DNA from: Rhizobium indicum
GTDB lineage: Bacteria > Pseudomonadota > Alphaproteobacteria > Rhizobiales > Rhizobiaceae
Assembly: GCF_005862305.2 (NCBI RefSeq)
Contig: NZ_CP054021.1
Coordinates: forward strand, 4,567,501-4,631,500
Direction of reading: 5' to 3'
Length of the DNA: 64,000 nucleotides
Shown piece after piece: positions 1 to 64,000 of this stretch; position 1 is the stretch's first letter; every line of letters starts with the position of its first letter. The translations under genes were made by a program, and so were the position numbers. The notes under the pieces are model-generated. The model saw only the letters and a list, made by a program, of their open reading frames with translations, was not told the origin of the DNA and made no database searches.

Positions 1-710
1 AGGGCGGCGTCGCGGATCGCCTCGCCGCTGTCGAGCCTCAGGCGGCTGCGGCCTTGCGCCTTGATCCAGGAACCGCCTTTCCCGCGAAAGCGCCAGCCCT
101 GCCTTTGATTGCGGCCGGCGAAGATCAAGCAGTCATGGACCGCGAGATCGTCGATATCGCGCGGCTCGCCGCGCTCGGCAAGGTAGGACGGTGAGGCGCA
201 GAGGCGCGCCTTGTAGGTGGCGATCACGCGCGAGACCAGGCGGGTGTCCGACACCGTCGCCGTCGCGCCGATCCGGATCGCCAGATCGAAGCCTTCCTCG
301 ACAATGTCGGCCAGGCGATCAGTGAAGCTCACTTCGACCTGGATGTCGGGCCAGGCCCGAAGATATTTTTCAAGCAAAGGCAGCACGACGAGCCGCCCGA
401 AAGCATCGGGAACGGCAAGCCGGAGAACGCCTCGCGGCGTGCTGTTCTGCCCCGCCACGCTCGCTTCCGCCTCGTCGACCGATACAAGGATCTGCAGCCC
501 GCGCTCGTAAAACATCCGGCCTTCGTCGGTCAGGCTCAACGTCCTCGTCGTGCGGTTGAGCAGGCGCGCGCCGAGCCGGTCTTCAAGGCGGATGACAGCC
601 TTGCCTGCCGCCGAACGCGAGAGGCCCATGGCCTGGCCGCCGGCGATAAAGCTTCCGGCATCGACGACGGCCATGAAGATCAGAATATCGTTCAGGTTCG
701 TACGCGGCAT
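1..710 (-). CDS. LysR-type transcriptional regulator (3' end cut off by window edge)
   Basis: The first 236 residues or so of a LysR regulator; the C-terminus lies beyond the window. The N-terminus reads MPRTNLNDILIFMAVVDAGS, followed by the winged helix-turn-helix with RSAAGKAVIRLEDRLGARLL and the family signature NRTTRTLSLTDEG. A periplasmic-binding-like effector domain begins near residue 90 (TPRGVLRLAVPDAFG). It acts in the cytoplasm as a DNA-binding regulator. Its target is unknown: the next gene upstream (PhyH family) is on the same strand, and the gene on its 3' side is not visible. The ATG at 710 has only a weak ribosome-binding site, but the family N-terminus fits it exactly. Confidence 0.92.
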   Translation of the reverse strand, partial: MPRTNLNDILIFMAVVDAGSFIAGGQAMGLSRSAAGKAVIRLEDRLGARLLNRTTRTLSLTDEGRMFYERGLQILVSVDEAEASVAGQNSTPRGVLRLAVPDAFGRLVVLPLLEKYLRAWPDIQVEVSFTDRLADIVEEGFDLAIRIGATATVSDTRLVSRVIATYKARLCASPSYLAERGEPRDIDDLAVHDCLIFAGRNQRQGWRFRGKGGSWIKAQGRSRLRLDSGEAIRDAA

Positions 711-905
711 CAGGCAACTCGAGCGGTTCGGCTACATCAATAAGTCGGGCAGTCATGGGATCGTTCAAGGCCCGGACCATCAACGCCCATCGCGGCAGTA
801 AGGTCCCCACGCTTCGCTTCTATGTAGACGTCCCTTCGCCAATCAACCTGCTATAGCAGCCATCGCACCGGATCGCAGGTTGAAGATGGGCCCTGGAAAG
901 CCGGA

Positions 906-1829
906 CTACAGCATATCGCCGAGACTCCAATGGTTGTTCCATCGGACGTCGATTTCGTCGTCGACATTCTGATATCTGATGTCGGTGGAGAGGCGCAGCC
1001 GTCGGCTACGGTCCTGGTTGGTGGTCGAGGCGTGGATCATGTAGGGCGAGTGAAGCACCACGTCGCCGGCCTCGTAATCAGCGGCGAGCCAGCGGGTGTC
1101 GAAGCGCGCCGCCATATCGGGCAGGTCCTTCGAGATCCAGCCGCCTTCGGCCATGTGGTGGTTATAGGCGCTGATCCGCTCTTCCGCAGAAAGATCGCCG
1201 CTTGTGGCCTTGAACTCGGCTTCCATCTTGACGCCCAGGGCGTGCGAACCTTCGAGGTAGACCAGGCCACCCATCTCGGCGGGGATATCGCCGATCGGAA
1301 TCCAGGCCGTTACCAGGCGGCTGGTGCCGCCACGGAGATAGACGAGATCGTAGTGGGCGGGTGTGGCCGTCGGCGATCCCGGCTGGACGAAACGCATGAT
1401 CTTGCGCTTGTGGAGATAGGAGATACCCTGCAGGAAATCGTCCATGAAGCGGGCGAGTGGCGGTTGCGCGCAGAAGCCTTCATAGGCGGCGGAGCGGACG
1501 AGCGACATCAGGCGCCTGTCCGCCAGGCTTTTGTCGAAGCCACCGGCAGACGCCAAGCCCAGCGAAAAATCGCTTCCAGGCTCGACCAGCCCGGTTTCGG
1601 CGAGGCGTTCGAAGACCCAGCGGCGGAAATCGATCACATCGGCCCGCGGCAGAAGGCCTTTCAGCCAGACATAGCCATCGTCCTGGTAGCGGCGGCGGAT
1701 GGCGTCGATGCCGATGCCGGGATCGGTCGGCGCGAGCCAACCGATCCGCTCCGCGGGCAAGCTTCTGCCATTTGCGGCAAGAGGAAATTCCATCTTGCGA
1801 GCTTGCATGACCTCCGCAGCAATTGACAT
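906..1829 (-). CDS. Phytanoyl-CoA dioxygenase (PhyH) family protein
   Basis: A 307-residue non-haem Fe(II)/2-oxoglutarate-type oxygenase. The facial triad is visible as H159-x-D161 (PAHYDLVYLRGG) with a distal His in SPYMIHAS (H266). The Arg-rich segment RRLRLSTDIRYQ near residue 276 could hold 2-oxoglutarate. I chose the ATG at 1829 over the ATG at 1865 because AGGAG lies seven bases upstream of it and the extra N-terminus is Arg/Lys-rich and unlike the family. It is divergent from the AraC regulator at 1927, which probably controls it. The substrate cannot be read from sequence; catabolic or secondary-metabolite hydroxylation is inference. Confidence 0.85.
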   Translation of the reverse strand: MSIAAEVMQARKMEFPLAANGRSLPAERIGWLAPTDPGIGIDAIRRRYQDDGYVWLKGLLPRADVIDFRRWVFERLAETGLVEPGSDFSLGLASAGGFDKSLADRRLMSLVRSAAYEGFCAQPPLARFMDDFLQGISYLHKRKIMRFVQPGSPTATPAHYDLVYLRGGTSRLVTAWIPIGDIPAEMGGLVYLEGSHALGVKMEAEFKATSGDLSAEERISAYNHHMAEGGWISKDLPDMAARFDTRWLAADYEAGDVVLHSPYMIHASTTNQDRSRRLRLSTDIRYQNVDDEIDVRWNNHWSLGDML

Positions 1830-1926
1830 TTCACTCCTCCGTCGTTTGAGTTGACTTGTCATCAATTACCTGATCCGGCATGCCAACCGACATAGAGAAA
1901 ATTTATAGCTGGACTTTTCGCTCACC

Positions 1927-2751
1927 ATGAGAGACGCCGAGGCCATCTATAGAACGCCGCTCGGTGCGGCCGGCGGACTGGCAGTCACCGGCAGCGGCAG
2001 GCAGCATGCCCGCCGTGCGGTGACGGACCGGAAACTACCGAGTTTCGCCGTCGTCCTGGTGGAGCGGGGACAGGGTTGGCTGGATACCGCCGCCACCGGC
2101 CGCATGAGCCTGACCGGACCTGCACTGTTCTGGCTGTTTCCCAACCGCGTGCATTCCTATGGCCCCGACGAAGGCGGCTGGGACGAGCGCTGGGCGCTTT
2201 TCGAAGGGTCGTTCACGCGGGATTTCGTGAGGCTGAGGATCATCGCGGAGCGACATCCCGTTGTGGCCCTGCATCATCTCGACGAGGTGGTGCGGCTCTT
2301 CGGCAAGCTTCATGCCGATCTGCTTGACGACACCAACCTCGGGCAGGCGTCGGCGGCATTGATGCTGCATCGCATCGTTATATCAGCCGCCAGACAGGCA
2401 AGCGGCGCGGCTGATCGACGCCAGGAAAGGCTAGATATGGCCGACATCGTGGAAACGCTACGGCGGCGGGCGATGCAACCGTTGGACCTCGCAGCCTTTG
2501 CCGCCGAGCACGGCATGTCTCCGGCCACGCTGCGCAGGCGGTTCACGCTCGAAACCGGACTGCCTCCCAAGGCATTTCAGCTTCGGGTGCGCATGGACCA
2601 TGCCAAACAACTACTGGCAACCACCGACGAAAAGATCGAAACGGTGGCCGCCATGATCGGCCTGGATGACCCGTTTTATTTTTCGCGGGTCTTTCACGAA
2701 CGTGAGGGCTGCAGCCCTCGCGAATTCCGTGCGAGATATCCGCGGGTTTGA
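1927..2751 (+). CDS. AraC-family transcriptional regulator
   Basis: A 274-residue regulator with an N-terminal cupin-like sensing domain (about 1-165) and a C-terminal double helix-turn-helix. Helices are recognisable at LDLAAFAAEHGMSPATLRRRF and at the conserved end AAMIGLDDPFYFSRVFHE followed by G-x-SPREFRARYP. The last motif is the AraC/XylS signature and sits at the very C-terminus, as usual. It is divergent from the PhyH oxygenase with about 97 bp between starts, a typical regulator-target arrangement. Likely an activator responding to the oxygenase substrate, which is inference. Confidence 0.9.
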   Translation: MRDAEAIYRTPLGAAGGLAVTGSGRQHARRAVTDRKLPSFAVVLVERGQGWLDTAATGRMSLTGPALFWLFPNRVHSYGPDEGGWDERWALFEGSFTRDFVRLRIIAERHPVVALHHLDEVVRLFGKLHADLLDDTNLGQASAALMLHRIVISAARQASGAADRRQERLDMADIVETLRRRAMQPLDLAAFAAEHGMSPATLRRRFTLETGLPPKAFQLRVRMDHAKQLLATTDEKIETVAAMIGLDDPFYFSRVFHEREGCSPREFRARYPRV

Positions 2752-2762
2752 GAGCCGACAAC

Positions 2763-2925
2763 CGTGGCCGGGGTGCAGCGCCAGCCGAGCGCCGGGGCGA
2801 TGTGGGTCAGGCTCGCTTCGATGAGTTTTCTCGTCGATGAAGCCGATCTTGTCACCCTCGTCGTTGCCGTGCCGAAATGGGCGCGGTCGCGGTCGTCGAC
2901 CAGCGCGAAGATGGCGGCTGCCCCA
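2763..2925 (-). pseudogene. Decayed fragment of a luciferase-like monooxygenase gene
   Basis: On the minus strand this stretch encodes IFALVDDRDRAHFG followed after degraded sequence by LIEASLTHIAPALGWR. Both pieces match the C-terminal part of the intact LLM-class monooxygenase at 4795-5817 (IFALVDDRDRAYFG and VIEAILTHVAPAMGWR). At nucleotide level the match runs from about 2763 to 2925, with roughly 130 bp present in the intact gene missing here. There is no start codon context, flavin-binding N-terminus or complete frame. It is a partial, internally deleted copy and not a functional gene. Confidence 0.75.
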
Positions 2926-3114
2926 GACGCTTGGCTGGCGTATCCCGTGTTCACGAAGTCATGTATGATAATGGGGCGTTAGAGACGATCTTTCATCGCG
3001 TAGGGAAAATTTCGCCGCACCACCAATTGCAGGTCCGATACCGGGTGGTTTCGTTGTCCAATGCATGAACGTCCGGCTTCGCTCATTCGCGAAGCTCCGG
3101 GCGGGGAGGGGAAA

Positions 3115-4221
3115 ATGACGTCCAGCGCATCGAACGCCGATCTTGCGCCGTCGAGACCGTCCATCGTCCATGCTGCGGTTCAATTGGGACTTGTCGCCCT
3201 TCTGGTCTATGTCTGTGCCAGGGTCATGTTGCCCTTCATGGGCATTCTGCTTTGGTCGGTGATCCTGGCGGTCATGCTTCATCCCTTGCATCTGCGCCTG
3301 TCCGGCCGGATCGGCAATCGCTGGTCGGCATTTCTCATCGGGATGGTCGGCGTTGCCGTCGTGCTGGTGCCGATGTTCGTCGTCGTCACATCGCTTGGAT
3401 CTTCCATTTATTCGCTTGTTTCCGGCTTGCAGAACCACAGCCTGACAATTCCGCCGCCTCCCACGTGGCTTGCCGACCTGCCGGTGGTCGGGGCGAAGCT
3501 CTCGGAGGGCTGGTCGCTCACTGCCGCCAACCTGCCCTCGGCGCTCCGTCAATACGGTCAGATGCTGAGCAAACCTGCCGCCTGGCTCGCATCTTTCGCC
3601 GGAGGCCTCGCCGCCGGTGGCCTATCCTTCGTTCTTTCCATCGCGATCGCCGCCGTGCTTGTCGCCTATGCCAAGGGTGCTGCGGCATTCGCCCTCAGTC
3701 TGCTGGAGCTCGTCACCAACAGCAAGGCGCGGGGTGCCCGGCTCATCCATCTGACTGCCACAACGATCCGGGGCGTGGCGGTCGGCGTGGTCGGCGTGGC
3801 GGTGATCCAGTCGATGCTCGTTGGCGTTGGCTTCTTCGCCATCGGCGTTCCGGCGGCCGGCGCTCTGACGCTCGTCACGTTTCTCTTGGCAGTCGTACAG
3901 ATACCGCCGCTGCTGCTGACGCTGCCCGTCATGGCCTATGTCTTTGCCACGGAGGCAACAACACCGGCAATCATCTTCGCCATATGGTCCTTGATCGCCG
4001 GGCTGAGCGACAATTTGCTCAAACCCTTGATGCTCGGCCGTGGATCGGACGTGCCAATGCCGGTCATTTTGGTCGGTGTCATCGGAGGGATGATAGCCGA
4101 CGGCCTTCTCGGTATATTTGTTGGCCCCGTGCTGCTGGCCGTCGGCTTCGTGTTGCTGATGGAATGGCTGCATCAGCGCCCGGCCGAGGACGGACCCCGG
4201 ATCGAAGGTCCGGCCCCATGA
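3115..4221 (+). CDS. AI-2E family transporter (PerM-like permease)
   Basis: A 368-residue integral membrane protein. Hydrophobic segments include LVALLVYVCARVMLPFMGIL, a helix near SAFLIGMVGVAVVLVPMFVV, and the C-terminal block with PVILVGVIGGMIADGLLGIF and GPVLLAVGFVLL. The layout (two N-terminal helices, a central soluble stretch, a helical C-terminal half) and the G-x-ADGLLGIFVGP motif are those of the AI-2E transporter family. Family members export small molecules or act as Na+/H+ antiporters; the substrate here is unknown. The ATG at 3115 is preceded by GGGGAGGGG, better than the ATG at 3061. Its stop overlaps the start of the next gene (ATGA), implying translational coupling. Confidence 0.88.
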   Translation: MTSSASNADLAPSRPSIVHAAVQLGLVALLVYVCARVMLPFMGILLWSVILAVMLHPLHLRLSGRIGNRWSAFLIGMVGVAVVLVPMFVVVTSLGSSIYSLVSGLQNHSLTIPPPPTWLADLPVVGAKLSEGWSLTAANLPSALRQYGQMLSKPAAWLASFAGGLAAGGLSFVLSIAIAAVLVAYAKGAAAFALSLLELVTNSKARGARLIHLTATTIRGVAVGVVGVAVIQSMLVGVGFFAIGVPAAGALTLVTFLLAVVQIPPLLLTLPVMAYVFATEATTPAIIFAIWSLIAGLSDNLLKPLMLGRGSDVPMPVILVGVIGGMIADGLLGIFVGPVLLAVGFVLLMEWLHQRPAEDGPRIEGPAP

Positions 4222-4667
4222 TTACAGTTATTAGCCTCGGCTTGCTTGCGATGTCGATATGCCTCGCACTGCAGGCACTCGCTTCAGTGCTGGCCGCGCG
4301 TTATTTTGCTCACGCGCGCACGCAACCGATGGGCCGAAAGCCCTGGCGAAGGATCTTCCTGCAATTCTCGGTTCTGATGATCGTGCTCATGCTGGGCAAT
4401 ATCTTCCAGGTCGTTTTCTGGGCGCTTTTATATCGTGCGCTCGGCGCCTTCGAGGACTTCGAGACGGCCATGTATTTTTCCGGCGTCACCTTCACGTCGC
4501 TTGGTTATGGCGACGTGGTGCTTGACGGCCGTATCCGGCTGCTTGGGCCGCTGCAGGCAGCCAATGGGCTCATGATGTTCGGGATCACAACGGCCCTGTT
4601 TTTCTCGGCTATCCAGCACGCCACGGGCAAATTGGCCGTGGCACATCGAACGGCGCATGAGCCCTAA
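4218..4667 (+). CDS. Small ion-channel protein with K+ selectivity-filter motif
   Basis: A 149-residue membrane protein with helices at about 3-25, 49-72 and 111-133. Residues 91-99 read TFTSLGYGD, the K+ channel selectivity filter (T-x-x-S-x-GYGD), in the expected pore loop between the last two helices. It therefore belongs to the two-TM ion-channel (Ion_trans_2) class, with an added N-terminal helix and no RCK/TrkA regulatory domain. The ATG overlaps the stop of the AI-2E-type permease by four bases, so the two are probably made together. Potassium conductance is inferred from the filter alone. Confidence 0.82.
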   Translation: MITVISLGLLAMSICLALQALASVLAARYFAHARTQPMGRKPWRRIFLQFSVLMIVLMLGNIFQVVFWALLYRALGAFEDFETAMYFSGVTFTSLGYGDVVLDGRIRLLGPLQAANGLMMFGITTALFFSAIQHATGKLAVAHRTAHEP

Positions 4668-4754
4668 TGCATGTCGCCTAAAAGTGTGCAGCGGTTTTGG
4701 GACAACGACATGCATATAAACGAAGATCTAAAGCGCGTCGCGACGCGCTTTAGA
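4667..4754. repeat. RIME-like intergenic mosaic repeat with 28-bp perfect palindrome
   Basis: Begins at the stop codon of the channel gene. Outer arms ATGCATGTCG (4667-4676) and CGACATGCAT (4706-4715) are exact reverse complements flanking the stretch with GTGTGCAGCGGTTTTGGG. A second unit at 4727-4754 is a perfect 28-bp palindrome with half-site TCTAAAGCGCGTCG. This matches the style of intergenic mosaic elements common in Rhizobium. It lies between convergent genes and may act as a bidirectional terminator or mRNA-stabilising structure. Confidence 0.8.
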
Positions 4755-4794
4755 GTGCTGGAGCCTTGCCGACGAATACGCCTTGCCCGGGACA

Positions 4795-5817
4795 TCAGCG
4801 CCAACCCATCGCAGGCGCGACATGGGTCAGGATCGCTTCTATGACATGGGCGTTGTATTCGACGCCGAGCTGATTGGGGACGGTGAGCAGCAGCGTGTCG
4901 GCTTCGGCGATCGCCTCGTCTTCGGCGAGCTGCTTAATCAGGGCATCGGGTTCGGCGGCATAGCTGCGACCGAAGATTGCGCGGGTCTTCTCGTCGATGA
5001 AGCCGATCTTGTCCTCACCGTCGTTGCCGTAGCCGAAATAGGCGCGGTCGCGGTCGTCGACCAGCGCGAAGATGCTGCGGCTGACCGAGATGCGCGGCTG
5101 GCGCTCGTGGCCGGCTTCTTTCCAGGCCGCGCGGTATGCCCGGATCTGGTCGGCCTGCTGGACGTGGAAGGGCTCTCCCGTCTCATCGTCCTTCAGCGTC
5201 GAACTCTGCAGGTTCATGCCGAGCTTGGCCGCCCAGACGGCGGTGGCATTCGAGCTCGCGCCCCACCATATCCGCTCGCGCAGTCCCTCGGAATGCGGCT
5301 CGAGGCGCAAGAGGCCGGGCGGATTGGGAAACATCGGCCGCGGGTTCGGCTTGGCAAATCCTTCGCCGCGCAGCACTTCCAGGAAGACTTCGGCATGGTG
5401 GCGAGCCATGTCGGCCTCGCTCTGGCCTTCGGGCGGGGCGTAGCCGAAATGGCGCCAGCCATCGATCACCTGTTCGGGCGAACCGCGGCTGATGCCGAGC
5501 TGCAGGCGGCCGCCGGCGATGAGGTCGGCCGCACCGGCATCTTCGGCCATATAAAGCGGGTTCTCGTAGCGCATATCGATGACGGCGGTGCCGATCTCAA
5601 TCCGGTTGGTTCTAGCACCGACGGCTGATAGCAGCGGGAAGGGTGCGGCCAGCTGTCGGGCGAAATGATGCACGCGAAAATACGCCCCGTCAGCCCCGAG
5701 CTCCTCGGCCGCCACCGCAAGCTCGATCGACTGCAGCAGCGCATCGCCGGCGGAGCGCGTCTGCGATTGGGGCGAGGGCGTCCAGTGCCCGAACGAGAGG
5801 AAACCGATCTTCTTCAT
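4795..5817 (-). CDS. LLM-class flavin-dependent oxidoreductase (luciferase-like monooxygenase)
   Basis: A 340-residue protein of the bacterial-luciferase-like family. It starts MKKIGFLSFGHWTP, has the typical N-terminal segment ELGADGAYFRVHHFARQL, then RTNRIEIGTAVIDMRYENPL and the loop GGRLQLGISRGSPEQV. Such enzymes use reduced FMN or F420 in a TIM barrel to oxidise or cleave small substrates, often sulfonates, aldehydes or xenobiotics. The substrate is not readable here. It stands alone and is convergent with the AI-2E/channel pair. A decayed fragment of a close copy lies at 2763-2925. Confidence 0.88.
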   Translation of the reverse strand: MKKIGFLSFGHWTPSPQSQTRSAGDALLQSIELAVAAEELGADGAYFRVHHFARQLAAPFPLLSAVGARTNRIEIGTAVIDMRYENPLYMAEDAGAADLIAGGRLQLGISRGSPEQVIDGWRHFGYAPPEGQSEADMARHHAEVFLEVLRGEGFAKPNPRPMFPNPPGLLRLEPHSEGLRERIWWGASSNATAVWAAKLGMNLQSSTLKDDETGEPFHVQQADQIRAYRAAWKEAGHERQPRISVSRSIFALVDDRDRAYFGYGNDGEDKIGFIDEKTRAIFGRSYAAEPDALIKQLAEDEAIAEADTLLLTVPNQLGVEYNAHVIEAILTHVAPAMGWR

Positions 5818-6040
5818 ACCGATGCCGCACCTTGATCCGTTGTGTCTGGGGTCGATGGGTCATCGCACAATTTCGGCCCGAAAGACAATCGGAACCGGAT
5901 GAGTTCGGCGTATCACTTCTGCGGCATTGGCCTGCCATCCGCCGCTATAACCGACAGAGAGATTGTTACGGCCGCGCTAAACCCCTGACATAAACGCGTG
6001 TTACAGCCTCCGCCGGCTGCGGCGTGAGCATGGAGTTTTG

Positions 6041-6823
6041 ATGGACCAGCGCAGGGGCTCCTCATTCGAGGAAATCGACGTCGTCGCAAATTACCGGTAT
6101 CGTCCGCCTTATCCCGATGCCGTCTTTCGAAAGCTTCTGGCGATAGCTCCGCGGTCGGAGCATCTGCTGGATATCGGTTGCGGACCGGGAAAAATCTCCC
6201 GCCCGCTGTCAGGTTCGTTTGCGAGTGTCACAGCGGTCGATCCCTCCGCGCATATGATTGTGCTGGGCAGATCGCTGCCGGGTGGCGGCGCTGAGAATAT
6301 CCGCTGGATAGAAAGTTTCGCCGAGAATTTCCCGACCGATGGCCAGCGCTTCGATCTGACGGTCGCAGCAGCCAGTATTCACTGGATGGATCATGCCAGG
6401 CTGTTTCCGCATCTTCTGGCGAGTGCCGCGCCAGGTCACGTCATGGCGGTGGTTTCCGGCGACGACCCGTTCGAGCCTGCGTGGCTATCGGATTGGCATT
6501 CATTCCTGGGGAAGTGGGTTTCTGAGGTGACCGGCCAGCCTTTCGATCACAGCAGATGGTCCGAGGGCATGCGAAGCTACCAGAGCTATCTTGACCTGCA
6601 TGGCAGCGAGGACTTCATATCGGAGCATCCCTTCGAGCAGAGCGTCGAGGATTTCGTCTCCTGCCAGCATTCGCGCGACACCTTCGCACCTTCGAAACTT
6701 GGCGATCGTATCGCGACCTTCGACACGGAACTCTCTGAATTGCTACGCGCCTATTCGAATGATGATCGGTTGAGCTTTGTCGTATGCACCAGGATTGTCT
6801 GGGGCGAAATCAAGCTGATCTGA
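6041..6823 (+). CDS. Class I SAM-dependent methyltransferase
   Basis: A 260-residue methyltransferase. Motif I is HLLDIGCGPGKISRPL (about 41-56) and the acidic residue ending the second strand is in VTAVDPSAHM. The region continues with DLTVAAASIHWMDH, the motif IV area of the type-11 methyltransferase fold. The substrate is unknown. The ATG at 6041 has GGAG eight bases upstream; a TTG one codon earlier is less likely. It is followed by a palindromic repeat and has no obvious operon partner. Confidence 0.85.
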   Translation: MDQRRGSSFEEIDVVANYRYRPPYPDAVFRKLLAIAPRSEHLLDIGCGPGKISRPLSGSFASVTAVDPSAHMIVLGRSLPGGGAENIRWIESFAENFPTDGQRFDLTVAAASIHWMDHARLFPHLLASAAPGHVMAVVSGDDPFEPAWLSDWHSFLGKWVSEVTGQPFDHSRWSEGMRSYQSYLDLHGSEDFISEHPFEQSVEDFVSCQHSRDTFAPSKLGDRIATFDTELSELLRAYSNDDRLSFVVCTRIVWGEIKLI

Positions 6824-6837
6824 GAAGACACGATGTT

Positions 6838-7130
6838 TGGATTGGGCGTACGGCTTGCTCCCTCTTCTCCCCAGCGGGGGTCCGAAGGACGGGTCGAGAC
6901 CCGCGGCTCGACCCCGGTCGGTGGCCCGAAGGGTCGGATGAGGGGGCCGCACGGCAGGCCAGTCATTATTGCCCTTCGCTTACGCTCCGCGCATTCGCGG
7001 CTTCGCCGCTCACCCCCTCATCGCCTCGCTATCGCTCCGGCACTTCTCCCCGCTGGGGAGAAGAGATTCGTCGCAGCGCAGTGCCCTCTCTCATCCCCGG
7101 TCGCGGGCCATGTGTGAGGCCCGCGACCGG
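6838..7130. repeat. Palindromic mosaic repeat region between convergent genes
   Basis: Gene-free stretch between the methyltransferase and the DnaB-like gene. It contains a perfect 9+3+9 hairpin at 7043-7063 (CTTCTCCCC/GGGGAGAAG) and related GC-rich pieces at 6849-6945 that repeat parts of it (CTTCTCCCCAGCGGGG, GGTCGAGACCC). No coding signal with a plausible start was found on either strand. The composition matches rhizobial intergenic mosaic elements. Confidence 0.65.
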
Positions 7131-7146
7131 ATTCTAATCGGCGTCC

Positions 7147-7860
7147 CTACCGCGCAGCTTGAAACGCGACCTGGCCGTTGTTCAGGAAGCAGGTCTTGTC
7201 GAATAGCTTCAGGTCCAGCGGGTTCGGCAGCCTGATATCGGCGATATCGGGCAAGGGTCTCTCGGATCGCTCGTAGGATCGGTCGATCTGGGAGATGAAG
7301 ACGATGATCAGGCCGCGCTCGCGGGCGAACGCCTTCAGGGTGCGGACCTGGACGGAGAGTTCGGGATTCTCCCGTTTCTGATCGAGCAGTTGGAGATAGT
7401 CGATGACGACGAGGGTGCCGCGCGGGGCTGAGGCCAGTTTTTCCGCGATGTAGCCGGCGCTGATGGCGTCGGAGCCGTCGAATTCAAACAGGTGTTCGAA
7501 TTGCGCCCGATCTACGCCGATGGCGCGAAAGCGATCCTCGACGTTTTCTTCCGTATATTCCAGCGAGAAGAACACACCGGGACGGCCCGATTTCATCGCC
7601 TCGACGGCCAGTTCGAGGCCCATCAGGGTCTTGCCGTGGCCGGGTCGGGCGCCGACGAGCAGGAGATCGCCGGGCAGCAATTGCTGAAACAGCTTGCCGG
7701 CGGGTGCTTCCGCCGCTGCTTTTGCCGCAAGCAGGCTCCAGCCGCCGTAGCCTTCTTCCAGGGCTATGCGGTCGAGCGCCTGGTGCAAGGGTATGTTATC
7801 GGCTCGGGAGAGCTTTCTGGCTTTACGCTTCAGGTGATAGATAGGCGCAGACATCTTCAT
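7147..7860 (-). CDS. DnaB/KaiC-like RecA-fold ATPase (replicative-helicase-like, short)
   Basis: A 237-residue protein carrying only the RecA-like ATPase core. Walker A is GARPGHGKT at 70-78, Walker B is LVVIDYLQLLD at 150-160 and the sensor strand reads FISQIDR at 188-194; these are the DnaB C-terminal motifs. The DnaB N-terminal primase-interaction domain is missing; instead there is a 60-residue Lys/Arg-rich start (HLKRKARKLSR). At about half the length of DnaB it is unlikely to be the replicative helicase. AGGAGG lies just upstream of the start. A small ORF 40 bp upstream is on the same strand and may be co-transcribed. Confidence 0.8.
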   Translation of the reverse strand: MKMSAPIYHLKRKARKLSRADNIPLHQALDRIALEEGYGGWSLLAAKAAAEAPAGKLFQQLLPGDLLLVGARPGHGKTLMGLELAVEAMKSGRPGVFFSLEYTEENVEDRFRAIGVDRAQFEHLFEFDGSDAISAGYIAEKLASAPRGTLVVIDYLQLLDQKRENPELSVQVRTLKAFARERGLIIVFISQIDRSYERSERPLPDIADIRLPNPLDLKLFDKTCFLNNGQVAFQAAR

Positions 7861-7900
7861 TCATAAACCTCCTATTGCGAGCGGTTTTCGCAATCCCTCC

Positions 7901-8086
7901 TTATGCAAGATGCTCGAACAGTCGGTTCGGTTTCAAGTGGCCCCACATGAAGTCTGCTTTCCCGATGGAGGGGGGAGGCGTGGGCTGCGCCAGAATCAGA
8001 TCATAGCGCAGGAACGGCCGGGCGAAAATCGCCAGCGTCGAGTCAGGGCGAAAAGCCGTGCTTCCCGCCCACCGCCGCTTGCTCAT
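7901..8086 (-). CDS. Small hypothetical protein (61 aa)
   Basis: A candidate short gene upstream of, and on the same strand as, the DnaB-like ATPase. The ATG at 8086 is preceded by GAGGAAATCG, a good ribosome-binding site. The product begins MSKRRWAGSTAFRP and ends RLFEHLA, and contains Pro-rich QPTPPPSIGKADF. No known domain is recognised. The evidence is only the ribosome-binding site, codon third-position GC and the operon-like position. Confidence 0.45.
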   Translation of the reverse strand: MSKRRWAGSTAFRPDSTLAIFARPFLRYDLILAQPTPPPSIGKADFMWGHLKPNRLFEHLA

Positions 8087-8167
8087 CGATTTCCTCAAGC
8101 AAAAGCAGAGGGAATTGCCGTAAGCGGCTGAGCGGGAGTCGGTTTCGGGCTCGAGGACACGGCGGCT

Positions 8168-9319
8168 TCAATAATAGGCCGATTTAAACGGGGTCACAGC
8201 GGCACCCATGGCCGAGGCGTCGCTTGCGATTTCGGAGATCACAAGCTTCGGGCGTGGGCGCGGCACGCCGTAGCGGGGGCGGTCGTAGATCTCGGTCCGG
8301 TCTATCAGCATCTGCGCCAGGGCGTAAGGGACCTGGCCGCCGAAGATGATCGACTGCGGGTCGTAGATCGCCCAGATCGCATTGATGAGGCGGTTATAGG
8401 CCGGCGTCACCTCATCAACCCACTCTGTCACTCCCGGCCATTTCCGATCGAAATGCTTGCGCATATAGCTGATCGAGGGAACGTCGACGCCGTTGCGGTT
8501 GAGTTTTTCGATCAGGTACTGCAAGGCCGGCCGGCGCTTGTTTTCCTCGGCGTCGTAGATGCCCGAGAATTCGCCGGCATTGCCGATACCGTTATGCAGG
8601 AGTTCGCCGTTGGTGATCAGGCCGCCGCCGAAGCCGTAATTGAAGCTGAGATAGGCGAAGTGCTTCATGTAACGGCCGACACCGAACATGGATTCGGCGA
8701 TGGCTCCCGTCTTGGCGCCGTTGTGCACCCAGACCGGCTTGTTGAAAAATTCCGACAACAGCGGGCCGAGCTCGATCAGCGACCATTCATGCAGTGGGAG
8801 GGGCGCATTGAAGCGGGTGCCGCTGACGTGAAAGCCGGCAATGGCAAAGCCGATGCCGAAGAAGGCCTCTTCGGAAAGATTGTTCGCCCTCTGGTGCTCG
8901 ATCAGCTGCTCGCGAACGAGATCCAGCGCCTGGGCCATGGTGCGTTCGCGCAGGGCGATGCTGCTTTCGGCCAGCACATTGCCCGATATATCCATCAGGC
9001 AGATGCCGATCACGTCGGTGTTGACAGAGATGCCGCAGGAATAGGCGTAGCGGCCGTCGAGCCTAAGCGTCGGGCTCGGCTGGCCGCGGCCGGCGCCGGG
9101 CTTCGGCGAGCCGAAGGAAACGATGCCGCGCTCCTCCAGCTGGTCGATGATGCGGTAGACGGACTGCTGGGTGAGATCGGTGTGGGCGGTGACTTCCGAC
9201 CGGGAAAGGCCGGGATTGCGCCAGATCAGCTTCAGCAGGTCGCGCTCGTTCGAGGAGACGACGCCGCCGCCTTCGCGCAGGAAGCGCGGCGCGATCAGCG
9301 GCTCCGGAAAATAGGCCAT
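8168..9319 (-). CDS. ROK-family transcriptional regulator of the adjacent Ugp-type operon
   Basis: A 383-residue ROK protein: an N-terminal winged helix (LKLIWRNPGLSRSEVTAHTD, then QQSVYRIIDQLEERGIVS) followed by the actin-like ROK domain (GRYAYSCGISVNTDVIGICL; FGGGLITNGELLHNGIGNAG). The zinc motif CxCGxxGC of many ROK proteins is absent, so sugar kinase activity is unlikely and a repressor role fits. I placed the start at 9319 because AGGAGG lies eight bases upstream; a GTG at 9328 is too close to it. It is divergent from the ABC operon starting at 9528, and two palindromes lie between them. Confidence 0.9.
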   Translation of the reverse strand: MAYFPEPLIAPRFLREGGGVVSSNERDLLKLIWRNPGLSRSEVTAHTDLTQQSVYRIIDQLEERGIVSFGSPKPGAGRGQPSPTLRLDGRYAYSCGISVNTDVIGICLMDISGNVLAESSIALRERTMAQALDLVREQLIEHQRANNLSEEAFFGIGFAIAGFHVSGTRFNAPLPLHEWSLIELGPLLSEFFNKPVWVHNGAKTGAIAESMFGVGRYMKHFAYLSFNYGFGGGLITNGELLHNGIGNAGEFSGIYDAEENKRRPALQYLIEKLNRNGVDVPSISYMRKHFDRKWPGVTEWVDEVTPAYNRLINAIWAIYDPQSIIFGGQVPYALAQMLIDRTEIYDRPRYGVPRPRPKLVISEIASDASAMGAAVTPFKSAYY

Positions 9320-9342
9320 ATCAAACACCTCCTTTCGTCAAA

Positions 9343-9366
9343 AATTACTATCGAGGTGTAGTAATT
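9343..9366. promoter_or_regulatory. Candidate ROK operator (inverted repeat)
   Basis: Arms AATTACTA (9343-9350) and TAGTAATT (9359-9366) are perfect reverse complements separated by 8 bp. The site lies 24 bp upstream of the ROK start, in the divergent control region. ROK repressors bind AT-rich inverted repeats of this kind; direct binding is inferred. Confidence 0.55.
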
Positions 9367-9454
9367 ATTGTTGTCTTCCTGGCCACTTAGCTCATTTACC
9401 CTATAGCAGCAGCCTCGTCCCACGACAAGAGTCATGTGTGCGTCACCAAATTGT

Positions 9455-9469
9455 TACACACTGTGTGTA
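9455..9469. promoter_or_regulatory. Candidate second operator palindrome
   Basis: TACACAC-T-GTGTGTA is a perfect 15-bp palindrome about 60 bp upstream of the binding-protein start. It is followed at 9468-9473 by TAGTAA, which repeats the core of the 9343-9366 site. It may be a second repressor or activator site controlling the ABC operon. Confidence 0.45.
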
Positions 9470-9527
9470 GTAAATCGCCGTCACGGTGCTGGGCATGAAC
9501 CCGGCTATCAAAACAGGCGAGGGCAAG

Positions 9528-10835
9528 ATGAAGATTTCCATTCTCGCGGCTGCGGCCGCGCTGATGGCGGGCGCGTGTTCCGCGCAGGCCGCCAATATCG
9601 AATTCTGGTACGGCAATACCGGCGTTGTCGAAAAGGCGATCCAGGACCAGTGTAAGGCGTTCAATTCAGCGCAGAGCGAGCATCACATTTCCTGCGTCGG
9701 CCAGGGCAGCTATGAAGTGTCGATGCAGAAGGCGATCGCCGCTTTCCGGGCTAAAAACCATCCCGTTCTCATCCAGTTCTTCGATGCCGGCACGCTCGAC
9801 CTGATGCTGTCGGATGCCGTCGTCCCGGTTCAGGACGTACTGCCCGAGGTCAAGTGGGACAATTACATCGCCGGGGCGCGCGCCTATTACGAAACATCCG
9901 GCGGCAAGCTTTTCGCGCAGCCTTACAATTCCTCGACGCTGCTGTTCTACACCAACAAGACCGAGCTTGAGAAAGCCGGCGTCACCAAGACGCCGACGAC
10001 CTGGGAAGAGATCATCGAGGCCGCCCGCAAGCTGAAGGCTTCAGGCCATGAATGCCCCTTCACCACCGACGGCGATACCTGGCGCGTGCTGGAACAGTTC
10101 TCGGCCCGTCACGGTCTGCCGATCGCCTCCGAGCATAATGGCTATGACGGCCTCGACGCCGAATATGTCTTCAACACCACCTTTGCCGCCAAGCATCTCC
10201 AGAACCTGGTCGACTGGCGCAAGGAAGGTCTCGTCAAGCTCGGGACCGATACCAAGGCCGGCAATTTCACCGCCGCCTTTAACACCGGCGAATGCGCGAT
10301 GATGGAGAATTCGTCGGGCTCCTACACCGCGTCCGCCAAGGCTTTCGACGGCAAATACCAGATCACTGTCGGCATGGCGCCGATGTATGAGGGTCATGAG
10401 CGCCACAACACGTTCGTCGGCGGCGCCTCGATCTACATCATGAAGGGCCACGATAAGGCCGAGGTCGAAGGCGCCAAGGCCTTCCTCGATTTCCTGCGCC
10501 GTCCCGAACAGCAGATGTTCCTGACCGCCGCCACCGGCTACGTGCCCGTCACCAACGATGTGATGGATGCGATCGCCAAGAGCGGCGAAGCGAACGCGCC
10601 GAAATATGCAACAGCCGCCGTCGGCATCGAGTCGATGAACCAGCCGCGCACGCCCGATACCCGCGGCATCCGCCTCGGCTTCTACGTGCAGTTCCGCCAG
10701 GTATTCATGGAAGAAACCCAGAAGGCATTCGCCGGCCAGCAGACCATGCAGATGGCGCTCGACAATGCCAAAAAGCGCGGCGACGAGCTGCTGCGCCGCT
10801 TCGAGCAGACCTACAAGGGCGTGAAGCTGCCCTGA
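9528..10835 (+). CDS. ABC transporter substrate-binding protein, UgpB type
   Basis: A 435-residue periplasmic binding protein. The signal peptide is MKISILAAAAALMAGACSAQA, ending A-Q-A before NIEFWYGN. Its body resembles E. coli UgpB along the whole length as I recall it: IAAFRAKNHPVLIQFFDAGT, QPYNSSTLLFYTNK, TGECAMMENSSGS, FVGGASIYIMKG, and GIRLGFYVQFRQVF near the C-terminus. UgpB binds sn-glycerol-3-phosphate and glycerophosphodiesters. I chose 9528 because the signal peptide begins there rather than at 9486. It is the first gene of a six-gene operon whose last two enzymes also point to glycerophosphodiesters. Confidence 0.88.
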   Translation: MKISILAAAAALMAGACSAQAANIEFWYGNTGVVEKAIQDQCKAFNSAQSEHHISCVGQGSYEVSMQKAIAAFRAKNHPVLIQFFDAGTLDLMLSDAVVPVQDVLPEVKWDNYIAGARAYYETSGGKLFAQPYNSSTLLFYTNKTELEKAGVTKTPTTWEEIIEAARKLKASGHECPFTTDGDTWRVLEQFSARHGLPIASEHNGYDGLDAEYVFNTTFAAKHLQNLVDWRKEGLVKLGTDTKAGNFTAAFNTGECAMMENSSGSYTASAKAFDGKYQITVGMAPMYEGHERHNTFVGGASIYIMKGHDKAEVEGAKAFLDFLRRPEQQMFLTAATGYVPVTNDVMDAIAKSGEANAPKYATAAVGIESMNQPRTPDTRGIRLGFYVQFRQVFMEETQKAFAGQQTMQMALDNAKKRGDELLRRFEQTYKGVKLP

Positions 10836-10856
10836 TCGCAAGCTAATCCAACCCCA

Positions 10857-10918
10857 CGCACGGGCGCTCGAAGCGCCCGTGCGTCAGGCACGGGGCGTTC
10901 TCGGCTCGCCCCGTGCCT
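10857..10918 (+). repeat. Two tandem GC-rich hairpins between binding-protein and permease genes
   Basis: First hairpin: 12-bp perfect stem CGCACGGGCGCT/AGCGCCCGTGCG (10857-10868 and 10872-10883) with a 3-nt loop. Second: 12-bp perfect stem AGGCACGGGGCG/CGCCCCGTGCCT (10886-10897 and 10907-10918). Neither has a T-tract, so full termination is unlikely. In ABC operons such structures after the binding-protein gene protect its mRNA and lower permease expression; that role here is inferred. Confidence 0.7.
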
Positions 10919-10941
10919 CTCTTCCAATCCAGGATGCTGCC

Positions 10942-11832
10942 ATGACGTCGGAATCTTCGCTCTTCAACCACCGCTGGCTGCCGCTTCTCCTGGTAGCGCC
11001 GCTGATGTTGCTGATCGCGCTGTTCTTCTATGTGCCTGTTTTTCAGGCCTTTTACTGGTCGTTCTTCCTGGAGCGCCCATTCGGCGGCGGTTCGATGTTC
11101 GTCGGCTGGGATAATTTCGCCCGCGTGCTGTCCGATCCCGAATTCTGGGAGGCCGGCTGGCGTACCGTCATCTTCATGGTGACCGCCTCATCGCTGGCGG
11201 TGCTGATTCCGCTGGTCCTTGCGGTCGCGGCCGACCGGAAGATCCGCCTGGCGCTGCCGGCGCGCAACGTGCTGGTCTGGCCGAAGGGGGTGGCGGGCGC
11301 TTCGATCGGCGTCGTCTTCGCCTTCATCTTCAATCCCTTCGTCGGCATCCTGGCGCCGCTCAACAGCGCTTTTCCCGGCATATGGGCGCCCGGCATCGAC
11401 GGCACGGATGCCTTCATCACGCTGATTGCAGCCCATGTCTGGGGCGGCATCCCGTTCAATTTCGTCATCTTGCTCGCCGGCTTGCAATCGATCCCGAAGA
11501 CCATGCACCAGGCAGCGGCGATGGACGGGACCGGGCCGTGGCGGCGCATCTTCGACGTGCAGCTGCCTCTTATCATGCCGCAGCTCTTCCTGACGCTGGT
11601 GCTCGAGTTCACCGAGAGCGTCACCTCGGCCTTCGCGCTGATCGATACGATCACCAAGGGCGGTCCAGGCGGCTCGACGACTTTGCTCGTCTACAAGATC
11701 TATACCGACGGCTTCACAGGCTACGACCTTTCCGGCGCCTCGACCCAGACGGCGATCCTGATGGTCTTCGTCGTCCTCCTCACCGCCGCCCAGTTCCTCT
11801 TCCTCGGCCGGCGCATCAATTACGAGCGGTGA
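10942..11832 (+). CDS. ABC transporter permease, UgpA type
   Basis: A 296-residue inner-membrane permease. It opens with LLLVAPLMLLIALFFYVPV and has the MalF/UgpA-like organisation of six helices. The cytoplasmic EAA loop reads HQAAAMDGTGPWRRIFDVQLP, which docks the ATPase. The ATG at 10942 follows CAGGATGCTGCC; an in-frame start at 10879 would extend into the hairpin region. It is separated from the next permease by 3 bp and pairs with it to form the channel. Confidence 0.9.
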   Translation: MTSESSLFNHRWLPLLLVAPLMLLIALFFYVPVFQAFYWSFFLERPFGGGSMFVGWDNFARVLSDPEFWEAGWRTVIFMVTASSLAVLIPLVLAVAADRKIRLALPARNVLVWPKGVAGASIGVVFAFIFNPFVGILAPLNSAFPGIWAPGIDGTDAFITLIAAHVWGGIPFNFVILLAGLQSIPKTMHQAAAMDGTGPWRRIFDVQLPLIMPQLFLTLVLEFTESVTSAFALIDTITKGGPGGSTTLLVYKIYTDGFTGYDLSGASTQTAILMVFVVLLTAAQFLFLGRRINYER

Positions 11833-11835
11833 CCC

Positions 11836-12753
11836 ATGATCGAAAACGCACGTTCCCTCAACATCGCAGCCAGCTTCATCCTCGTCGTCGGCATCGTCTA
11901 TATTCTCGGGCCGCTCTACCTGACGCTTGCGACCGCCTCGCAGTCCTATGAATTCATGCTGCGCAACGGGCTTGCCTGGTATCCCGGCACCGCGCTTTTT
12001 TCCAATATGGCGCGGGTTTTTGCCGAGACGCATATCCCGATCCAGATGGTCAACAGCATGCTGACCGCCTTCAGCGTCGCGATCTTCACCTGCATCCTGT
12101 CGTTCCTGTCGGCCTATGCGATCGTCTATTTCCGCATTCGCTGGGCGGGCGTTGTCTTCGCGCTCATTCTCGCGACCATCATGCTGCCGCTCGATATCCG
12201 CGTCATCACCACCTATCAGGTGGCCTCGAACGTGTTTTCGCCGCTGAATGCTCTGCTTGACGTTACCGGCCTCAATGATTTGATCGCAAATATCTTCGGT
12301 GCGCCGGTGAAGCTCGAATGGAGCGTGCTGAACACGCATCTCGGCCTCGTCGCGCCGCTTGTGGCGCATGGCACCGGCACCTTCCTGTTCCGCCAGTTCT
12401 TCCTCACCCTGCCGAAAGACCTTTTCAAGGCGGCGCGCATGGATGGTGCAGGGCCGATCCGCTTCCTGTTCGACATCCTGCTGCCGCTGTCGCGAACGAG
12501 CTTCGCCGCGCTTTTCGTGCTCACCTTCCTCAGCGGCTGGACGCAATATCTCTGGCCGCTCGTTGCCGCTTCGACACCTGATATGCAGACGGCCGTCGTC
12601 GGTCTTGCGCGGCTCGTTCCCGATGCCGACGGCGAAGTCCCCGATTTCCCGATGATCATGGCCGCTACCGTTATCGTTTCCATCATTCCGCTCGCGATGA
12701 TCGCGCTCCTGCAGCGCTATCTCGTCCAGGGCCTCGTTCTCACGGAGAAATAG
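11836..12753 (+). CDS. ABC transporter permease, UgpE type
   Basis: A 305-residue second permease of the Ugp-type importer. Helices include SFILVVGIVYILGPLYLTLA near the N-terminus and MIMAATVIVSIIPLAMIALL near the C-terminus. The EAA loop is LFKAARMDGAGPIRFLFDIL. It ends RYLVQGLVLTEK, close to the MalG/UgpE C-terminus that contacts the ATPase. It follows the first permease by 3 bp and precedes the ATPase gene by 2 bp. Confidence 0.9.
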   Translation: MIENARSLNIAASFILVVGIVYILGPLYLTLATASQSYEFMLRNGLAWYPGTALFSNMARVFAETHIPIQMVNSMLTAFSVAIFTCILSFLSAYAIVYFRIRWAGVVFALILATIMLPLDIRVITTYQVASNVFSPLNALLDVTGLNDLIANIFGAPVKLEWSVLNTHLGLVAPLVAHGTGTFLFRQFFLTLPKDLFKAARMDGAGPIRFLFDILLPLSRTSFAALFVLTFLSGWTQYLWPLVAASTPDMQTAVVGLARLVPDADGEVPDFPMIMAATVIVSIIPLAMIALLQRYLVQGLVLTEK

Positions 12754-12755
12754 CC

Positions 12756-13862
12756 ATGAACGCCATCGACATGGCCATCCGCGCCGCCGCGGCCAACATC
12801 ACGCTCTCAGGCGTCAGCAAGGCCTATGACGCCGAGACCATCGTCATCCCGTCGATGGATGTCGAGCTCAGGGCCGGCGAATTCACCGTCGTGCTCGGGC
12901 CTTCGGGCTGCGGCAAGTCCACGCTTTTGCAGATGATCGCCGGCCTCGAACGGGTGAGCGGCGGCACGATCGTCATCGGCGGCCGGCAGGTGCAGGATCT
13001 GGAACCGAAACATCGCGGCTGCGCCATGGTGTTCCAGAACTATGCGCTCTATCCGCATATGAGCGTCTTCGACAACATTGCCTACAGCCTCAGGGTCGCC
13101 GGTATGCAGAAGGCCGAGCGCATCGAGCGGGTCGGGGCGGTGGCGAAGATGCTCGGCCTTTCCGATTATCTCGGCCGCAAGCCCGGACAGCTTTCCGGCG
13201 GCCAGCGCCAGCGCGTGGCGATCGGCCGCGCCATCGTGCGCGAACCCAGCGTGCTTCTGTTCGACGAGCCGCTTTCCAACCTCGATGCGCAACTGCGCCA
13301 CGACATGCGCGTCGAACTCGCCGAACTGCACCGGCGCATCGGCGCCACCACCGTCTTCGTCACCCATGACCAGGTGGAGGCGATGACGCTTGCCGACCGC
13401 ATCCTCATTCTCAACAAGGGCCGGATCGAACAGTTCGACACGCCGAAGGCGATCTATCACCATCCGGCCTCGGTCTTCGTTGCGAAATTCATCGGCGCGC
13501 CGCCGATGAACATCCTGCCGGTCATCGGCGACGGCACGGCGCTCAGGCTCGCCGACGGGCAGGTGGTGGCGCAAGCGCGGCTTACCGGCGCCTATCAGCT
13601 CGGCATTCGGCCCGAGGATATCCTCATCGGCGGCACGGCCAACGGACAGGTGGTCAACTCGGCTCTGCGGTTTCGCGAGGATCTCGGCTCGCATTCGATC
13701 CTGGCAGCCGAGCTCGGCGGCTCGGTTGTCAGGATCGCGACACCCTTCGGCGTCGAGATACCGGATTACCGCCAGCTCTCTCTCGATTTCCCTGCCTCCC
13801 GCCTGCATCTCTTCGATGCGGAAAGCGGCAAGGCCATACCAGGCGCATTCGGCGCAAACTAG
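12756..13862 (+). CDS. ABC transporter ATP-binding protein, UgpC/MalK type
   Basis: A 368-residue ATPase. Walker [10 protein letters not shown] is at 48-56, followed by the Q-loop FQNYALYPHMSVFDN, signature [14 protein letters not shown], Walker [13 protein letters not shown] and switch His in [15 protein letters not shown]. The C-terminal 120 residues form the MalK-type regulatory OB domain (AYQLGIRPEDILIGG). It energises the importer formed by the two preceding permeases. Its last base abuts a RIME-like repeat that separates it from the enzyme genes. Confidence 0.92.
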   Translation: MNAIDMAIRAAAANITLSGVSKAYDAETIVIPSMDVELRAGEFTVVLGPSGCGKSTLLQMIAGLERVSGGTIVIGGRQVQDLEPKHRGCAMVFQNYALYPHMSVFDNIAYSLRVAGMQKAERIERVGAVAKMLGLSDYLGRKPGQLSGGQRQRVAIGRAIVREPSVLLFDEPLSNLDAQLRHDMRVELAELHRRIGATTVFVTHDQVEAMTLADRILILNKGRIEQFDTPKAIYHHPASVFVAKFIGAPPMNILPVIGDGTALRLADGQVVAQARLTGAYQLGIRPEDILIGGTANGQVVNSALRFREDLGSHSILAAELGGSVVRIATPFGVEIPDYRQLSLDFPASRLHLFDAESGKAIPGAFGAN

Positions 13863-13976
13863 AACATTTCCGTATTTTTCTCCGAAACACGGAAACGTTC
13901 TATCTCTTTGTTTTAACACAATTCCGGACGCAAAACCGCTGCGCAGTTTTGCTGGAATTATTCTAGAGGAAGCCCC
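13862..13976. repeat. RIME-like mosaic repeat inside the Ugp-type operon
   Basis: Fills the whole gap between the ATPase and glycerophosphodiesterase genes. It carries two inverted repeats: arms TTCCGT/ACGGAA with GAAC/GTTC at 13862-13900, and a nested pair AATTCC...GGAATT (13920-13925, 13954-13959) enclosing GCAAAAC...GTTTTGC. Part of the right end supplies the ribosome-binding region (AGAGGAAGCCCC) of the next gene. Confidence 0.75.
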
Positions 13977-14807
13977 ATGAAATACATCGACCACATTGCC
14001 GACCCGTCGCGTTCCTGCGCCATCGTTGCCCATCGCGGTGCCTGGCATCAAGCTCCTGAAAACAGCCTTGCCGCGATCGAGAATGCGATTGCCGGTGGCT
14101 ATGACATCGTCGAGGTGGACATTCGCCAAAGCGCCGACGGCGTGCTGTTTATCCTGCATGACGACACGCTCGAGCGCATGGCCGGCATCGATCGCGTCCC
14201 CGAGGAGATGACGATCGCCGAGATCACCAGCCTGCGGCTGCGCATGGCCGATGGCGGGCCGGGCCAGCCGTTCACGAGTGAGACCATTCCGACGCTGGAA
14301 CAGGTGCTCGAAACCGTGCGTGGCCGCATCTTCGTCGATCTCGATCTCAAGGATCTCGAGATGATGGGCACCGTCGCCGCCAAGGTCAAAGAGATGGGCA
14401 TGGCCGATCAGGTCGATCTCAAGGCTCGCGCCGGCACGCCGGAGGCGCTAACTTGGCTCGCCAGGCAGCCCGGCATCGATGGCATTCCGTTCATGGGCCA
14501 GGCGTTTTTCAGGGTCGGGAGCGCCGAAGAGACCGCCAAGGCAGTCATCGCGGCGCGCCCCTTCATGTGCGAAGCCAAGTTCGATGAGCTTGAGACGCTG
14601 GCCGGCCAGCACGAGCGTCTGCGCAACGCCGGAATCTCGCTCTGGGTAAACACGCTTGATCCGGTCTCCTGCTGCGGCTTGACCGACAGTGCGGCACTTG
14701 AAGATCCGGATGGAATCTGGGGGCGGATGATGGCGGCCGGCATCAGCGTCATCCAGACCGACCAGCCGGCGGCGCTCAAGGCCTATATCGAGGCGCGCCG
14801 CGCATGA
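13977..14807 (+). CDS. Glycerophosphodiester phosphodiesterase (UgpQ-like)
   Basis: A 276-residue GDPD-family enzyme. The catalytic H19-R20 is in IVAHRGAW, followed by ENSLAAIENA, the metal-binding E46-x-D48 in IVEVDIRQSADG and the second catalytic H61 in FILHDDTLERM. These hydrolyse glycerophosphodiesters to sn-glycerol-3-phosphate and an alcohol. No signal peptide is seen, so it works in the cytoplasm on imported substrate. It follows the Ugp-type ABC transporter, as UgpQ does in enterobacteria, and overlaps the next gene by ATGA. Confidence 0.92.
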   Translation: MKYIDHIADPSRSCAIVAHRGAWHQAPENSLAAIENAIAGGYDIVEVDIRQSADGVLFILHDDTLERMAGIDRVPEEMTIAEITSLRLRMADGGPGQPFTSETIPTLEQVLETVRGRIFVDLDLKDLEMMGTVAAKVKEMGMADQVDLKARAGTPEALTWLARQPGIDGIPFMGQAFFRVGSAEETAKAVIAARPFMCEAKFDELETLAGQHERLRNAGISLWVNTLDPVSCCGLTDSAALEDPDGIWGRMMAAGISVIQTDQPAALKAYIEARRA

Positions 14808-15634
14808 GGGAAGTGTCGGACGACATATTCTCCGCCGTGATGGAGGATATGCGCCGGGCGGCGGAGGCAGAGATCCTGCCCCGCTTCCTCGGCGTCACCG
14901 CCGAGGGCATTCGCACCAAGACCGCTCCCGACGATCTGGTGACCGATGCCGATCTCGGCGCCGAGCGGCGGCTCACCGAAGCGCTGTCCGCGCACTTTCC
15001 CGAGGCATTGCTGGTCGGCGAGGAAGCGGTCTCCGCCGATCCCTCGATTCTGACGCGGCTTGGCGACGCCGATCTCGCCGTCATCATCGATCCTGTCGAC
15101 GGCACCTGGAATTTCGCTCACGGCCTGCCGCTGTTCGGCATGATCGCGGCGATCGTCTCCGGTGGAGAGACGGTGGCCGGGCTGATCCACTATCCCGTGA
15201 CCGGCGATTTCCTCGCCGCGCGGCTGGGGCAGGGCGCATGGCACATCGCCCGCGATGGCACCAGGACCCAGCTCAGCGTCACACCGCCAGGGCCGATCGG
15301 GGAAATGCACGGCTTCGTGCCGCTGCATATGTTCCCCGCCGAGGAGCAGCCGGTCTACGCTCGGAGCATGCTGCACTTTGCCCGCACGACCACATGGCGC
15401 TGCTCGGCTTATGAATACCGGGCGGTGGCAACAGGCGCTATGAGCTTTTCGCTCAACGCCGAGCTCAAACCCTGGGACCACGCCGCCGGCGTGCTGATCC
15501 ATCACGAAGCTGGCGGCTACGGGGCATTGCTCAGCGGCGAAGCCTATCGTCCTGCGATGACCAAGGGCCGGCTGCTCTTGGCGCCGGATGCCGAGAGTTG
15601 GGAAGCGATCCGCCGGAGTTTTACGGAGGGGTGA
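14804..15634 (+). CDS. Inositol monophosphatase family phosphatase
   Basis: A 276-residue Mg2+-dependent phosphatase of the IMPase/FBPase fold. Metal ligands are recognisable in LVGEEA (E73/E74), IDPVDGTWNFAHG (D96, D99) and PWDHAAG (D225). TKTAPDDLVTDAD is the usual N-terminal motif. Family members act on inositol-1-phosphate, 3'-phosphoadenosine-5'-phosphate, histidinol phosphate or glycerol phosphate, and sequence alone does not separate them. Coupling by ATGA to a glycerophosphodiesterase suggests a phosphate ester released from the transported glycerophosphodiester. Confidence 0.88.
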   Translation: MREVSDDIFSAVMEDMRRAAEAEILPRFLGVTAEGIRTKTAPDDLVTDADLGAERRLTEALSAHFPEALLVGEEAVSADPSILTRLGDADLAVIIDPVDGTWNFAHGLPLFGMIAAIVSGGETVAGLIHYPVTGDFLAARLGQGAWHIARDGTRTQLSVTPPGPIGEMHGFVPLHMFPAEEQPVYARSMLHFARTTTWRCSAYEYRAVATGAMSFSLNAELKPWDHAAGVLIHHEAGGYGALLSGEAYRPAMTKGRLLLAPDAESWEAIRRSFTEG

Positions 15635-15691
15635 TAGCGGTTGTGGTTCGGCATTGCGCCGGCGTGAAGTTTGGCAGAAGCGCCACCCCAC

Positions 15692-15730
15692 CCTCCGTCA
15701 TTCCTGTGATAAGCGCAGGAATGACGGAGG
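15692..15730. repeat. Palindromic repeat, probable terminator after the Ugp-type operon
   Basis: Arms CCTCCGTCATTCCTG (15692-15706) and CAGGAATGACGGAGG (15716-15730) form a perfect 15-bp stem with a 9-nt loop. The same sequence forms the outer arms of the larger element at 17421-17559. It lies between the convergent IMPase and RNA ligase genes and could end both transcripts. Confidence 0.75.
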
Positions 15731-15745
15731 AGAGGCAAGCAGCCG

Positions 15746-16368
15746 TCAGGAATTTGCCAAGCGATTGGGGATGAGTTCGGACTGCATCCAATGCGTTTCA
15801 CTCTGAATGTGGTTGTCCCGCACATACCTGCCCATCCGAACTGGCATTTCCGCTTCAGGGAACGCATCAGCGATCCGAACGACAAACCCCTCCTGCTTGG
15901 TCCTGTCCAGCGGGGCCGCAGTATCCTCGAACAGGCCGGCTTTGTATGGCCCCCGATATAGTGTCGACACCGAAACGATGCTCAGTTCTTCGAACCGGGC
16001 CTGCGTCAGATCCCAGGATTGAACTTCGCCGTCGATAATCCACGCAAAGCCGAGGAAGTACGACGGAAGATCATCATAGCCGATCGAGTGCCGGGCATAG
16101 AGGTTCTCGCCCACGATGCGTTCGCCATCTGCTAGTTGCGGGCTGATCCCGGCAGCAAAGGCTTTAAGCCAATCGCGCGATGAATGGTAACGGCTATCGG
16201 GACTACGGCATGAGACCCGCCCCGATGAATGGTCGTGTTCTCACCCTCCATTTTCTCGGTGATGACAAGATCGCCAATCATCAGCCCGTCAAGCATCACC
16301 ATGACCTTATCGTCGCTTGTCGCTCCGGGCGAAATCGGTAGGTGATAGGTTCGTGCGTATTTCTTCAT
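15746..16368 (-). pseudogene. RNA ligase family protein, interrupted by one frameshift
   Basis: Two adjoining reading frames together encode one RNA ligase of about 207 residues. The N-terminal frame has RTYHLPISPGATSDDK and the nucleotidyl-transfer site ITEKMEGENTTIHRGG (K39 probable adenylated Lys). The C-terminal frame has GERIVGENLYARHSI, YFLGFAWI, motif IV QEGFVVR and YVRDNHIQSETHW. They join seamlessly if one C is added near 16205-16209 (HA-RSPDSRYHSSRDWLKAF). Such ligases seal RNA ends using ATP. It is divergent from a PPP-type phosphatase at 16650. A sequencing error is as likely as real inactivation because no other lesion is present. Confidence 0.8.
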
Positions 16369-16649
16369 GATGATGAAGGCATAGCCGTTGGCGACCGCAC
16401 AATGCAAGATCGCACCCGTTTGCGGATCGGCATCTTCAGCGGTTGATGCGATGATCATATCCGAACTCAAGCCAAAAGAGAGCCAATGGCCATAAATGCC
16501 GGAGAACGAGTCGGTTTTCGCAATGGCGGCGGGCTTTCGTTTGCTATGATGAGGCGGACGGCGAGCGGCGTGAGCCTCCGCACAAGTCCTAGCGTGTCTT
16601 CTCATCCTTGGCTGCGGGGCCGTCGCATTGCAACCGAGAAGCTTGGAAC

Positions 16650-17297
16650 ATGCGCTACACGTTTGCCATAGGCGATATCCATGGCTGTATCGATCCGCTG
16701 AACAGGATGATCGATCGGATCGCGGCTTATGCGCCTGAAGGGACGGTCGTCTTCCTTGGCGATTATATCGATCGCGGGCCCGACGGCAAAAGTGTCCTCG
16801 ACCGGATCATCGCGGGTCCATCGGACCCGTGGCGATGGATCTGTCTGAAAGGTAATCATGAGGACCTGATGGTCGCTGCCTATGCCGATAGCGACAGCAG
16901 AGACGTATGGATCGGCATGGGCATCGGCGGATTTGAAACCGAAATGTCCTATGGCGGCAGAGTTCTGCCCCAGCATCTGCAATGGGCGGCCGATCTTCCC
17001 CTCATGCACATTGATCGATATCGCATCTTCGTCCATGCGGGCGTCGATCCAGCATTTCCGCTGGAGCAGCAGAGCGAGCACGATCTTCTCTGGTTACGGT
17101 TCCCTCCCGGTGAGTCCAGCGACTATTGGGGCAAGCACCTGGTTCACGGCCATACACCGTCGCTGTCTAACCCGGTGACGACAGGAAACCGCACCAACAT
17201 CGACAGCGGCTGCGTCTTCGGCGGCAAGCTTTCCTGTGCGGTGTTCGATGACGATATTGCCGGCGGGCCGATCGACTTTATTAAGGTGAGCGCATGA
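16650..17297 (+). CDS. PPP-type metallophosphatase (bacterial serine/threonine phosphatase-like)
   Basis: A 215-residue calcineurin-like phosphoesterase. All metal-binding motifs are present in order: GDIHG (8-12), GDYIDRG (37-43), GNHE (68-71), VHAGVDP near 130 and HGHTP near 164. This is the pattern of small bacterial PPP phosphatases such as PrpA and lambda phosphatase, which act on phosphoproteins or 2',3'-cyclic and other nucleotide phosphates. The ATG at 16650 follows GGAAC; the in-frame start at 16608 adds 14 unlike residues. It faces the RNA ligase, so a joint role in RNA end repair is possible but unproven. Confidence 0.88.
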   Translation: MRYTFAIGDIHGCIDPLNRMIDRIAAYAPEGTVVFLGDYIDRGPDGKSVLDRIIAGPSDPWRWICLKGNHEDLMVAAYADSDSRDVWIGMGIGGFETEMSYGGRVLPQHLQWAADLPLMHIDRYRIFVHAGVDPAFPLEQQSEHDLLWLRFPPGESSDYWGKHLVHGHTPSLSNPVTTGNRTNIDSGCVFGGKLSCAVFDDDIAGGPIDFIKVSA

Positions 17298-17420
17298 ACT
17301 TCGGCGTGTCGGTAAGGGTATGAAGCCGGAGATGGCGGAGTGGGAGCATTGCGGAGCGGGGGAGGCCTATCGCCCCGCCATGACTCGTCAGCAGAAAGTT
17401 TGGCGAGACGCCACCCCAAT

Positions 17421-17559
17421 CTCCGTCATTCCTGTACTTGTCACAGGAATCCAGCCACGGCGCGTCGGCGCCGTGAATGACTCCCAGAAGGAAGTCGTTC
17501 TCCCACGCCCAAGGACTTGGGCGCACTGGATTCCTGTGACAAGCACAGGAATGACGGAG
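17421..17559. repeat. Long nested inverted repeat (about 139 bp)
   Basis: The arms at 17421-17453 and 17527-17559 are reverse complements over 33 bp with one mismatch. The outer parts CTCCGTCATTCCTGT/ACAGGAATGACGGAG and the inner parts CTTGTCACAGGAATCCA/TGGATTCCTGTGACAAG are each perfect. Each arm also carries its own short inverted repeat. The outer sequence is shared with the element at 15692-15730. It lies between the phosphatase and a convergent gene pair and looks like a mobile or mosaic palindrome. Confidence 0.85.
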
Positions 17560-17584
17560 GAGAGATGTGGCGGCATTTAGCACG

Positions 17585-17947
17585 TCACTGACGACTCAGG
17601 CCCCGCCAGCCGGCGGCGAGCCGCAGCCAGGGCGCCAGGTGGAAGCCGCTCATCAGCAGGTACATGGGCACCATTCCGCCGATCGGGAAGGCATCCGGCG
17701 TCGTCATGCAGATCATGTCGGCGCTGCCGGTCGCGGCTGTCAGCAGCGCCATGACCCCGAATGTCGGGGCGCCGGCGAGTGATAGCCAGTCGGCGGTGTG
17801 GGCGGCGATCCGGCCGCCCGGGCTAGCGATGCCACTGCGCGGCTTAGCAGCTGATCCGTCTGCTGCGGCGGCCAGCGAGAGCCATTCGGCGGCGTTGAGA
17901 GCGGCGTTTCCGTCGCCTCGCTCTGGAGTGTGGGCGGAGAGCAGCAT
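17585..17947 (-). CDS. Hypothetical membrane protein coupled to DUF899 gene
   Basis: A 120-residue protein with no recognised family. It has two hydrophobic segments (TFGVMALLTAATGSADMI and MVPMYLLMSGFHLAPWLRL) and an internal near-repeat, AAEWLSLAAAADGS and TADWLSLAGAPTFG. The start at 17947 follows AAGGAGTGACGCCG, where the AAGGAG is formed by the last codons of the DUF899 gene. The genes are therefore translationally coupled and the product is probably a membrane partner of the DUF899 protein. Function unknown. Confidence 0.7.
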   Translation of the reverse strand: MLLSAHTPERGDGNAALNAAEWLSLAAAADGSAAKPRSGIASPGGRIAAHTADWLSLAGAPTFGVMALLTAATGSADMICMTTPDAFPIGGMVPMYLLMSGFHLAPWLRLAAGWRGLSRQ

Positions 17948-17952
17948 CGGCG

Positions 17953-18765
17953 TCACTCCTTGCCGTACCGGTCGTGGTGGCGCCACCAGATGCCGGTTTC
18001 GTTGCGGCCCTTGGGGGCACGGTCGAGCCATTGGTACACGCCCCATAATCCGTCCAGCCCGCGCGCATAGCTGGAATAGCTGTGGTAGACGGCGCCATCG
18101 ATGAGCTCGAAGGCGCTGACACCCGGCCGGTCGCGGGTATAGGTTGGGACATCGGTGCCGGTCATGGCGGCGATCTGGGTGATCGGGGCTTCGCTGTCGC
18201 GCGGCTGCCATTCCTGGACAGTCCTGTCGGCAAGTGGTTCTAAGGCGGGCGGTTCGGGGGCGGGCGGTTCGCGGCGGTAATTATAGTCTACCTCGCCCTG
18301 GTGCTGTTGCTCGGCAGAAAACCAGACGCTGAAATCGCCGTTGAAGTCGCTGTCGAAGGAGGAGGCCCACGGAAAGCTCCAGTCCATCCGCCGCTTGAAC
18401 GCTTCGAGCTTTGCGAGCGGGGCGCGTGAGACCGCCCAAAAGGCGACATCGTGGTTCTCCAGGTGAACGAAGAAGCCGTTGAAGCTATCGGCGATCGACG
18501 AGCAGGACGGGCATCCCGCAGTGTAATCCGGTCCGAACATGAAGTGATAGACGAGAAGCTGCGAGCGGCCGCCGAAGAGATCCTTCAGCGAGACGTTGCC
18601 GCCGTCGGTGTCGAAGCGATATTGCTTCTCGATCCTCACACGCGGCAATTGCTGGCGCTTTATCGCCAGCGCGTCGCTCTGCCGGGTCAGTTCCTTCTCC
18701 TCTTCGAGCAGATCGAGGCGAGCCGCCAGCCATTGCTGCCGTGTTGCGTTCAGCTCTGTCGTCAT
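17953..18765 (-). CDS. DUF899 family thioredoxin-like protein
   Basis: A 270-residue DUF899 protein. Typical segments are KELTRQSDALAIKRQQLPRV, LKDLFGGRSQLLVYHFMFGP, the Cys-containing AGCPSCSSIADSFNG, DVAFWAVSRAPLAKLEAFK and WSFPWASSFDSDFNGDF. The family has a thioredoxin-like fold with an unclear reaction; the CPSC pair suggests redox activity. It is divergent from the TPR/winged-helix gene at 18885 and is followed by a coupled small membrane protein. Confidence 0.88.
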   Translation of the reverse strand: MTTELNATRQQWLAARLDLLEEEKELTRQSDALAIKRQQLPRVRIEKQYRFDTDGGNVSLKDLFGGRSQLLVYHFMFGPDYTAGCPSCSSIADSFNGFFVHLENHDVAFWAVSRAPLAKLEAFKRRMDWSFPWASSFDSDFNGDFSVWFSAEQQHQGEVDYNYRREPPAPEPPALEPLADRTVQEWQPRDSEAPITQIAAMTGTDVPTYTRDRPGVSAFELIDGAVYHSYSSYARGLDGLWGVYQWLDRAPKGRNETGIWWRHHDRYGKE

Positions 18766-18884
18766 GGGTCTTCTCCTTTGCCTGTCTCTCGTCGTAGCAT
18801 CCGGCGCAGGCTTGCTTGCCGGTCGACGACAAATCTAAGGCCGGGTGGGGAAATGATGGGAGTGACAAGTGTGACGGGATTTGA

Positions 18885-20105
18885 ATGGACTCGCTGATCA
18901 CGGCGGCGGCGCGAGCGCTGGCAACAGGCGATGCGCTCGGCGCGCTGAAGCGGGTGGCGCTGCGCGACGATGCGCCGGCGCTGGCGCTGCGCGGCATTGC
19001 GATGGCGCAGCTCGGCGATCTCGTCCGCGCCAAGGCGCTGTTGAAGAGTGCGGCGCGTGCTTTCGGTCCGAGGGAGGCGATGGCGCGGGCCCGCTGCGTG
19101 GTCGCCGAGGCCGAGATCGCGCTGGTCTCGCGCGATCTCACCTGGCCGACCAAAGCGCTGGAGGCGGCGCGCAAGGTGCTCGAAGCGCATGGCGACAGGG
19201 TCAATGCCGCCCATGCCAGGAATGTCGAGCTTCGCCGGCTGGTGCTGGTCGGCCGGCTCGACGAGGCCGAGCGGGCACTGGAAACGCTCGACCCGACGCC
19301 GCTGCCGCCGGCGGCAAGGGCTGCCCACGAGTTGGTGGTCGCGGGTATCGCGATCCGGCGCCTGCAGACGAAAGCGGCGCGTGCGGCGCTTGACCGGGCG
19401 AGGCAGGCGGCGCGCGAGGCCGGTATGCCGGTATTGACGGCGGAGGTGGAAAATGCCGCCCGCGTGCTCAGCGCGCCCGTGGCGCGGCTGATCTCGCGCT
19501 GGCGGGAAAGCCCGCTGCTGCTCGAGGAGGTGGAAGAGCTGCTAGGTTCGGGCACGCTCGTCGTCGATGCCTGCCGCCATGTCGTGCGCGACGATCAGCT
19601 TTCGGTGTCGCTGGCAACGCGGCCGGTGCTCTTCACGCTCGCCCGGACGCTTGCCGAAGCTTGGCCGGCAGATGTGGCACGGGGCACACTCATCGCGCGT
19701 GCCTTCCGCGGCAAACATGCCGATGAATCGCACCGTGCCCGGCTGCGCGTCGAGATCGGCCGGCTGCGTGCCGAGCTGCGGGCGCTCGCCGAGGTCTCGG
19801 CGACGAAACGCGGCTTTGCGCTTTCGCCGCGCCGTGCCGGAGAGACCGCCGTACTGGCGCCGCTGGTCGAAGGCCAGCACGGGGCGGTGCTCGCCTTTCT
19901 CGCCGATGGCGAGGCGTGGTCGAGTTCGGCGCTGGCGATTGCGCTCGGTGCCAGCCCGCGCACAGTGCAGCGGGCGCTGGATTCACTTGCGGAGGAGGGC
20001 AAGGTGCAATCCTTCGGGCGCGGGCGGGCGCGGCGCTGGATGAGCCCGCCGCTGCCCGGTTTCCCGACGATCTTGTTACTCCCGGGACCTCTGCCAAGCG
20101 ACTAG
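18885..20105 (+). CDS. TPR-like protein with winged-helix/HTH C-terminus (probable regulator)
   Basis: A 406-residue protein in three parts. Residues 1-190 are Ala/Arg-rich alpha-helical repeats of TPR type (ALALRGIAMAQLGDLVRAKA; LVLVGRLDEAERALETLDP). Residues about 240-315 resemble an OmpR-type winged helix (GTLIARAFRGKHADESHRAR, LRVEIGRLRAEL). The C-terminus holds a second helix-turn-helix, SSSALAIALGASPRTVQRAL. Two DNA-binding-like domains plus a repeat domain suggest a regulator integrating a protein or small-molecule signal. It is divergent from the DUF899 pair and 45 bp upstream of the propeller protein, so it may control both. Confidence 0.7.
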   Translation: MDSLITAAARALATGDALGALKRVALRDDAPALALRGIAMAQLGDLVRAKALLKSAARAFGPREAMARARCVVAEAEIALVSRDLTWPTKALEAARKVLEAHGDRVNAAHARNVELRRLVLVGRLDEAERALETLDPTPLPPAARAAHELVVAGIAIRRLQTKAARAALDRARQAAREAGMPVLTAEVENAARVLSAPVARLISRWRESPLLLEEVEELLGSGTLVVDACRHVVRDDQLSVSLATRPVLFTLARTLAEAWPADVARGTLIARAFRGKHADESHRARLRVEIGRLRAELRALAEVSATKRGFALSPRRAGETAVLAPLVEGQHGAVLAFLADGEAWSSSALAIALGASPRTVQRALDSLAEEGKVQSFGRGRARRWMSPPLPGFPTILLLPGPLPSD

Positions 20106-20150
20106 TATGGCCTGACTGATGAGGATGGCCCTGGTCAACGGGCAAACAGG

Positions 20151-20819
20151 ATGGAAGAGATGAAAAAATCGGCTGCGACGATTATCCGTGAATATGGACC
20201 CTTTCCAGGCGCCGAGCGCGTCAACGGCGTCACCTTCGATGGTGAGCATGTCTGGTTCGCCTCGGGCGACAGGCTGAACGCGCTCGATCCCGCAAGCGGC
20301 GAGGTGGTGCGCTCGATCGAAGTTGCGTCCCATGCCGGTACGGCTTTCGATGGCGAGTTCCTCTATCAGATCGCCGAGGATGTCATTCACAAGATCGACC
20401 CGAAGACCGGACGTATCGTTTCCACCATCCCGGCGCCCGGCAATGGCGGCGATTCCGGCCTTGCCTGGGCCGAGGGCTCGCTCTGGGTCGGCCAGCACCG
20501 CGGCCGCAGGATCCATCAGATCGACCCGGAAACCGGCAAGATCCTCCGCACCATCGAATCCAACCGCGTCGTGACAGGCGTCACCTGGGTCGACGGCCAG
20601 CTCTGGCACGGTACCTGGGAGGGCGATGACAGCGATGTCAGACGCATCGACCCCGAAACCGGCGAGGTGCTGGAGCGGCTCGATATGCCCGAAGGTACCG
20701 GCGTCTCAGGCCTCGAATCCGACGGCGGAGACTGCTTCTTCTGCGGCGGTGGCGGCAGCGGCAAGATCCGCGCTGTGCGCCGGCCGGGGGTGGGGCCCGG
20801 TCCCGCAAAGCGGGAGTGA
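20151..20819 (+). CDS. YncE/glutamine-cyclotransferase-like beta-propeller protein
   Basis: A 222-residue protein of repeating propeller blades: GVTFDGEHVWFASGDRLNAL, GTAFDGEFLYQIAEDVIHKI, GLAWAEGSLWVGQHRGRRIH and GVTWVDGQLWHGTWEGDDS. Each blade ends in a DPxTG turn (DPASGEV, DPKTGRI, DPETGKI, DPETGEV). No signal peptide is seen, so it is probably cytoplasmic. Such proteins bind ligands or act as lactonases or cyclotransferases; no catalytic residue can be assigned. Two hairpins overlap its 3' end. Confidence 0.75.
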   Translation: MEEMKKSAATIIREYGPFPGAERVNGVTFDGEHVWFASGDRLNALDPASGEVVRSIEVASHAGTAFDGEFLYQIAEDVIHKIDPKTGRIVSTIPAPGNGGDSGLAWAEGSLWVGQHRGRRIHQIDPETGKILRTIESNRVVTGVTWVDGQLWHGTWEGDDSDVRRIDPETGEVLERLDMPEGTGVSGLESDGGDCFFCGGGGSGKIRAVRRPGVGPGPAKRE

Positions 20820-20840
20820 TCGATCCAGTGGATCGATCAC
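20801..20840 (+). terminator. Tandem hairpins at the end of the propeller gene
   Basis: TCCCGC-AAA-GCGGGA (20801-20815) is followed by GTGATCGATCC-AGT-GGATCGATCAC (20816-20840), an 11-bp perfect stem that includes the TGA stop codon. No T-tract follows, so termination would be partial or factor-dependent. Confidence 0.5.
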
Positions 20841-21129
20841 AGGGCCGAACGCGCTGAGCTATGAGAAGGGCCGGGAGAGGCAAGGATGGAAGGCGAAGTT
20901 GTCGATGCGGCGTGGGCGGGTGGACCAGCCGCAAGAAAAGCAAAGTGCGGCGATGTTTCGGCTGCCGTCAGTCGGGTGGCCCATCCACGGCTTTGCCTTC
21001 ATGGCCATTTTTAGCGCCCGAGACCATCATAATTTCTTAACACTCGTCAATTTTAATCGCGGTTTAGTTGCCGATTCTATAAAACCTATTTTAAAATCAA
21101 TCTTTAAGAGCATTTTATGGGGCGGCATC
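20841..21129 (+). promoter_or_regulatory. AT-rich leader upstream of the autotransporter gene
   Basis: No gene is supported here. From about 21030 the sequence is much more AT-rich than its surroundings (TTCTTAACACTCGTCAATTT, then GATTCTATAAAACC and TTAAAATCAATC), consistent with the promoter region of the autotransporter. No specific operator was identified. Confidence 0.4.
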
Positions 21130-23854
21130 ATGCGGGCAAGCGCTGTGTTTCGCAGGACCAGGAAACAGAAGCTTCTTTCACGGATCTGCTTCGCGGCGCT
21201 GAGTTTCGGCTGTTCGTTCGCAACGCCGGCTTTAGGTAGCGCGGGAAAGCGTCGGGAGTTTATAGCGCGGCACCTTTCTCTCTCGATAGTGTCGGGAGCG
21301 GTGCTTATGGCCCTGTCCGCAGGGGCGGCCTCGGCCCAAACCGCTTTTTGGACCGGAGCAACAAGCAGTGACTGGACAGACGCGAGCAACTGGTCGACGG
21401 GCATCGCTCCCGTCGCCGGTCAACCGGTAACCATTTAGTCAGCCGGGCACACCATCGCAGAGGCCGACCGTCCTCGGCGTCAACGGGCCGGTGAGCGTCT
21501 CGGTGGGGATCACAGGCGTGGGCCAAGGTGGTGCAGTGCCTGGGGTTCTAACGATCCAGAATGGTAGCACCCTGACAAGCACGGGCCAGGCGCGGCTGGG
21601 AATTGCGGCTGGAGGCACCGGCATCGTCACGGTGACAGGACCGGGATCGCATTGGAACGCGCTCGGACCTCTTGTACTCGGCTTTCAAGGCGCTGGCACG
21701 CTCAACATTCAGAACGGCGGACAAGTCGACGCGGGAACCACGACCCTAGGTAGCTTGGGCACATCTTCCGGCACGCTCAACATCACTGGCGGCGGCACGC
21801 TGCAGGCTCAAACCTTGCGGGGCGGCGCCGGCGCAAGCCAGGCCAATTTCGACAATGGTATTCTGCGCGCTACCGCCGCTAACGCGACCTTCATCAACGG
21901 ATTTTCCGGCAGCGAGCTCAATCTACACGCCGGCGGGCTGACACTCGATACCAACGGCTTCACCGTAGGCACCGACGCGGCGTCCGGCTTCACCGGCGTG
22001 GGCGGCCTGACCGTCACCGGTGGCGGTGTCTTCAGCCTACTGGCGAACAGCATCTATAGCGGCGAGACGCAGATCGACTTCGGCAGCAGCCTCGCCCTTT
22101 CCGGCGCCGGCGCCATCGCCAATTCCAGCCGGGTTGTCGCGGATGGCGCTCTTGACGTTTCGGGGGCAGCGGCCCCGACCATCCAGAGCCTGGCCGGCAG
22201 CGGCCTCGTGCAGCTCGGCGCGCAAACCCTGACGATCGCCAATGCCAACGACACGTTCGCGGGTGTCATCGCCGGCACGGGCGGGCTGACGGTCGCCAGC
22301 GGCAGACAGACGCTTTCGGGCGTCAACACCTATACTGGCGCCACGACGGTGAGCGGCGGCCGGCTCGCCGTCAATGGCTCGATCACCAGCCCGGTCACGA
22401 CATTGGGGGCTGGTATTCTCGGCGGCACCGGCACGATCTTCGGCGATGTGACCAATGCCGGCGTGGTGGCGCCGGGCAATTCTATCGGAACGCTGACGAT
22501 CTCGGGCAACTATATCGGCAGCGGCGGCACTCTGGAGATCGAGAGCGTGCTCGGCGAGGATACATCCGCGACCGACCGCCTCGTCGTCACCGGCAACACA
22601 TCAGGCACCACCGATGTCAAGGTGATCAACCTCGGAGGCGGTGGCGCGCAAACCGTCGAAGGCATCAAAATCGTCGATGTCGCCGGTACGTCGGCCGGCA
22701 CCTTCTCGCTGCTCGGCGACTATGTGTTCGAAGGCGACCAGGCCGTGGTCGGCGGGGCTTATGCCTATCGACTTTACCAAGGGGGTCTCAGCACGCCTGC
22801 CGATGGCGACTGGTATTTGCGCTCAGCCGTTCTCGATCCTGCCGGCACCGCGACCGGGCTATTATATGCGCCTGCCGTGCCGCTCTACGAGGCCTATGCC
22901 GGCGTGCTGCAGAGCCTCAACGAGTTCGGGACGCTGCGCCAGCGCACCGGCGGGCGCGAGGTGGACGATGGTCAATCCGCTGCCGACGCCGGGAACGATG
23001 AGGTCAACGATCAGGGCAAGGCGATCTGGACCCGCATCGACGGGACGCATTCGCATTTCGAGCCGGAAACCTCGACGACGGGCACCGAATATGACGTCGA
23101 CAGCTGGACGCTGCAGGCGGGCGTCGACGGAATGTTGCGCGGAAGCGGGGCGGGCGTGCTGATCGGCGGGCTCAGCTTTCACGTGGATACGGCCTCGGCA
23201 GACATCTCTTCGCGCTTCGGCACGGGCGACATCGACACCACAGGCTACGGCTTCGACGGCACCTTGACCTGGTACGGCAACAGCGGCTTCTACATCGATA
23301 CGCAGGCTGGCGTGACCTGGTACAGCAGCGATCTCAAATCCTCGACGCTTCACACCACGCTTACCGACGACAACAACGGCTTCGGCTATGGGCTCAGCGT
23401 CGAAGCCGGCCAGAAGATCGCGCTGACGAACCGATGGTCGCTGACGCCGCAGGCGCAGTTTGCCTATTCCTCCGTGCGTTTCGATGACTTCACCGATGCC
23501 TATGGCACCGCTGCCTCGCTCGACGATGGCGACAGCCTGACCGGCCGTCTCGGCATCTCAGCCGATTATGACAGCGACTGGAAGGATGCCTCCGGAAAGA
23601 TCAGTCGCTCGAAGCTCTACGGCATCGCCAATCTCTACTACGACTTCCTCGACGGCTCGGATGTCGATGTCTCGGGGACCAAGCTTATCAGTGAGAACCA
23701 GGCGCTCTGGGCCGGCCTTGGCATGGGCGGCTCGCTCAACTGGGCGGACGACCGATACGCGGCCTACGGCGAGGCCTTCGCCCGAACCAGCCTCAAGGAC
23801 TTCGGCGACAGCAACGCCTTCGGCGCCAAGGTCGGGTTCAGCGTGAAGTGGTAG
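21130..23854 (+). pseudogene. Autotransporter (type V secretion) adhesin-like protein, one frameshift near the N-terminus
   Basis: Two frames together encode about 907 residues. The first gives a long, extended signal region (MRASAVFRRTRKQKLL to GAVLMALSAGAASAQ) and the passenger start FWTGATSSDWTDASNWSTG. It stops at 21436 after QPVTI. Removing one T from the run at 21434-21436 continues it as SQPGTPSQRPTVLGVNGPVS into the 21491-23854 frame. That frame has Gly/Thr/Asn-rich beta-helix passenger repeats (LSGVNTYTGATTVSGGRLAV is a typical passenger-associated repeat) and a C-terminal 12-strand barrel ending GAKVGFSVKW. It would be exported to the outer membrane as a surface protein. The indel may be real or a sequencing error. 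Confidence 0.8.
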
Positions 23855-24032
23855 CGGGATGGCTGCCGGAGGGCGCCAGGTCGGAAGTCGACATCAAGGG
23901 TCAGGTTGTCAGAATTTCCATCGAGCGAGCAATTGATTTCATCACGTAACGATCTACTTTCGCGGCAGTGTCGACGCTTCGGTGTCGGTCGAGGGCTGCA
24001 CGCAAAGCCGGTGCGACTGTGGGGGAGAGACT

Positions 24033-24947
24033 TTGAAACAACTGCGCACGACGCTCGGGCCTAAGAGCAAATCCGAACTTGGGATGATCCTCCCGCACGA
24101 GCACGTCTTCGTCGACCTCAGGACGCCGGACCAGCCCGGTTATGCCGAAGCAGTGACCGACGACGTCGTTCGGCTGATGGCCCCCGAGATCGAGCGGATC
24201 AAGAAGCTCGGGGTGACGGCATTGGTCGAATGCTCGACAGGCGGCGTCGGACGCCGTGCAGATATCGATCTTGCGGTGTCACTTGCGACGGATTTTCCGA
24301 TCGTCGTGCCCACCGGCAATTACCGTGAGCCCTGGATTCCCGAATGGGTCCGCCATGCTTCCGAGAAGGAGCTGGAGGCATGGATGCTCCGGGAGCTGAC
24401 CGAGCAGATCGACGAGACCGGGTTCCAGGCAGGCTGGATCAAGCTCAGCGCCGGCGATGACGGGATGACGGCGCTCGAGACGAAAATCCTGCGGGCAGCC
24501 GCGCGCGCGGCGGCGCAGACCGACGCCGTCATCGGCAGCCATACGATCAGGGGACGGGTCGTGATGGACCAGCTCGATGTCATCGAGGCGGAGGGCTACA
24601 GGGCCGACAGGTTTATCTCGATCCATACGCAGGAGGAAAAGGACTTCGCCTATAATGTCGCCGTCGCCGAGCGAGGCGCCTGGATCGAGTATGATCATGT
24701 CGGCCGGGCCGGGGACAACGAGGTGGCGGAGCTGGTGACCAAGGCGCTGGAGGCGGGCTGCGGTGATCGCCTGTTGTTGAGCCATGACCGCGGCTGGTTC
24801 GATCCGGCGCTGCCGATGGGCGGGACGCCCAAACCGTATACGCATCTTTCCACGGTCTTGCTGCCAGAGCTGAAACGGCGGGGCATAGACGACGGCACAC
24901 TGGTGCGCCTGACCCACGACAATCCGTTCGAGGCTTTCGCCCGATAG
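24033..24947 (+). CDS. Phosphotriesterase-family metal-dependent hydrolase
   Basis: A 304-residue amidohydrolase-superfamily protein of the PTE branch. Metal ligands appear in order: LPHEHVFVD (HxH), the bridging Lys in AGWIKLSAG, His in IGSHTIRG and ISIHTQEE, and the catalytic Asp in LLSHDRGWFD. Members hydrolyse lactones or phosphotriesters. I chose the TTG at 24033 because GGGGGAGAG precedes it directly and the protein then starts at the family N-terminus; an in-frame GTG lies at 23982. It stands alone between the autotransporter and a convergent gene. Confidence 0.85.
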   Translation: MKQLRTTLGPKSKSELGMILPHEHVFVDLRTPDQPGYAEAVTDDVVRLMAPEIERIKKLGVTALVECSTGGVGRRADIDLAVSLATDFPIVVPTGNYREPWIPEWVRHASEKELEAWMLRELTEQIDETGFQAGWIKLSAGDDGMTALETKILRAAARAAAQTDAVIGSHTIRGRVVMDQLDVIEAEGYRADRFISIHTQEEKDFAYNVAVAERGAWIEYDHVGRAGDNEVAELVTKALEAGCGDRLLLSHDRGWFDPALPMGGTPKPYTHLSTVLLPELKRRGIDDGTLVRLTHDNPFEAFAR

Positions 24948-25014
24948 GTGCGTGGCCCGGCGAAAGAATCCCGCATAATTATGTCGCGATACCTGGAATT
25001 GCTCAAAACCCGGT

Positions 25015-25773
25015 TCACCCGATTGCCCCCACTTCGGCGCCGCGAGAGCGGAGGTCGCCGACAATGCTGTGGGGACCGTTCAAAAGGCCGATCGGCAGGA
25101 TGATGAAAGCGTTCGTGCCTGCCGACAAGTTCGCGATCCGCTCGATCAGCCTTGTAGAGCTCGTCGAAATGGGCGCCGATCGGTCCGATCCGGCGGCGCA
25201 ACTCGAGAAGGTAGGCGATCGAGGCGGGGCCGACGGAATTGACCGTTCGAGCGTCAATGGCTTCTGCATGGCCTGCATTTCCCGGTCGGCGGCAAGCGTC
25301 TTCACATCGCGCCCGATGGATACGCCGTATTTCGCAAGCGCCAGGCCGATGCTCGGCGCGTCGGGGCCGAAGGCATGCTGTCCTTCGCCGATCGCCTCGA
25401 AACCGGAAAGCTTTTCGATCGCTCCCTTTGCCGGGGATGTCGAGAAAGTGGTCTTGAACTCATCCTGATCGGATGGCGTCAAACCTGTAAAGACGGACTT
25501 GATATCACTGTTCCTGAACTTGGTGGTCGACAGGGTGAGGCTGGGATTGACGTCGATCAGCACCGTCTTTGATTGATCGACCAGGCGTTTTCCCTCGGCC
25601 ACGATGTCAGGAAAACTGTCGGCGCGGATGCGCACGTAGCCGAAAAGCACATGGTCATTCGCGGCGGATTTGGCGCGCCAGAAGAGAGCGTTTTCCTCGT
25701 CTGCTGCGAGTGGCATCCCCGGCAGGAAAACTACGGCTGCAAGCGCTGCAAATTGCCGGCGGGTGATGTGCAT
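25015..25773 (-). CDS. TraB/GumN-like exported protein with two probable compensating frameshifts
   Basis: A 252-residue frame with a Tat-like signal (TRRQFAALAAVVFLPGMPLAA) and a TraB/GumN-like start (LFWRAKSAANDHVLFGYVRI). It ends in the expected IILPIGLLNGPHSIVGDLRS. About 35 residues between, beginning RSIPSAPPRSPTFSS, are Ser/Pro/Arg-rich and unlike the rest. The neighbouring frame over the same stretch reads AIDARTVNSVGPASIAYLLE and RIGPIGAHFDELYK, which looks authentic. One missing base near 25259-25265 and one extra base near 25149-25153 would explain this. Function unknown; the family contains metal-dependent proteases. Confidence 0.55.
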   Translation of the reverse strand: MHITRRQFAALAAVVFLPGMPLAADEENALFWRAKSAANDHVLFGYVRIRADSFPDIVAEGKRLVDQSKTVLIDVNPSLTLSTTKFRNSDIKSVFTGLTPSDQDEFKTTFSTSPAKGAIEKLSGFEAIGEGQHAFGPDAPSIGLALAKYGVSIGRDVKTLAADREMQAMQKPLTLERSIPSAPPRSPTFSSCAAGSDRSAPISTSSTRLIERIANLSAGTNAFIILPIGLLNGPHSIVGDLRSRGAEVGAIG

Positions 25774-25898
25774 GGCTGCCTCCTCGCTGAGCCCGATGCA
25801 TGGCGGCGCATTCGCATCGAACTAATCGCGTGACGGAGCATTTGTTCCAACTCCCGGTCGAAAAGAGGATCGTCGAGAGAGGAGTCAGCCGGACTCGT

Positions 25899-26449
25899 TC
25901 AAGAATTCTCGGCGATATCAGCCGCGCCGCGCTCGTCGAACAGAAGCGCCATGCTGATCGCATTGATGAACCGACCGTCTATGCGTGCCGCACGCCGGAC
26001 GATGCCTTCGCGTGCAAATCCCATCTTTTCGTAGAGAGCGATTGCACGGGTGTTGTCTTCTTAAACATCAGTTCAATCCGGGCAAAACCACTTTTCTGGG
26101 CGGCTCTCAAGGTCGTCTCGATGAGCCTTCGTCCGAGACCCTTGCCACGATAGGCGGGAAGGATACCCATTCCGAGGTTTCCGCGATGGGCGTGCGACGG
26201 GAAAAAATGCCGGCTGATGTCGCACCAGCCGACCACCTGGTCTTGAGCGGTGGCAACGAATTGCGGATTGCCTTTTGCAATCATGCCCATCACGAACTCG
26301 CGCGTCTGCGGCAGGGGAGTTGCTTCCAGCATGGACAGGTATTGTTTCTCCCGCGCGACCACGTCGAGCGCATGATGAAAGCTGTCGATATGGGCGGCAG
26401 CGATCGGCTCGATCCTGATGCCTGATGTATCCGACGATGCTGCATCCAT
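25899..26449 (-). pseudogene. GNAT acetyltransferase, one frameshift in the C-terminal third
   Basis: The first frame starts at 26449 (AAGGAGA upstream) with IRIEPIAAAHIDSFHHALD and contains the acetyl-CoA loop LPAYRGKGLGRRLIE. After FARIELMFKK it runs out of frame and stops at 25979. The next frame continues exactly as expected: DNTRAIALYEKMGFAREGIV, then GRFINAISMALLFDER, ending at 25899. One added A near 26054-26062 restores a 183-residue protein. The N-acetyltransferase substrate is unknown. It is divergent from the histidine kinase at 26525. Confidence 0.8.
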
Positions 26450-26524
26450 GTGCTTCTCCTTCAACGATTGCGGAATGCCTATGGAGACCTGCACGGGAGC
26501 GCATAATTCACGGTCCGTCAACCT

Positions 26525-28270
26525 TTGCGTGTCAATTTCTCGGCAGCGGGCGCCATCAAAGGGTTGCAGGTATTGAAGGTCGGGCTCACATCCCACATTA
26601 CATTCGTCTTGGTGACGCTCACCTGCGCGGCGGCCGCATTGCTGTGCGGATTTGCGTGGCTCGCCGCGGTGAAGGTCGATGATCTCTCCCTGCGCCGGCA
26701 GGCTGACTTCGTCCGCCAAGGACTGGAAGAACAGATCGTGGCACTTCCCCGGGAGCAGGAAAGCGTCACCAAATGGGACGATGCCTTCCTTTATGCCAAG
26801 CAGCGGAACCATGAATGGCTGCTCGACAATGTCGGCCAATGGACGAGCCGGTATTTCGGGCACGACAGGACCTATATCTTCGACGATACCAATCGCCTGA
26901 TGTTTGCGTTCCGCGACGGCGCGGATGCCATGCCGCCGCGGCTCGGTGACGACGACGGCCGAGAAGTGACCGCTCTCGCCGGTGAGATGCGCGCCGTTCT
27001 CGTCGAGCCGGCTGCAAAACCCGGCGCCGAAGCGCTCGGACAACTGGCCGCGGTTCGGACGATCATGATCGGCAACAGACCGGCGATAGCAAGCGCGCGT
27101 CCCATTCTGCCGAGCTCGGCCCGGATGCAGATCGAGGCGGGCCAGGAATTCATCGCCATCTCGGTCAAGTTCATCGATGGAAAGGCCGCTGAAAGTATCG
27201 CGCATCATGCGCTGCTCGAAGGCTTGCATTTCGCGCCTTCGAAAGGTGAGGACGAGCGGGCGCAAGTGCCTGTATCGTCCCATGACGGCGGCACGATCGG
27301 CTATTTCGTGTGGCCGCCTATCCTGCCCGGATTCATGCTGCTTCGGCAGATCGCGCCGGCGGGGCTCGGCTGCCTGGCGCTGCTGATCGCTGTCGTGTCC
27401 TGGCTCGGACGAGGTCTGCATCGGACCTCGCTGACCCTGCTGGACAGCCAGGCGCAGCTCACCCATCACCGCAACCATCTGGAAGAGATGGTGGCCGATC
27501 GAACGGCCGAGATCGAAAGGCAGAGAGAGGAACTGGACCGCCTGCTGGTGCACGAACGCCAGGTGAATGCGCTCCAGCGCCAGTTCGTCGCCATGGCTTC
27601 GCACGAGTTTCGCACGCCGCTCGCCATCATCGACGCCGCTGCCCAGCGGCTCTGCCGCTCGACGACCAACGTCAGCGGCGATTACGTTCACGAAAAAGCC
27701 GGCGTGATCCGAAGCGCTGTCGTGCGCATGGTCGACCTGATGGAGAGCATCCTCGCCAGCGGCCGGCTCGAAACCGGACAGATCACACTGAAGCGCAGCC
27801 AAGGCGATCTGAAAGCCCTGCTCGTCACCTGCTGCGACAGGCAGCGCCATCTCAGCCGCACGCATGTGTTCCATCTCGATCTTGAGCCCATACCGGATGT
27901 ATTGACGTTCGACCGCAGTGCGATGGAACAGGTCTTCACCAATCTGATTTCGAACGCCGTCAAATATTCGCCCAACGCGCCCGACATTCATGTTCGCGCC
28001 CGGGCCGACGAGAAGACGGTGGAGATCGCCATCTCCGACAGCGGCATCGGCATGGATGCGGAGGATCTGCCGAAGCTGTTCCAGCCCTATTATCGCGCCC
28101 GCAGCGCGACGGGTATTGCCGGAACCGGCATCGGCCTCAACGTCGTCAAGCAGGTCGTCGAACTGCATGGCGGCACCGTCGAAGTGACGAGCGAGCTCGG
28201 CAAAGGCACAACATTCACCCTGCTTCTGCCAATAGAATTTCTATTGTCGGATCAACACGTCGCAGCTTAA
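26525..28270 (+). CDS. Sensor histidine kinase with periplasmic CHASE4-like domain
   Basis: About 580 residues. TM1 is near FVLVTLTCAAAALLCGFAWL and TM2 near LGCLALLIAVVSWLGRGL. Between them is a periplasmic sensing domain with WDDAFLYAKQRNHEWLLDNV, the style of CHASE4. A coiled coil (LEEMVADRTAEIERQREELD) leads to the H-box MASHEFRTPLAII, the N-box NLISNAVKYSP, and the G-boxes DSGIGMD and GTGIGLNVVKQ. It should autophosphorylate on the H-box His. The start is uncertain: only TTG or GTG codons are available at the 5' end. The response regulator follows after 10 bp. Confidence 0.9.
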   Translation: MRVNFSAAGAIKGLQVLKVGLTSHITFVLVTLTCAAAALLCGFAWLAAVKVDDLSLRRQADFVRQGLEEQIVALPREQESVTKWDDAFLYAKQRNHEWLLDNVGQWTSRYFGHDRTYIFDDTNRLMFAFRDGADAMPPRLGDDDGREVTALAGEMRAVLVEPAAKPGAEALGQLAAVRTIMIGNRPAIASARPILPSSARMQIEAGQEFIAISVKFIDGKAAESIAHHALLEGLHFAPSKGEDERAQVPVSSHDGGTIGYFVWPPILPGFMLLRQIAPAGLGCLALLIAVVSWLGRGLHRTSLTLLDSQAQLTHHRNHLEEMVADRTAEIERQREELDRLLVHERQVNALQRQFVAMASHEFRTPLAIIDAAAQRLCRSTTNVSGDYVHEKAGVIRSAVVRMVDLMESILASGRLETGQITLKRSQGDLKALLVTCCDRQRHLSRTHVFHLDLEPIPDVLTFDRSAMEQVFTNLISNAVKYSPNAPDIHVRARADEKTVEIAISDSGIGMDAEDLPKLFQPYYRARSATGIAGTGIGLNVVKQVVELHGGTVEVTSELGKGTTFTLLLPIEFLLSDQHVAA

Positions 28271-28280
28271 GGAAGAGCTC

Positions 28281-28682
28281 ATGGTTACAGTCCTGTGCGT
28301 AGAAGACGAAGTCGAGATCCGGAACCTCCTCGTCGAAGAATTGAGCGAAGCCGGCTACAAGACACTCGAGGCCTCGAACGGCGCCGAGGGACTGGAAATG
28401 ATCCTGTCGAAATGGCCCGATATCGTCATCAGCGACATTTCGATGCCGGTCATGGACGGGCACCAGCTTCTGGCAGAAATTCAGATCAACCACCCGGAGC
28501 TCTCCAATATTCCCTTCATCCTGCTGACGGCACTGACCGACCGGGAAAACACGCTAGCCGGCCTGCGCGGCGGAGCGGCGGACTATCTGACGAAGCCGCT
28601 CGACTTCGATCTGCTGCTCGCCAAGCTCGAAGGCTGCGTGACGCGCCTTGCCAACGACAAGGCGGTTCACCGGTCGTTCTGA
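28281..28682 (+). CDS. Single-domain response regulator (CheY-like)
   Basis: A 133-residue receiver domain with no output domain. The acidic pocket is CVEDEVEIR (E8/D9), the phospho-acceptor is D52 in VISDISMPVMDG, and the switch residues are in LLTALTD and the Lys of LTKPLDF. The ATG follows GGAAGAGCTC and the gene is 10 bp after the histidine kinase, its likely phosphodonor. Having no DNA-binding domain it must act by protein contact or pass phosphate onward. Confidence 0.93.
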   Translation: MVTVLCVEDEVEIRNLLVEELSEAGYKTLEASNGAEGLEMILSKWPDIVISDISMPVMDGHQLLAEIQINHPELSNIPFILLTALTDRENTLAGLRGGAADYLTKPLDFDLLLAKLEGCVTRLANDKAVHRSF

Positions 28683-28706
28683 TGGTTGCTGGCGGGACCC
28701 AAGAAG

Positions 28707-28838
28707 CCTCATCCTGAGATGCCCCGCAGGGGCCTCGAAGGGCGAGGCGGGTGCGCAAACGTCAGATGGGTGCAAGGAGCAGCGCTGCGGCGTGTCCTTC
28801 GAGGCTTCGCCCCGTGGGCTACGCGCCTCAGGATGAGG
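28707..28838. repeat. Palindromic intergenic repeat
   Basis: Outer arms CCTCATCCTGAG (28707-28718) and CTCAGGATGAGG (28827-28838), and inner arms CCTCGAAGG (28733-28741) and CCTTCGAGG (28796-28804), are perfect reverse complements. It separates the convergent response-regulator and MocR genes. The remaining bases to 28948 show no supported gene. Confidence 0.8.
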
Positions 28839-28948
28839 GTCGTTGGTGAATGCCGCCCCTAACCAGTCAGCGTTGGTGGATGCGCCCTCAAAAGAGGGGT
28901 CGGACGCAGCAAGAAGAGCGCGCTCGACCCGCTACCGCCCACCTTCCA

Positions 28949-30337
28949 TCATCCTCTTCTAGCCAAGATGTCGCCCAGCACCGCGAATACGCACGGATCG
29001 AGCGTCTGAGACACGTTGAAGCGCATGAAATTCGTTGCCGATTGCGACAGGCTGAATGCGTTTCCGGGAGCCAGAACGATCCTCTTTTCGAGTGCGGCCC
29101 GCGCCACATCAGCTGCATCGATGCCATCAGGCAGCCGGCACCAGAGGAACATTCCAGCCTGAGGCTCCAGCCAGGGCGTTATGCCGAGATTCTTCAGTCT
29201 GGCCGAGACCTCGCTCATCGCCCGGGAGAGCCGGTGTCTCAGCGTTTCCATGTGTTTGCGATAGCTGCCGTCGCTCAAGACGTTCAACACCAGTTCCGCC
29301 GTCAGCCGGCCGCCGCCGAAGGAGGTGGCGATCTTGAGGTCTGTCAGGCCGTCGATCCATTCCGGTTTCGCCACGACGAAACCGCAGCGGGCCGAGGCAG
29401 ACAGGGTTTTCGAGAAGCTGCCGATGTGAATGACCCGCTCGAGCCCGTCGAAAGCCGCAAGGCGGGGCGCCGGCGTGTGCTCGAAGTCGGCGAAGATATC
29501 GTCCTCGATGATGGTCAGGTCGAACTGGTCGGCGAGTTTTAGAACCCGGTGAGCCGTAACGGGAGACAGTGTTGCGCCGGTCGGATTGTGGATGGCGGAG
29601 TTGGTGATGTAGAGCCGCGGACGCTCATCGGCGACGACTTGCGCAAACAGTTCGATATCGGGACCGGACGCGGTGTAGGGCACGCTGACGATCTTTGCCC
29701 GATGGGCGCGTAGCAGCGCATGGAAATTGAAATAGCAAGGATCGTCGACCAGCACCGTGTCGCCGGGTTCCAGCAGGAAACGGCAGAGCAGATCGATGGC
29801 CTGCGTGCCAGAATCGGCCAGCATGATTTGATCCGGGGACGCTTCGATCCCGCGTTCACCCATGCGGCGGGAAATCAGCTGGCGCAGTTGCGGCAAGCCG
29901 AGCGGCGAGCCGTAATCGGCGAGCGCCGGCCCGTCAGCGCGGGCAAGTGTTCTGAGCCCGCGGCGCATACCGTCTCCTGGCAACCAGGAGGGCGGCAGCC
30001 AGCCGCAGCCGGGCTTCAGGTCGGCTGCGCCGGCCTCCAGCGATTGCCGCGATATCCAGAACGGATCGACCGCGCGGTCGAGCTTCGGCCCAGCCTCGGC
30101 AAGCGCAAAGGGCGCTGCCTGGTTGGCGACGTAGAATCCCGAGCCTGGTCTTGCCAGGATCGCGCCTTCCGCGGCCAACCGCTCATAGGCGTCGACAACG
30201 GTCGAAGTCGAGAGCTTCAACGTCGCGGCCAGCCCCCGCACAGATGGTAGCTTTGCGCCCGGCGTCAGGCTGCGCCCGGCGATACGCTGCCTTATCGTCG
30301 CGGCGACCATCTCCACGCGCGTGCGTCCCTCGTTCAT
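28949..30337 (-). CDS. MocR-type regulator (GntR HTH fused to PLP aminotransferase fold)
   Basis: A 462-residue protein. Residues 1-75 form a GntR winged helix (LTPGAKLPSVRGLAATLKLS, TVVDAYERLAAEG). The rest is an aminotransferase class I fold with DYGSPLGLPQLRQLISRRMG, NPTGATLSPVTAHRVL, EDDIFADFEH and the PLP-binding Lys in HIGSFSKTLSASARCGF. MocR regulators sense PLP-linked amino compounds. I chose the ATG at 30337 because AGGAAA lies eight bases upstream. It is divergent from the EamA exporter at 30447, which is its probable target. Confidence 0.9.
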   Translation of the reverse strand: MNEGRTRVEMVAATIRQRIAGRSLTPGAKLPSVRGLAATLKLSTSTVVDAYERLAAEGAILARPGSGFYVANQAAPFALAEAGPKLDRAVDPFWISRQSLEAGAADLKPGCGWLPPSWLPGDGMRRGLRTLARADGPALADYGSPLGLPQLRQLISRRMGERGIEASPDQIMLADSGTQAIDLLCRFLLEPGDTVLVDDPCYFNFHALLRAHRAKIVSVPYTASGPDIELFAQVVADERPRLYITNSAIHNPTGATLSPVTAHRVLKLADQFDLTIIEDDIFADFEHTPAPRLAAFDGLERVIHIGSFSKTLSASARCGFVVAKPEWIDGLTDLKIATSFGGGRLTAELVLNVLSDGSYRKHMETLRHRLSRAMSEVSARLKNLGITPWLEPQAGMFLWCRLPDGIDAADVARAALEKRIVLAPGNAFSLSQSATNFMRFNVSQTLDPCVFAVLGDILARRG

Positions 30338-30363
30338 CTGTATTGTTTCCTGCATCATTACAG

Positions 30364-30373
30364 TTTCGCGAAA
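30364..30373. promoter_or_regulatory. Palindrome TTTCGCGAAA between MocR and EamA genes
   Basis: A perfect 10-bp palindrome in the 109-bp divergent control region, next to short direct repeats of ACTGT (30383-30393). It is a candidate regulator site, though MocR proteins often bind direct repeats instead. Confidence 0.35.
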
Positions 30374-30446
30374 TTGTATCAGACTGTGACTGTCAGAACC
30401 ATCCGTATTGGCCGATAAGGGGCAGAATGAAGGAGTGCAGCGCATC

Positions 30447-31310
30447 ATGGACCGCATGGCATCGGGATGGATCAATGGTTTTATCGGGGTGGTGATCTTC
30501 AGCGGATCGCTGCCGGCCACCCGCGTGGCGGTGATGCAGTTCGATCCCGTCTTCCTCACCGTGGCGCGCGCGGCGATCGCCGGCTTTCTCGCCCTCGGCC
30601 TGCTGATTGCTTTCAGAGAGAAGCGGCCGAGCCGAGGTGATATTCTCTCCCTGGCCGTCGTGGCGCTGGGCGTCGTTGTCGGCTTCCCGCTGCTAACGGC
30701 GCTGGCGCTGCAGCATGTCACGTCAGCCCATTCGATCGTCTTCATCGGCCTGCTGCCGCTCGCAACGGCAATCTTCGGCGTGGTCCGTGGCGGAGAACGG
30801 CCGAAGCCGGCATTCTGGCTCTTTTCCGTTCTCGGCAGCGCGCTGGTGGCGGGGTTCGCATTGATGCAAGGGCTGACGGCCTCGCCGGTCGGCGATCTCC
30901 TGATGCTGGCGGCAGTCGTCGTTTGCGGCCTCGGCTATGCCGAAGGCGGCAGGCTTTCACGCACGCTCGGCGGATGGCAGGTGATTTCCTGGGCGCTCGT
31001 GTTGTCGCTGCCACTGACGGTCGCAGTCGCGCTTTTCCATCGGCCGGTAACCTTCACCGGCATCGAAACGCCGGCGCTGCTCGGTCTTGCCTATGTCTCA
31101 CTGTTTTCCATGCTGATCGGCTTCATCTTCTGGTATCGCGGCCTGTCGCAGGGCGGCATCGCCGCCGTCGGCCAACTGCAGCTGCTCCAGCCGTTCTTCG
31201 GCCTGGCGCTTGCTGCCACCCTGCTGCACGAGCCCGTGACCTGGGCCATGCTCGCCGTCACGGTCGCTGTCATCCTCTGCGTCGCCGGCGCCCGCAGGTT
31301 TGCGCGGTAG
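30447..31310 (+). CDS. EamA/DMT-family transporter
   Basis: A 287-residue membrane protein with about ten hydrophobic helices in two EamA halves. Examples are ILSLAVVALGVVVGFPLLTA, LLMLAAVVVCGLGYAEGGRL and LLGLAYVSLFSMLIGFIFWY; the C-terminal half ends with QLQLLQPFFGLALAATLLHE. Members export amino acids or metabolites using the proton gradient. The ATG at 30447 follows AGGAGTGCAGCGCATC. It is divergent from a MocR regulator, a frequent regulator-exporter pairing. Confidence 0.9.
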   Translation: MDRMASGWINGFIGVVIFSGSLPATRVAVMQFDPVFLTVARAAIAGFLALGLLIAFREKRPSRGDILSLAVVALGVVVGFPLLTALALQHVTSAHSIVFIGLLPLATAIFGVVRGGERPKPAFWLFSVLGSALVAGFALMQGLTASPVGDLLMLAAVVVCGLGYAEGGRLSRTLGGWQVISWALVLSLPLTVAVALFHRPVTFTGIETPALLGLAYVSLFSMLIGFIFWYRGLSQGGIAAVGQLQLLQPFFGLALAATLLHEPVTWAMLAVTVAVILCVAGARRFAR

Positions 31311-31336
31311 GGGAGGATCGTGACGCTTCTCTGTCC

Positions 31337-31951
31337 TCAGGTTCGGTCGAAAACCTCGGGCTGCAATTTCCCGATCTTCATCAGATGCTGCAGCGTGTAT
31401 GATATCGACAGAGCGTCATCGAGCCCATCATGCGCCTGCAATGGAGGATGGTCGACGCCGTAGTAGTCGGCCAGTTTGTTGCTGGGTGTCTTTGCCAAAT
31501 CCTCGATCGGCATCCCCGCAGCGACGAGCAGCTTGACGGCGTTGTCGAAGCGGCGGGCCGGGATGGAAGGCTGAATGCCGGCGACATAGCAGCTGATGGC
31601 CAACATGTTCAGCTCGTCCTTGCCCCAGGACCAAAACCGGGCGCCGCCCGAGAAGCTGTCGACGCCGGAAAGGGCATCCTCCAACGCCACGCCATGAGCG
31701 TCGATATCCTCCTCGGTGATGCCGGTCAGATTGGTGAAATAAGGATCGAGCGGATACCTCTCGCCGAAGCGATCGATGGGCCGAACATAGGACTTGTAGG
31801 TATCGAGGATCTGAAACTCGCCTTCCAGGCCAAGCTTGACGGCTCCGATCTGCGCAATGACAGGATCGGGATCGTGGGCCGCGCACCAAAATCTGCGTTG
31901 CGAGCCTTCCAGGCAAAGAAATTCACAGTCGAATATGATCGCGGTCTTCAT
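31337..31951 (-). CDS. DEDD-type 3'-5' exonuclease family protein
   Basis: A 204-residue protein with the RNase T/DNA polymerase III epsilon fold. The first acidic motif is AIIFDCEFLC (D-x-E), the second region holds NLTGITEEDIDAHGVALEDA, and the last motif is QAHDGLDDALSISYTLQHL (H-x-x-x-x-D). It probably degrades single-stranded RNA or DNA from the 3' end in the cytoplasm. The ATG at 31951 is preceded by GAGGGTAG. It stands alone, convergent with the EamA gene. Confidence 0.82.
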   Translation of the reverse strand: MKTAIIFDCEFLCLEGSQRRFWCAAHDPDPVIAQIGAVKLGLEGEFQILDTYKSYVRPIDRFGERYPLDPYFTNLTGITEEDIDAHGVALEDALSGVDSFSGGARFWSWGKDELNMLAISCYVAGIQPSIPARRFDNAVKLLVAAGMPIEDLAKTPSNKLADYYGVDHPPLQAHDGLDDALSISYTLQHLMKIGKLQPEVFDRT

Positions 31952-32272
31952 CGTTGAAACTACCCTCACGAATTTGGGCGATAAATTTAAGGAGGTATCC
32001 AATAGATGGAGTACCCCCAATAAAGGCAATGAGCCAGGCAATCGCCGTCGCGGCAAGCCGCAAGGACGAGGCAAAGGCCGCTACCGGCGCCTGGCGGGGC
32101 CGGGACGGCGGAAGCGTGGAGCGAAAGTGTCGGGAGGGGTGCGACGGATTGTCAAGGTGATTGGAATTGCGGCGGGGCTGGTGTTTGTCGTCGGCTTCAG
32201 CCTCATCGTTTGGTCGGGGTTCATGGCGAACGCCAACATTGACCGCTGCTCAGACTCGAGCCGGCGCTCGGA
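31952..32272. other. Gap without a convincing gene; possible short membrane ORF
   Basis: On the plus strand, a frame from GTG at 32127 encodes a membrane-like stretch (KVIGIAAGLVFVVGFSLIVW) after basic residues. It has no clear ribosome-binding site, and its frame runs on antisense into the SMR gene. It could be a small one-helix protein or a remnant. Nothing else is recognised. Confidence 0.3.
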
Positions 32273-32593
32273 TCAGCTGCCCGAGACCAGCCTAAGGCCG
32301 ATCACGCCGGCCAGGATGAGAGCGATGCAGAAGAGCCGCATCGGCGCGACGGAGTCGCCCAGCACGGCCATTCCGAGGATCGCGGTGCCGGCCGCGCCGA
32401 TGCCGGTCCAGACTGCGTAGCCGGTGCCGACAGGCAGGGTGCGCAACGAAATCGACAGAAGGAAGACGCTCGACAGGCCAGTGGCAACGGTCAGCAAAGC
32501 GGGGATTAACCGGGTAAAGCCCATGGATGATTTCATGAAGAAGGCGAAGCCGATTTCGAGAATGCCGGCGATGCTGAGGAGCGCCCAAGCCAT
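32273..32593 (-). CDS. SMR-family efflux protein, Gdx/SugE-like
   Basis: A 106-residue four-helix small multidrug resistance protein. It begins MAWALLSIAGILEIGFAFFM with the essential membrane Glu (E13). Helix 3 reads LPVGTGYAVWTGIGAAGTAI, the SMR signature with the SugE/Gdx flavour. Gdx-type members export guanidinium and related cations with proton exchange; EmrE-type members export quaternary compounds. It works as a dimer. No guanidine riboswitch with ACGR-loop hairpins was recognised upstream. Confidence 0.88.
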   Translation of the reverse strand: MAWALLSIAGILEIGFAFFMKSSMGFTRLIPALLTVATGLSSVFLLSISLRTLPVGTGYAVWTGIGAAGTAILGMAVLGDSVAPMRLFCIALILAGVIGLRLVSGS

Positions 32594-32650
32594 AGGTGTG
32601 AATCCCTTGATGGGCCGGGCCTTGCGGCCGGGCGAGCTTTATTCTTAGGG

Positions 32651-32680
32651 AGCGGGCGCCCGTATTCGTAAGCGCCCGCA
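32651..32680 (-). terminator. GC-rich hairpin after the AhpD-like gene
   Basis: On the minus strand GCGGGCGC and GCGCCCGC form an 8-bp stem immediately downstream of the AhpD-like stop codon and before the SMR gene. A weak T-containing stretch follows. It is probably a terminator or processing site between the two genes; the exact base positions are approximate. Confidence 0.45.
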
Positions 32681-32691
32681 GCGGACCTGCT

Positions 32692-33147
32692 TCAAGCCTT
32701 GGCGACGGCCGCCGGCGTCGAGCGGAAGGCGATGCCGAAGCGGTTGAAGGCGTTCATCAGGCCGATCGCATAGGTGAGATCGGCAAGTTCCTTGTCGTCG
32801 AATTCGGCAGCAGCAGCGGCGTAATCGGCATCGGGAATACCGGTTTCGGCGACGCGCGTGACCGTTTCCGCCCAGGCAAGGGCTGCGCGTTCGCGGGGGC
32901 TGAACAGGTTGCCGGCATCGCGCCAGACCGCGACCAATACCAGCTTCTCCACCGTCAGGCCTGATTTCAGCAGATCGCGGGAGTGCATGTCGATGCAGAA
33001 GGCGCAGCCGTTGATCTCAGACACCCTGAGATAGACGAGATCGACCAGCTCCTTCGGCAGGACGCTTTTCTGGATGGCGACGTAGACGCCGCCAAAAGCC
33101 CGGTATCCCTCGGGAGAAGCCTTTGCGTAGTCGATGCGTTTGCTCAT
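32692..33147 (-). CDS. Carboxymuconolactone decarboxylase/AhpD-family protein
   Basis: A 151-residue all-helical protein. The redox motif C48-A-F-C51 followed by IDMH55 (EINGCAFCIDMHSRDL) is that of AhpD-type alkylhydroperoxidases. Other features are LPKELVDLVYLRVSE and LTYAIGLMNAFNRFGIAFRS. It probably reduces peroxides through the Cys pair. The ATG at 33147 has AAGGAAC upstream. It lies 100 bp downstream of a MocR regulator on the same strand, so it could be part of that regulon. Confidence 0.88.
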   Translation of the reverse strand: MSKRIDYAKASPEGYRAFGGVYVAIQKSVLPKELVDLVYLRVSEINGCAFCIDMHSRDLLKSGLTVEKLVLVAVWRDAGNLFSPRERAALAWAETVTRVAETGIPDADYAAAAAEFDDKELADLTYAIGLMNAFNRFGIAFRSTPAAVAKA

Positions 33148-33246
33148 GACGATTGTTCCTTTCTGATTGAAGGACTTCATCGTCGTGCATCTTGGCCTAT
33201 ATCAGAAGGTCCATGAATGGCATTCTGGATTAGGCCATGATATCGC

Positions 33247-34667
33247 TCAAAGCAGTTTCGACATCCGCCTTGCGAGCGTTTCGGCTGTGCGCTGAGAGTC
33301 GATATTGGTGAAGTTGAGAAGCAGGGCCGGGGCGGCGTCACCCTCGATCATCCAGTCAGTCAGTGCCTCCGCATAGAGGCCTTCCTTGCGCATGCGTGCC
33401 ACGAACTCCCGGTCCGACTGCCGGCCTAACAGCCGCAGGATCAGGTGCATGCCGCCGGGCTGGGAATCGATCTGCATATGGCCGGCGAGCACGCTTTCCA
33501 GGCCTGCTGCCGTCATCTCGCGGCGCTCGGCATAGAGCCTGCGCATACGTTGGATGTGCCTGGCGAAATGACCCTCCGTGATGAAGGCGGTGACGATTGC
33601 CTGCGTCAGCTCAGGACTGCCGGCGGCCAGCGCCTCGGTCATCTCCTCGAACCGCGCCACCTCAGCTTCCGGCACGACGAGATAGGCAAGCCGGAGGCTC
33701 GGAAACAGCACCTTGCTGAAGGTACCGGCATAGAGCACCCGTCCATCGCGATCGAGGCTCTTCAAGGCCGGAAGGGGACGGCTGACATAGCGATATTCGC
33801 CGTCGTAATCGTCCTCGATGATCCAAGCGTCGTTGCCGGCAGCCCAGTCGAGCAGCGCCTGACGTCGGGGCAGGGAGAGCGACACGCAAAGCGGGCTCTG
33901 ATGCGCGGGTGTCACCACCGCCGCGCGTGCGCGGGGCGCCAGCCTGATACCGTCGGAGACGACCAAACCATCGCGATCGACCGCCACGGGAACGCTCGCG
34001 ATCTGCATATGCCGGAACAGCTCCCGCGTCGGCGGATATCCCGGGTTTTCAAGCCAGACGCGATCGCCCGGCTTCAGCAAGGAATGCCCGATCAGCGCGA
34101 TGGTATGGCGATAACCTGAGGTGACGAACACCTGAGACGGCGAACAACTGATGCCGCGCGAGACCTGCAGATAGGCGGCGATCTCAGCACGCAGCGCCGG
34201 CAGGCCGGAGACGGCGGGTGAACCATGTCTGATGGCTGCATGGCGCGCGCGCAGCGCGCGCCGAGCCGCGCCCAGATCTTGCGGGGAAAGGCATCGAGTG
34301 CGGGCAGGCCCATCTGGAAGGGCATGATCGAGTCGGGACGAAAACTCGTCGGCGCGATGCCGCTATCGGCCGGCGGGATCGGGCTTGGAGCCGGCATTTG
34401 CGGTTTGAGATCCGGCGCGACGATGGTGCCGGCCTGGCCGCGGGCCTGGATATAACCCTCGGCGGCGAGCAGGGAATAGGCGGCCTCGATGGTGCCCCGG
34501 GCGAGGCCCAATTCCTTGGTCAGTGCCCGCGCCGAAGGTATCCGATCGCCGGGCTTCAACAGACCGCTGGCGATGGCGCCACGGAAGCGATCGTAGATCT
34601 GCCGGTAAAACGGCGTGGCCGCGGCGGGATCGAGCGGCGGGATATTGCCGGGTCTGGCGCCGGTCAT
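33247..34667 (-). pseudogene. MocR/PdxR-type regulator split by one frameshift
   Basis: The 5' frame (34667 to about 34220) encodes a GntR winged helix (LLKPGDRIPSARALTKELGL, GTIEAAYSLLAAEGY) and the linker to MGLPALDAFPRKIW. The 3' frame encodes the aminotransferase fold: GYRHTIALIGHSLLKPGDRV, EDDYDGEYRYVSRPLP and PLP Lys in AGTFSKVLFPSLRLAY. Between them SGLPALRAEIAAYLQVSRGI is in the 3' frame. A single-base change somewhere in 34210-34265, a GC-rich palindromic run prone to errors, rejoins them to about 473 residues. It is divergent from the azoreductase-like gene at 34874. Confidence 0.8.
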
Positions 34668-34873
34668 GGCTCGTCAACCTTTCATATGGATGGGCAGATG
34701 ATGATGGCATGACGGTTCGGCCGGGACAATCATGGCCCAGTTGTAAACTTCCTTCATGGACCTTGGGAATGGTCCATAAGATTCGTAGAACCATTGCCAC
34801 TTCCACGCTTCAAATCGGGATCCCGCTCTTTCAAAGCGGCGAAGGGATTTGGACAGAACCTCGGAGTGGGTCA

Positions 34874-35509
34874 ATGAAGACAATCCTGCATGTGAGCTGC
34901 AGCCCGCGCGGGCAGGCGGCCGAGAGCTACAGGCTCTCCCAAGCGATTATCGGCTTTCTCCTGCAGAGGGAGCCGGGGGCGATCGTCGTAGAGAGGGTGA
35001 TTGGCAATGGCACGATCGCCCATGTCGATGCGGCCTATGCGATCTCCCAGGCTTCTGCGGCGGACGTCTCCCGTGAGGGCTCGATGGCCCAGTCCGAGGA
35101 ACTGGTCCGCGAGCTGGAGGCTGCGGACTTCGTCGTCATCGGAACGCCGATGCACAATCTGACCGTACCCTCGGCGCTGAAGGCCTGGATCGATCATGTC
35201 GTGCGGGCGCGGCGGACCTTCACGGTCGGCGCGGCCGGAAAAGTAGGCACGCTACGCGACCGCCCCGTCTTCATCGCCATCTCCTCGGGCGGGCGGTTTT
35301 CCGGGGAGCGCGCCCGCCAGCCGGATTTCCTGACGCCTTATCTGAAAGCCATCCTCGCCACGATCGGGCTGCACGACCTGACCTTCTTCTCCGTGCAGGG
35401 GACAGGCGCCGGCCCCGATGCCACAGCGGAAACCAGGATCGGCACACATCGGGCGCTGGAGGAGCATTTCTCTTCGCCCCGCGCTCATCTCCAGCTTGGA
35501 ATCGGATAG
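34874..35509 (+). CDS. FMN-dependent NADH-azoreductase/NAD(P)H quinone oxidoreductase family
   Basis: A 211-residue flavodoxin-fold enzyme. It starts MKTILHVSCSPRGQAAESYR (the FMN phosphate loop SPRG), followed by ADFVVIGTPMHNLTVPSALK (P-M-H/Y-N flavin contact) and LKAWIDHVVRARRTF. The AzoR family reduces quinones and azo compounds with NADH. CGGAG lies seven bases before the ATG. The LOG gene follows 25 bp later, so they probably share a transcript, and the divergent MocR gene may regulate them. Confidence 0.88.
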   Translation: MKTILHVSCSPRGQAAESYRLSQAIIGFLLQREPGAIVVERVIGNGTIAHVDAAYAISQASAADVSREGSMAQSEELVRELEAADFVVIGTPMHNLTVPSALKAWIDHVVRARRTFTVGAAGKVGTLRDRPVFIAISSGGRFSGERARQPDFLTPYLKAILATIGLHDLTFFSVQGTGAGPDATAETRIGTHRALEEHFSSPRAHLQLGIG

Positions 35510-35534
35510 ATGGATGCGAATATAGAAGGTTCAG

Positions 35535-36116
35535 ATGACGATACGTTCAATCAAGTCCGTCGCCGTGTTCTGCGGCTCCAATATCGGCGCTTCGGAGGCC
35601 TTTGCCGACGGGGCCCGAGCCCTCGGCCGGGCGCTAGGGGAGGCGGGGATAACCATCGTCTATGGCGGAACGGTCAAGGGCCTGATGGGCGTCGTCGCCG
35701 ACGCCGCCCTTGCGGCCGGCGGCAGCGTCCACGGCGTGATTACGCAAAGCCTGCATCAGCGCGGCCAATCGCATGCCGGCCTGACCAGGCATGAAATCGT
35801 CGAAACGCTGCGCAGCCGCAAGGAACGCATGGTCGCGCTTTCCGATGCCTTCATCGCGCTGCCGGGCGGCATCGGCACGATCGAGGAACTGATGGAGGTC
35901 TGGACCATGAACCAGCTCTCGGAGATCGACAAACCCGTGGGTCTCCAGAACTCCGCCGGTTTCTTCGACGCCTTCCTCGGCTTCATCGACCATATGGTCG
36001 AGACGAAGTTCCTGCCGGCCGCACACAGGCAATCGATCTCTGTCGACACGGATGCGAGCGCCCTGATCGACAAGCTGCGCAGCTATGCGCGCGTCGAGGT
36101 GCCGAAATGGCTATAG
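35535..36116 (+). CDS. LOG-family protein (cytokinin riboside 5'-monophosphate phosphoribohydrolase-like)
   Basis: A 193-residue Rossmann-fold protein with the LOG motifs. The N-terminus has VAVFCGSNIG and YGGTVKGLMGVVA. TLRSRKERM (91-99) supplies the catalytic Arg region and ALPGGIGTIEELMEVWT (about 108-124) is the PGGxGTxxE motif. Such enzymes release the free base from cytokinin or nucleoside monophosphates. In a plant-associated bacterium cytokinin activation is conceivable, but many LOG proteins act in general nucleotide metabolism. It follows the azoreductase-like gene by 25 bp. Confidence 0.92.
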   Translation: MTIRSIKSVAVFCGSNIGASEAFADGARALGRALGEAGITIVYGGTVKGLMGVVADAALAAGGSVHGVITQSLHQRGQSHAGLTRHEIVETLRSRKERMVALSDAFIALPGGIGTIEELMEVWTMNQLSEIDKPVGLQNSAGFFDAFLGFIDHMVETKFLPAAHRQSISVDTDASALIDKLRSYARVEVPKWL

Positions 36117-36356
36117 CTTCTATCCGACGATGCCGCAGGCCGGTTATTGGTGTTGTTGGGCAAGCGCGATAGGTACGCCGCAGCGAGCCGCGATGCAGAT
36201 GGGGCTTTAATTCTTCCACTAAACTCCGCGAGGCATGTGAGTTTTGCCGCACCAAAAACATAAAGACTTCTATGACTCCAACAGCACGGTTGGGGCCTTT
36301 ATTGGGGGCATAGAGCTCTGCCGCGAGCTGTCCTGAATTCAGACGGAGGCACCGCA

Positions 36357-37094
36357 ATGACCGAAATCGGTCGGCTCCTTGGTTCGGGTAAAGAAGCCGA
36401 GGTCTTCGAATATGGCGCGTTGGCGCTCAAGCTGTACAGGCGAGCCGCCTCCAAAGCGTCGTCATTCAGGGAGGCTGCGAACCTGTCGATCCTTGAGAGG
36501 CTCGCGCTGCCGGCGCCAAAGGTTCACGCGGTCGGTGAATTCGATGGGCGCTGGGGCGTGTTGATGGATCGCGCGCCCAGCTCCTGTTTTGCCAACCAAT
36601 TCGTCTCGACGGCAGGAAGAGCGCCGCTTGAAGACATGGCGCAGTTGCATCGAAGCATTCACGAAAAACCCGGCGACGGGTTGCCGTCTCTCATGGCCAG
36701 GCTTTCCGCCAGGATCCGGCGAGCCGAGGGGCTGGATGCTGCGTCCAGAAAGCGGCTTCTGTTGGAACTCGATTCCCTTCCGGATGGCGACAGGGTGTGC
36801 CACGGCGATTTTCACCCATGGAATATTCACGGCTCGGGGCAGGGGTTCATGATCGTCGACTGGCTCGACGCCAGCTGTGGCAATCCTCTGGCCGATGTCT
36901 GCCGAACATACGTCCTGTTGCACCATGCGATGCCGGACCGGGCGATGGGCTATGTCGAAGCTTACGCTTCGGCCACCGGATCGGAGGTCAGCAGCATTCT
37001 GGCCTGGATTCCCACGATTGCCGCCGCCCGGCTGACCGAAGGCGTTGCAAACGAAAATGCCGAGCTGCTGCGGTTGGCTGGCCTGAGCCCATAA
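36357..37094 (+). CDS. Aminoglycoside phosphotransferase (APH)-fold kinase family protein
   Basis: A 245-residue kinase-fold protein. The nucleotide loop is GRLLGSGKEAEVFEYG with the Lys in LALKLYRR. The catalytic loop is VCHGDFHPWNIHGS and the metal-binding Asp is in IVDWLDASCG. This is the APH/choline-kinase group, which phosphorylates small hydroxyl compounds; the substrate is unknown. The ATG has ACGGAGG upstream. The 240-bp stretch before it shows no other feature. Confidence 0.85.
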   Translation: MTEIGRLLGSGKEAEVFEYGALALKLYRRAASKASSFREAANLSILERLALPAPKVHAVGEFDGRWGVLMDRAPSSCFANQFVSTAGRAPLEDMAQLHRSIHEKPGDGLPSLMARLSARIRRAEGLDAASRKRLLLELDSLPDGDRVCHGDFHPWNIHGSGQGFMIVDWLDASCGNPLADVCRTYVLLHHAMPDRAMGYVEAYASATGSEVSSILAWIPTIAAARLTEGVANENAELLRLAGLSP

Positions 37095-37170
37095 CTGTCG
37101 AAGCTCCAGGCAAGCGTTGGTCTCCGCTTTGCGCGAAACCGCATTGCGGCCGGCTATCGGCCTGGCGGAT

Positions 37171-37698
37171 CTATTCGCTGTTTCCTCGGCCCTTTGCTTC
37201 CCGCACCAGGTCCGGCATTCCGTCATGCGGACCAAGGGCATGGGTGGGATGGTCATCCCACCAATCATTGTGCAGTGGTCGGCGGTGAGGGTGGAGTGGA
37301 TAGAAGATCCGGTTTTCGGCCTTATGGCGCTCGCCGACGACGAGGAGGTGCACCTCGGCTTGCGTGTTGTTGAGGAAACTATGGGCGATCCCGGTGCCGG
37401 CGGGAAATCCGACGGCGTCGCCCTGTTTCAGTCGATAGAGATGGCCGTCGAGCCAGACGTCGGGCTCGCCTCCGAGAACGTAGATGAATTCTTCCTCGGC
37501 GCTCTCGGCATGCGGAAAGGATGTGCGCCGGCCCGGCGGCAAGCGCTCGTGATGAATGCCCAATTTCGCCAGGCCGAAATGGCGCCCCAAAGGCGCGCCG
37601 ATGCTCATCAACTCGTCGTCATCGTCATAATGCGAGTCGTCAGGCCGTTCGATCTCGCTCCAGTGGACGACAAAGGAGGGGCGCTCCGACGTTGCCAT
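37171..37698 (-). CDS. Cupin-domain protein
   Basis: A 175-residue cytoplasmic cupin. Motif 1 is FPHAESAEEEFIYVLGGEPD (H, E-E and downstream G) and motif 2 is KQGDAVGFPAGTGIAHSFLN (H). These hold a metal in a beta-barrel. The acidic stretch DDSHYDDDDELMSIG near the N-terminus is typical of this cupin subgroup. The enzyme activity or ligand is unknown. It stands alone, convergent with the APH-like gene. Confidence 0.85.
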   Translation of the reverse strand: MATSERPSFVVHWSEIERPDDSHYDDDDELMSIGAPLGRHFGLAKLGIHHERLPPGRRTSFPHAESAEEEFIYVLGGEPDVWLDGHLYRLKQGDAVGFPAGTGIAHSFLNNTQAEVHLLVVGERHKAENRIFYPLHPHRRPLHNDWWDDHPTHALGPHDGMPDLVREAKGRGNSE

Positions 37699-37951
37699 GG
37701 TAATCCTCCTGATGTGAGAGGTTCAGATGATTGAGGACACGGACATGCTGCCGTGAATGGAAGGCGACCGCAAGGGCGAAACGGTGGCCCGCACGCAAGT
37801 GGTGTGGTTGGTCGTCGTTGGCTCAGACGCCTTTCGCGCTAACCCTGTCTCCGTAAACGGGGCGAAGGGAGTTGCCATGCGAGGCGGAACCTTGATCCGA
37901 GGATCCGTGCCCCGGCAGCTCCCGATCCGGACGAAAATTTCTACAAACGGC

Positions 37952-38338
37952 TCACTTGGCGGGCACGACGAGCGGCGCCCCTTTGCGGACGATGTAGGTT
38001 GCCAATTCCGACGCCTTGCCGCTGCCGACGTTCTTTGCCGAGTGAACGACGCCGGAGGGTATGAACAGGGATTCTCCGGCCTTCAGGGTCACCGGCTCTC
38101 TGCCTTCGAGCTGGTATTCCAGCGTCCCTTCGATGACGAAGGCGACTTCCTCGCCGGGATGCGAGTGGTTCGGCGCGAGAACGCCCGGGGCGATATCGAC
38201 GCGGACCTGAACGACCTCGTGGCCGGGCACGTCGATATCGTTCTTGATGAGATCGGTGCGCTGTATCGGCTGTTCTGCGTGTGCTGCAGCTGCGCCGCCG
38301 AGAACGAGGGCAAGCGCGATAGCCTGGATCATTTTCAT
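37952..38338 (-). CDS. Exported cupin-domain protein
   Basis: A 128-residue protein with a signal peptide (MKMIQAIALALVLGGAAAAHA) and one cupin barrel. Motif 1 reads APNHSHPGEEVAFVIEGTLE (H, H, E) and motif 2 reads SLFIPSGVVHSAKNVGSGKA (H). It should be periplasmic. AGGAAGGATGACGAA precedes the ATG at 38338, and the in-frame extension to 38425 lacks export features. The substrate is unknown. Confidence 0.85.
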   Translation of the reverse strand: MKMIQAIALALVLGGAAAAHAEQPIQRTDLIKNDIDVPGHEVVQVRVDIAPGVLAPNHSHPGEEVAFVIEGTLEYQLEGREPVTLKAGESLFIPSGVVHSAKNVGSGKASELATYIVRKGAPLVVPAK

Positions 38339-38547
38339 TTCGTCATCCTTCCTGAATTGACCATTTCCGACCGGTTGGCCGTATCGGGATTTAAGTCGAT
38401 GATTGAACCAGGGATGTGTCGGCAAACCCGCATTTTTGTAAGCCAGTGTATCTGAGGCAAGGCGGGGTTGGTCTGCGTGAGATAACTGTCAAAGATTGGG
38501 CCGGCATCGGTTCGGGCCAACGTTGCTTGTGATAGGGTGTGCCTGGA

Positions 38548-38719
38548 GCCCCCCTCTGCCCTGCCGGGCATCTCCCCCACAGGTGGGGAGATGACAAGTG
38601 GCTTGAACTGCCTGCTCGTCTACCGTTTCGCCGTGCTGGACGCTCATTGTTTGGGGAGGCCAGTGAGCCCAGCCAATCTCCCCACCTGTGGGGGAGATGG
38701 CCGGCAGGCCAGAGGGGGC
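38548..38719. repeat. Large palindromic intergenic repeat (about 172 bp)
   Basis: The left arm 38548-38592 and right arm 38676-38719 are imperfect reverse complements: GCCCCCCTCTG and CAGAGGGGGC at the ends, CTGCCGG/CCGGCAG, and ATCTCCCCCACAGGTGGGGA opposite its complement. Each arm carries its own small palindrome (CCACAGGTGG, CCACCTGTGG). No gene is supported in 38339-38770. Confidence 0.85.
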
Positions 38720-38770
38720 TTTGCACGGCACGCCTTACCCGACAAGCAATCCCACCGATCTCTCACGGCT

Positions 38771-39988
38771 TTACGCCGCCGACGACGAGCCCGCGGTCAT
38801 GACACTCGCCAAGCTGGCAATGTCCGTGATGCCGCCGGAGGATTCGAAGTCGAATATTTTCTGGGTGACCAGAGCGGCGGCACCCCGGGCCCAGGAATTG
38901 TCCTCCCAGTCGGGCAAGAGGGGCGGGGCGGTTCGGAAGGTCCGGGCGGAAAGCGCTTCGCGCAGCGGCGTCAGGAAAGGATCGCCGAGGGAGACGGCTT
39001 CGCCGCCGGCGACGATGACTTCGGGGTCGGTGATGTTGACGAGATTGGCAAGGGCGGTGCCGATGCCGCGGCCGGAATCGGCAACGAGAGCGAGGGCGGC
39101 GGCATCGCCTGATGCGAGCGCAGCCGTCAGTTCCGGCAGTCCCAGTTCCTCGCGGCCGGTCGCTTCCCGCCAGCGCCGGAGCATCGAGATTTCGGAGTGA
39201 TAGGCCATCAGACAGCCGCGCTTGCCGCATTCGCAGAGCCGGCCATTCTCCTCATAGAGCGTGTGGCCGAATTTGCCGGCAGCACCATTGGCGCCGCGGT
39301 AGAGCTTGCCGTGGATGACGAGCGCGCAACTGATGCCGACGCCGACGGCGAGAACCGCCATGTTGCGATGCTGGCGGCCGAGCCCGAAGAGCTGCTGGGC
39401 GATGGCATAGGCGTTAGTGTCATCCTCCAGCCAGACCGGCACATGGACGCGGCTCGCGACCAGTGAGGCGAGGGGGACATTGTCCCATTTGAATCGGTAG
39501 CTGCGCACGCAGGCCGTCTGTTCGTGGTTGATAACGCCGGGCATGGAAATGCCGATGCCGGCGAGCTTCGCGTTCGGCCGTCCGGCGAGCTTCACCAGTT
39601 GGGGAACGATGCCCGCCAGCAGGTCGGCGACCTTATCCGGGTCATGGCCGTCGAGGCTTACCCGCATGGCGGCGACGGGGTTGGTGGCAAGGTCGGTTGC
39701 CACGCACTCCACCGAATCGACCATCAGCTTGAAGCCGATGGCGAGCGCGTGCTCGTAGTTGATATCCACCGGGATCGGGCGGCGGCCGGTGAGGCCGGGT
39801 ACGGTCTTCCCTTCGATGACGATGCCTTCCTCCAGAAGGTCGGCGACGACGAAGGTGACGGCGGCAGGACTTAAACCAATCACCGTCGCGATGTCGGCGC
39901 GGCTCCTCGGCCCCTCGCGCCGGAGGAGGTTGAGGATGAGGCGTCGGTTCATGGCTCTCGCCGTGGTCTGGTCGCCTTTTAACTTCAC
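38771..39988 (-). CDS. ROK-family regulator of the adjacent galactoside operon
   Basis: A 405-residue ROK protein with an N-terminal winged helix (NRRLILNLLRREGPRSRADI; TFVVADLLEEGIVIEG). The ROK domain has GIGISMPGVINHEQTACVRS, VGVGISCALVIHGKLYRGAN and the zinc site CECGKRGCLMAYHSE, so unlike the other ROK protein in this window it keeps the zinc motif. It starts with GTG at 39988, with AAGG nine bases upstream. It is divergent from the ABC/beta-galactosidase operon and probably represses it in the absence of the sugar. Confidence 0.92.
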   Translation of the reverse strand: MKLKGDQTTARAMNRRLILNLLRREGPRSRADIATVIGLSPAAVTFVVADLLEEGIVIEGKTVPGLTGRRPIPVDINYEHALAIGFKLMVDSVECVATDLATNPVAAMRVSLDGHDPDKVADLLAGIVPQLVKLAGRPNAKLAGIGISMPGVINHEQTACVRSYRFKWDNVPLASLVASRVHVPVWLEDDTNAYAIAQQLFGLGRQHRNMAVLAVGVGISCALVIHGKLYRGANGAAGKFGHTLYEENGRLCECGKRGCLMAYHSEISMLRRWREATGREELGLPELTAALASGDAAALALVADSGRGIGTALANLVNITDPEVIVAGGEAVSLGDPFLTPLREALSARTFRTAPPLLPDWEDNSWARGAAALVTQKIFDFESSGGITDIASLASVMTAGSSSAA

Positions 39989-39998
39989 GATGCATTCC

Positions 39999-40015
39999 TT
40001 AATTTTGTAAATTAA
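39999..40015. promoter_or_regulatory. Candidate ROK operator, perfect 17-bp palindrome
   Basis: TTAATTT-TGT-AAATTAA has perfect 7-bp arms and lies 11 bp upstream of the ROK start in the divergent control region. Mlc/NagC-type ROK repressors bind AT-rich sites of the same form (TTATTT...AAATAA). Binding here would allow both autoregulation and operon control. Confidence 0.65.
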
Positions 40016-40183
40016 TTATTGCGAGCTGCAAAGATATATGCATAAGTTCGGCCGCGGATCAACTCAGCCAGGCGGATTATCGCTGGAATCGCCGAGCGGA
40101 TCGCAGCGTTGAATGCCTGGTCGGTCGTTTCATGGAGGAGGCGACGGTCGGGAGATGTTGATCGATCAACTGGGAGGAATTCA

Positions 40184-41458
40184 ATGACATTTTTGAAGCA
40201 ATTTCCGTCGACCACCCGCAGGCGCTTCCTGAAGGGCGCGGGGCTGGTTTCCGCCGCAGCGGTCACCGGCAGCTTTCCGATCCCGGCGATCGCGCAGGCC
40301 CAGGAGGTCACGATGATCTCGGCCGAAAACAATGGCGCTGCGCTCGACGCGCTGAAGGCGATCGCCGCGGGCTTCAGCAAGGAAGCCGGCGTCAACGTCG
40401 TCATCAACAATATGGATCACGAGGCCCACAAGACGGCCATTCGCAACTATCTCGTCGCCGGCGCGCCTGACATTTGCTCCTGGTTTTCGGGCAACCGCAT
40501 GCGCGCCTTCGTCAAGCGCGGCCTGTTCGACGACATCTCCGACCTTTTCGAGAAAGAGAAATATAAGGACGTGCTCGGCGCGACGGCAGGGGCCGTCACC
40601 GACGATGGCAAGCAATACGGCCTTCCCACCGGCGGCACGCTCTGGGGCATGTTCTACCGCAAGGATGTGTTCGAGCAGCATGGTCTGACCGTGCCGAAGA
40701 CGGCCGAAGAGTTCATGGCCTATGGCGACAAGTGCAAGGCCGCGGGCATCACGCCGGTCGCGATCGGCACCAAGGAATTGTGGCCGGCGGCCGGCTGGTT
40801 CGACCAGATGAACCTTCGCATCAACGGCCTCGACAAGCATATGGCGCTGATGAACGGCGAGATGAGCTATCTCGATCCCGCGCTGACGGCGGTTTTCGAT
40901 CAGTGGGAGGCGATGATTTCGAAGGGGTTCTTCACGGAGAACCATACGTCCTTCGGCTGGCAGGAGGCCGCTGCGCTCTTGGCGCAGAAGAAGGCCGGCA
41001 TGATGAACCTCGGCGCTTTCCTGCGCTCGGCTTTCACCGCCGAAGATCTGCCACAGCTCTCCTATGCGACTTTCCCGGTGCTCGACGCCAAGGTCGGCCA
41101 CTACGAGGAATTCTCGGTCAACTCGATCCACATTCCCGCCAAGGCCAAGAACAAGCAGGGCGCGCGCGAATTCCTCGCTTATTTCTACAAGCCCGAGAAT
41201 CTGGCGGCCTATCTGGAGCCGGGCGGCAACGTGCCGCCGCGCCACGACCTGCCGCCAAGCAAGGACCCCCTCGTCAACGTCGCTGTCGAGACGATGAAGA
41301 CGGTGCAGGGCACGTCGCAATATTACGACCGCGACAGCGACCCCGACATGGCGCAGGCGGGTCTTGTCGGCTTCCAGGAGTTCATGGCCAAGCCCGACCG
41401 GCGGAAGGCCATCCTGACGCGCCTCGAAGGCACACGCAAGCGCATCTACAAAATCTAG
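40184..41458 (+). CDS. ABC transporter sugar-binding protein (Tat-exported)
   Basis: A 424-residue extracellular solute-binding protein of family 1. The export signal has the twin-arginine form TTRRRFLKGAGLVSAAAVTG with cleavage after AIAQA. The binding fold shows APDICSWFSGNRMRAFVKRG, LPTGGTLWGMFYRKDVFEQH and AYLEPGGNVPPRHDLPPS. GGGAGGAATTCA precedes the ATG at 40184, which fixes the start. It is the first gene of an operon ending in a GH42 beta-galactosidase, so a beta-galactoside is the likely ligand. Confidence 0.9.
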   Translation: MTFLKQFPSTTRRRFLKGAGLVSAAAVTGSFPIPAIAQAQEVTMISAENNGAALDALKAIAAGFSKEAGVNVVINNMDHEAHKTAIRNYLVAGAPDICSWFSGNRMRAFVKRGLFDDISDLFEKEKYKDVLGATAGAVTDDGKQYGLPTGGTLWGMFYRKDVFEQHGLTVPKTAEEFMAYGDKCKAAGITPVAIGTKELWPAAGWFDQMNLRINGLDKHMALMNGEMSYLDPALTAVFDQWEAMISKGFFTENHTSFGWQEAAALLAQKKAGMMNLGAFLRSAFTAEDLPQLSYATFPVLDAKVGHYEEFSVNSIHIPAKAKNKQGAREFLAYFYKPENLAAYLEPGGNVPPRHDLPPSKDPLVNVAVETMKTVQGTSQYYDRDSDPDMAQAGLVGFQEFMAKPDRRKAILTRLEGTRKRIYKI

Positions 41459-41503
41459 TTCTCCTCCCGGAGACGCAGGGAGTAGGGGCGTGCCTCCACT
41501 CCT

Positions 41504-41527
41504 AGGAGCGGGCGTCAGCCCGCTCCT
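41504..41527 (+). repeat. Perfect hairpin between binding-protein and permease genes
   Basis: AGGAGCGGGC-GTCA-GCCCGCTCCT is a 10-bp stem with a 4-nt loop, 45 bp after the binding-protein stop and without a T-tract. It resembles the hairpins in the same position of the Ugp-type operon and may stabilise the upstream mRNA. Confidence 0.65.
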
Positions 41528-41564
41528 GAGACCGCTTACAAAGTCGGCCAACTCGTCTTTCGTC

Positions 41565-41635
41565 ATGCTCGGGCTTGTCCCGAGCATCTGCCGACGGTGC
41601 AGCAGATCCTCGGCACGAGGCCGAGGATGACGCCG
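41565..41635. repeat. Palindromic mosaic repeat within the galactoside operon
   Basis: Contains ATGCTCGGG...CCCGAGCAT and CCTCGGC...GCCGAGG hairpins. The second resembles the hairpin at 46842-46862. It fills most of the 253-bp gap before the first permease gene; no coding frame is supported. Confidence 0.6.
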
Positions 41636-41711
41636 AGTAAAGAATGAGGTTTGCCAACAAGCTGCGGGCGGAGCTGTGCTCCACTCTTGTAAATAATTTG
41701 AGGCTCTGGAC

Positions 41712-42596
41712 ATGTTGATGTTATGGCGCCGCCAGCGTTGGTGGCTCACCCCGACTTTGCTCATCGCGCCCGCGATCGTGCTGTTCTTCACGGTCATCCT
41801 GCTGTCGGCGGTCAGGAGCCTGTGGATCAGCCTGCACGACTGGGATGGCTTCGGCCCAATGGTGTGGATCGGCTTCGGCAATTACGTCGAGCTTTATAAC
41901 GATCCGCAATTCTACGTGTCGCTGAAGAACAACCTGATCTGGCTGGTGATGTTCATGGCGGCACCACCTCTCGGGCTCGCCATCGCGCTGCTGGTCAACC
42001 AGAAAATCCGCGGCATGCGCTTCCTGAAGTCGCTGTTCTTCATTCCGCTGGTGCTCGCCTCGGTGACGGTCGGCGTCGTTTTCACCTGGGTCTATACGCC
42101 GGAGTTCGGGTTGCTCGCGCTGATCTTCAGGGCGTTCGGGGCGACGGCGCCGGCGGTTCTCTCCGACGAGCATTTCGTCACTTTCGCCATCGTGATTGCA
42201 GCACTCTGGCCGCAGATCACCTTCTGCATGGTGCTCTATCTCGCCGGTCTCAACAATTTGAGCGAAGAGCTGATCGGGGCAGGGCGCGTCGACGGGGCAA
42301 GGGGCTGGAACATGTTGTGGCACATCGTGCTGCCGCAGCTGACCCAGGTTACCTTCATCGCCATTGCCGTCACCGTCGTCGGGGCGCTTCGCTCCTTCGA
42401 CATGGTGTCGGTGATGACGAACGGCGGCCCGTTCGGTTCGTCCTCGGTTCTCGCCTACCAGATGTTCGAGCAGTCGATCTTCTCCTACCGCTTCGGTTAC
42501 GGCGCGGCGATCGCCTCGGTGCTGTTCGTGATCATGGCCGTCTTCATCGTCTGGTATCTCAGCCGCATCATCCATACCGAAGAAAGGGGAGGCTGA
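41712..42596 (+). CDS. ABC transporter sugar permease 1 (MalF-like)
   Basis: A 294-residue inner-membrane permease with helices such as LLIAPAIVLFFTVILLSAVR and LIWLVMFMAAPPLGLAIALL. The EAA loop reads EELIGAGRVDGARGWNMLWH followed by IVLPQL. It forms the channel with the next gene, with which it overlaps by one base (TGATG). It lies downstream of the repeat region that follows the binding-protein gene. Confidence 0.92.
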   Translation: MLMLWRRQRWWLTPTLLIAPAIVLFFTVILLSAVRSLWISLHDWDGFGPMVWIGFGNYVELYNDPQFYVSLKNNLIWLVMFMAAPPLGLAIALLVNQKIRGMRFLKSLFFIPLVLASVTVGVVFTWVYTPEFGLLALIFRAFGATAPAVLSDEHFVTFAIVIAALWPQITFCMVLYLAGLNNLSEELIGAGRVDGARGWNMLWHIVLPQLTQVTFIAIAVTVVGALRSFDMVSVMTNGGPFGSSSVLAYQMFEQSIFSYRFGYGAAIASVLFVIMAVFIVWYLSRIIHTEERGG

Positions 42597-43447
42597 TGTA
42601 TCCTCGTCCCATTCCCGATGCCGCCGTCTGGCAGCGCCGTCTCTATGTGCTCGCCGTCGTCATCGTCCTCCTGCTCTGGCTCTGCCCGCTGTTTGCGATC
42701 ATCCTCACCTCGTTCCGCTCGACTGAGGATGTCATGGGCGGCAATCTGTGGGGATGGCCGACCGGCATCGGCGTCATCGATAATTATACTGATGTCTTCA
42801 CTCAGACACCGATGGCCCGCTACTTCCTCAACAGCCTGACGATCACCATTCCCTCGGTGATCGGCGTGCTGGTGCTCTCCACGCTCGCCGGCTATGTGCT
42901 GTCCCGCTACCGCTTTCCCGGCAACATGCTAATCTTCGCGCTGTTCGTCGGCGGCAACTTCCTGCCGCACCAGATCATGATGATCCCGGTGCGCGACCTG
43001 ATGGTCCGGCTCGATCTGATCGATACGACGGCAGCGCTGATCATCTTCCATGTGGCCTTCCAGACCGGCTTTGCGACGCTGTTCATGCGCAATTTCATTG
43101 CGGCATTGCCCGATGAACTGTTCCAGGCGGCGCGCGCCGAGGGGGCGTCTCCCTTCCAGACGCTATGGCATGTGGCGATCCCGCTGGTGCGGCCGGCGCT
43201 TGCCGCACTCGCCATCCTCATCTTCACCTTCATCTGGAACGATTACTTCTGGGCCGTGGTGCTGACCGTCAGCGACAGCGTCAAGCCTGTGACCGCCGGC
43301 CTTGCCAATCTTCGCGGTGAGTGGGTCTCGGCCTGGAACCTGATTTCCGCCGGCACCATCGTCGTCGCCGTGCCGCCCGTCATCATGTTCTTCCTGATGC
43401 AGCGGCACTTCATCGCCGGCCTGACGATGGGCGCGGTGAAGGGATGA
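42596..43447 (+). CDS. ABC transporter sugar permease 2 (MalG-like)
   Basis: A 283-residue permease. TM1 is [20 protein letters not shown], and the EAA loop is [20 protein letters not shown] followed by VAIPL. It ends [16 protein letters not shown], the usual MalG-type C-terminus. The ATG at 42596 shares its A with the TGA of permease 1, and GGGGAGG lies just before it. Confidence 0.92.
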
Positions 43448-43493
43448 GCGATCTCCTCTACCTCCAAGTTTCAACAGCAGAGAGCCAGGACGC

Positions 43494-44639
43494 ATGACCA
43501 GTCTCGAACTCCGACAGATCAACAAGAATTACGGCGCCTATCACGCGCTGCGCGGCATCGATCTTTCCGTAGCGCAAGGCGAGTTCATCGTCATGGTCGG
43601 CCCCTCCGGCTGCGGCAAGTCCACGCTTTTGAAGACGATCGCCGGCCTGGAGGAGATCTCCTCCGGCCAGATCCTGATCAACGGCCGCGACGTCAGCAAA
43701 CAGGAGCCGGGGGATCGCGGCATCGCCATGGTCTTCCAGTCCTACGCGCTCTATCCGCATATGACGGTGGCGGAGAACATGGGCTTCGGTTTGCGCATGG
43801 CCAAGCGCCCGAAGGCCGAGATCGAGGCGGCGGTGGCGCGCGCAGCCAAGATCCTGAGGATCACCGACCAGCTGGGGAAACGGCCGAAGCAGCTTTCCGG
43901 CGGGCAGCGGCAGCGCGTGGCGATCGGCCGGGCCATCACCCGTTCGCCCGACGTTTTCCTCTTCGACGAACCGCTGTCGAACCTCGATGCGGCACTTCGA
44001 ACCCAGATGCGTGTCGAACTCAGCAGCCTGCACGCCGAGCTCGGCGCCACCATGGTCTATGTCACCCACGACCAGGTGGAGGCAATGACCATGGCAAGCC
44101 GGATCGTCGTCTTGAACCAGGGGGTGATCGAGCAGGTCGGCTCGCCGCTCGAACTCTACCGCAACCCTGACAACCTCTTCGTCGCGGGCTTTCTCGGCGC
44201 CCCGCGGATGAACTTCCTCGGCGTTACCGTCGACGACGTGTCCGGCCGCAATGTCACGGTCTCCGCACCTGGCCTCGTGCCGGTGACGGTGGAACTGGCG
44301 GAGGCGACGGTGCTGCAGAGGGGCGCCAGCCTGACGCTCGGTGTCCGGCCGGAGAACATATCGATGGTCGCCGATGGCGGCGAGGGCGGGGCGATCCACG
44401 GCCAGATCAGGCTCGTCGAGCATCTCGGCCGCGAAACCATCCTCTATGTCGACGCCGGCAATCTCAAGACCATCGCCTCGGAGAGCGGCACCGGCAATAT
44501 CACGGTGCAGCTCAGTTACGTGGCGCCCTTTGCCGCCGAGCAGAACGTGGCGCTGAAGCTCGACGCCCGGGAACTCTATCTCTTTTCATCCGATGGCGGA
44601 CGCACGATCAGTGCCCGCAAAACCATCCTCGACAGATAA
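43494..44639 (+). CDS. ABC transporter ATP-binding protein (MalK/UgpC-like)
   Basis: A 381-residue ATPase. Walker [10 protein letters not shown] is at 36-44, followed by [15 protein letters not shown], signature [14 protein letters not shown], Walker [13 protein letters not shown] and switch [15 protein letters not shown]. The C-terminal regulatory domain includes [18 protein letters not shown]. It drives uptake through the two preceding permeases. The beta-galactosidase gene begins 17 bp after its stop. Confidence 0.93.
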
Positions 44640-44656
44640 TCACAGGAAACTCCACC

Positions 44657-46789
44657 GTGTCCGACAAGACCCTCTCCGTATGGAACCCCGTCAAGACCGA
44701 CCGCTTCCTCGTCGGCGCCCCACACTATCCCGAGCACGTCGATGAAAGCTACTGGGAGCGCGACGCCGAGCGCATGGCGAAGGCTGGCTTCAACGTGGTC
44801 AGAATGGCCGAATTCGCCTGGCATATTCTCGAGCCGAAGCTCGGCACCTTCGATTTCGATCTGTTCGACCGCGCCATCGCCATGCTCGGGCGCTACGGCA
44901 TCGACACGATCATGTGCACGCCGACTGCAACGCCGCCACGCTGGCTGACCGTGGCCCACCCGGAGATCTTAAGGGTCGACGGCAAGGGCCGGCCGATGAG
45001 CCATGGCTCGCGCCAGCACTGCGACACGGCAAGTCCGGTCTTTCGCGAACACAGCCGGCGTATCACCAAAGCGATGGCCGAGCACTATCGCGACAATCCT
45101 TTTGTCGTCGGCTGGCAGACCGACAACGAGTTGAACACCAGCATGCCGGAGAGCTTTTCGAAGGCAACGCTCACCGAATTCCAGGCCTTTCTTGCCGGCA
45201 GATACGGCGAGATCGGCAAGCTCAACACGGCATGGGGCGGCGATTTCTGGGCGACTGCCTATGACAGCTTCGACCAGGTGGTGCTGCCGATCGAGTTCGG
45301 CCCGACCTTCCCGAGCCCCGGCCATCTGCAGGATTATCATCGTTTCCTCGCCTTCTCGACGGCACGCTTCCAGCACGACCAGGTGGAGATCCTGCGCGCC
45401 GTCAAATCCTCCTGGTTCGTCTTCCACAATCTCGGCGGTCTCCGGGATATCGACTTTCGCGGCCAGTTCACCACCGATCTCGATTTCGTCGGCTACGACA
45501 TCTACCCGATGCTCTATGACGAGTTCCAGCGGCTCGGAAATCACGCCAAGGTTCAGGCGCTGCACCTCGATATCTGCCGCGGCTTCTCCGGCAACTACAT
45601 CGTGCCTGAGCAACAGTCGGGTTTCGGCAGCCAGCCGGGCTTCTGCACGCTGACACCGGAACCGGGCGAACTGCGCCGCATGGCGCTTTCCTCAGTCGCC
45701 CACGGCGCCGACGGCCTGATGTTCTTCCGCTGGCGCCCCGCGCATTTCGGCGCCGAGATCTATTGGATGGGCATCATCGACCACGACGATGTCGCCCGCC
45801 ATCGCTATGACGAGGCGAAGCGCTTCGCAACCGAGATGACCGCGCTAGCGCCCAAGATCCTCGGCACCTATGTGCGCATGGATGTCGGCATCGCCGGCTC
45901 CGATTTCGACAATCAGGAAGCGCACAAGACCTATCCGATCGGCCTGCCGAGCCCGCAGGACGATGCGATCCTGCTGCACCAATATTGCTACGACCGCGGG
46001 ATTGCCTGCGGTTTCATTCATCCCGAGGACGATCTTTCCAAGCTGAAGCTGCTCTATGTGCCCCATTGGGTGATGTGGAAGGACGAATGGACCGAGAGGC
46101 TGAAATCCTTCGCCGAGCAGGGCGGCACCGTCGTCATCGGCGCGCGCACCGGCACGCGCAACGAAGACAATCACGTCATCCGCGAGACCGCGCCCGGCAC
46201 CGCGCTGTCGCAGCTCACAGGCGTGCGTGTCGAGGATTTCGGCCGTCTCGCCGCTCCCGGCGCCAACGGGCTCTTCGATGTGATGGAGCGTTCGGGCGGG
46301 CTTGTCATTCCGCCGAACAAGCCGGCGGAATCGCGCCGCCGCGAACGCCGCTTCAAGATCGGCAACCGCGAACTGGTCGGCGGCTATTTCTATGAAAACC
46401 TGGCGATCGCAAGCGATGTCGAGGTGGTTGCGGCCTGGTCCAACCGCTATGCCGAGGGCCAGCCGATGGCGACGTCGCGCAAGCTCGGCAAGGGGCAGGT
46501 GGTCTATGTCGGTACCTATCTCAGCCCGGATCTGACGGCAGCGCTTGCCGAGCGGCTGTTTGCACCCGTCGGCATCGAGCCGCTGATCGGCGACCTTCCC
46601 GAGGGCGTCGAGGTGACCATGCGGATGAATGACGACCGCCGGCTGCTGTTCATTCAGAACTACACCGACCAGCCGGCCGCCATCGGCGGCGTTCCCGCTG
46701 GCCGTGATCTCCTCGATGCCGAAAAGCCGGTTGCCGGTAGGCTCGATCTCGAAGGCTACGGCTGCGCGATCATCGAGCTCGCGGGGTGA
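44657..46789 (+). CDS. Beta-galactosidase, glycoside hydrolase family 42
   Basis: A 710-residue GH42 enzyme. The N-terminal TIM barrel starts GAPHYPEHVDESYWERDAER. The acid/base is E158 in VGWQTDNELNTS (N-E pair), and E318 in YIVPEQQSG fits the nucleophile position. The trimerisation and C-terminal beta domains follow (LYVPHWVMWKDEWTERLKSF; FIQNYTDQPA). No signal peptide is present, so it hydrolyses imported galactosides in the cytoplasm. It starts with GTG at 44657, preceded by AGGAAA. It is the last gene of the ROK-controlled transport operon. Confidence 0.93.
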   Translation: MSDKTLSVWNPVKTDRFLVGAPHYPEHVDESYWERDAERMAKAGFNVVRMAEFAWHILEPKLGTFDFDLFDRAIAMLGRYGIDTIMCTPTATPPRWLTVAHPEILRVDGKGRPMSHGSRQHCDTASPVFREHSRRITKAMAEHYRDNPFVVGWQTDNELNTSMPESFSKATLTEFQAFLAGRYGEIGKLNTAWGGDFWATAYDSFDQVVLPIEFGPTFPSPGHLQDYHRFLAFSTARFQHDQVEILRAVKSSWFVFHNLGGLRDIDFRGQFTTDLDFVGYDIYPMLYDEFQRLGNHAKVQALHLDICRGFSGNYIVPEQQSGFGSQPGFCTLTPEPGELRRMALSSVAHGADGLMFFRWRPAHFGAEIYWMGIIDHDDVARHRYDEAKRFATEMTALAPKILGTYVRMDVGIAGSDFDNQEAHKTYPIGLPSPQDDAILLHQYCYDRGIACGFIHPEDDLSKLKLLYVPHWVMWKDEWTERLKSFAEQGGTVVIGARTGTRNEDNHVIRETAPGTALSQLTGVRVEDFGRLAAPGANGLFDVMERSGGLVIPPNKPAESRRRERRFKIGNRELVGGYFYENLAIASDVEVVAAWSNRYAEGQPMATSRKLGKGQVVYVGTYLSPDLTAALAERLFAPVGIEPLIGDLPEGVEVTMRMNDDRRLLFIQNYTDQPAAIGGVPAGRDLLDAEKPVAGRLDLEGYGCAIIELAG

Positions 46790-46841
46790 GTTGCGCTCGC
46801 CAGGCCAAACGTGGCGAGCGCTGCTGCTGCATTCTCCGTCG

Positions 46842-46862
46842 TCCTCGGCCTTGAGCCGAGGA
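46842..46862 (+). terminator. Hairpin downstream of the beta-galactosidase operon
   Basis: TCCTCGGC-CTTGA-GCCGAGGA is a perfect 8-bp stem 53 bp after the operon's last stop codon. It resembles the palindromic repeat at 41565-41635. The rest of the 312-bp gap to 47101 shows no supported gene. Confidence 0.5.
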
Positions 46863-47101
46863 TCCATATCACGGGACCTGAATGGGTGCCATTGTAGATG
46901 CTCCGGTCGGTCCCCAGCATTATCCAGTAGAGTAACGCGTGCGTACACCCCGCAGTCGGCCCATTGCGGTCACCCGCCGTCCTTCGCGACAGTGTTCCCG
47001 CGTTCAGACCGCGGATGAAGGAGTCTTCCGTATTTTCTACGTTGGTCCAAGTTGGCGAGAGTCCTCACGAAGCGAGTCAGGCGTAGGTCATGACCGTTCA
47101 A

Positions 47102-48016
47102 TTAAGCCGGCATCCGGGACAGCTCCCAATCGTAGGAGCGCAAGAAGCTCACCAGCTCTCGCATGGCGGCGCTGGAGTGTTTTTTGCTCGGGTAATAAAG
47201 ATACCAGCTTGGCAAGAGGGGGCTCCAGTCCTTCAGAACCTCCGTCAACCGGCCGTTCGTCAAGTCGGGTGTGGCGTAGTCCTCGAAGATATGGGCCAAT
47301 CCGCATCCGGCGACAGCGGCCTGCAGTTCGTTGTGTGCTGAACTCACCGTCAATCGTCCCTCCGGCAAGACTTCGAGGGCGTCTCCGCCCTTTTCAAATT
47401 TCCAGGATACCAGCGTGCCGCCGGGAAATCGTCGTCGAATGCAGTTGTGGCCGGCGAGATCATTGGGGGTCAAAGGCAGGCCATGCTTTGCAATATAGTC
47501 CGGCGACGCCACGATCGCGTATCGAAGCGATGGTCCCAGCGGTACTGCGATCATATCTTGTGCCAGTTGCTTTCCGAACCGAACGCCCGCGTCAAAGCCT
47601 TGCTCGACGATGTCGATGACCGCTGCGTCACTGATGAGTTCGACCTTGATATCCGCGTATGTGTCCATAAAGGTGAACATTGCCGGACAGAGCAGGTGAT
47701 CGATTGCGGGGCCGGGCGCATTGATGCGAAGGGTGCCGGACGGGTTTTCCTTTAACTGGTTAAGGTCATCGACTGCGAGACGGATGTCCGTCAAAGCTGG
47801 ACCAAGGCGCTGCAGGAGACGCTGTCCCGCATCTGTCGGCGCAACGCTTCTTGTTGTCCTGTTGAGCAGACGAATGCCGAGCGCCTCTTCCAAAGCGTTG
47901 ATTGTCTGGCTGAGTGCCGATGATGAAACGCCTCGCTCCAAGGCGGCGGCCCTGAATCCGCCGCACCTGACGATCGCCGCAAAAACATCCAGGCTATCCA
48001 AACGAAACTGATCCAT
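47102..48016 (-). CDS. LysR-type transcriptional regulator
   Basis: A 304-residue LysR protein. The helix-turn-helix is GGFRAAALERGVSSSALSQT followed by INALEEALGIRLLNRTTRSV. The effector domain contains PSGTLRINAPGPAIDHLLCP and FDAGVRFGKQLAQDM. The start at 48016 matches the family N-terminus (MDQFRLDSLDVFAAIV). It is divergent from the exported MBL-fold hydrolase at 48131 with 114 bp between starts, so that gene is its likely target. Confidence 0.93.
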   Translation of the reverse strand: MDQFRLDSLDVFAAIVRCGGFRAAALERGVSSSALSQTINALEEALGIRLLNRTTRSVAPTDAGQRLLQRLGPALTDIRLAVDDLNQLKENPSGTLRINAPGPAIDHLLCPAMFTFMDTYADIKVELISDAAVIDIVEQGFDAGVRFGKQLAQDMIAVPLGPSLRYAIVASPDYIAKHGLPLTPNDLAGHNCIRRRFPGGTLVSWKFEKGGDALEVLPEGRLTVSSAHNELQAAVAGCGLAHIFEDYATPDLTNGRLTEVLKDWSPLLPSWYLYYPSKKHSSAAMRELVSFLRSYDWELSRMPA

Positions 48017-48130
48017 TGCGAAGCTTACCTTATCAAGCTGCGTAGATTTATTCGTCTTATCAGCGCAGTGATTTGAGGTCATCTAAATACCTCGACCGCA
48101 CATGCGGACTATCGACTGAAAGGAAAAGCA

Positions 48131-49117
48131 ATGGATCGACTCACATTGAACCGGCGAACGGTCATGGTTTCAGCGGTTGCTGGAACGTCCGCTCTGCTGC
48201 TCGGAGGGTCCGCGGGATCAGGCAAGGCGCAGGTGCAGAGCCGGGACGCCCGTAATGTTGGATATTATCGATTTCGGGTCGGGCAGATCAAAGCGACAGT
48301 TTTGAGCGATGGCGTGATCGGCGGCCCACCGACGGTCTATGCCAACGATGCTCCGGAGGCCGAACTGCAGGAGGTCCTTCGTCGCGCTTTCCTTCCTACC
48401 GATCACATGACCCTTCAACTCAACACGCTGCTGCTTGAGGTCGGCGACAGGCGGATATTGCTTGAGGCGGGAGCCGGGGCCACGATGGGACCGAATGCCG
48501 GGCGTGTGTTCGACAATATCGCCGCCATCGGTCTCGATGCAGGCGATATCGACACGATCGTGGTGTCCCACACGCATCCTGATCACGTCGGCAATCTCAG
48601 CACTTCCGAAGGCAAAAAAGCGTTTCCCAATGCCACCGTCTACGCACCCCGGGCAGACTGGGATTTTTTTGTGCGCAACGATCCCGATCTCTCCTACATG
48701 CCGGTACCAAGGGACTTTCGTGACCGGTTCGCAGCGGCGATCAAACGGAGTGTCGAGCCGATCGCAAAGGACATCGAGCTCTACGAGGCAGGTGCGGAAA
48801 TCGTGCCGGGTCTCACCACGATAGCTGCGCCCGGACATACGCCTGGCATGGCAACATTCTTGGTCCACTCAGGAAACGACCAACTGCTCCTCACTGCGGA
48901 CCTTGCCTATCACCCGGTCGTCAACATCGACCATCCATGGCGACCCGGACCTGATAGAGACAAGGATACCGCGCTCGCGTCGCGCCGCCGCATATTCGAT
49001 ATGGCTGCGACCGATAGGCTCCTTGTTCTCGGATTTCATTACCCTTTCCCGGGGCTCGGACGAATGCTCAAGACCGACATGGGTTATGCCTGGGTTCCGG
49101 CGGGCTGGCAGTTTTGA
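48131..49117 (+). CDS. MBL-fold metallo-hydrolase, exported (Tat-like signal)
   Basis: A 328-residue metallo-beta-lactamase-fold protein. The N-terminus has a twin-arginine-like signal (LNRRTVMVSAVAGTSALLLG). The metal site is SHTHPDHVGNL (H147, H149, D151, H152), with later His in IAAPGHTPGMATF and the Asp in LLLTADLAYHPVV. Relatives include quorum-quenching lactonases and other periplasmic hydrolases; the substrate is unknown. It is divergent from a LysR regulator. Confidence 0.9.
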   Translation: MDRLTLNRRTVMVSAVAGTSALLLGGSAGSGKAQVQSRDARNVGYYRFRVGQIKATVLSDGVIGGPPTVYANDAPEAELQEVLRRAFLPTDHMTLQLNTLLLEVGDRRILLEAGAGATMGPNAGRVFDNIAAIGLDAGDIDTIVVSHTHPDHVGNLSTSEGKKAFPNATVYAPRADWDFFVRNDPDLSYMPVPRDFRDRFAAAIKRSVEPIAKDIELYEAGAEIVPGLTTIAAPGHTPGMATFLVHSGNDQLLLTADLAYHPVVNIDHPWRPGPDRDKDTALASRRRIFDMAATDRLLVLGFHYPFPGLGRMLKTDMGYAWVPAGWQF

Positions 49118-49333
49118 CCCGGGTGCGGCCGTCGAGAGGTTTCGTTCGATAGGGCTGCTTTGTGCCCTCATGTCGGCCGTCAAAGCTACATCATCCGACT
49201 TCTAAAAGCGGGCATCGCCTATAACCCGACTGGGCGCCCGCCGGCAAAGTTCTCGCCGGTCCGTCCAGCCTCGTTTCGCGGCTGTGCCGCGCTTGGCATC
49301 CATATGCCACAAGCTATCTGATCGAACTGAAGC

Positions 49334-49918
49334 TCAGCGCGGCCGCCGCAGCATCGGGACGAGTGTCGGCGACGAACCGGCCTGGATCGCGCCGAGCGGT
49401 TCGAAGCCGTAGCGTCGGTAGAACGGAATGTTGCGCGGGTTCGAGGATTCCAAATAGGCTGGCGCGTGATCGCGATCGCACCGTGCGAGTGCGTAGGCCA
49501 TCAAGGCGTCGCCGTGACCTTGGCCTTGATGCGCCGGGTCGACGCCGATCAGGGGCAGGTACCAATGTGGTTCGGTCGGGTGGTACGCGGCCATCTGCTC
49601 GAATATGGCCGTGGTTTCGGGGGCAAGAGAGCGCGCAACTGTGCTCTCGAGCACTGCACCAAGCCCTTCCTCGTCGGAATGCACCCTGGGCGATAGCCAC
49701 AGCGCCGTCCCGGCGTAGTCGTCGGTGCAAAAGGCGCTTCCGTTAGAGAATGCGTTGCTCCCAAACGCCCGGATCATTCGCGGCATGGCCGCAAGGTACT
49801 GGTGTGCATGCGGCCAGGTCCATCGCGCCATAGGATCCGCTGCAAATGCCAGCATGACCGTTTCGACCGCCAGATCTTCCTCGGCCGCGGCCATAACTCT
49901 CACTGTTGGCGATTTCAC
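49334..49918 (-). CDS. GNAT-family N-acetyltransferase
   Basis: A 194-residue acetyltransferase. The acetyl-CoA-binding motif is IGVDPAHQGQGHGDALMAYA (Q/R-x-x-G-x-G/A form) and the C-terminal motif is ESSNPRNIPFYRRYGFEPLG. The N-terminus (VMLAFAADPMARWTWP) is typical of GNATs of the DinB/puromycin-acetyltransferase-like type. It starts with GTG at 49918, preceded by AGGAGGG. The substrate is unknown. It stands alone. Confidence 0.88.
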   Translation of the reverse strand: MKSPTVRVMAAAEEDLAVETVMLAFAADPMARWTWPHAHQYLAAMPRMIRAFGSNAFSNGSAFCTDDYAGTALWLSPRVHSDEEGLGAVLESTVARSLAPETTAIFEQMAAYHPTEPHWYLPLIGVDPAHQGQGHGDALMAYALARCDRDHAPAYLESSNPRNIPFYRRYGFEPLGAIQAGSSPTLVPMLRRPR

Positions 49919-50176
49919 ACTGCCCTCCTGACGTAGGTGGTCCGACGAGGCGCCCGCCCTCGTTCTCAGCTGCGCATCGTAACCCGGATGGCGTGGGAGC
50001 GATACCGGTTGCTGCTGGCTCAGCAGTTGGGTCGCTTTTGGCGTAGTCTTGGTCTAGCGCCCCATGAGCACGTCTCTCGGACAATCTGATGCGAACCATC
50101 CGGCCCAAAACCAGAGAGCATGCATCGGTGGACCCCGCACAGAAGCTATGGCCCATTGCCGCTGGCGGCAAAACAA

Positions 50177-51952
50177 TCAGCTAGTCAGGCCAGCCTGCCG
50201 CAGGCCGTCCACAATGCGTTCGAAATCGGCAGGGTTCTTGTAGGGCAGTACTTTGCGCCTGTGTTCCAGGGAATAATCGGGATTGATTCGGAACACTTCC
50301 GCCCACTCACCACGCGCCTCCTCGAAGCGCCCCAGGTGACCATAGCTCGCCGCCAGCAGCACTCGCGAGACGTCTGTGTTTGGATTACGGACGAGCCGCC
50401 GCTTCAGGATGACGACGGCCTCCTCGTACCTGCCTAGCTGAAACATCGCCTGCGCGTAGAAGTGCAGGAACAGGTCCGGGTAATAGGGGTTCAGGGCCAT
50501 TGCCCGTTCGAAATAGGCGAGCGCCTCGGCCGACCTTCCGGCATAGTGCAGTGCGTTGCCGAGATTCTCGTACCCCTCTACAAAATTGGGAGCAAGCGCG
50601 ATCACGCGTTCGGCCTCGGCGATGGCCGCGTCGTGCTGTCGCGAGTGCAGTTTGACGACGCCGAGCGCCCAATGTGCGTAGGGATATTGATCGTCGAGCG
50701 CCACCGCCCGCGTGGCAGCCTCAATCGCCTGATCAAGCGATTTCGACGGCGATTGGCTCCACTGATTTATGTAGGCCAGCCCATGTGTGACGGCGAGGAA
50801 CGCGTAGGCCGGAACGAATTTCGGGTCAAGCTCGATGGCGCGTTGCAACAGTTCCCGGCCCTGCGTGTTTTGCTCTCTCGTCAACCTCCACATGTGTTCA
50901 CGGCCCCGAAGGAAGCAGTCATACGCTTCCAGGCTCTCGGTCTGCTCCGCAGCCAGCCGCTGCTGGTCGCCCTCTCTCAGGTTGAGCGCGAGCGCGCCGA
51001 CAATCTGCTGCGTTACGTCGTCCTGCACGGCAAAGATGTCGGTCAGGTCGCGATCGAAACGCTCCGCCCACAGATGGCCGCCTGATGTCGCGTCGATCAG
51101 CTGTGCGGTGATCCGCACCCTGCTGCCCGATTTGCGGACACTGCCCTCCAGCACGTAGCGCACGCCAAGGCCGCGGCCCACCTCTTGGACGTTCACGTTC
51201 CGGCCCTTGAAGGTGAACGACGAGTTGCGGGCGATGACGAACAGCTGCGACAGCTTCGACAGAGCAGTGATGATGTCTTCGGAGATGCCATCGGCGAAGT
51301 ATTCTTGCTCGACATCACCGCTCATGTTGGCGAAGGGCAGCACGGCAATCGAGAGCGCCGGCGGCGATGCGGCTGGCACGCGACTAGCGGCGGCGTAGGC
51401 GGTCACTGTTGACTTTGCCAGTGCGGCGACGCCGACCTGGAGCGAATAGATCCGAATCGGCTCGGCGATGTTCTTGAGCTGTGTGCTGCCGAGATCGGTG
51501 ACGGAGAGATCGAGCCTCGCCTTGACTTGGCGATAGGCATCCTCCGACAGGCAAATGGCGCCCGGCGCTGCGACGCCCTCCAGGCGCGACGCGATATTGA
51601 CGCCGTCGCCCATCAGGTCACCGTCGCTTTCCTCGACCACATCTCCCAAATGGATGCCGATTCGGAACTCAATACGGCGGTCTTGGGGCACGCCGGCATT
51701 GCGTTCGACCATGGCATTCTGCACCTCGACGGCGCAGCGGACGGCGTCCACCACGCTGCGGAATTCGACCAATGCCCCATCGCCTGTGCGCTTGATCACG
51801 CGCCCGTTGTGCACAGCTATAGTTGGATCGATCAGGTCGCTACGCAGTGCCCGCAACCTCGCCAGAATACGATCTTCGTCCGCGCTCGCGAGCCTGCTGT
51901 ATCCGACCACGTCGGCGGCCAGAATTGCGGCCAGCTTGCGATTCTCGCCCAT
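50177..51952 (-). CDS. Class III adenylate/guanylate cyclase with TPR domain
   Basis: A 591-residue protein. The cyclase catalytic domain occupies about 1-170: metal Asp in AILAADVVGYSRL (D14), then VIKRTGDGALVEFRSVVDAV, GIHLGDVVEESDGDLMGDGV and NIASRLEGVAAPGAICLSED. A linker and a TolB-like N-terminal segment follow (LSIAVLPFANMSGDVEQEYF). From about 330 to the end are TPR repeats (RAIELDPKFVPAYAFLAVTH; RVIALAPNFVEGYENLGNAL; FERAMALNPYYPDLFLHFYA). Rhizobia carry many such cyclase-TPR proteins. It is predicted to be cytoplasmic and to make cAMP; the trigger is unknown. Confidence 0.93.
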   Translation of the reverse strand: MGENRKLAAILAADVVGYSRLASADEDRILARLRALRSDLIDPTIAVHNGRVIKRTGDGALVEFRSVVDAVRCAVEVQNAMVERNAGVPQDRRIEFRIGIHLGDVVEESDGDLMGDGVNIASRLEGVAAPGAICLSEDAYRQVKARLDLSVTDLGSTQLKNIAEPIRIYSLQVGVAALAKSTVTAYAAASRVPAASPPALSIAVLPFANMSGDVEQEYFADGISEDIITALSKLSQLFVIARNSSFTFKGRNVNVQEVGRGLGVRYVLEGSVRKSGSRVRITAQLIDATSGGHLWAERFDRDLTDIFAVQDDVTQQIVGALALNLREGDQQRLAAEQTESLEAYDCFLRGREHMWRLTREQNTQGRELLQRAIELDPKFVPAYAFLAVTHGLAYINQWSQSPSKSLDQAIEAATRAVALDDQYPYAHWALGVVKLHSRQHDAAIAEAERVIALAPNFVEGYENLGNALHYAGRSAEALAYFERAMALNPYYPDLFLHFYAQAMFQLGRYEEAVVILKRRLVRNPNTDVSRVLLAASYGHLGRFEEARGEWAEVFRINPDYSLEHRRKVLPYKNPADFERIVDGLRQAGLTS

Positions 51953-52028
51953 TGAGCCGTCTCCTCTTCTCCACTATAGCAGGAAGACAGTGGGCAAGAC
52001 GGAACTTTCGCTTCTTTTCTGAGCGATC

Positions 52029-52380
52029 TTGGGCGATGTCTCAGTGGGCGAGCCGCTGCTGCGCAACATATCTCCCCGGATGGCAATTTCATCGCCGGCC
52101 ATCGCACGCCTGGACACTGGAAGACCTCGCCCGCAAGGCGGGGATGTACCGCACGAGCTTCGCCCAGTACTTCCCAAGGCGCGTCGGCGAAACGCCGATC
52201 TCCTACGTTGCCCGCCGGAGAATGATGTCGGCAGGAACGAAACTGATACAGGGCGAGGAAACAATGGCCGAAATTTCGGTGTCGCTGGGATATTCGTCTG
52301 AGCACGCCTTTAGCACGGCGTTCAAGCGGATCATGGAACAGTCACCCCTCGATATGGCCGAAGTCAAAAACAGAATGTGA
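52029..52380 (+). pseudogene. Truncated AraC-family regulator (DNA-binding domain remnant)
   Basis: Encodes only an AraC-type C-terminal domain: HAWTLEDLARKAGMYRTSFA, then VGETPISYVARRRMMSAGTK, AEISVSLGYSSEHAFSTAFK and the usual end. The N-terminal effector domain is missing: the divergent cyclase gene begins only 76 bp upstream. The preceding frame (LLRNISPRMAI) appears to switch frame near 52086-52092 before RRPSHAWT. The domain itself is intact, but no start with a good ribosome-binding site exists. A decayed gene is the best reading. Confidence 0.7.
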
Positions 52381-52580
52381 ACAATGATCAGTGACGTCTC
52401 CCTTCTGGCGCATAGTTCCCATCCCCAGCAAGGCTGCTGCTCCTCCACACCGCCTACAAGTCCAACCAGGACCGCCTCCAGTCGACAAGCGTGTCGATGG
52501 TTTCAAAGAACAGCGACTTGGCGGGAGCCTCCTAATCGACCCTCGCTCGCTGGCGCAGCGGTCTGTGTTCGAAAATATGC
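52381..52580. other. Gap with no supported gene
   Basis: Between the AraC remnant and the terminator at 52581-52622. Short frames exist on both strands but none has a ribosome-binding site, a known motif or typical codon use. No repeat of the families found elsewhere in the window was recognised. Confidence 0.4.
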
Positions 52581-52622
52581 AAAAAAAGAGCATTCCCGTA
52601 CTCAAACAAAACGGAAATGCTC
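52581..52622 (-). terminator. Rho-independent terminator for the Gly/Ser-rich secreted protein
   Basis: On the minus strand, arms GAGCATTTCCGT (52622-52611) and ACGGGAATGCTC (52599-52588) pair over 11 of 12 bp with an 11-nt loop, and are followed directly by seven T residues (52587-52581). It lies 60 bp after the stop codon of the gene at 52683-53333. Confidence 0.85.
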
Positions 52623-52682
52623 TCTTAATTTAGTGCGGAGCTATACTTGTCAGCTCCACACTGCTCGCACCTGAATTCGCGG

Positions 52683-53333
52683 CTATTCGTCTGATGTCGC
52701 CGGTGCGGCGTTCTCCAGCGAGGTGCGAATTTGATCAATCTTCCCGTTTGCGTCGCCAACCCCGAGAATGGTTTTGGCCTGGTTCAGAACCGCCGGACTG
52801 ACTTCACCGGTTTTTGTTGCGGAAGCCAATGCGTCCTCCAGCGCCTCGTCCCCCAACAGAGGGTCATCGGCCGCGGGCTCGATTCCATTGTCGAGTTCAT
52901 ACTGGGCATAGGCCATGGCGTAGGCCGAGATCGCCGTCATGCGTGGGTCCGACGTATGCATCAACGCCTTGTAGTTTCGCTTCAAGGAGTTCAGGCCCGC
53001 AAGTTGCGCCGACAGGTTCTTTTCTTTCGTGCTGACTTTGGTCTCGTCTGCCTTGACGGACTTGGATTTGCTTGCCGCCTCGCTGGACTTGCCTTTCACG
53101 CCTTGCGATTTGGAGCTGCCATGGGTTGAACCGCTACCTTGGCTGCTGCTGCCATGGCCGCTGTTTCCACCACCGCCGCCATGACCACCGCCGCCGCTAT
53201 TGCCCCCACTGTTACCGCCGCCGTTTCCCCCGCTCTTTGCCAGTGCGGCCATGTCGATCCCGGCAATCGTTACCGGGCTTGCTGCAAGAGCCAGCGAGAG
53301 CAAGGCCAAGGACGCTAAGGTTGCTGTCCGCAT
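52683..53333 (-). CDS. Secreted Gly/Ser-rich hypothetical protein
   Basis: A 216-residue protein with a signal peptide (MRTATLASLALLSLALAASP). A low-complexity segment follows at about 33-70 (GGNSGGGGHGGGGGNSGHGS), then a Ser/Lys-rich stretch (SSEAASKSKSVKADE). A helical C-terminal domain contains LSAQLAGLNSLKRNYKALMH and MTAISAYAMAYAQYELDNGI. It is probably periplasmic or extracellular. The ordered C-terminus suggests a conserved rhizobial family I cannot name. It has its own terminator. Confidence 0.8.
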   Translation of the reverse strand: MRTATLASLALLSLALAASPVTIAGIDMAALAKSGGNGGGNSGGNSGGGGHGGGGGNSGHGSSSQGSGSTHGSSKSQGVKGKSSEAASKSKSVKADETKVSTKEKNLSAQLAGLNSLKRNYKALMHTSDPRMTAISAYAMAYAQYELDNGIEPAADDPLLGDEALEDALASATKTGEVSPAVLNQAKTILGVGDANGKIDQIRTSLENAAPATSDE

Positions 53334-53557
53334 CGTTTCCTCCGAACCAGATCATCAAGCGCCGGGCAGATGCACGGCTGAGCAGGTAGGAGAGGTTAGA
53401 CGTCGATCGCCCCTTGCACATCGGACCGAGGTCCGATGCCGATCCCGTCTATAGTCCTACACGGCTTCGTATACTTAACGATTCCTGGTCGGAACGGTCG
53501 ACGGGACGGGAAGGCGAGAGACGCGGAGCCGAGGCGTAACTTCGATATTTCAGATGT

Positions 53558-53963
53558 TTAATTTGCCCGCGGAACCGGGCAGTCCAGGTCCCCGTCGTTG
53601 CACCTCAGGTAAACCTTGAGCGCCTCCGTGCGGCTTTGAGTCAGGCCGTCGTGGCACGAACTGTTGACGAACGGATAGGCGGTGCCACCCTGGACCGTCG
53701 AGCTTTGGAAATTGCACTCGGCATCACGGAATGCAATCCATGCTTTCTGGGTCGCTACGAGAAGCTTGGTCGTGTCGGCATCATCCTCCAGCCGACCTTC
53801 GATCTCTTTGTAGACCTTGTTCATCTCCGCATCCGACTTCTTCAGGGATTCAGCAGCGCAGATGTTCATGTCTGACTGATTTGTCTTCGCCGCAGTTATC
53901 ATCTGCAAATGCGAACGTTGACGTCGTCAGGACCAAAGTGGCGGACAGCAACAAAATTCTCAT
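53558..53963 (-). pseudogene. DUF1311/LprI-like secreted protein, signal peptide split off by a frameshift
   Basis: The mature domain is clear: NQSDMNICAAESLKKSDAEM, then LLVATQKAWIAFRDAECNFQ and a C-terminal Cys pair (LRCNDGDLDCPV). This is the DUF1311 pattern of small Cys-stabilised periplasmic proteins. A signal peptide, MRILLLSATLVLTTSTFAFA, lies directly upstream in another frame with GAGGTCC before its ATG at 53963. Removing one G near 53888-53893 joins them as FADDNCAKTNQSDMNICA. Family relatives include lysozyme inhibitors. The indel may be a sequencing error. Confidence 0.8.
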
Positions 53964-54305
53964 GATGGACCTCTTTCCGATTGAATGAATATCCAAACAC
54001 CGCATGCCTCGTTGCTGGTTTTAACCCCACTTCTGCTCCCTTCCATCAAGTCGACGTCATCTCACCAATCATTTTCCATGGGTTGGTGACGGTTTCATTA
54101 CCTTGGTACGCCGTGCTGAGCGAGCACGATACATTCCAGTCTTGCAGTCCATTTTCGATCAGCAGGTATGTCGGCCATACCTTGGGCATAACTGGAAGCA
54201 GCTCGCCGATCCGGGAGCCGCTGGCCTGTTATCGAAAAGATATGGACTTGATAGAGGACGCCTCGCTGAGTTTTGCGAGAGTGTCAAACCGAATTCAATA
54301 GAGAA
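53964..54305. other. Gap of about 340 bp with no supported gene
   Basis: Between the DUF1311-like gene and the end of the signalling operon. It is less GC-rich than its surroundings. A plus-strand frame with HNWKQLADPGAAGLLSKRYG looks protein-like but has no start context and no recognisable family; it may be a remnant. No terminator hairpin was found for the operon that ends at 54306. Confidence 0.35.
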
Positions 54306-54644
54306 TCACGCCAAGCGCAAATCGATAAGCGGGTGTAACTTCTTGAGATTCGGCAGTGATTTCGCTTGCCAAGGATATTGGCTGGTGCCTTTGACGACGA
54401 GCAGGAGGTCGTCCATCTTTCTGGCTTCAATCGTCAGCTTGGCCAGGAGATTTATGCCAGAGGAATTGAGGAACTCGAGACCCGTCAGGTTGAACGTGAC
54501 CTGTTTGTGCCCCTCATGAAGCAGGCCTGATATCAATGAATAAATGGGCGCGTAGGCGTCCGGTCCCGCCAGCCGGAATACGCCATCGAAATAGACCTCG
54601 TTTTTCTCAGCCCATACGCGGAAGTTTTCGTCGCTGATTTCCAT
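54306..54644 (-). CDS. STAS-domain protein (anti-anti-sigma-factor-like)
   Basis: A 112-residue single STAS domain, last gene of the operon. The segment NLTGLEFLNSSGINLLAKL (53-71) is the STAS loop-helix. S61 sits where SpoIIAA carries its phosphoserine (D-S-S-G, here N-S-S-G). It should be phosphorylated by the HATPase protein encoded just upstream and dephosphorylated by the operon's PP2C phosphatase. It resembles the slr1659-type group of STAS regulators as far as I can recall. Spacing to the upstream gene is 7 bp. Confidence 0.85.
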   Translation of the reverse strand: MEISDENFRVWAEKNEVYFDGVFRLAGPDAYAPIYSLISGLLHEGHKQVTFNLTGLEFLNSSGINLLAKLTIEARKMDDLLLVVKGTSQYPWQAKSLPNLKKLHPLIDLRLA

Positions 54645-54651
54645 TCTTCGC

Positions 54652-55212
54652 TCACAGATTGGAGGAGGGCGGCATTGCCACGGCTGCAGTTGTCGTCAGG
54701 ATGACACGCTGGTCATTATTGTCTTCGAATGCCCATGCCATTTTTGCGTCGTAATCGCTCAGAAGGGTCAGCAACCCCAAGCCCGAACCGCTTTCTGCCG
54801 ATATGGCATTGGTTTCGATTTGCTCAAGAAGAAGTTCCCCGGGGTCCCTCGATTGAAGGCGATGCAGCAGTTGCTGAAAGCGAGAGGATGTCACGCCATC
54901 GATCGTGTTCTTCACCCTTATTAAAAAAGTACCGTCCAATATGCCGGCTTCAATGAGGATCTCCCCAGGCTGTCGAAACTTGACGGCATTTTCGATCAAC
55001 TCATTGCTGAGATATCCGATGTCATGATGCGCCTGCACATAGTCCTTCCTTGAACGTGAATACCGCAGAGCCATGACTTCCGCTATAAAGTCCGACGTCA
55101 TTCCTGAGTGCTTCCATCCGAGCTGAAGCGGTCCGTCGCTTAACGTGAGGCGAGTGCTTGAATCTAGGCTTATGCCCGTCAGAGATTCGATACCATATAC
55201 CGTTGGCGTCAT
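54652..55212 (-). CDS. HATPase-fold regulator (RsbW/slr1658-like serine kinase)
   Basis: A 186-residue GHKL ATPase-like protein. The N-box is LSNELIENAVKFRQPGE with E71 and N75; the G-box is SGSGLGLLTLLSDYDA (142-150). Both ATP-binding motifs are intact, so it could act as the serine kinase partner of the STAS protein encoded 7 bp downstream. AGGTGAG precedes the ATG and is formed at the 3' end of the phosphatase gene. Residues 1-60 are a less conserved N-terminal part. Confidence 0.82.
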   Translation of the reverse strand: MTPTVYGIESLTGISLDSSTRLTLSDGPLQLGWKHSGMTSDFIAEVMALRYSRSRKDYVQAHHDIGYLSNELIENAVKFRQPGEILIEAGILDGTFLIRVKNTIDGVTSSRFQQLLHRLQSRDPGELLLEQIETNAISAESGSGLGLLTLLSDYDAKMAWAFEDNNDQRVILTTTAAVAMPPSSNL

Positions 55213-55215
55213 GTC

Positions 55216-57570
55216 TCACCTATGTCGCACTGCGAGAAGCGTGATGTCGTCGTAAATCTTCTGCGATCCTATGAAGAGCATTAATGTCGCTATAATTCCG
55301 GCAACGACTTTCTCAGCGCTCTGGTCCTTCAAGCGCAGTGCTTCGCGGCATAGACGTTCGATGCCAAAGAGTTCTCCAGCGTCGTTTTCGGCTTCTGTTA
55401 CGCCGTCCGTATGCAGGAGTATGAGGTCGCCCGTCTCGAAGGTTATTTCGCGGGTTTTAATGAAGGCAGAAATATCGGCTTCCAGCCCGATCGGTATACC
55501 CAGATCCATGGTGTCTATGCGCTCGACCTCGCCGTTCGCCCGCACGACGACAACTTCCTCGTGTTGTCCCGACAGGATCATCTCTTTGCCGTCGTAGTCA
55601 AGAAACGCCAGCGTGAGATGCTTATCGATTTTGGTTCTCACTATGTTTTTAAACAGGGCGCTGTTCAGGTCTGTGAGAAATTTGACTGCATCGGTGTTTC
55701 CTGCTTCCTGCAGGGCGCGGGCGACGGACTGAACCATCAACATCAGCACGCCGCTTTCGAGCCCGTGTCCGGTGACGTCGCCGATGCCAATCTTCAACCG
55801 ATTTCCGCTCTTCAATACGTCGTAATAATCGCCGCCGACTTCTTCTGCAGGTCTCATATAGGCTGCGATCTCAAGGGCCTGAAACTCCTCAAGCTCCTGG
55901 TGCAGCGGAAGAACCATGAGCTGGATCCTCTCGGCGACGGCCAGCTCTGTTCCGAGACGTCGATTTTCTCGCTGGAGCTGTGCATTCAGCGTCGAAATCT
56001 CTTCCTTTGCATCTTCGATTTGAGCTGTTCGCTCTTCGACAAGCTGCTCGAGATTTTCCGTATGATAGCTGATCTGTTCGGCCATCCGGTTGAATGCTTC
56101 ACCAGCCTCGCCGACCTCATCTTTGCTTGTTATGGCCACCCTGACTGAATAATCCTTCGCCTGAATCCGTTTGGCGGCATCTGCAAGTGCACTGATTCCG
56201 CTCGTTATTCGTTTGGAAGCCGCAATTACTGCTATAGCCACAACAAGCAGTGACATTAGGATCGCCAGGATTTGGTAGATCACGATCCGGTTGGTAGCTT
56301 CCGAAATTTTGGCTTGTGCCGCATAGAGGGAGGCCTGGATTTCTCGTTCAGGCACAACCACTCCAAGAGACATCGCCTCTTGCCGAACCGGGCCGCTGGA
56401 CCAGAGATTGGTCGCGGGGAGTTTCTTGACGATAACGATATAGGGGACCTCGTTACCCTCCTGCTGCAACAACAAATGTTGGATGCCCAGTTCGCGATCA
56501 AGGGCCAGTTTTGCTATCGCAGGCTGGGAGCTTCCCTTCAGGGAGCGCTCCAGTCCGGTCACTCCGCTTCCGCTCGCATCGCTCGCAGAACGCAGACCGA
56601 GGGTTTTTTCGCCTGTGCTGTTGATCGCCACAACGTTTCCGTCGGACATTGCGAGAAATCCAAAGCCGGACTGGGCCACTTTCACATTTTCTACAGTCTG
56701 CGCGAGCTGGTCGAGCGTGATGTCCGCGCCAGCCGTCCCGGCGACATCCTTCCTGTCGGCTGTCCATAGTGGTTGAAAGAAAGAAACGATCAGTTTCCCG
56801 GTAATGGCGTCCGTATAGGGCGCTGTCTGGGTTATATCGTCCGCGACCGGCCTCGTTTTCATATCCTTGGCCCAGCCCTGCCAGGACTCATAAAGTCCGG
56901 GAAAAAAGAAGTCCCAGAAATTGGCCTCGTTATGACCAGGATAAAGGCGGTCGAAGGTCTGAGCCTGGTCGGTATAGGGCGCTGTTCTGAAGATTGGTCG
57001 TTCTTTCGATCCGATGTAATACATCTGCAGCTTTGAAGCCCCGTGCTGCAGCAAGCTAGGTGCGACAAGGTCTAGAACCGCGCTGGTCTGGATATCGGTC
57101 TGAACGTCGGGTCTTGGGTTGTGGTCTTCTCCGAGCAAGTAACTCCAGACGCTGACGACGGAGACTGAGCCCGGAGCGTTCTGAGACCAGTTCGCCTTTT
57201 GATCGTAGGACAGGCTGACGCTGCCGGGAGATGTGCGGGCGATCGCCGCGCCGACAACGGAATTACGCTCGGGATCGTCGATCTGCGCCTGGAGCACACC
57301 CGCCAAGGTGCTGACGTCGTTGTGAACCTGCCGCAGGAGCAAACTCACCTGTGCTGCGGTGGAATCGGCATATGTGCGGATGTATTCCTGGCTTGCCGCT
57401 TCCAGACCCTGTCCGACTTCCAGGGTGGCGTCGCGCGACAGCCTCTGAACATTCCAAAGCGCCAGTCCACCGCTGACCAGCAGATCAAAGAGGACAGCTC
57501 CACCGACGACCAAAATGAACTTTGCCCGAAATGAGCCTAGCCTTGCCGGTCTCTTCGATTTCCCGTCCAT
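55216..57570 (-). CDS. Membrane-bound SpoIIE-type PP2C phosphatase with periplasmic sensor and HAMP
   Basis: 784 residues. TM1 lies at about 17-37 (FILVVGGAVLFDLLVSGGLA). A long periplasmic dCache-like domain follows, then TM2 (ILAILMSLLVVAIAVIAASK), a HAMP domain (ALADAAKRIQAKDYSVRVAI) and a coiled coil (NLEQLVEERTAQIEDAKEEI). The C-terminal PP2C domain has the metal sites MRPAEEVGGDYYDV, GIGDVTGHGLESG, HTDGVTEAEN and the final YDDITLLAVR. It should sense an external signal and dephosphorylate STAS proteins. The ATG overlaps the preceding stop by one base (TGATG). Confidence 0.93.
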   Translation of the reverse strand: MDGKSKRPARLGSFRAKFILVVGGAVLFDLLVSGGLALWNVQRLSRDATLEVGQGLEAASQEYIRTYADSTAAQVSLLLRQVHNDVSTLAGVLQAQIDDPERNSVVGAAIARTSPGSVSLSYDQKANWSQNAPGSVSVVSVWSYLLGEDHNPRPDVQTDIQTSAVLDLVAPSLLQHGASKLQMYYIGSKERPIFRTAPYTDQAQTFDRLYPGHNEANFWDFFFPGLYESWQGWAKDMKTRPVADDITQTAPYTDAITGKLIVSFFQPLWTADRKDVAGTAGADITLDQLAQTVENVKVAQSGFGFLAMSDGNVVAINSTGEKTLGLRSASDASGSGVTGLERSLKGSSQPAIAKLALDRELGIQHLLLQQEGNEVPYIVIVKKLPATNLWSSGPVRQEAMSLGVVVPEREIQASLYAAQAKISEATNRIVIYQILAILMSLLVVAIAVIAASKRITSGISALADAAKRIQAKDYSVRVAITSKDEVGEAGEAFNRMAEQISYHTENLEQLVEERTAQIEDAKEEISTLNAQLQRENRRLGTELAVAERIQLMVLPLHQELEEFQALEIAAYMRPAEEVGGDYYDVLKSGNRLKIGIGDVTGHGLESGVLMLMVQSVARALQEAGNTDAVKFLTDLNSALFKNIVRTKIDKHLTLAFLDYDGKEMILSGQHEEVVVVRANGEVERIDTMDLGIPIGLEADISAFIKTREITFETGDLILLHTDGVTEAENDAGELFGIERLCREALRLKDQSAEKVVAGIIATLMLFIGSQKIYDDITLLAVRHR

Positions 57571-58742
57571 CACAGCGGCTTTCGGCCGGAGGCTGCCCAG
57601 ATCGGCCAGCCTGCATAACCCTTGGGGTGAAGAGCAGCAAAGATATGATCTTTGAATCCTTGCCGGAACCTGCGAATGAAATCTGACGAGTCGCCCCGTC
57701 GAACAGCCATCTCACCCGCGTAGACATTTTCCCATGCTTCGATGATGTCTGCGAAGTCCTGGGGATCCCCGTCAAGATTCGTGACCATAAATGAATCGAC
57801 CTTGATGTTATCGAACCCCGCGTCGGCGAGGAGGTGGCGGCTTTTCGGCCCCATCTCGACATCCATGTCGAAGTGCCTGAACAGTTTGGCGACTTCTTCG
57901 TAAGTCCATCTTATGGATTCAGCATGTGGCTCGCCCAGACAATGCGAGTTTTTTTCGTTGGTGATGTAGACACGGCCGCCAGGCTTGCAGATGCGGTAAA
58001 GCTCCCTGAGCAGCATCTCGGGACGGTTGAAAATCTGCAGCGAATGTCGGCAGGTCACAAAGTCAAATTGATTGTCTCGCAGCAGCATTTGGGAAGCGTC
58101 GCCATAGGTGTACTCGATTCCCTGCAGATCGAAGTCGGCCGCGACCCTGCGGGCATATTCGAGGCTACGCACGGAATGATCCAGCGCGACAAGGCGTGCC
58201 GGTCTAAATTCCCGTTGAACCAAGGCGGCGAAATCACCAATTCCGCAACAGATATCTGCGATGACAAGACCGCTGCGCAGGCCGTGGCGAGGCAACAGTT
58301 CGCGTTCGTGCCTCCATGTCATTTTCGTCTGGGTGCGCAGAATGGGAATGAAAGTCTCATCCTCGACAAAGCTCTGGCCCGGATAAAATGCCGAATCGTA
58401 GACTTCAACCGACAGGCTTGGTTGTGATGCCGCCAGCGTTTGGAATAACGAGGTCGACCATGCCACCACGCTCGACGTAATGATGACGATCTTCCGTTCC
58501 GGTCTGATCCGGCAACTTGCCGCGAGTATATCGGCCAGGGCCGCGAAGGCAGTCATGTTGATGTGCGTCAGACGTTTGACATTGACGTAAACGACCCCAC
58601 TGTATTTTTCCAAACTTTGCTGCACCAGCTTGAGGGCATCGGCAATTTCAGTGGCGCTTTCAGGCCGCATCTTGCCAGACAGCAACAGCTCCTGATTTGT
58701 CGGATCAAAATGAACAGTGAAGGGTAGGGGAAGCAGGCTCAT
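57570..58742 (-). CDS. STAS-domain / SAM methyltransferase fusion protein
   Basis: A 390-residue fusion. Residues 1-125 are STAS-like (MRPESATEIADALKLVQQSL; VNVKRLTHINMTAFAALADI). The phosphosite position reads N62-M-T64-A, so the usual Ser is absent and only a Thr is nearby. From about 140 there is a class I methyltransferase: motif I VIADICCGIGDFAALV (160-175), motif II LVALDHSVRSLEYARRVA, motif IV FDFVTCRHSLQIF and motif VI KPGGRVYITNEKN. The methyl acceptor is unknown. Overlaps with both neighbours (ATGA and TGATG) show tight coupling to the partner-switching genes. Confidence 0.88.
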   Translation of the reverse strand: MSLLPLPFTVHFDPTNQELLLSGKMRPESATEIADALKLVQQSLEKYSGVVYVNVKRLTHINMTAFAALADILAASCRIRPERKIVIITSSVVAWSTSLFQTLAASQPSLSVEVYDSAFYPGQSFVEDETFIPILRTQTKMTWRHERELLPRHGLRSGLVIADICCGIGDFAALVQREFRPARLVALDHSVRSLEYARRVAADFDLQGIEYTYGDASQMLLRDNQFDFVTCRHSLQIFNRPEMLLRELYRICKPGGRVYITNEKNSHCLGEPHAESIRWTYEEVAKLFRHFDMDVEMGPKSRHLLADAGFDNIKVDSFMVTNLDGDPQDFADIIEAWENVYAGEMAVRRGDSSDFIRRFRQGFKDHIFAALHPKGYAGWPIWAASGRKPL

Positions 58743-59290
58743 CGGAAGTCCTCGACCGAGGGGAAATCCGCAATGATTTGAATCTCTTGTTCGCCGTCTT
58801 GCTCAATTCGGATCGTGGCGCGGAATATTGCTGCCAAATCTCTGAGCAAAACCGTCCCATCGGACTTCGTGACCACGAATCCAGAGCCGGCGCCTGGGAC
58901 AGTCTGGTGTTCGCTTGCTCTCGCATCCATGTGCTTTCGGCCAAATGCTTCCTCGCAAGGAAACGCAATTCTCAGCCGATTGAATGTCGCATTCCGGTAG
59001 AGACTGAACCTTATCCTTCCCAGCTCGCTCGTCGAACGGAAAGCAAGTTCGATGAACTCGTTCGTCGCGACGGAAAGAAAATTGGAATATCGAGCGGGAT
59101 CGCTGTGACCTTGGCCGAGAATGTCTGAGAGATATTCGGTAATCCCGTCGCAAAACTGCCATCGGGATTTGAACATCGCAACGTCCAGTTCCAGCGATAC
59201 CATCGGCGCAAATGCATGGTCATCGAAGCTAGCTGCTTCCTGTTCCAATACACCCTCCCTTCTTTTGCCTGGGGCGTCAGGTTGATGCAT
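58739..59290 (-). CDS. Degenerate HATPase-like protein paired with the STAS-methyltransferase
   Basis: A 183-residue protein. SNFLSVATNEFIELAFRSTS (69-88) aligns with the N-box of the HATPase at 54652 (LSNELIENAVKF), but the Asn that coordinates Mg-ATP is Leu here (L82). The G-box region is also poor (PGAGSGFVVTKSDG). It therefore probably cannot bind ATP in the standard way and may be a pseudokinase-type partner. The stop overlaps the STAS-methyltransferase start by ATGA. The assignment rests on this alignment alone; otherwise it is a hypothetical protein. Confidence 0.6.
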   Translation of the reverse strand: MHQPDAPGKRREGVLEQEAASFDDHAFAPMVSLELDVAMFKSRWQFCDGITEYLSDILGQGHSDPARYSNFLSVATNEFIELAFRSTSELGRIRFSLYRNATFNRLRIAFPCEEAFGRKHMDARASEHQTVPGAGSGFVVTKSDGTVLLRDLAAIFRATIRIEQDGEQEIQIIADFPSVEDFR

Positions 59291-59323
59291 GCCATAGCTA
59301 AAGGCACGGCGAAAATCGGTTGT

Positions 59324-60979
59324 TCACTGTGGTAGCGCTGGGCTTGCGGATGTGTCCGCCCGGGTGATGAATTCGCCAATCGCCTGGACCGGAAGCGGCC
59401 TGCTAATCAAATAGCCTTGAAGTCTGTCGCAGCCCACACTGCGCAACCATTCCGCCTGACCTGGCGTTTCAACCCCTTCGGCCGTCACCTGCATGTCGAG
59501 GTCATGTGCGAGGTTAACGATGCAGCGGACGATTGCCTGGCTTTTCAGATCGCTTTCGAGGTCGGTGATAAAGTATTTGTCGATTTTGATCGTGTCGAAC
59601 GGGAATGTCTTCAGATAGCTGAGCGAAGAATATTCGGTCCCGAAATCATCAAGCGAGATTCGTATCCCTAGCACGTTGAGCGTATTCAAGGTGTCGATAT
59701 TGTTGACGGTGCGCTCAAGCAGCACGCTTTCGGTTATCTCAAGCTCCAGACGGTCTGGCGGCAACCCGATCAAGTCCAGCGTTTGGGATACGCGATCGGT
59801 GAGGCCGTTTGTCAAGAATTCAGCCGCGGACAAATTGACCGCGACGATGTAGTTCTGCGGCCACTTCATTGCCTCGCGACATGCCTGCTCCAAAACCCAT
59901 GCCCCTATTTCCGGCATTATTCCATCGGCCTCGGCCATCGGAATAAATGCCGTTGGTGGGATTTTTCCAAGTAGAGGGTGGTGCCATCTCAGCAATGCTT
60001 CGAAGCCGACAATGCTGCCGCCCTCGGCGATGGGTTGGTACTCAATAGAGAATTGTTGCTGGACCAGGGCCATGCGAAGGCTGCGGCGCAGCAGTTCGCG
60101 TTGTTCCAGCAACTCAAGCATTGAGGGATCAAACGGTCTTGCACGACCGCGCCCGTCCTTCTTCGCGGCGTAGAGTGCGACGTCGGACGCCTTCATCAGC
60201 TGCTCCGGACTTGTACCGTCCGGTGGAGCAGCAGATATGCCGATACTGGCACCGACAAATAGCGCGATGCCATCTATCGTGAAGGGTTTTTTGAATGCAT
60301 CAACCAAAGCTTCTGCTAACTGGTGTCCTTTGGCGGGATGTCCTGGGCCTCTTGATATGACGGTGAATTCGTCACCCGCCAGTCGATAGGCTCTGTCGTC
60401 CCTGGCAAGGCACCCTTGAATGCGGCTTGCAGCGAGCTGAAGAAGCTTGTCGCCTGCCGGATGCCCAAGCGTGTCGTTGACGGGTTTGAAATCGTCAAGA
60501 TCGAGTTGCATCAGGGACAGAGTCTCGTTCGAGCCTGTGGTCTCTCGTAACAACACAGCGAGGTCCTCGCTGAACTGGCGTCGGTTCGGCAGTCCAGTGA
60601 GCGGATCGTGGGTGGCCAGATGCAAAAGAGTTGCGCGCTCATCGTCGATAGATTCCTCGGACCGAACCACGGCAAACAGATCTCCGATCCGATAGATCGT
60701 CAGTCCGTGCGACGCGGGCGCGCCAAGATCCCCCGATATTTGCAAGGGTTGGGCACTGTCGCCCAATGAACGGAGGGCGAGTGTAATCGCCGATTTGTCC
60801 AATTCAGGAAAATGCTCCCAAAACGACGCTGCTGGTTTGACAGAAGCAGGCAGCTCATTGCCGAGCAAATTCTCGACGGGATTGAAATCGCGATCAAAGA
60901 ACAAAAGCCGGTCGATTGAGCTCGAAGTTTTTGCCTCTGTTTGTCCGAGCGCCGAGGGGGCAGCATGAATTTTCCGCAT
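59324..60979 (-). CDS. GGDEF-EAL protein (diguanylate cyclase/phosphodiesterase)
   Basis: A 551-residue soluble protein, first gene of the operon. A PAS-like N-terminal part (about 20-110) precedes GGDEF (THDPLTGLPNRRQFSEDL; RLAGDEF with AGDEF at 201-205). No RxxD inhibitory site is present (RDDR). The EAL domain has FEALLRWHHP (EALLR 327-331), NLSAAEFL, ELEITES, DDFGTEYSS (usually DDFGTGYSS; E449) and KIDKYF, TAEGVET. Both activities look possible, with the E449 change in loop 6 a query. I chose 60979 over 61003 because GGGAGGG lies upstream. The next gene starts 33 bp later. Confidence 0.92.
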   Translation of the reverse strand: MRKIHAAPSALGQTEAKTSSSIDRLLFFDRDFNPVENLLGNELPASVKPAASFWEHFPELDKSAITLALRSLGDSAQPLQISGDLGAPASHGLTIYRIGDLFAVVRSEESIDDERATLLHLATHDPLTGLPNRRQFSEDLAVLLRETTGSNETLSLMQLDLDDFKPVNDTLGHPAGDKLLQLAASRIQGCLARDDRAYRLAGDEFTVISRGPGHPAKGHQLAEALVDAFKKPFTIDGIALFVGASIGISAAPPDGTSPEQLMKASDVALYAAKKDGRGRARPFDPSMLELLEQRELLRRSLRMALVQQQFSIEYQPIAEGGSIVGFEALLRWHHPLLGKIPPTAFIPMAEADGIMPEIGAWVLEQACREAMKWPQNYIVAVNLSAAEFLTNGLTDRVSQTLDLIGLPPDRLELEITESVLLERTVNNIDTLNTLNVLGIRISLDDFGTEYSSLSYLKTFPFDTIKIDKYFITDLESDLKSQAIVRCIVNLAHDLDMQVTAEGVETPGQAEWLRSVGCDRLQGYLISRPLPVQAIGEFITRADTSASPALPQ

Positions 60980-61202
60980 GTCCGAGGCCCTCCCTAGTCT
61001 CATGTCATAACCAGATATTGTAGCAAATCAGCCCCCGCACAACTTGTGCACGCCAAGATTTACATTAGGCATTTCTGATTAACAATCCCCAACCTCTGCC
61101 CAACTCGCTCACGGATGGGCTTATGCCACGTCTTTATTACCGCGACCCATTTGCATCCATCGCCTCGGCGGCGACCCTTCGATGAACTGAGGGCAGGGGA
61201 TC

Positions 61203-62081
61203 TCACGCGCCCGATCCGCACTCGGTCATGAACCAGTCGATGAAGCGGCCGACCGGCTTTTTCGCCCAGCTGTTCGATATGACGTAATAGCCCTGGTTCT
61301 CTGCCGTGGCGATCTCGGAAAGCACCAGCAGATCGCCGCGTTCGATCTCGCGGCGGAACACCTCGACAGGGCAGAGCGCCACGCCATGGCCGGCGATTAC
61401 GGCCGTCGCCAGCATGTTGAAATCCTGAAATATCGGCCCTCGAAGCGGCTCCTGCGCTTTCTGGCCGGCCTTGCGGAACCATTCCTTCCAGCCATCGACG
61501 GATTCGTCGTGCAGCAGATCGGCGCCGGCGATCGAGACGTCGTCGATCGTCCAGTTGCGTTTGGCAAGGTAATGGCGACTGGTGACGGGCTGGTTGCGGC
61601 GGGAGAAGAGCAGGCGGCTTTCCCTGCCGCCGCTCAGATCCTCGCCCATGGTGATCAGTACGTCGAGGCTCTCGTGGTCGAAGTGTTCTTCGGCGCGGGC
61701 ATAGACGATCCTGACGTCGAGATCGGGGGCGCTTTCCTGGAAGGAGGGCAGGGCGGGGACGAGCCAGCGCGATGCGATTGAGGGAATGCAGCCGACGGTG
61801 ATGGCGCGCATGTCGTGATCGCGCCGCATATTGCCGGTCGCATGCGCGATCGCCGCCAGCGATCCGGAGACGGCCCGGTAATATTCACCGCCGGCTGCGG
61901 TCAGCGTAATGCCGCGGCCCGATTTCTGCAGCAGCTTGCGGCCGAGCCAGGTTTCCAGATGCTTGATCTGATGGCTGACCGCCGCATGAGTGACGTGCAG
62001 CTCGTCGCCCGCTTTCGAAAGGCTCATCAGGCGGGCCGTGGCTTCGAAAGCGCGCAAAGCGTTTAACGGCGGCAATTGCAT
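61203..62081 (-). CDS. LysR-type regulator (GcvA-like) divergent from ectoine synthase-like gene
   Basis: A 292-residue LysR protein of the GcvA type. The start MQLPPLNALRAFEATARLMS is characteristic of that subgroup, with helix-turn-helix SKAGDELHVTHAAVSHQIKH and LGRKLLQKSGRGITLT. The effector domain has TVGCIPSIASRWLVPALPSF. GAGGAAA precedes the ATG at 62081. The ectC-like gene begins 131 bp away on the other strand and is the probable target. Confidence 0.93.
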   Translation of the reverse strand: MQLPPLNALRAFEATARLMSLSKAGDELHVTHAAVSHQIKHLETWLGRKLLQKSGRGITLTAAGGEYYRAVSGSLAAIAHATGNMRRDHDMRAITVGCIPSIASRWLVPALPSFQESAPDLDVRIVYARAEEHFDHESLDVLITMGEDLSGGRESRLLFSRRNQPVTSRHYLAKRNWTIDDVSIAGADLLHDESVDGWKEWFRKAGQKAQEPLRGPIFQDFNMLATAVIAGHGVALCPVEVFRREIERGDLLVLSEIATAENQGYYVISNSWAKKPVGRFIDWFMTECGSGA

Positions 62082-62108
62082 TTGTAAAATTTCCTCACAG
62101 ATGACGCA

Positions 62109-62139
62109 GAAATCATCATTTGAAAATGCCAGTGATTTC
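62109..62139. promoter_or_regulatory. Candidate LysR operator
   Basis: GAAATCA (62109-62115) and TGATTTC (62133-62139) are perfect 7-bp inverted arms 17 bp apart, midway between the divergent LysR and ectC-like starts. Spacing and position suit a LysR dimer site. Confidence 0.5.
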
Positions 62140-62211
62140 AATAGCTAATTGTTGCGGGCGATGAAAATGAATCATCACCGCATCTTCAATAATTTATCAG
62201 GGGAATCGGCG

Positions 62212-62598
62212 ATGTTCGTCAGAAATCTGAAAGAGGTGGAGCTCACCGAGCGTTTCGTCGATTGGGGCAACGGCACGAGCCACCGGCTGCTGACCAAAGA
62301 CGATGGCATGGGCTTTACGGTGTGCCATACCGTCGTTCGCGCCAATAGCGAGGCCTTGCTCCAATACCGCAATCACCTGGAGGCCTGCTACTGCATCAAG
62401 GGCGAGGGCGAAGTGGAGGATATGGACGGCAATGTCTTTCCGATCCGCACCGGCGATATCTACGTGCTCGACAAGCACGACCGCCATTATCTGCGCGGCG
62501 GGAAGGATCAGGATCTCGTTCTCGTCAGCATCTTCAACCCGCCGCTGACGGGCACCGAACGGCACGACCTGGACAACAAGAGCGGGTCGCAATACTGA
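62212..62598 (+). CDS. ectC: Ectoine synthase-like protein (orphan EctC)
   Basis: A 128-residue cupin of EctC length. It starts [10 protein letters not shown] like EctC (MIVRN...), and contains [40 protein letters not shown] and [11 protein letters not shown]. The iron ligands known from EctC structures are conserved at the same numbers: E57, Y84 and H92. EctC closes N-gamma-acetyl-diaminobutyrate to ectoine. No ectA or ectB is nearby, so it is an orphan that may use imported precursor, another substrate or reverse chemistry. GGGGAATC precedes the ATG at 62212. It is divergent from a LysR regulator. Confidence 0.85.
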
Positions 62599-62599
62599 A

Positions 62600-62705
62600 C
62601 CAGAGCATGATGCCGAAAGTGTAAGCGGTTTTGCTCTAACTATATGATGTAGAACAGGATTCAGATTTTAGGCCGATCCGGCCTAAAATCATCCTGTTCT
62701 AGCCG
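62600..62705. repeat. RIME-like repeat with near-perfect 50-bp palindrome after ectC
   Basis: Arms AGAACAGGAT (62651-62660) and ATCCTGTTCT (62691-62700) enclose GATTTTAGGCCG-atc-CGGCCTAAAATC (62664-62690), a perfect 12-bp stem. The left part (GAGCATGATGCCGAAAGTGT) resembles the GTGTGCAGCGGTTTTG block of the element at 4667. It may end transcription of ectC. Confidence 0.8.
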
Positions 62706-62822
62706 ATCTCTTTGTCGACTGCCGAGATGGACAGCAGAGCCCGGCAAATGGCGGGCACTGCTGCCGGCGCGAACGACAGGACATCCGCTCCCTATTCGTG
62801 GTGACTTGAAGCTACGTGCAGC

Positions 62823-63299
62823 CTATTGCTGCGGTTGCTGTTGTTGCTGGCCCGGCGGCGGCGTGCCGATCTTTTCCAGTACCTTCTTGGCCAGAGCCGG
62901 GTCGCTCTGCGCGGCCGTCAGGATCGACGAATATTCCTCGACGGAGATGTCGGGAGAAGCTTGGACGGTATCGACCATCTGCTTCTTGGCCTCCTCCTGC
63001 AGCTGTTGCTTGGCAGCCTCGTCCTTCGTCGCGCCGATCTTGGCCGAATATTCCTGTCTCACCTTGTCGACCTGCAGATAGGCAACGGCGAAGGCTTCGA
63101 TTTTCTGATCGCTGACGGCTGCCGTCGCACCGCTGCCGCCGGGCTGTCCCTGCATCGGCGGCTGCGCCTGTGCCGGGGGCTGCGCTTGTGCCGGCTGCTG
63201 TTGCGCCTGGGCCATGTCGACAGCGGATGCCGGGCTGAAAGCAAGCAGACTGAAGACTGCCGCGCTCAATGTTGCGACAGATGTGTAACGAGTGATCAT
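62823..63299 (-). CDS. Exported DUF4168 protein
   Basis: A 158-residue protein with a signal peptide (MITRYTSVATLSAAVFSLLA to SPASA). A Gln/Pro/Ala-rich linker follows (AQQQPAQAQPPAQAQPPMQ). The helical DUF4168 domain begins VSDQKIEAFAVAYLQVDKVR and contains VDTVQASPDISVEEYSSILT. It ends in a poly-Gln tail. I chose 63299 because AGAGGA is six bases upstream; the ATG at 63305 touches it. It is probably periplasmic; function unknown. Confidence 0.85.
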   Translation of the reverse strand: MITRYTSVATLSAAVFSLLAFSPASAVDMAQAQQQPAQAQPPAQAQPPMQGQPGGSGATAAVSDQKIEAFAVAYLQVDKVRQEYSAKIGATKDEAAKQQLQEEAKKQMVDTVQASPDISVEEYSSILTAAQSDPALAKKVLEKIGTPPPGQQQQQPQQ

Positions 63300-63532
63300 G
63301 TTCATTCCTCTTCAAGTGCATGATTTTATCGGCAGCAAGACCGCCTCGGTCGATCGCTCAGCCACTCAAAGGCCGGGCGAGGTCGCGACGATGGAACCTT
63401 TAAGAGGGCACGGTGCGGCGGTAACGGGGCGATTTACTGACGATTGAGCGGCGGCTTTGTGACCGCCGGCCTGTTGGCACGTGCGGAAAATTCAAGTCAT
63501 TGCCGCTGTGATACCCGGACTTTCGGTGGCGT

Positions 63533-64000
63533 TTATCGCTTATCTGGATGCAGAAATGCCGCCAGGAACGTGGCGACGGCCGCCTCGGCGTGGCGGTAAA
63601 TCTCCAGCTTCGTCGGAATGGCCGCATCGCCCAGCATCATGACCCGGTTGACGGGGTCGGCCATCACCAGCCAGTTGAACTGTGATGCGGCTACCGTTGC
63701 ATCGGAGAACTGCAGCAGCTTCTTGCCGGCCAATTGTTCGAAAGCGCTGCCCATGGCCTCGATCGCCCGTGCAGGGCCGCGCGCGTAAAGCAGCTTGGCG
63801 AGTTCCGGGAAGCGTTGCGCCTCCGCAATCACGAGCCGGCGCAATTGCATCAGCCCCGGCGTCAGGACGATGGTGAGCTGGCGGACGGCGTAGTCGAGGA
63901 GATAGGCTTCCAGCTGAGCGCGGTTCTCCACCTGGGGGAGGCCGGTGTGAACGGCGGTATCTGCTTCTCCCATCATCTGGGTGAGCACGGCGACGAACAG
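63533..64000 (-). CDS. TetR-family regulator, C-terminal part (5' end beyond window)
   Basis: About 156 residues of a ligand-binding domain; the N-terminal helix-turn-helix lies outside the window. Typical TetR C-terminal features are QLTIVLTPGLMQLRRLVIAE, FPELAKLLYARGPARAIEAM and ASQFNWLVMADPVNRVMMLG, matching the AefR-like TetR C-terminal group. It ends at 63533 after AVATFLAAFLHPDKR. Neither its start nor its target can be seen. Confidence 0.8.
   Translation of the reverse strand: MFVAVLTQMMGEADTAVHTGLPQVENRAQLEAYLLDYAVRQLTIVLTPGLMQLRRLVIAEAQRFPELAKLLYARGPARAIEAMGSAFEQLAGKKLLQFSDATVAASQFNWLVMADPVNRVMMLGDAAIPTKLEIYRHAEAAVATFLAAFLHPDKR

Follow-up and report, generated by a model that had tools for sequence, protein, structure and literature searches.

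The six genes on the minus strand at positions 54306..60979 of the window, the 64,000-nucleotide stretch of Rhizobium indicum DNA analyzed here, form an operon that corresponds, by an orthology that we infer from sequence, to bgrRSTUWV of Sinorhizobium meliloti (Baena et al. 2019), here in a strain of the Rhizobium leguminosarum group. We put at roughly 85% the probability that it is a bgrRSTUWV-type system, in which a partner switch of BgrU-, BgrW- and BgrV-type proteins sets the activity of the BgrR-type GGDEF-EAL protein, and in which the BgrS- and BgrT-type proteins are a diverged pseudo-pair, the pseudokinase gating a methyltransferase. According to the available passages of PMC8457831 and PMC7647112, the S. 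meliloti BgrSTUWV system modulates the diguanylate cyclase BgrR, and phosphorylation of BgrV is controlled by BgrU and BgrW, so that phosphatase and kinase reach BgrR through BgrV. The available passages of PMC9495663, PMC8546604 and PMC6628131 refer to BgsA or to Baena et al. and leave the Bgr proteins unnamed. As far as such excerpts go, a c-di-GMP read-out of this type of partner switch is already known from S. meliloti. The earlier note had guessed at this read-out as one of two, from a switch with no linked sigma factor, and the guess agrees with what is reported for the S. meliloti operon; its further view that the read-out would be unusual does not stand, as the kind is not new.

In S. 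meliloti 1021, the six genes have the same order, strand and domain make-up as in the window, with identities, gene by gene, of 59, 30, 70, 71, 52 and 59%; the figure of only 30% belongs to the degenerate HATPase, and the 59% of the BgrR-type protein extends over 506 aligned positions. We take the order of the S. meliloti operon to be R-S-T-U-W-V, and the names BgrS and BgrT were assigned to the window genes by order only. The gene order also matches that in the annotated S. meliloti Ak57, and in S. meliloti 4H41 the one SpoIIE-type phosphatase match falls by coordinates inside this operon, which fits the identity of BgrU. The replicons differ, the S. meliloti operon being located on pSymB, whereas the window copy lies on a contig of >4.6 Mb that is probably the chromosome. 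The window genome has no orthologue of BgsA, the known S. meliloti target (best match 33%), which counts against the match to bgr, BgsA being a feature of the S. meliloti system and not of the operon as such; in this genome c-di-GMP must therefore act elsewhere.

The open reading frame coordinates give intergenic gaps of 33, -4, -1, 3 and 7 bp when 60979 is used as the start of the first gene and 57570 as that of the phosphatase. This agrees with the six same-strand genes and the spacing described in the earlier note, and the profile matches, some of them below cut-off, bear out its calls of a GGDEF-EAL protein, a degenerate HATPase, a STAS-methyltransferase, a SpoIIE phosphatase, an intact HATPase and a STAS protein. 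It had also proposed a search for the same gene order elsewhere, and the genes do co-occur: in 84 of 98 loci all six lie on one strand and in this order, in 13 the other five are together with no adjoining GGDEF-EAL gene, and one operon is interrupted by a contig end, 80 loci being the best 80 of 218 by methyltransferase similarity and so leaning towards close relatives. Conservation on this scale, with the five-gene version included, is more than chance. One locus (L111) is absent from the methyltransferase alignment, and another (L049), whose contig ends, from the alignments of the last three genes; R. tropici CIAT 899 (L159) is outside the set compared.

The BgrU-type gene (55216..57573, minus strand; start GTG at 57573 or ATG at 57570) encodes a membrane PP2C phosphatase with a dCache-like sensor, HAMP and SpoIIE. 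The Pfam matches to SpoIIE (127.6 bits) and HAMP (47.3 bits) are over cut-off, and that to dCache_1 (30.9 bits) is under its cut-off of 45. The 7.5 Mb window genome contains no other match to SpoIIE (PF07228), and its one slr1658 match and two slr1659 matches likewise all lie within the operon. The BgrW-type switch kinase (54652..55212, minus strand) is a HATPase of the slr1658 superfamily (NF047703, 168.4 bits), and the BgrV-type STAS phosphoprotein (54306..54644, minus strand) belongs to the slr1659 superfamily (NF047705, 122.2 bits), both scores being above the cut-off of 100; the HATPase_c match of the kinase is under the Pfam cut-off, and a search for PDB sequence matches to it found none. 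Across the loci, the four phosphatase motifs keep their Asp residues in 98 of 98, the N, E, E and N of the kinase NELIEN box are invariant in 98 of 98 and its SGxG in 96 of 98, and the NSSG motif of the STAS protein is invariant in 98 of 98.

In the mechanism that we propose, the BgrU-type phosphatase would sense a signal, probably periplasmic, through its dCache-like domain, and would dephosphorylate the BgrV-type protein, presumably at the NSSG site, while the intact BgrW-type HATPase would rephosphorylate it. The phosphorylation state of the BgrV-type protein would then set the activity of the BgrR-type GGDEF-EAL protein and with it local c-di-GMP. In S. meliloti it is the unphosphorylated BgrV that reportedly inhibits BgrR.

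The BgrS-type gene (58739..59290, minus strand) encodes a degenerate HATPase of 183 aa that is a probable pseudokinase, as judged from its missing residues: the Mg-binding Asn of the N box is absent in 99 of 99 aligned proteins, and the G-x-G pattern is present in only 13 of 99. The protein has no Pfam match over cut-off, and its match to the slr1658 superfamily model (14.6 bits) fails the cut-off of 100; no PDB sequence match was found, and it was fold comparison that matched the predicted fold, which is SpoIIAB-like. The retention of the kinase, phosphatase and STAS-acceptor residues, together with the loss of the pseudokinase Asn, counts in favor of the proposed mechanism.

The BgrT-type gene (57570..58742, minus strand) encodes a STAS-methyltransferase fusion that combines a Methyltransf_11 match of 67.9 bits with a STAS-like N-terminus below cut-offs (slr1659-like STAS, 34.7 bits, cut-off 100). 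The aligned acceptor position of the STAS domain is occupied by Thr64 in the window protein, which counts against a pseudo-pair; it is Thr in 83 of 98 proteins and neither Ser nor Thr in 15. The BgrS- and BgrT-type proteins would together be a diverged copy of a kinase/STAS pair that may have lost its own phosphorylation cycle. The STAS-methyltransferase is the most likely partner of the pseudokinase, whose role is most likely to hold or gate the methyltransferase through the STAS domain of the latter. As to what is methylated, the earlier note had the methylome in mind, and the family matches point elsewhere. A DNA methylase was absent among the 14 Pfam families found at E up to 1, and the matches listed (NCBIfam best 25 of 42; fold best 50 of 1755) are to class I enzymes, most of which act on small molecules; rRNA and release-factor methylases also appear, with weaker scores. 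The methyltransferase thus appears to resemble small-molecule class I enzymes and not DNA methylases, and a DNA methylase read-out was rejected on the Pfam, NCBIfam and fold matches listed. A literature search gave nothing on the methyltransferase; most subscription journals were outside its reach, so such work may be published.

Evolutionary-rate covariation was calculated for 45 pairs of parts over 42 loci and 81 branches. The strongest of the 45 is between the pseudokinase and the methyltransferase STAS part (rho 0.51, p 1e-6), and in these 42 loci the two show no link with the intact kinase or with the other STAS protein. The signal is weaker in the two halves of the tree (0.33, p 0.06; 0.23, p 0.1), and third codon positions still give 0.23 (p 0.04). 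In the analysis of 53 taxa, correlations of the pseudokinase with the kinase (0.32) and with the STAS protein (0.29) emerge as well, and the values for phosphatase sensor with methyltransferase part (0.44) and for phosphatase with kinase (0.47) come close to that for pseudokinase with STAS part (0.49). For kinase with STAS protein the correlation is 0.35, and third codon positions give a value just as high (0.40); linkage may be all that it reflects, and we place no weight on it.

A possible, if doubtful, alternative makes the methyltransferase the principal or original output: through the pseudokinase, the switch would control small-molecule or protein methylation, and control of c-di-GMP would be a later addition in the f1 (Rhizobiaceae)/f221 line. 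The BgrT-type protein belongs to a wider five-gene core that is kept where the GGDEF-EAL gene does not adjoin, in the 13 loci of three other families (f77, f196 and f213). Its SAM motif DICCGIGDF is retained in 98 of 98, I/V exchanges aside, and several further methyltransferase motifs are nearly invariant. Where the GGDEF-EAL gene does not adjoin, the acceptor position is Val in 12 of 12 aligned loci; where it does, Thr occupies the position in 83 of 86. However, presence or absence of that gene at the locus is a single split on the tree (support 100 for the clade that bears it, 55 for the clade without), so gain and loss are indistinguishable, and the contrast of Thr with Val, as a lone event, carries no statistical weight. 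Moreover, two distant loci (L154 and L160) have a kinase and STAS protein and gave no match to the pseudokinase or to the full STAS-methyltransferase. On a tentative scenario that we hold to be no more probable, a five-gene switch with a pseudokinase-gated methyltransferase read-out would predate the c-di-GMP link, the GGDEF-EAL gene would have joined once towards the Rhizobiaceae, and the c-di-GMP arm would serve another target in strains that lack BgsA.

Returning to a switch that sets BgrR-type activity, the direction of that activity has to be considered. The BgrR-type gene (59324..60979, minus strand; alternative upstream ATG at 61003) has Pfam matches to GGDEF (147 bits) and EAL (243 bits), and a conserved RxxD inhibitory site was not found in the alignment. 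The EAL catalytic residues are retained in 86 of 86 proteins, which could allow the enzyme to break down c-di-GMP as well, and its top NCBIfam matches are phosphodiesterase models, each below cut-off. That the protein is mainly a phosphodiesterase in Rhizobium, and the switch one that lowers c-di-GMP, nevertheless seems improbable, since the AGDEF motif is likewise retained in 86 of 86 and the S. meliloti counterpart is termed a diguanylate cyclase in the available passages of PMC8457831 and PMC7647112.

The earlier note suggested that the operon may hold two parallel phosphorylation switches that share one phosphatase, a reading in keeping with its two HATPase and two STAS proteins, the acceptor Thr of the window methyltransferase and of 83 of 98, and the single SpoIIE phosphatase of the genome. 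This is very unlikely and was set aside on residue loss, given the second HATPase without its Asn throughout and with G-x-G in few copies, and the 15 STAS acceptors that are not Ser/Thr. The operon sequences appear to show one working switch of phosphatase, intact kinase and STAS protein, not two.

Classic partner switches control a sigma factor. Least likely of all is that the switch acts on one encoded elsewhere, as 22 genomic Sigma70_r2 matches and the action of P. aeruginosa HsbR-HsbA on RpoS and FlgM might suggest, because none of the 22 lies in the window, as the earlier note had seen for the neighborhood (the nearest is ~67 kb from the operon), and the reported S. meliloti output is the cyclase (available passages of PMC8457831 and PMC7647112). 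By the same search for this family, the operon differs from RsbUVW/SpoIIA-type switches, which have a linked sigma factor. In the excerpts on the P. aeruginosa HptB-HsbR-HsbA system with HsbD, a diguanylate cyclase is the interaction partner of an anti-anti-sigma (STAS-type) protein, a pairing that resembles the window system; the tie to RpoS and FlgM is a P. aeruginosa feature. Filing the operon as P. aeruginosa SiaABCD was rejected, as the curated models fall below cut-off on the window proteins (SiaA 114 against 700, SiaB 22.9 against 85, SiaD 98 against 290 bits). SiaC, a DUF1987 protein unlike the window STAS proteins, gave only a 15.6-bit match (PF09345, cut-off 24.5), in the methyltransferase STAS part, and SiaD, to our knowledge, has no EAL domain. 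A slr1658/slr1659 pair is also present on a Kovacikia plasmid (L160, one cyanobacterial record), where it is flanked by SulP-type transporter genes; this 16.5 kb gave no match to phosphatase or GGDEF-EAL models.

The window operon is thereby tied to a studied operon, which settles the earlier question of its read-out. The pseudokinase and the STAS-methyltransferase represent an uncharacterized part of a known circuit, and since the five genes stay together without the c-di-GMP gene, the methyltransferase arm is not dismissible as a passenger. For other targets of the switch, strains that lack BgsA offer natural test cases.

All six genes described in the earlier note, on the minus strand and with the spacing it gave, were borne out. 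The 5' to 3' order in the window is GE, a GGDEF-EAL protein (59324..60979), H1, a degenerate HATPase of 183 amino acids (58739..59290), SM, a STAS-methyltransferase (57570..58742), PP, a membrane SpoIIE phosphatase (55216..57573), H2, an intact HATPase (54652..55212), and ST, a STAS protein (54306..54644). The source genome comprises 7.53 Mb in six contigs, with a completeness rating of 100%. At 53558-53988, beyond the downstream end of the operon, no single open frame joins a short ORF to the signal-peptide-like start that precedes it, and an ORF at 50177-51952 resembles, by eye, an adenylate/guanylate cyclase with TPR repeats.

The same six genes are located on pSymB of S. meliloti 1021, with identities to the window of 59% (GE), 30% (H1), 70% (SM), 71% (PP), 52% (H2) and 59% (ST). 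Baena et al. 2019 reportedly identify bgrR as SMb20447, the first gene of that operon, give the bgr gene order as R-S-T-U-W-V and find BgrR inhibited by unphosphorylated BgrV. In S. meliloti, two papers describe modulation of the diguanylate cyclase BgrR by the BgrSTUWV partner-switching system (PMC8457831), and BgrV phosphorylation, controlled by BgrU and BgrW, acting on BgrR in mixed-linkage beta-glucan synthesis (PMC7647112). Equating PP with BgrU fits, since the one SpoIIE match in S. meliloti 4H41 has the coordinates of PP of this operon. The six-gene set is a conserved rhizobial signalling operon that has already been described.

Gene order was compared at 98 loci: the best 80 of 218 relatives from a genome-contig scan with SM, 17 regions around class and order search matches, and S. 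meliloti 1021. The full GE-H1-SM-PP-H2-ST order was present in 84 loci and H1-SM-PP-H2-ST without GE in 13; at the remaining locus (L049), the contig end cuts the operon after PP. A single strand and a single order were found at all 98 loci, none of which had identical SM and PP, and the flanking genes differ between loci. Within the best 80 of 218 relatives, R. johnstonii 3841 has the nearest SM among named genomes (98%). SM was detected in 4 of the 385 genomes of the class search and in 21 of the 397 of the order search, both counts including the source genome, with at most four candidates scored per genome.

The 13 GE-less loci belong to families f77, f196 and f213, and the five genes that they keep thus make up the wider unit, with GE a lineage-specific partner. 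Either GE state may have come first, given tree support of 100 for the GE-bearing clade versus 55 for the GE-less clade. Nine of the 13 GE-less loci have, by Pfam, a further and shorter SpoIIE phosphatase gene close by; a phosphatase profile search for a second copy in the other four gave no match. Adjoining the five-gene core at L117 (7769-14931) is a second SpoIIE gene, as well as the first genes of a type VI secretion cluster, which follow the core and include tssA along with sheath and baseplate genes; the region also holds a STAS gene and a HATPase_c_2 gene; L118 (6323-10068) resembles this arrangement by ORF similarity only. The distant locus L154 encodes a kinase, a STAS protein, a solute-binding protein and a SpoIIE phosphatase. 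In Kovacikia minuta (L160 5213-11205), the cyanobacterial slr1658/slr1659 pair is flanked by SulP-type transporter genes carrying STAS and cyclic-nucleotide-binding domains, which hints at a transporter as its partner.

All 86 aligned GE sequences retain the AGDEF motif and the catalytic residues of the EAL domain, and they show no conserved RxxD product-inhibition site. The SAM motif and several family-specific motifs of SM are nearly invariant across the 98 loci. Its sequence and fold neighbours (structure model mean pLDDT 83.7) are class I methyltransferases, including, among the matches listed, the functionally unassigned 3mgg, LahSB, phosphoethanolamine methyltransferases and RebM; no DNA methylase is among the 14 Pfam families listed. 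H1 is apparently a dead kinase, most likely paired with SM, a probably live methyltransferase. Relatives of H1, including Ak57 (L158 8477-8995) and many named homologues, are publicly annotated as "ubiquinone biosynthesis methyltransferase UbiE"; H1 of the window matched no methyltransferase family in Pfam or NCBIfam, and the label was perhaps copied from the adjoining gene.

Evolutionary rate covariation was computed for the 45 pairs among 10 parts, using 81 branches from 42 GE-bearing representatives; the strongest pair was H1 with the SM STAS part (rho 0.51, p 1e-6). Lower values linked H2 with ST (0.35), the PP phosphatase domain with H2 (0.32) and ST (0.26), and the GE N-terminus with ST (0.28) and H1 (0.27); further values were 0.11 for H1-H2, -0.10 for H1-ST, -0.08 for SM STAS-ST and -0.10 for SM STAS-H2. 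In controls, H1-SM STAS gave 0.23 (p 0.04) at third codon positions, where H2-ST gave 0.40; 0.33 (p 0.06) and 0.23 (p 0.1) in the tree halves; and 0.49 with all 53 ingroup taxa, alongside 0.47 for PP-H2, 0.44 for the SM methyltransferase part with the PP sensor, 0.32 for H1-H2 and 0.29 for H1-ST. The covariation favours an H1-SM pair separate from the PP-H2-ST set, short of proof.

As BgsA we took the protein encoded at L173 15636-17642 in S. meliloti 1021: it matches glycosyltransferase 2 and cellulose-synthase in Pfam, carries FxVTxK, TED, QxxRW and HLHY motifs, has an HlyD-like gene neighbour, and possesses, at a constant five-residue shift, all five residues (R605, D608, Y633, G635 and R656) named in PMC5567048. 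In a search of 25 genomes, orthologues (78-97%) were found in six of the 12 whose operon includes GE and in none of the 13 whose operon lacks it. In one of the six (G661:C13:177092-179095), the BgsA-like gene has an internal stop. One genome holds BgsA-like pieces (G567:C95:37812-38374) plus a full-length copy on contig 109. In the window's own genome, the best match is a 33% cellulose-synthase-like protein and no orthologue was found. On this distribution, BgsA is not the operon's general output. The operon is present in strains without its known target, and its core also occurs without the c-di-GMP gene.
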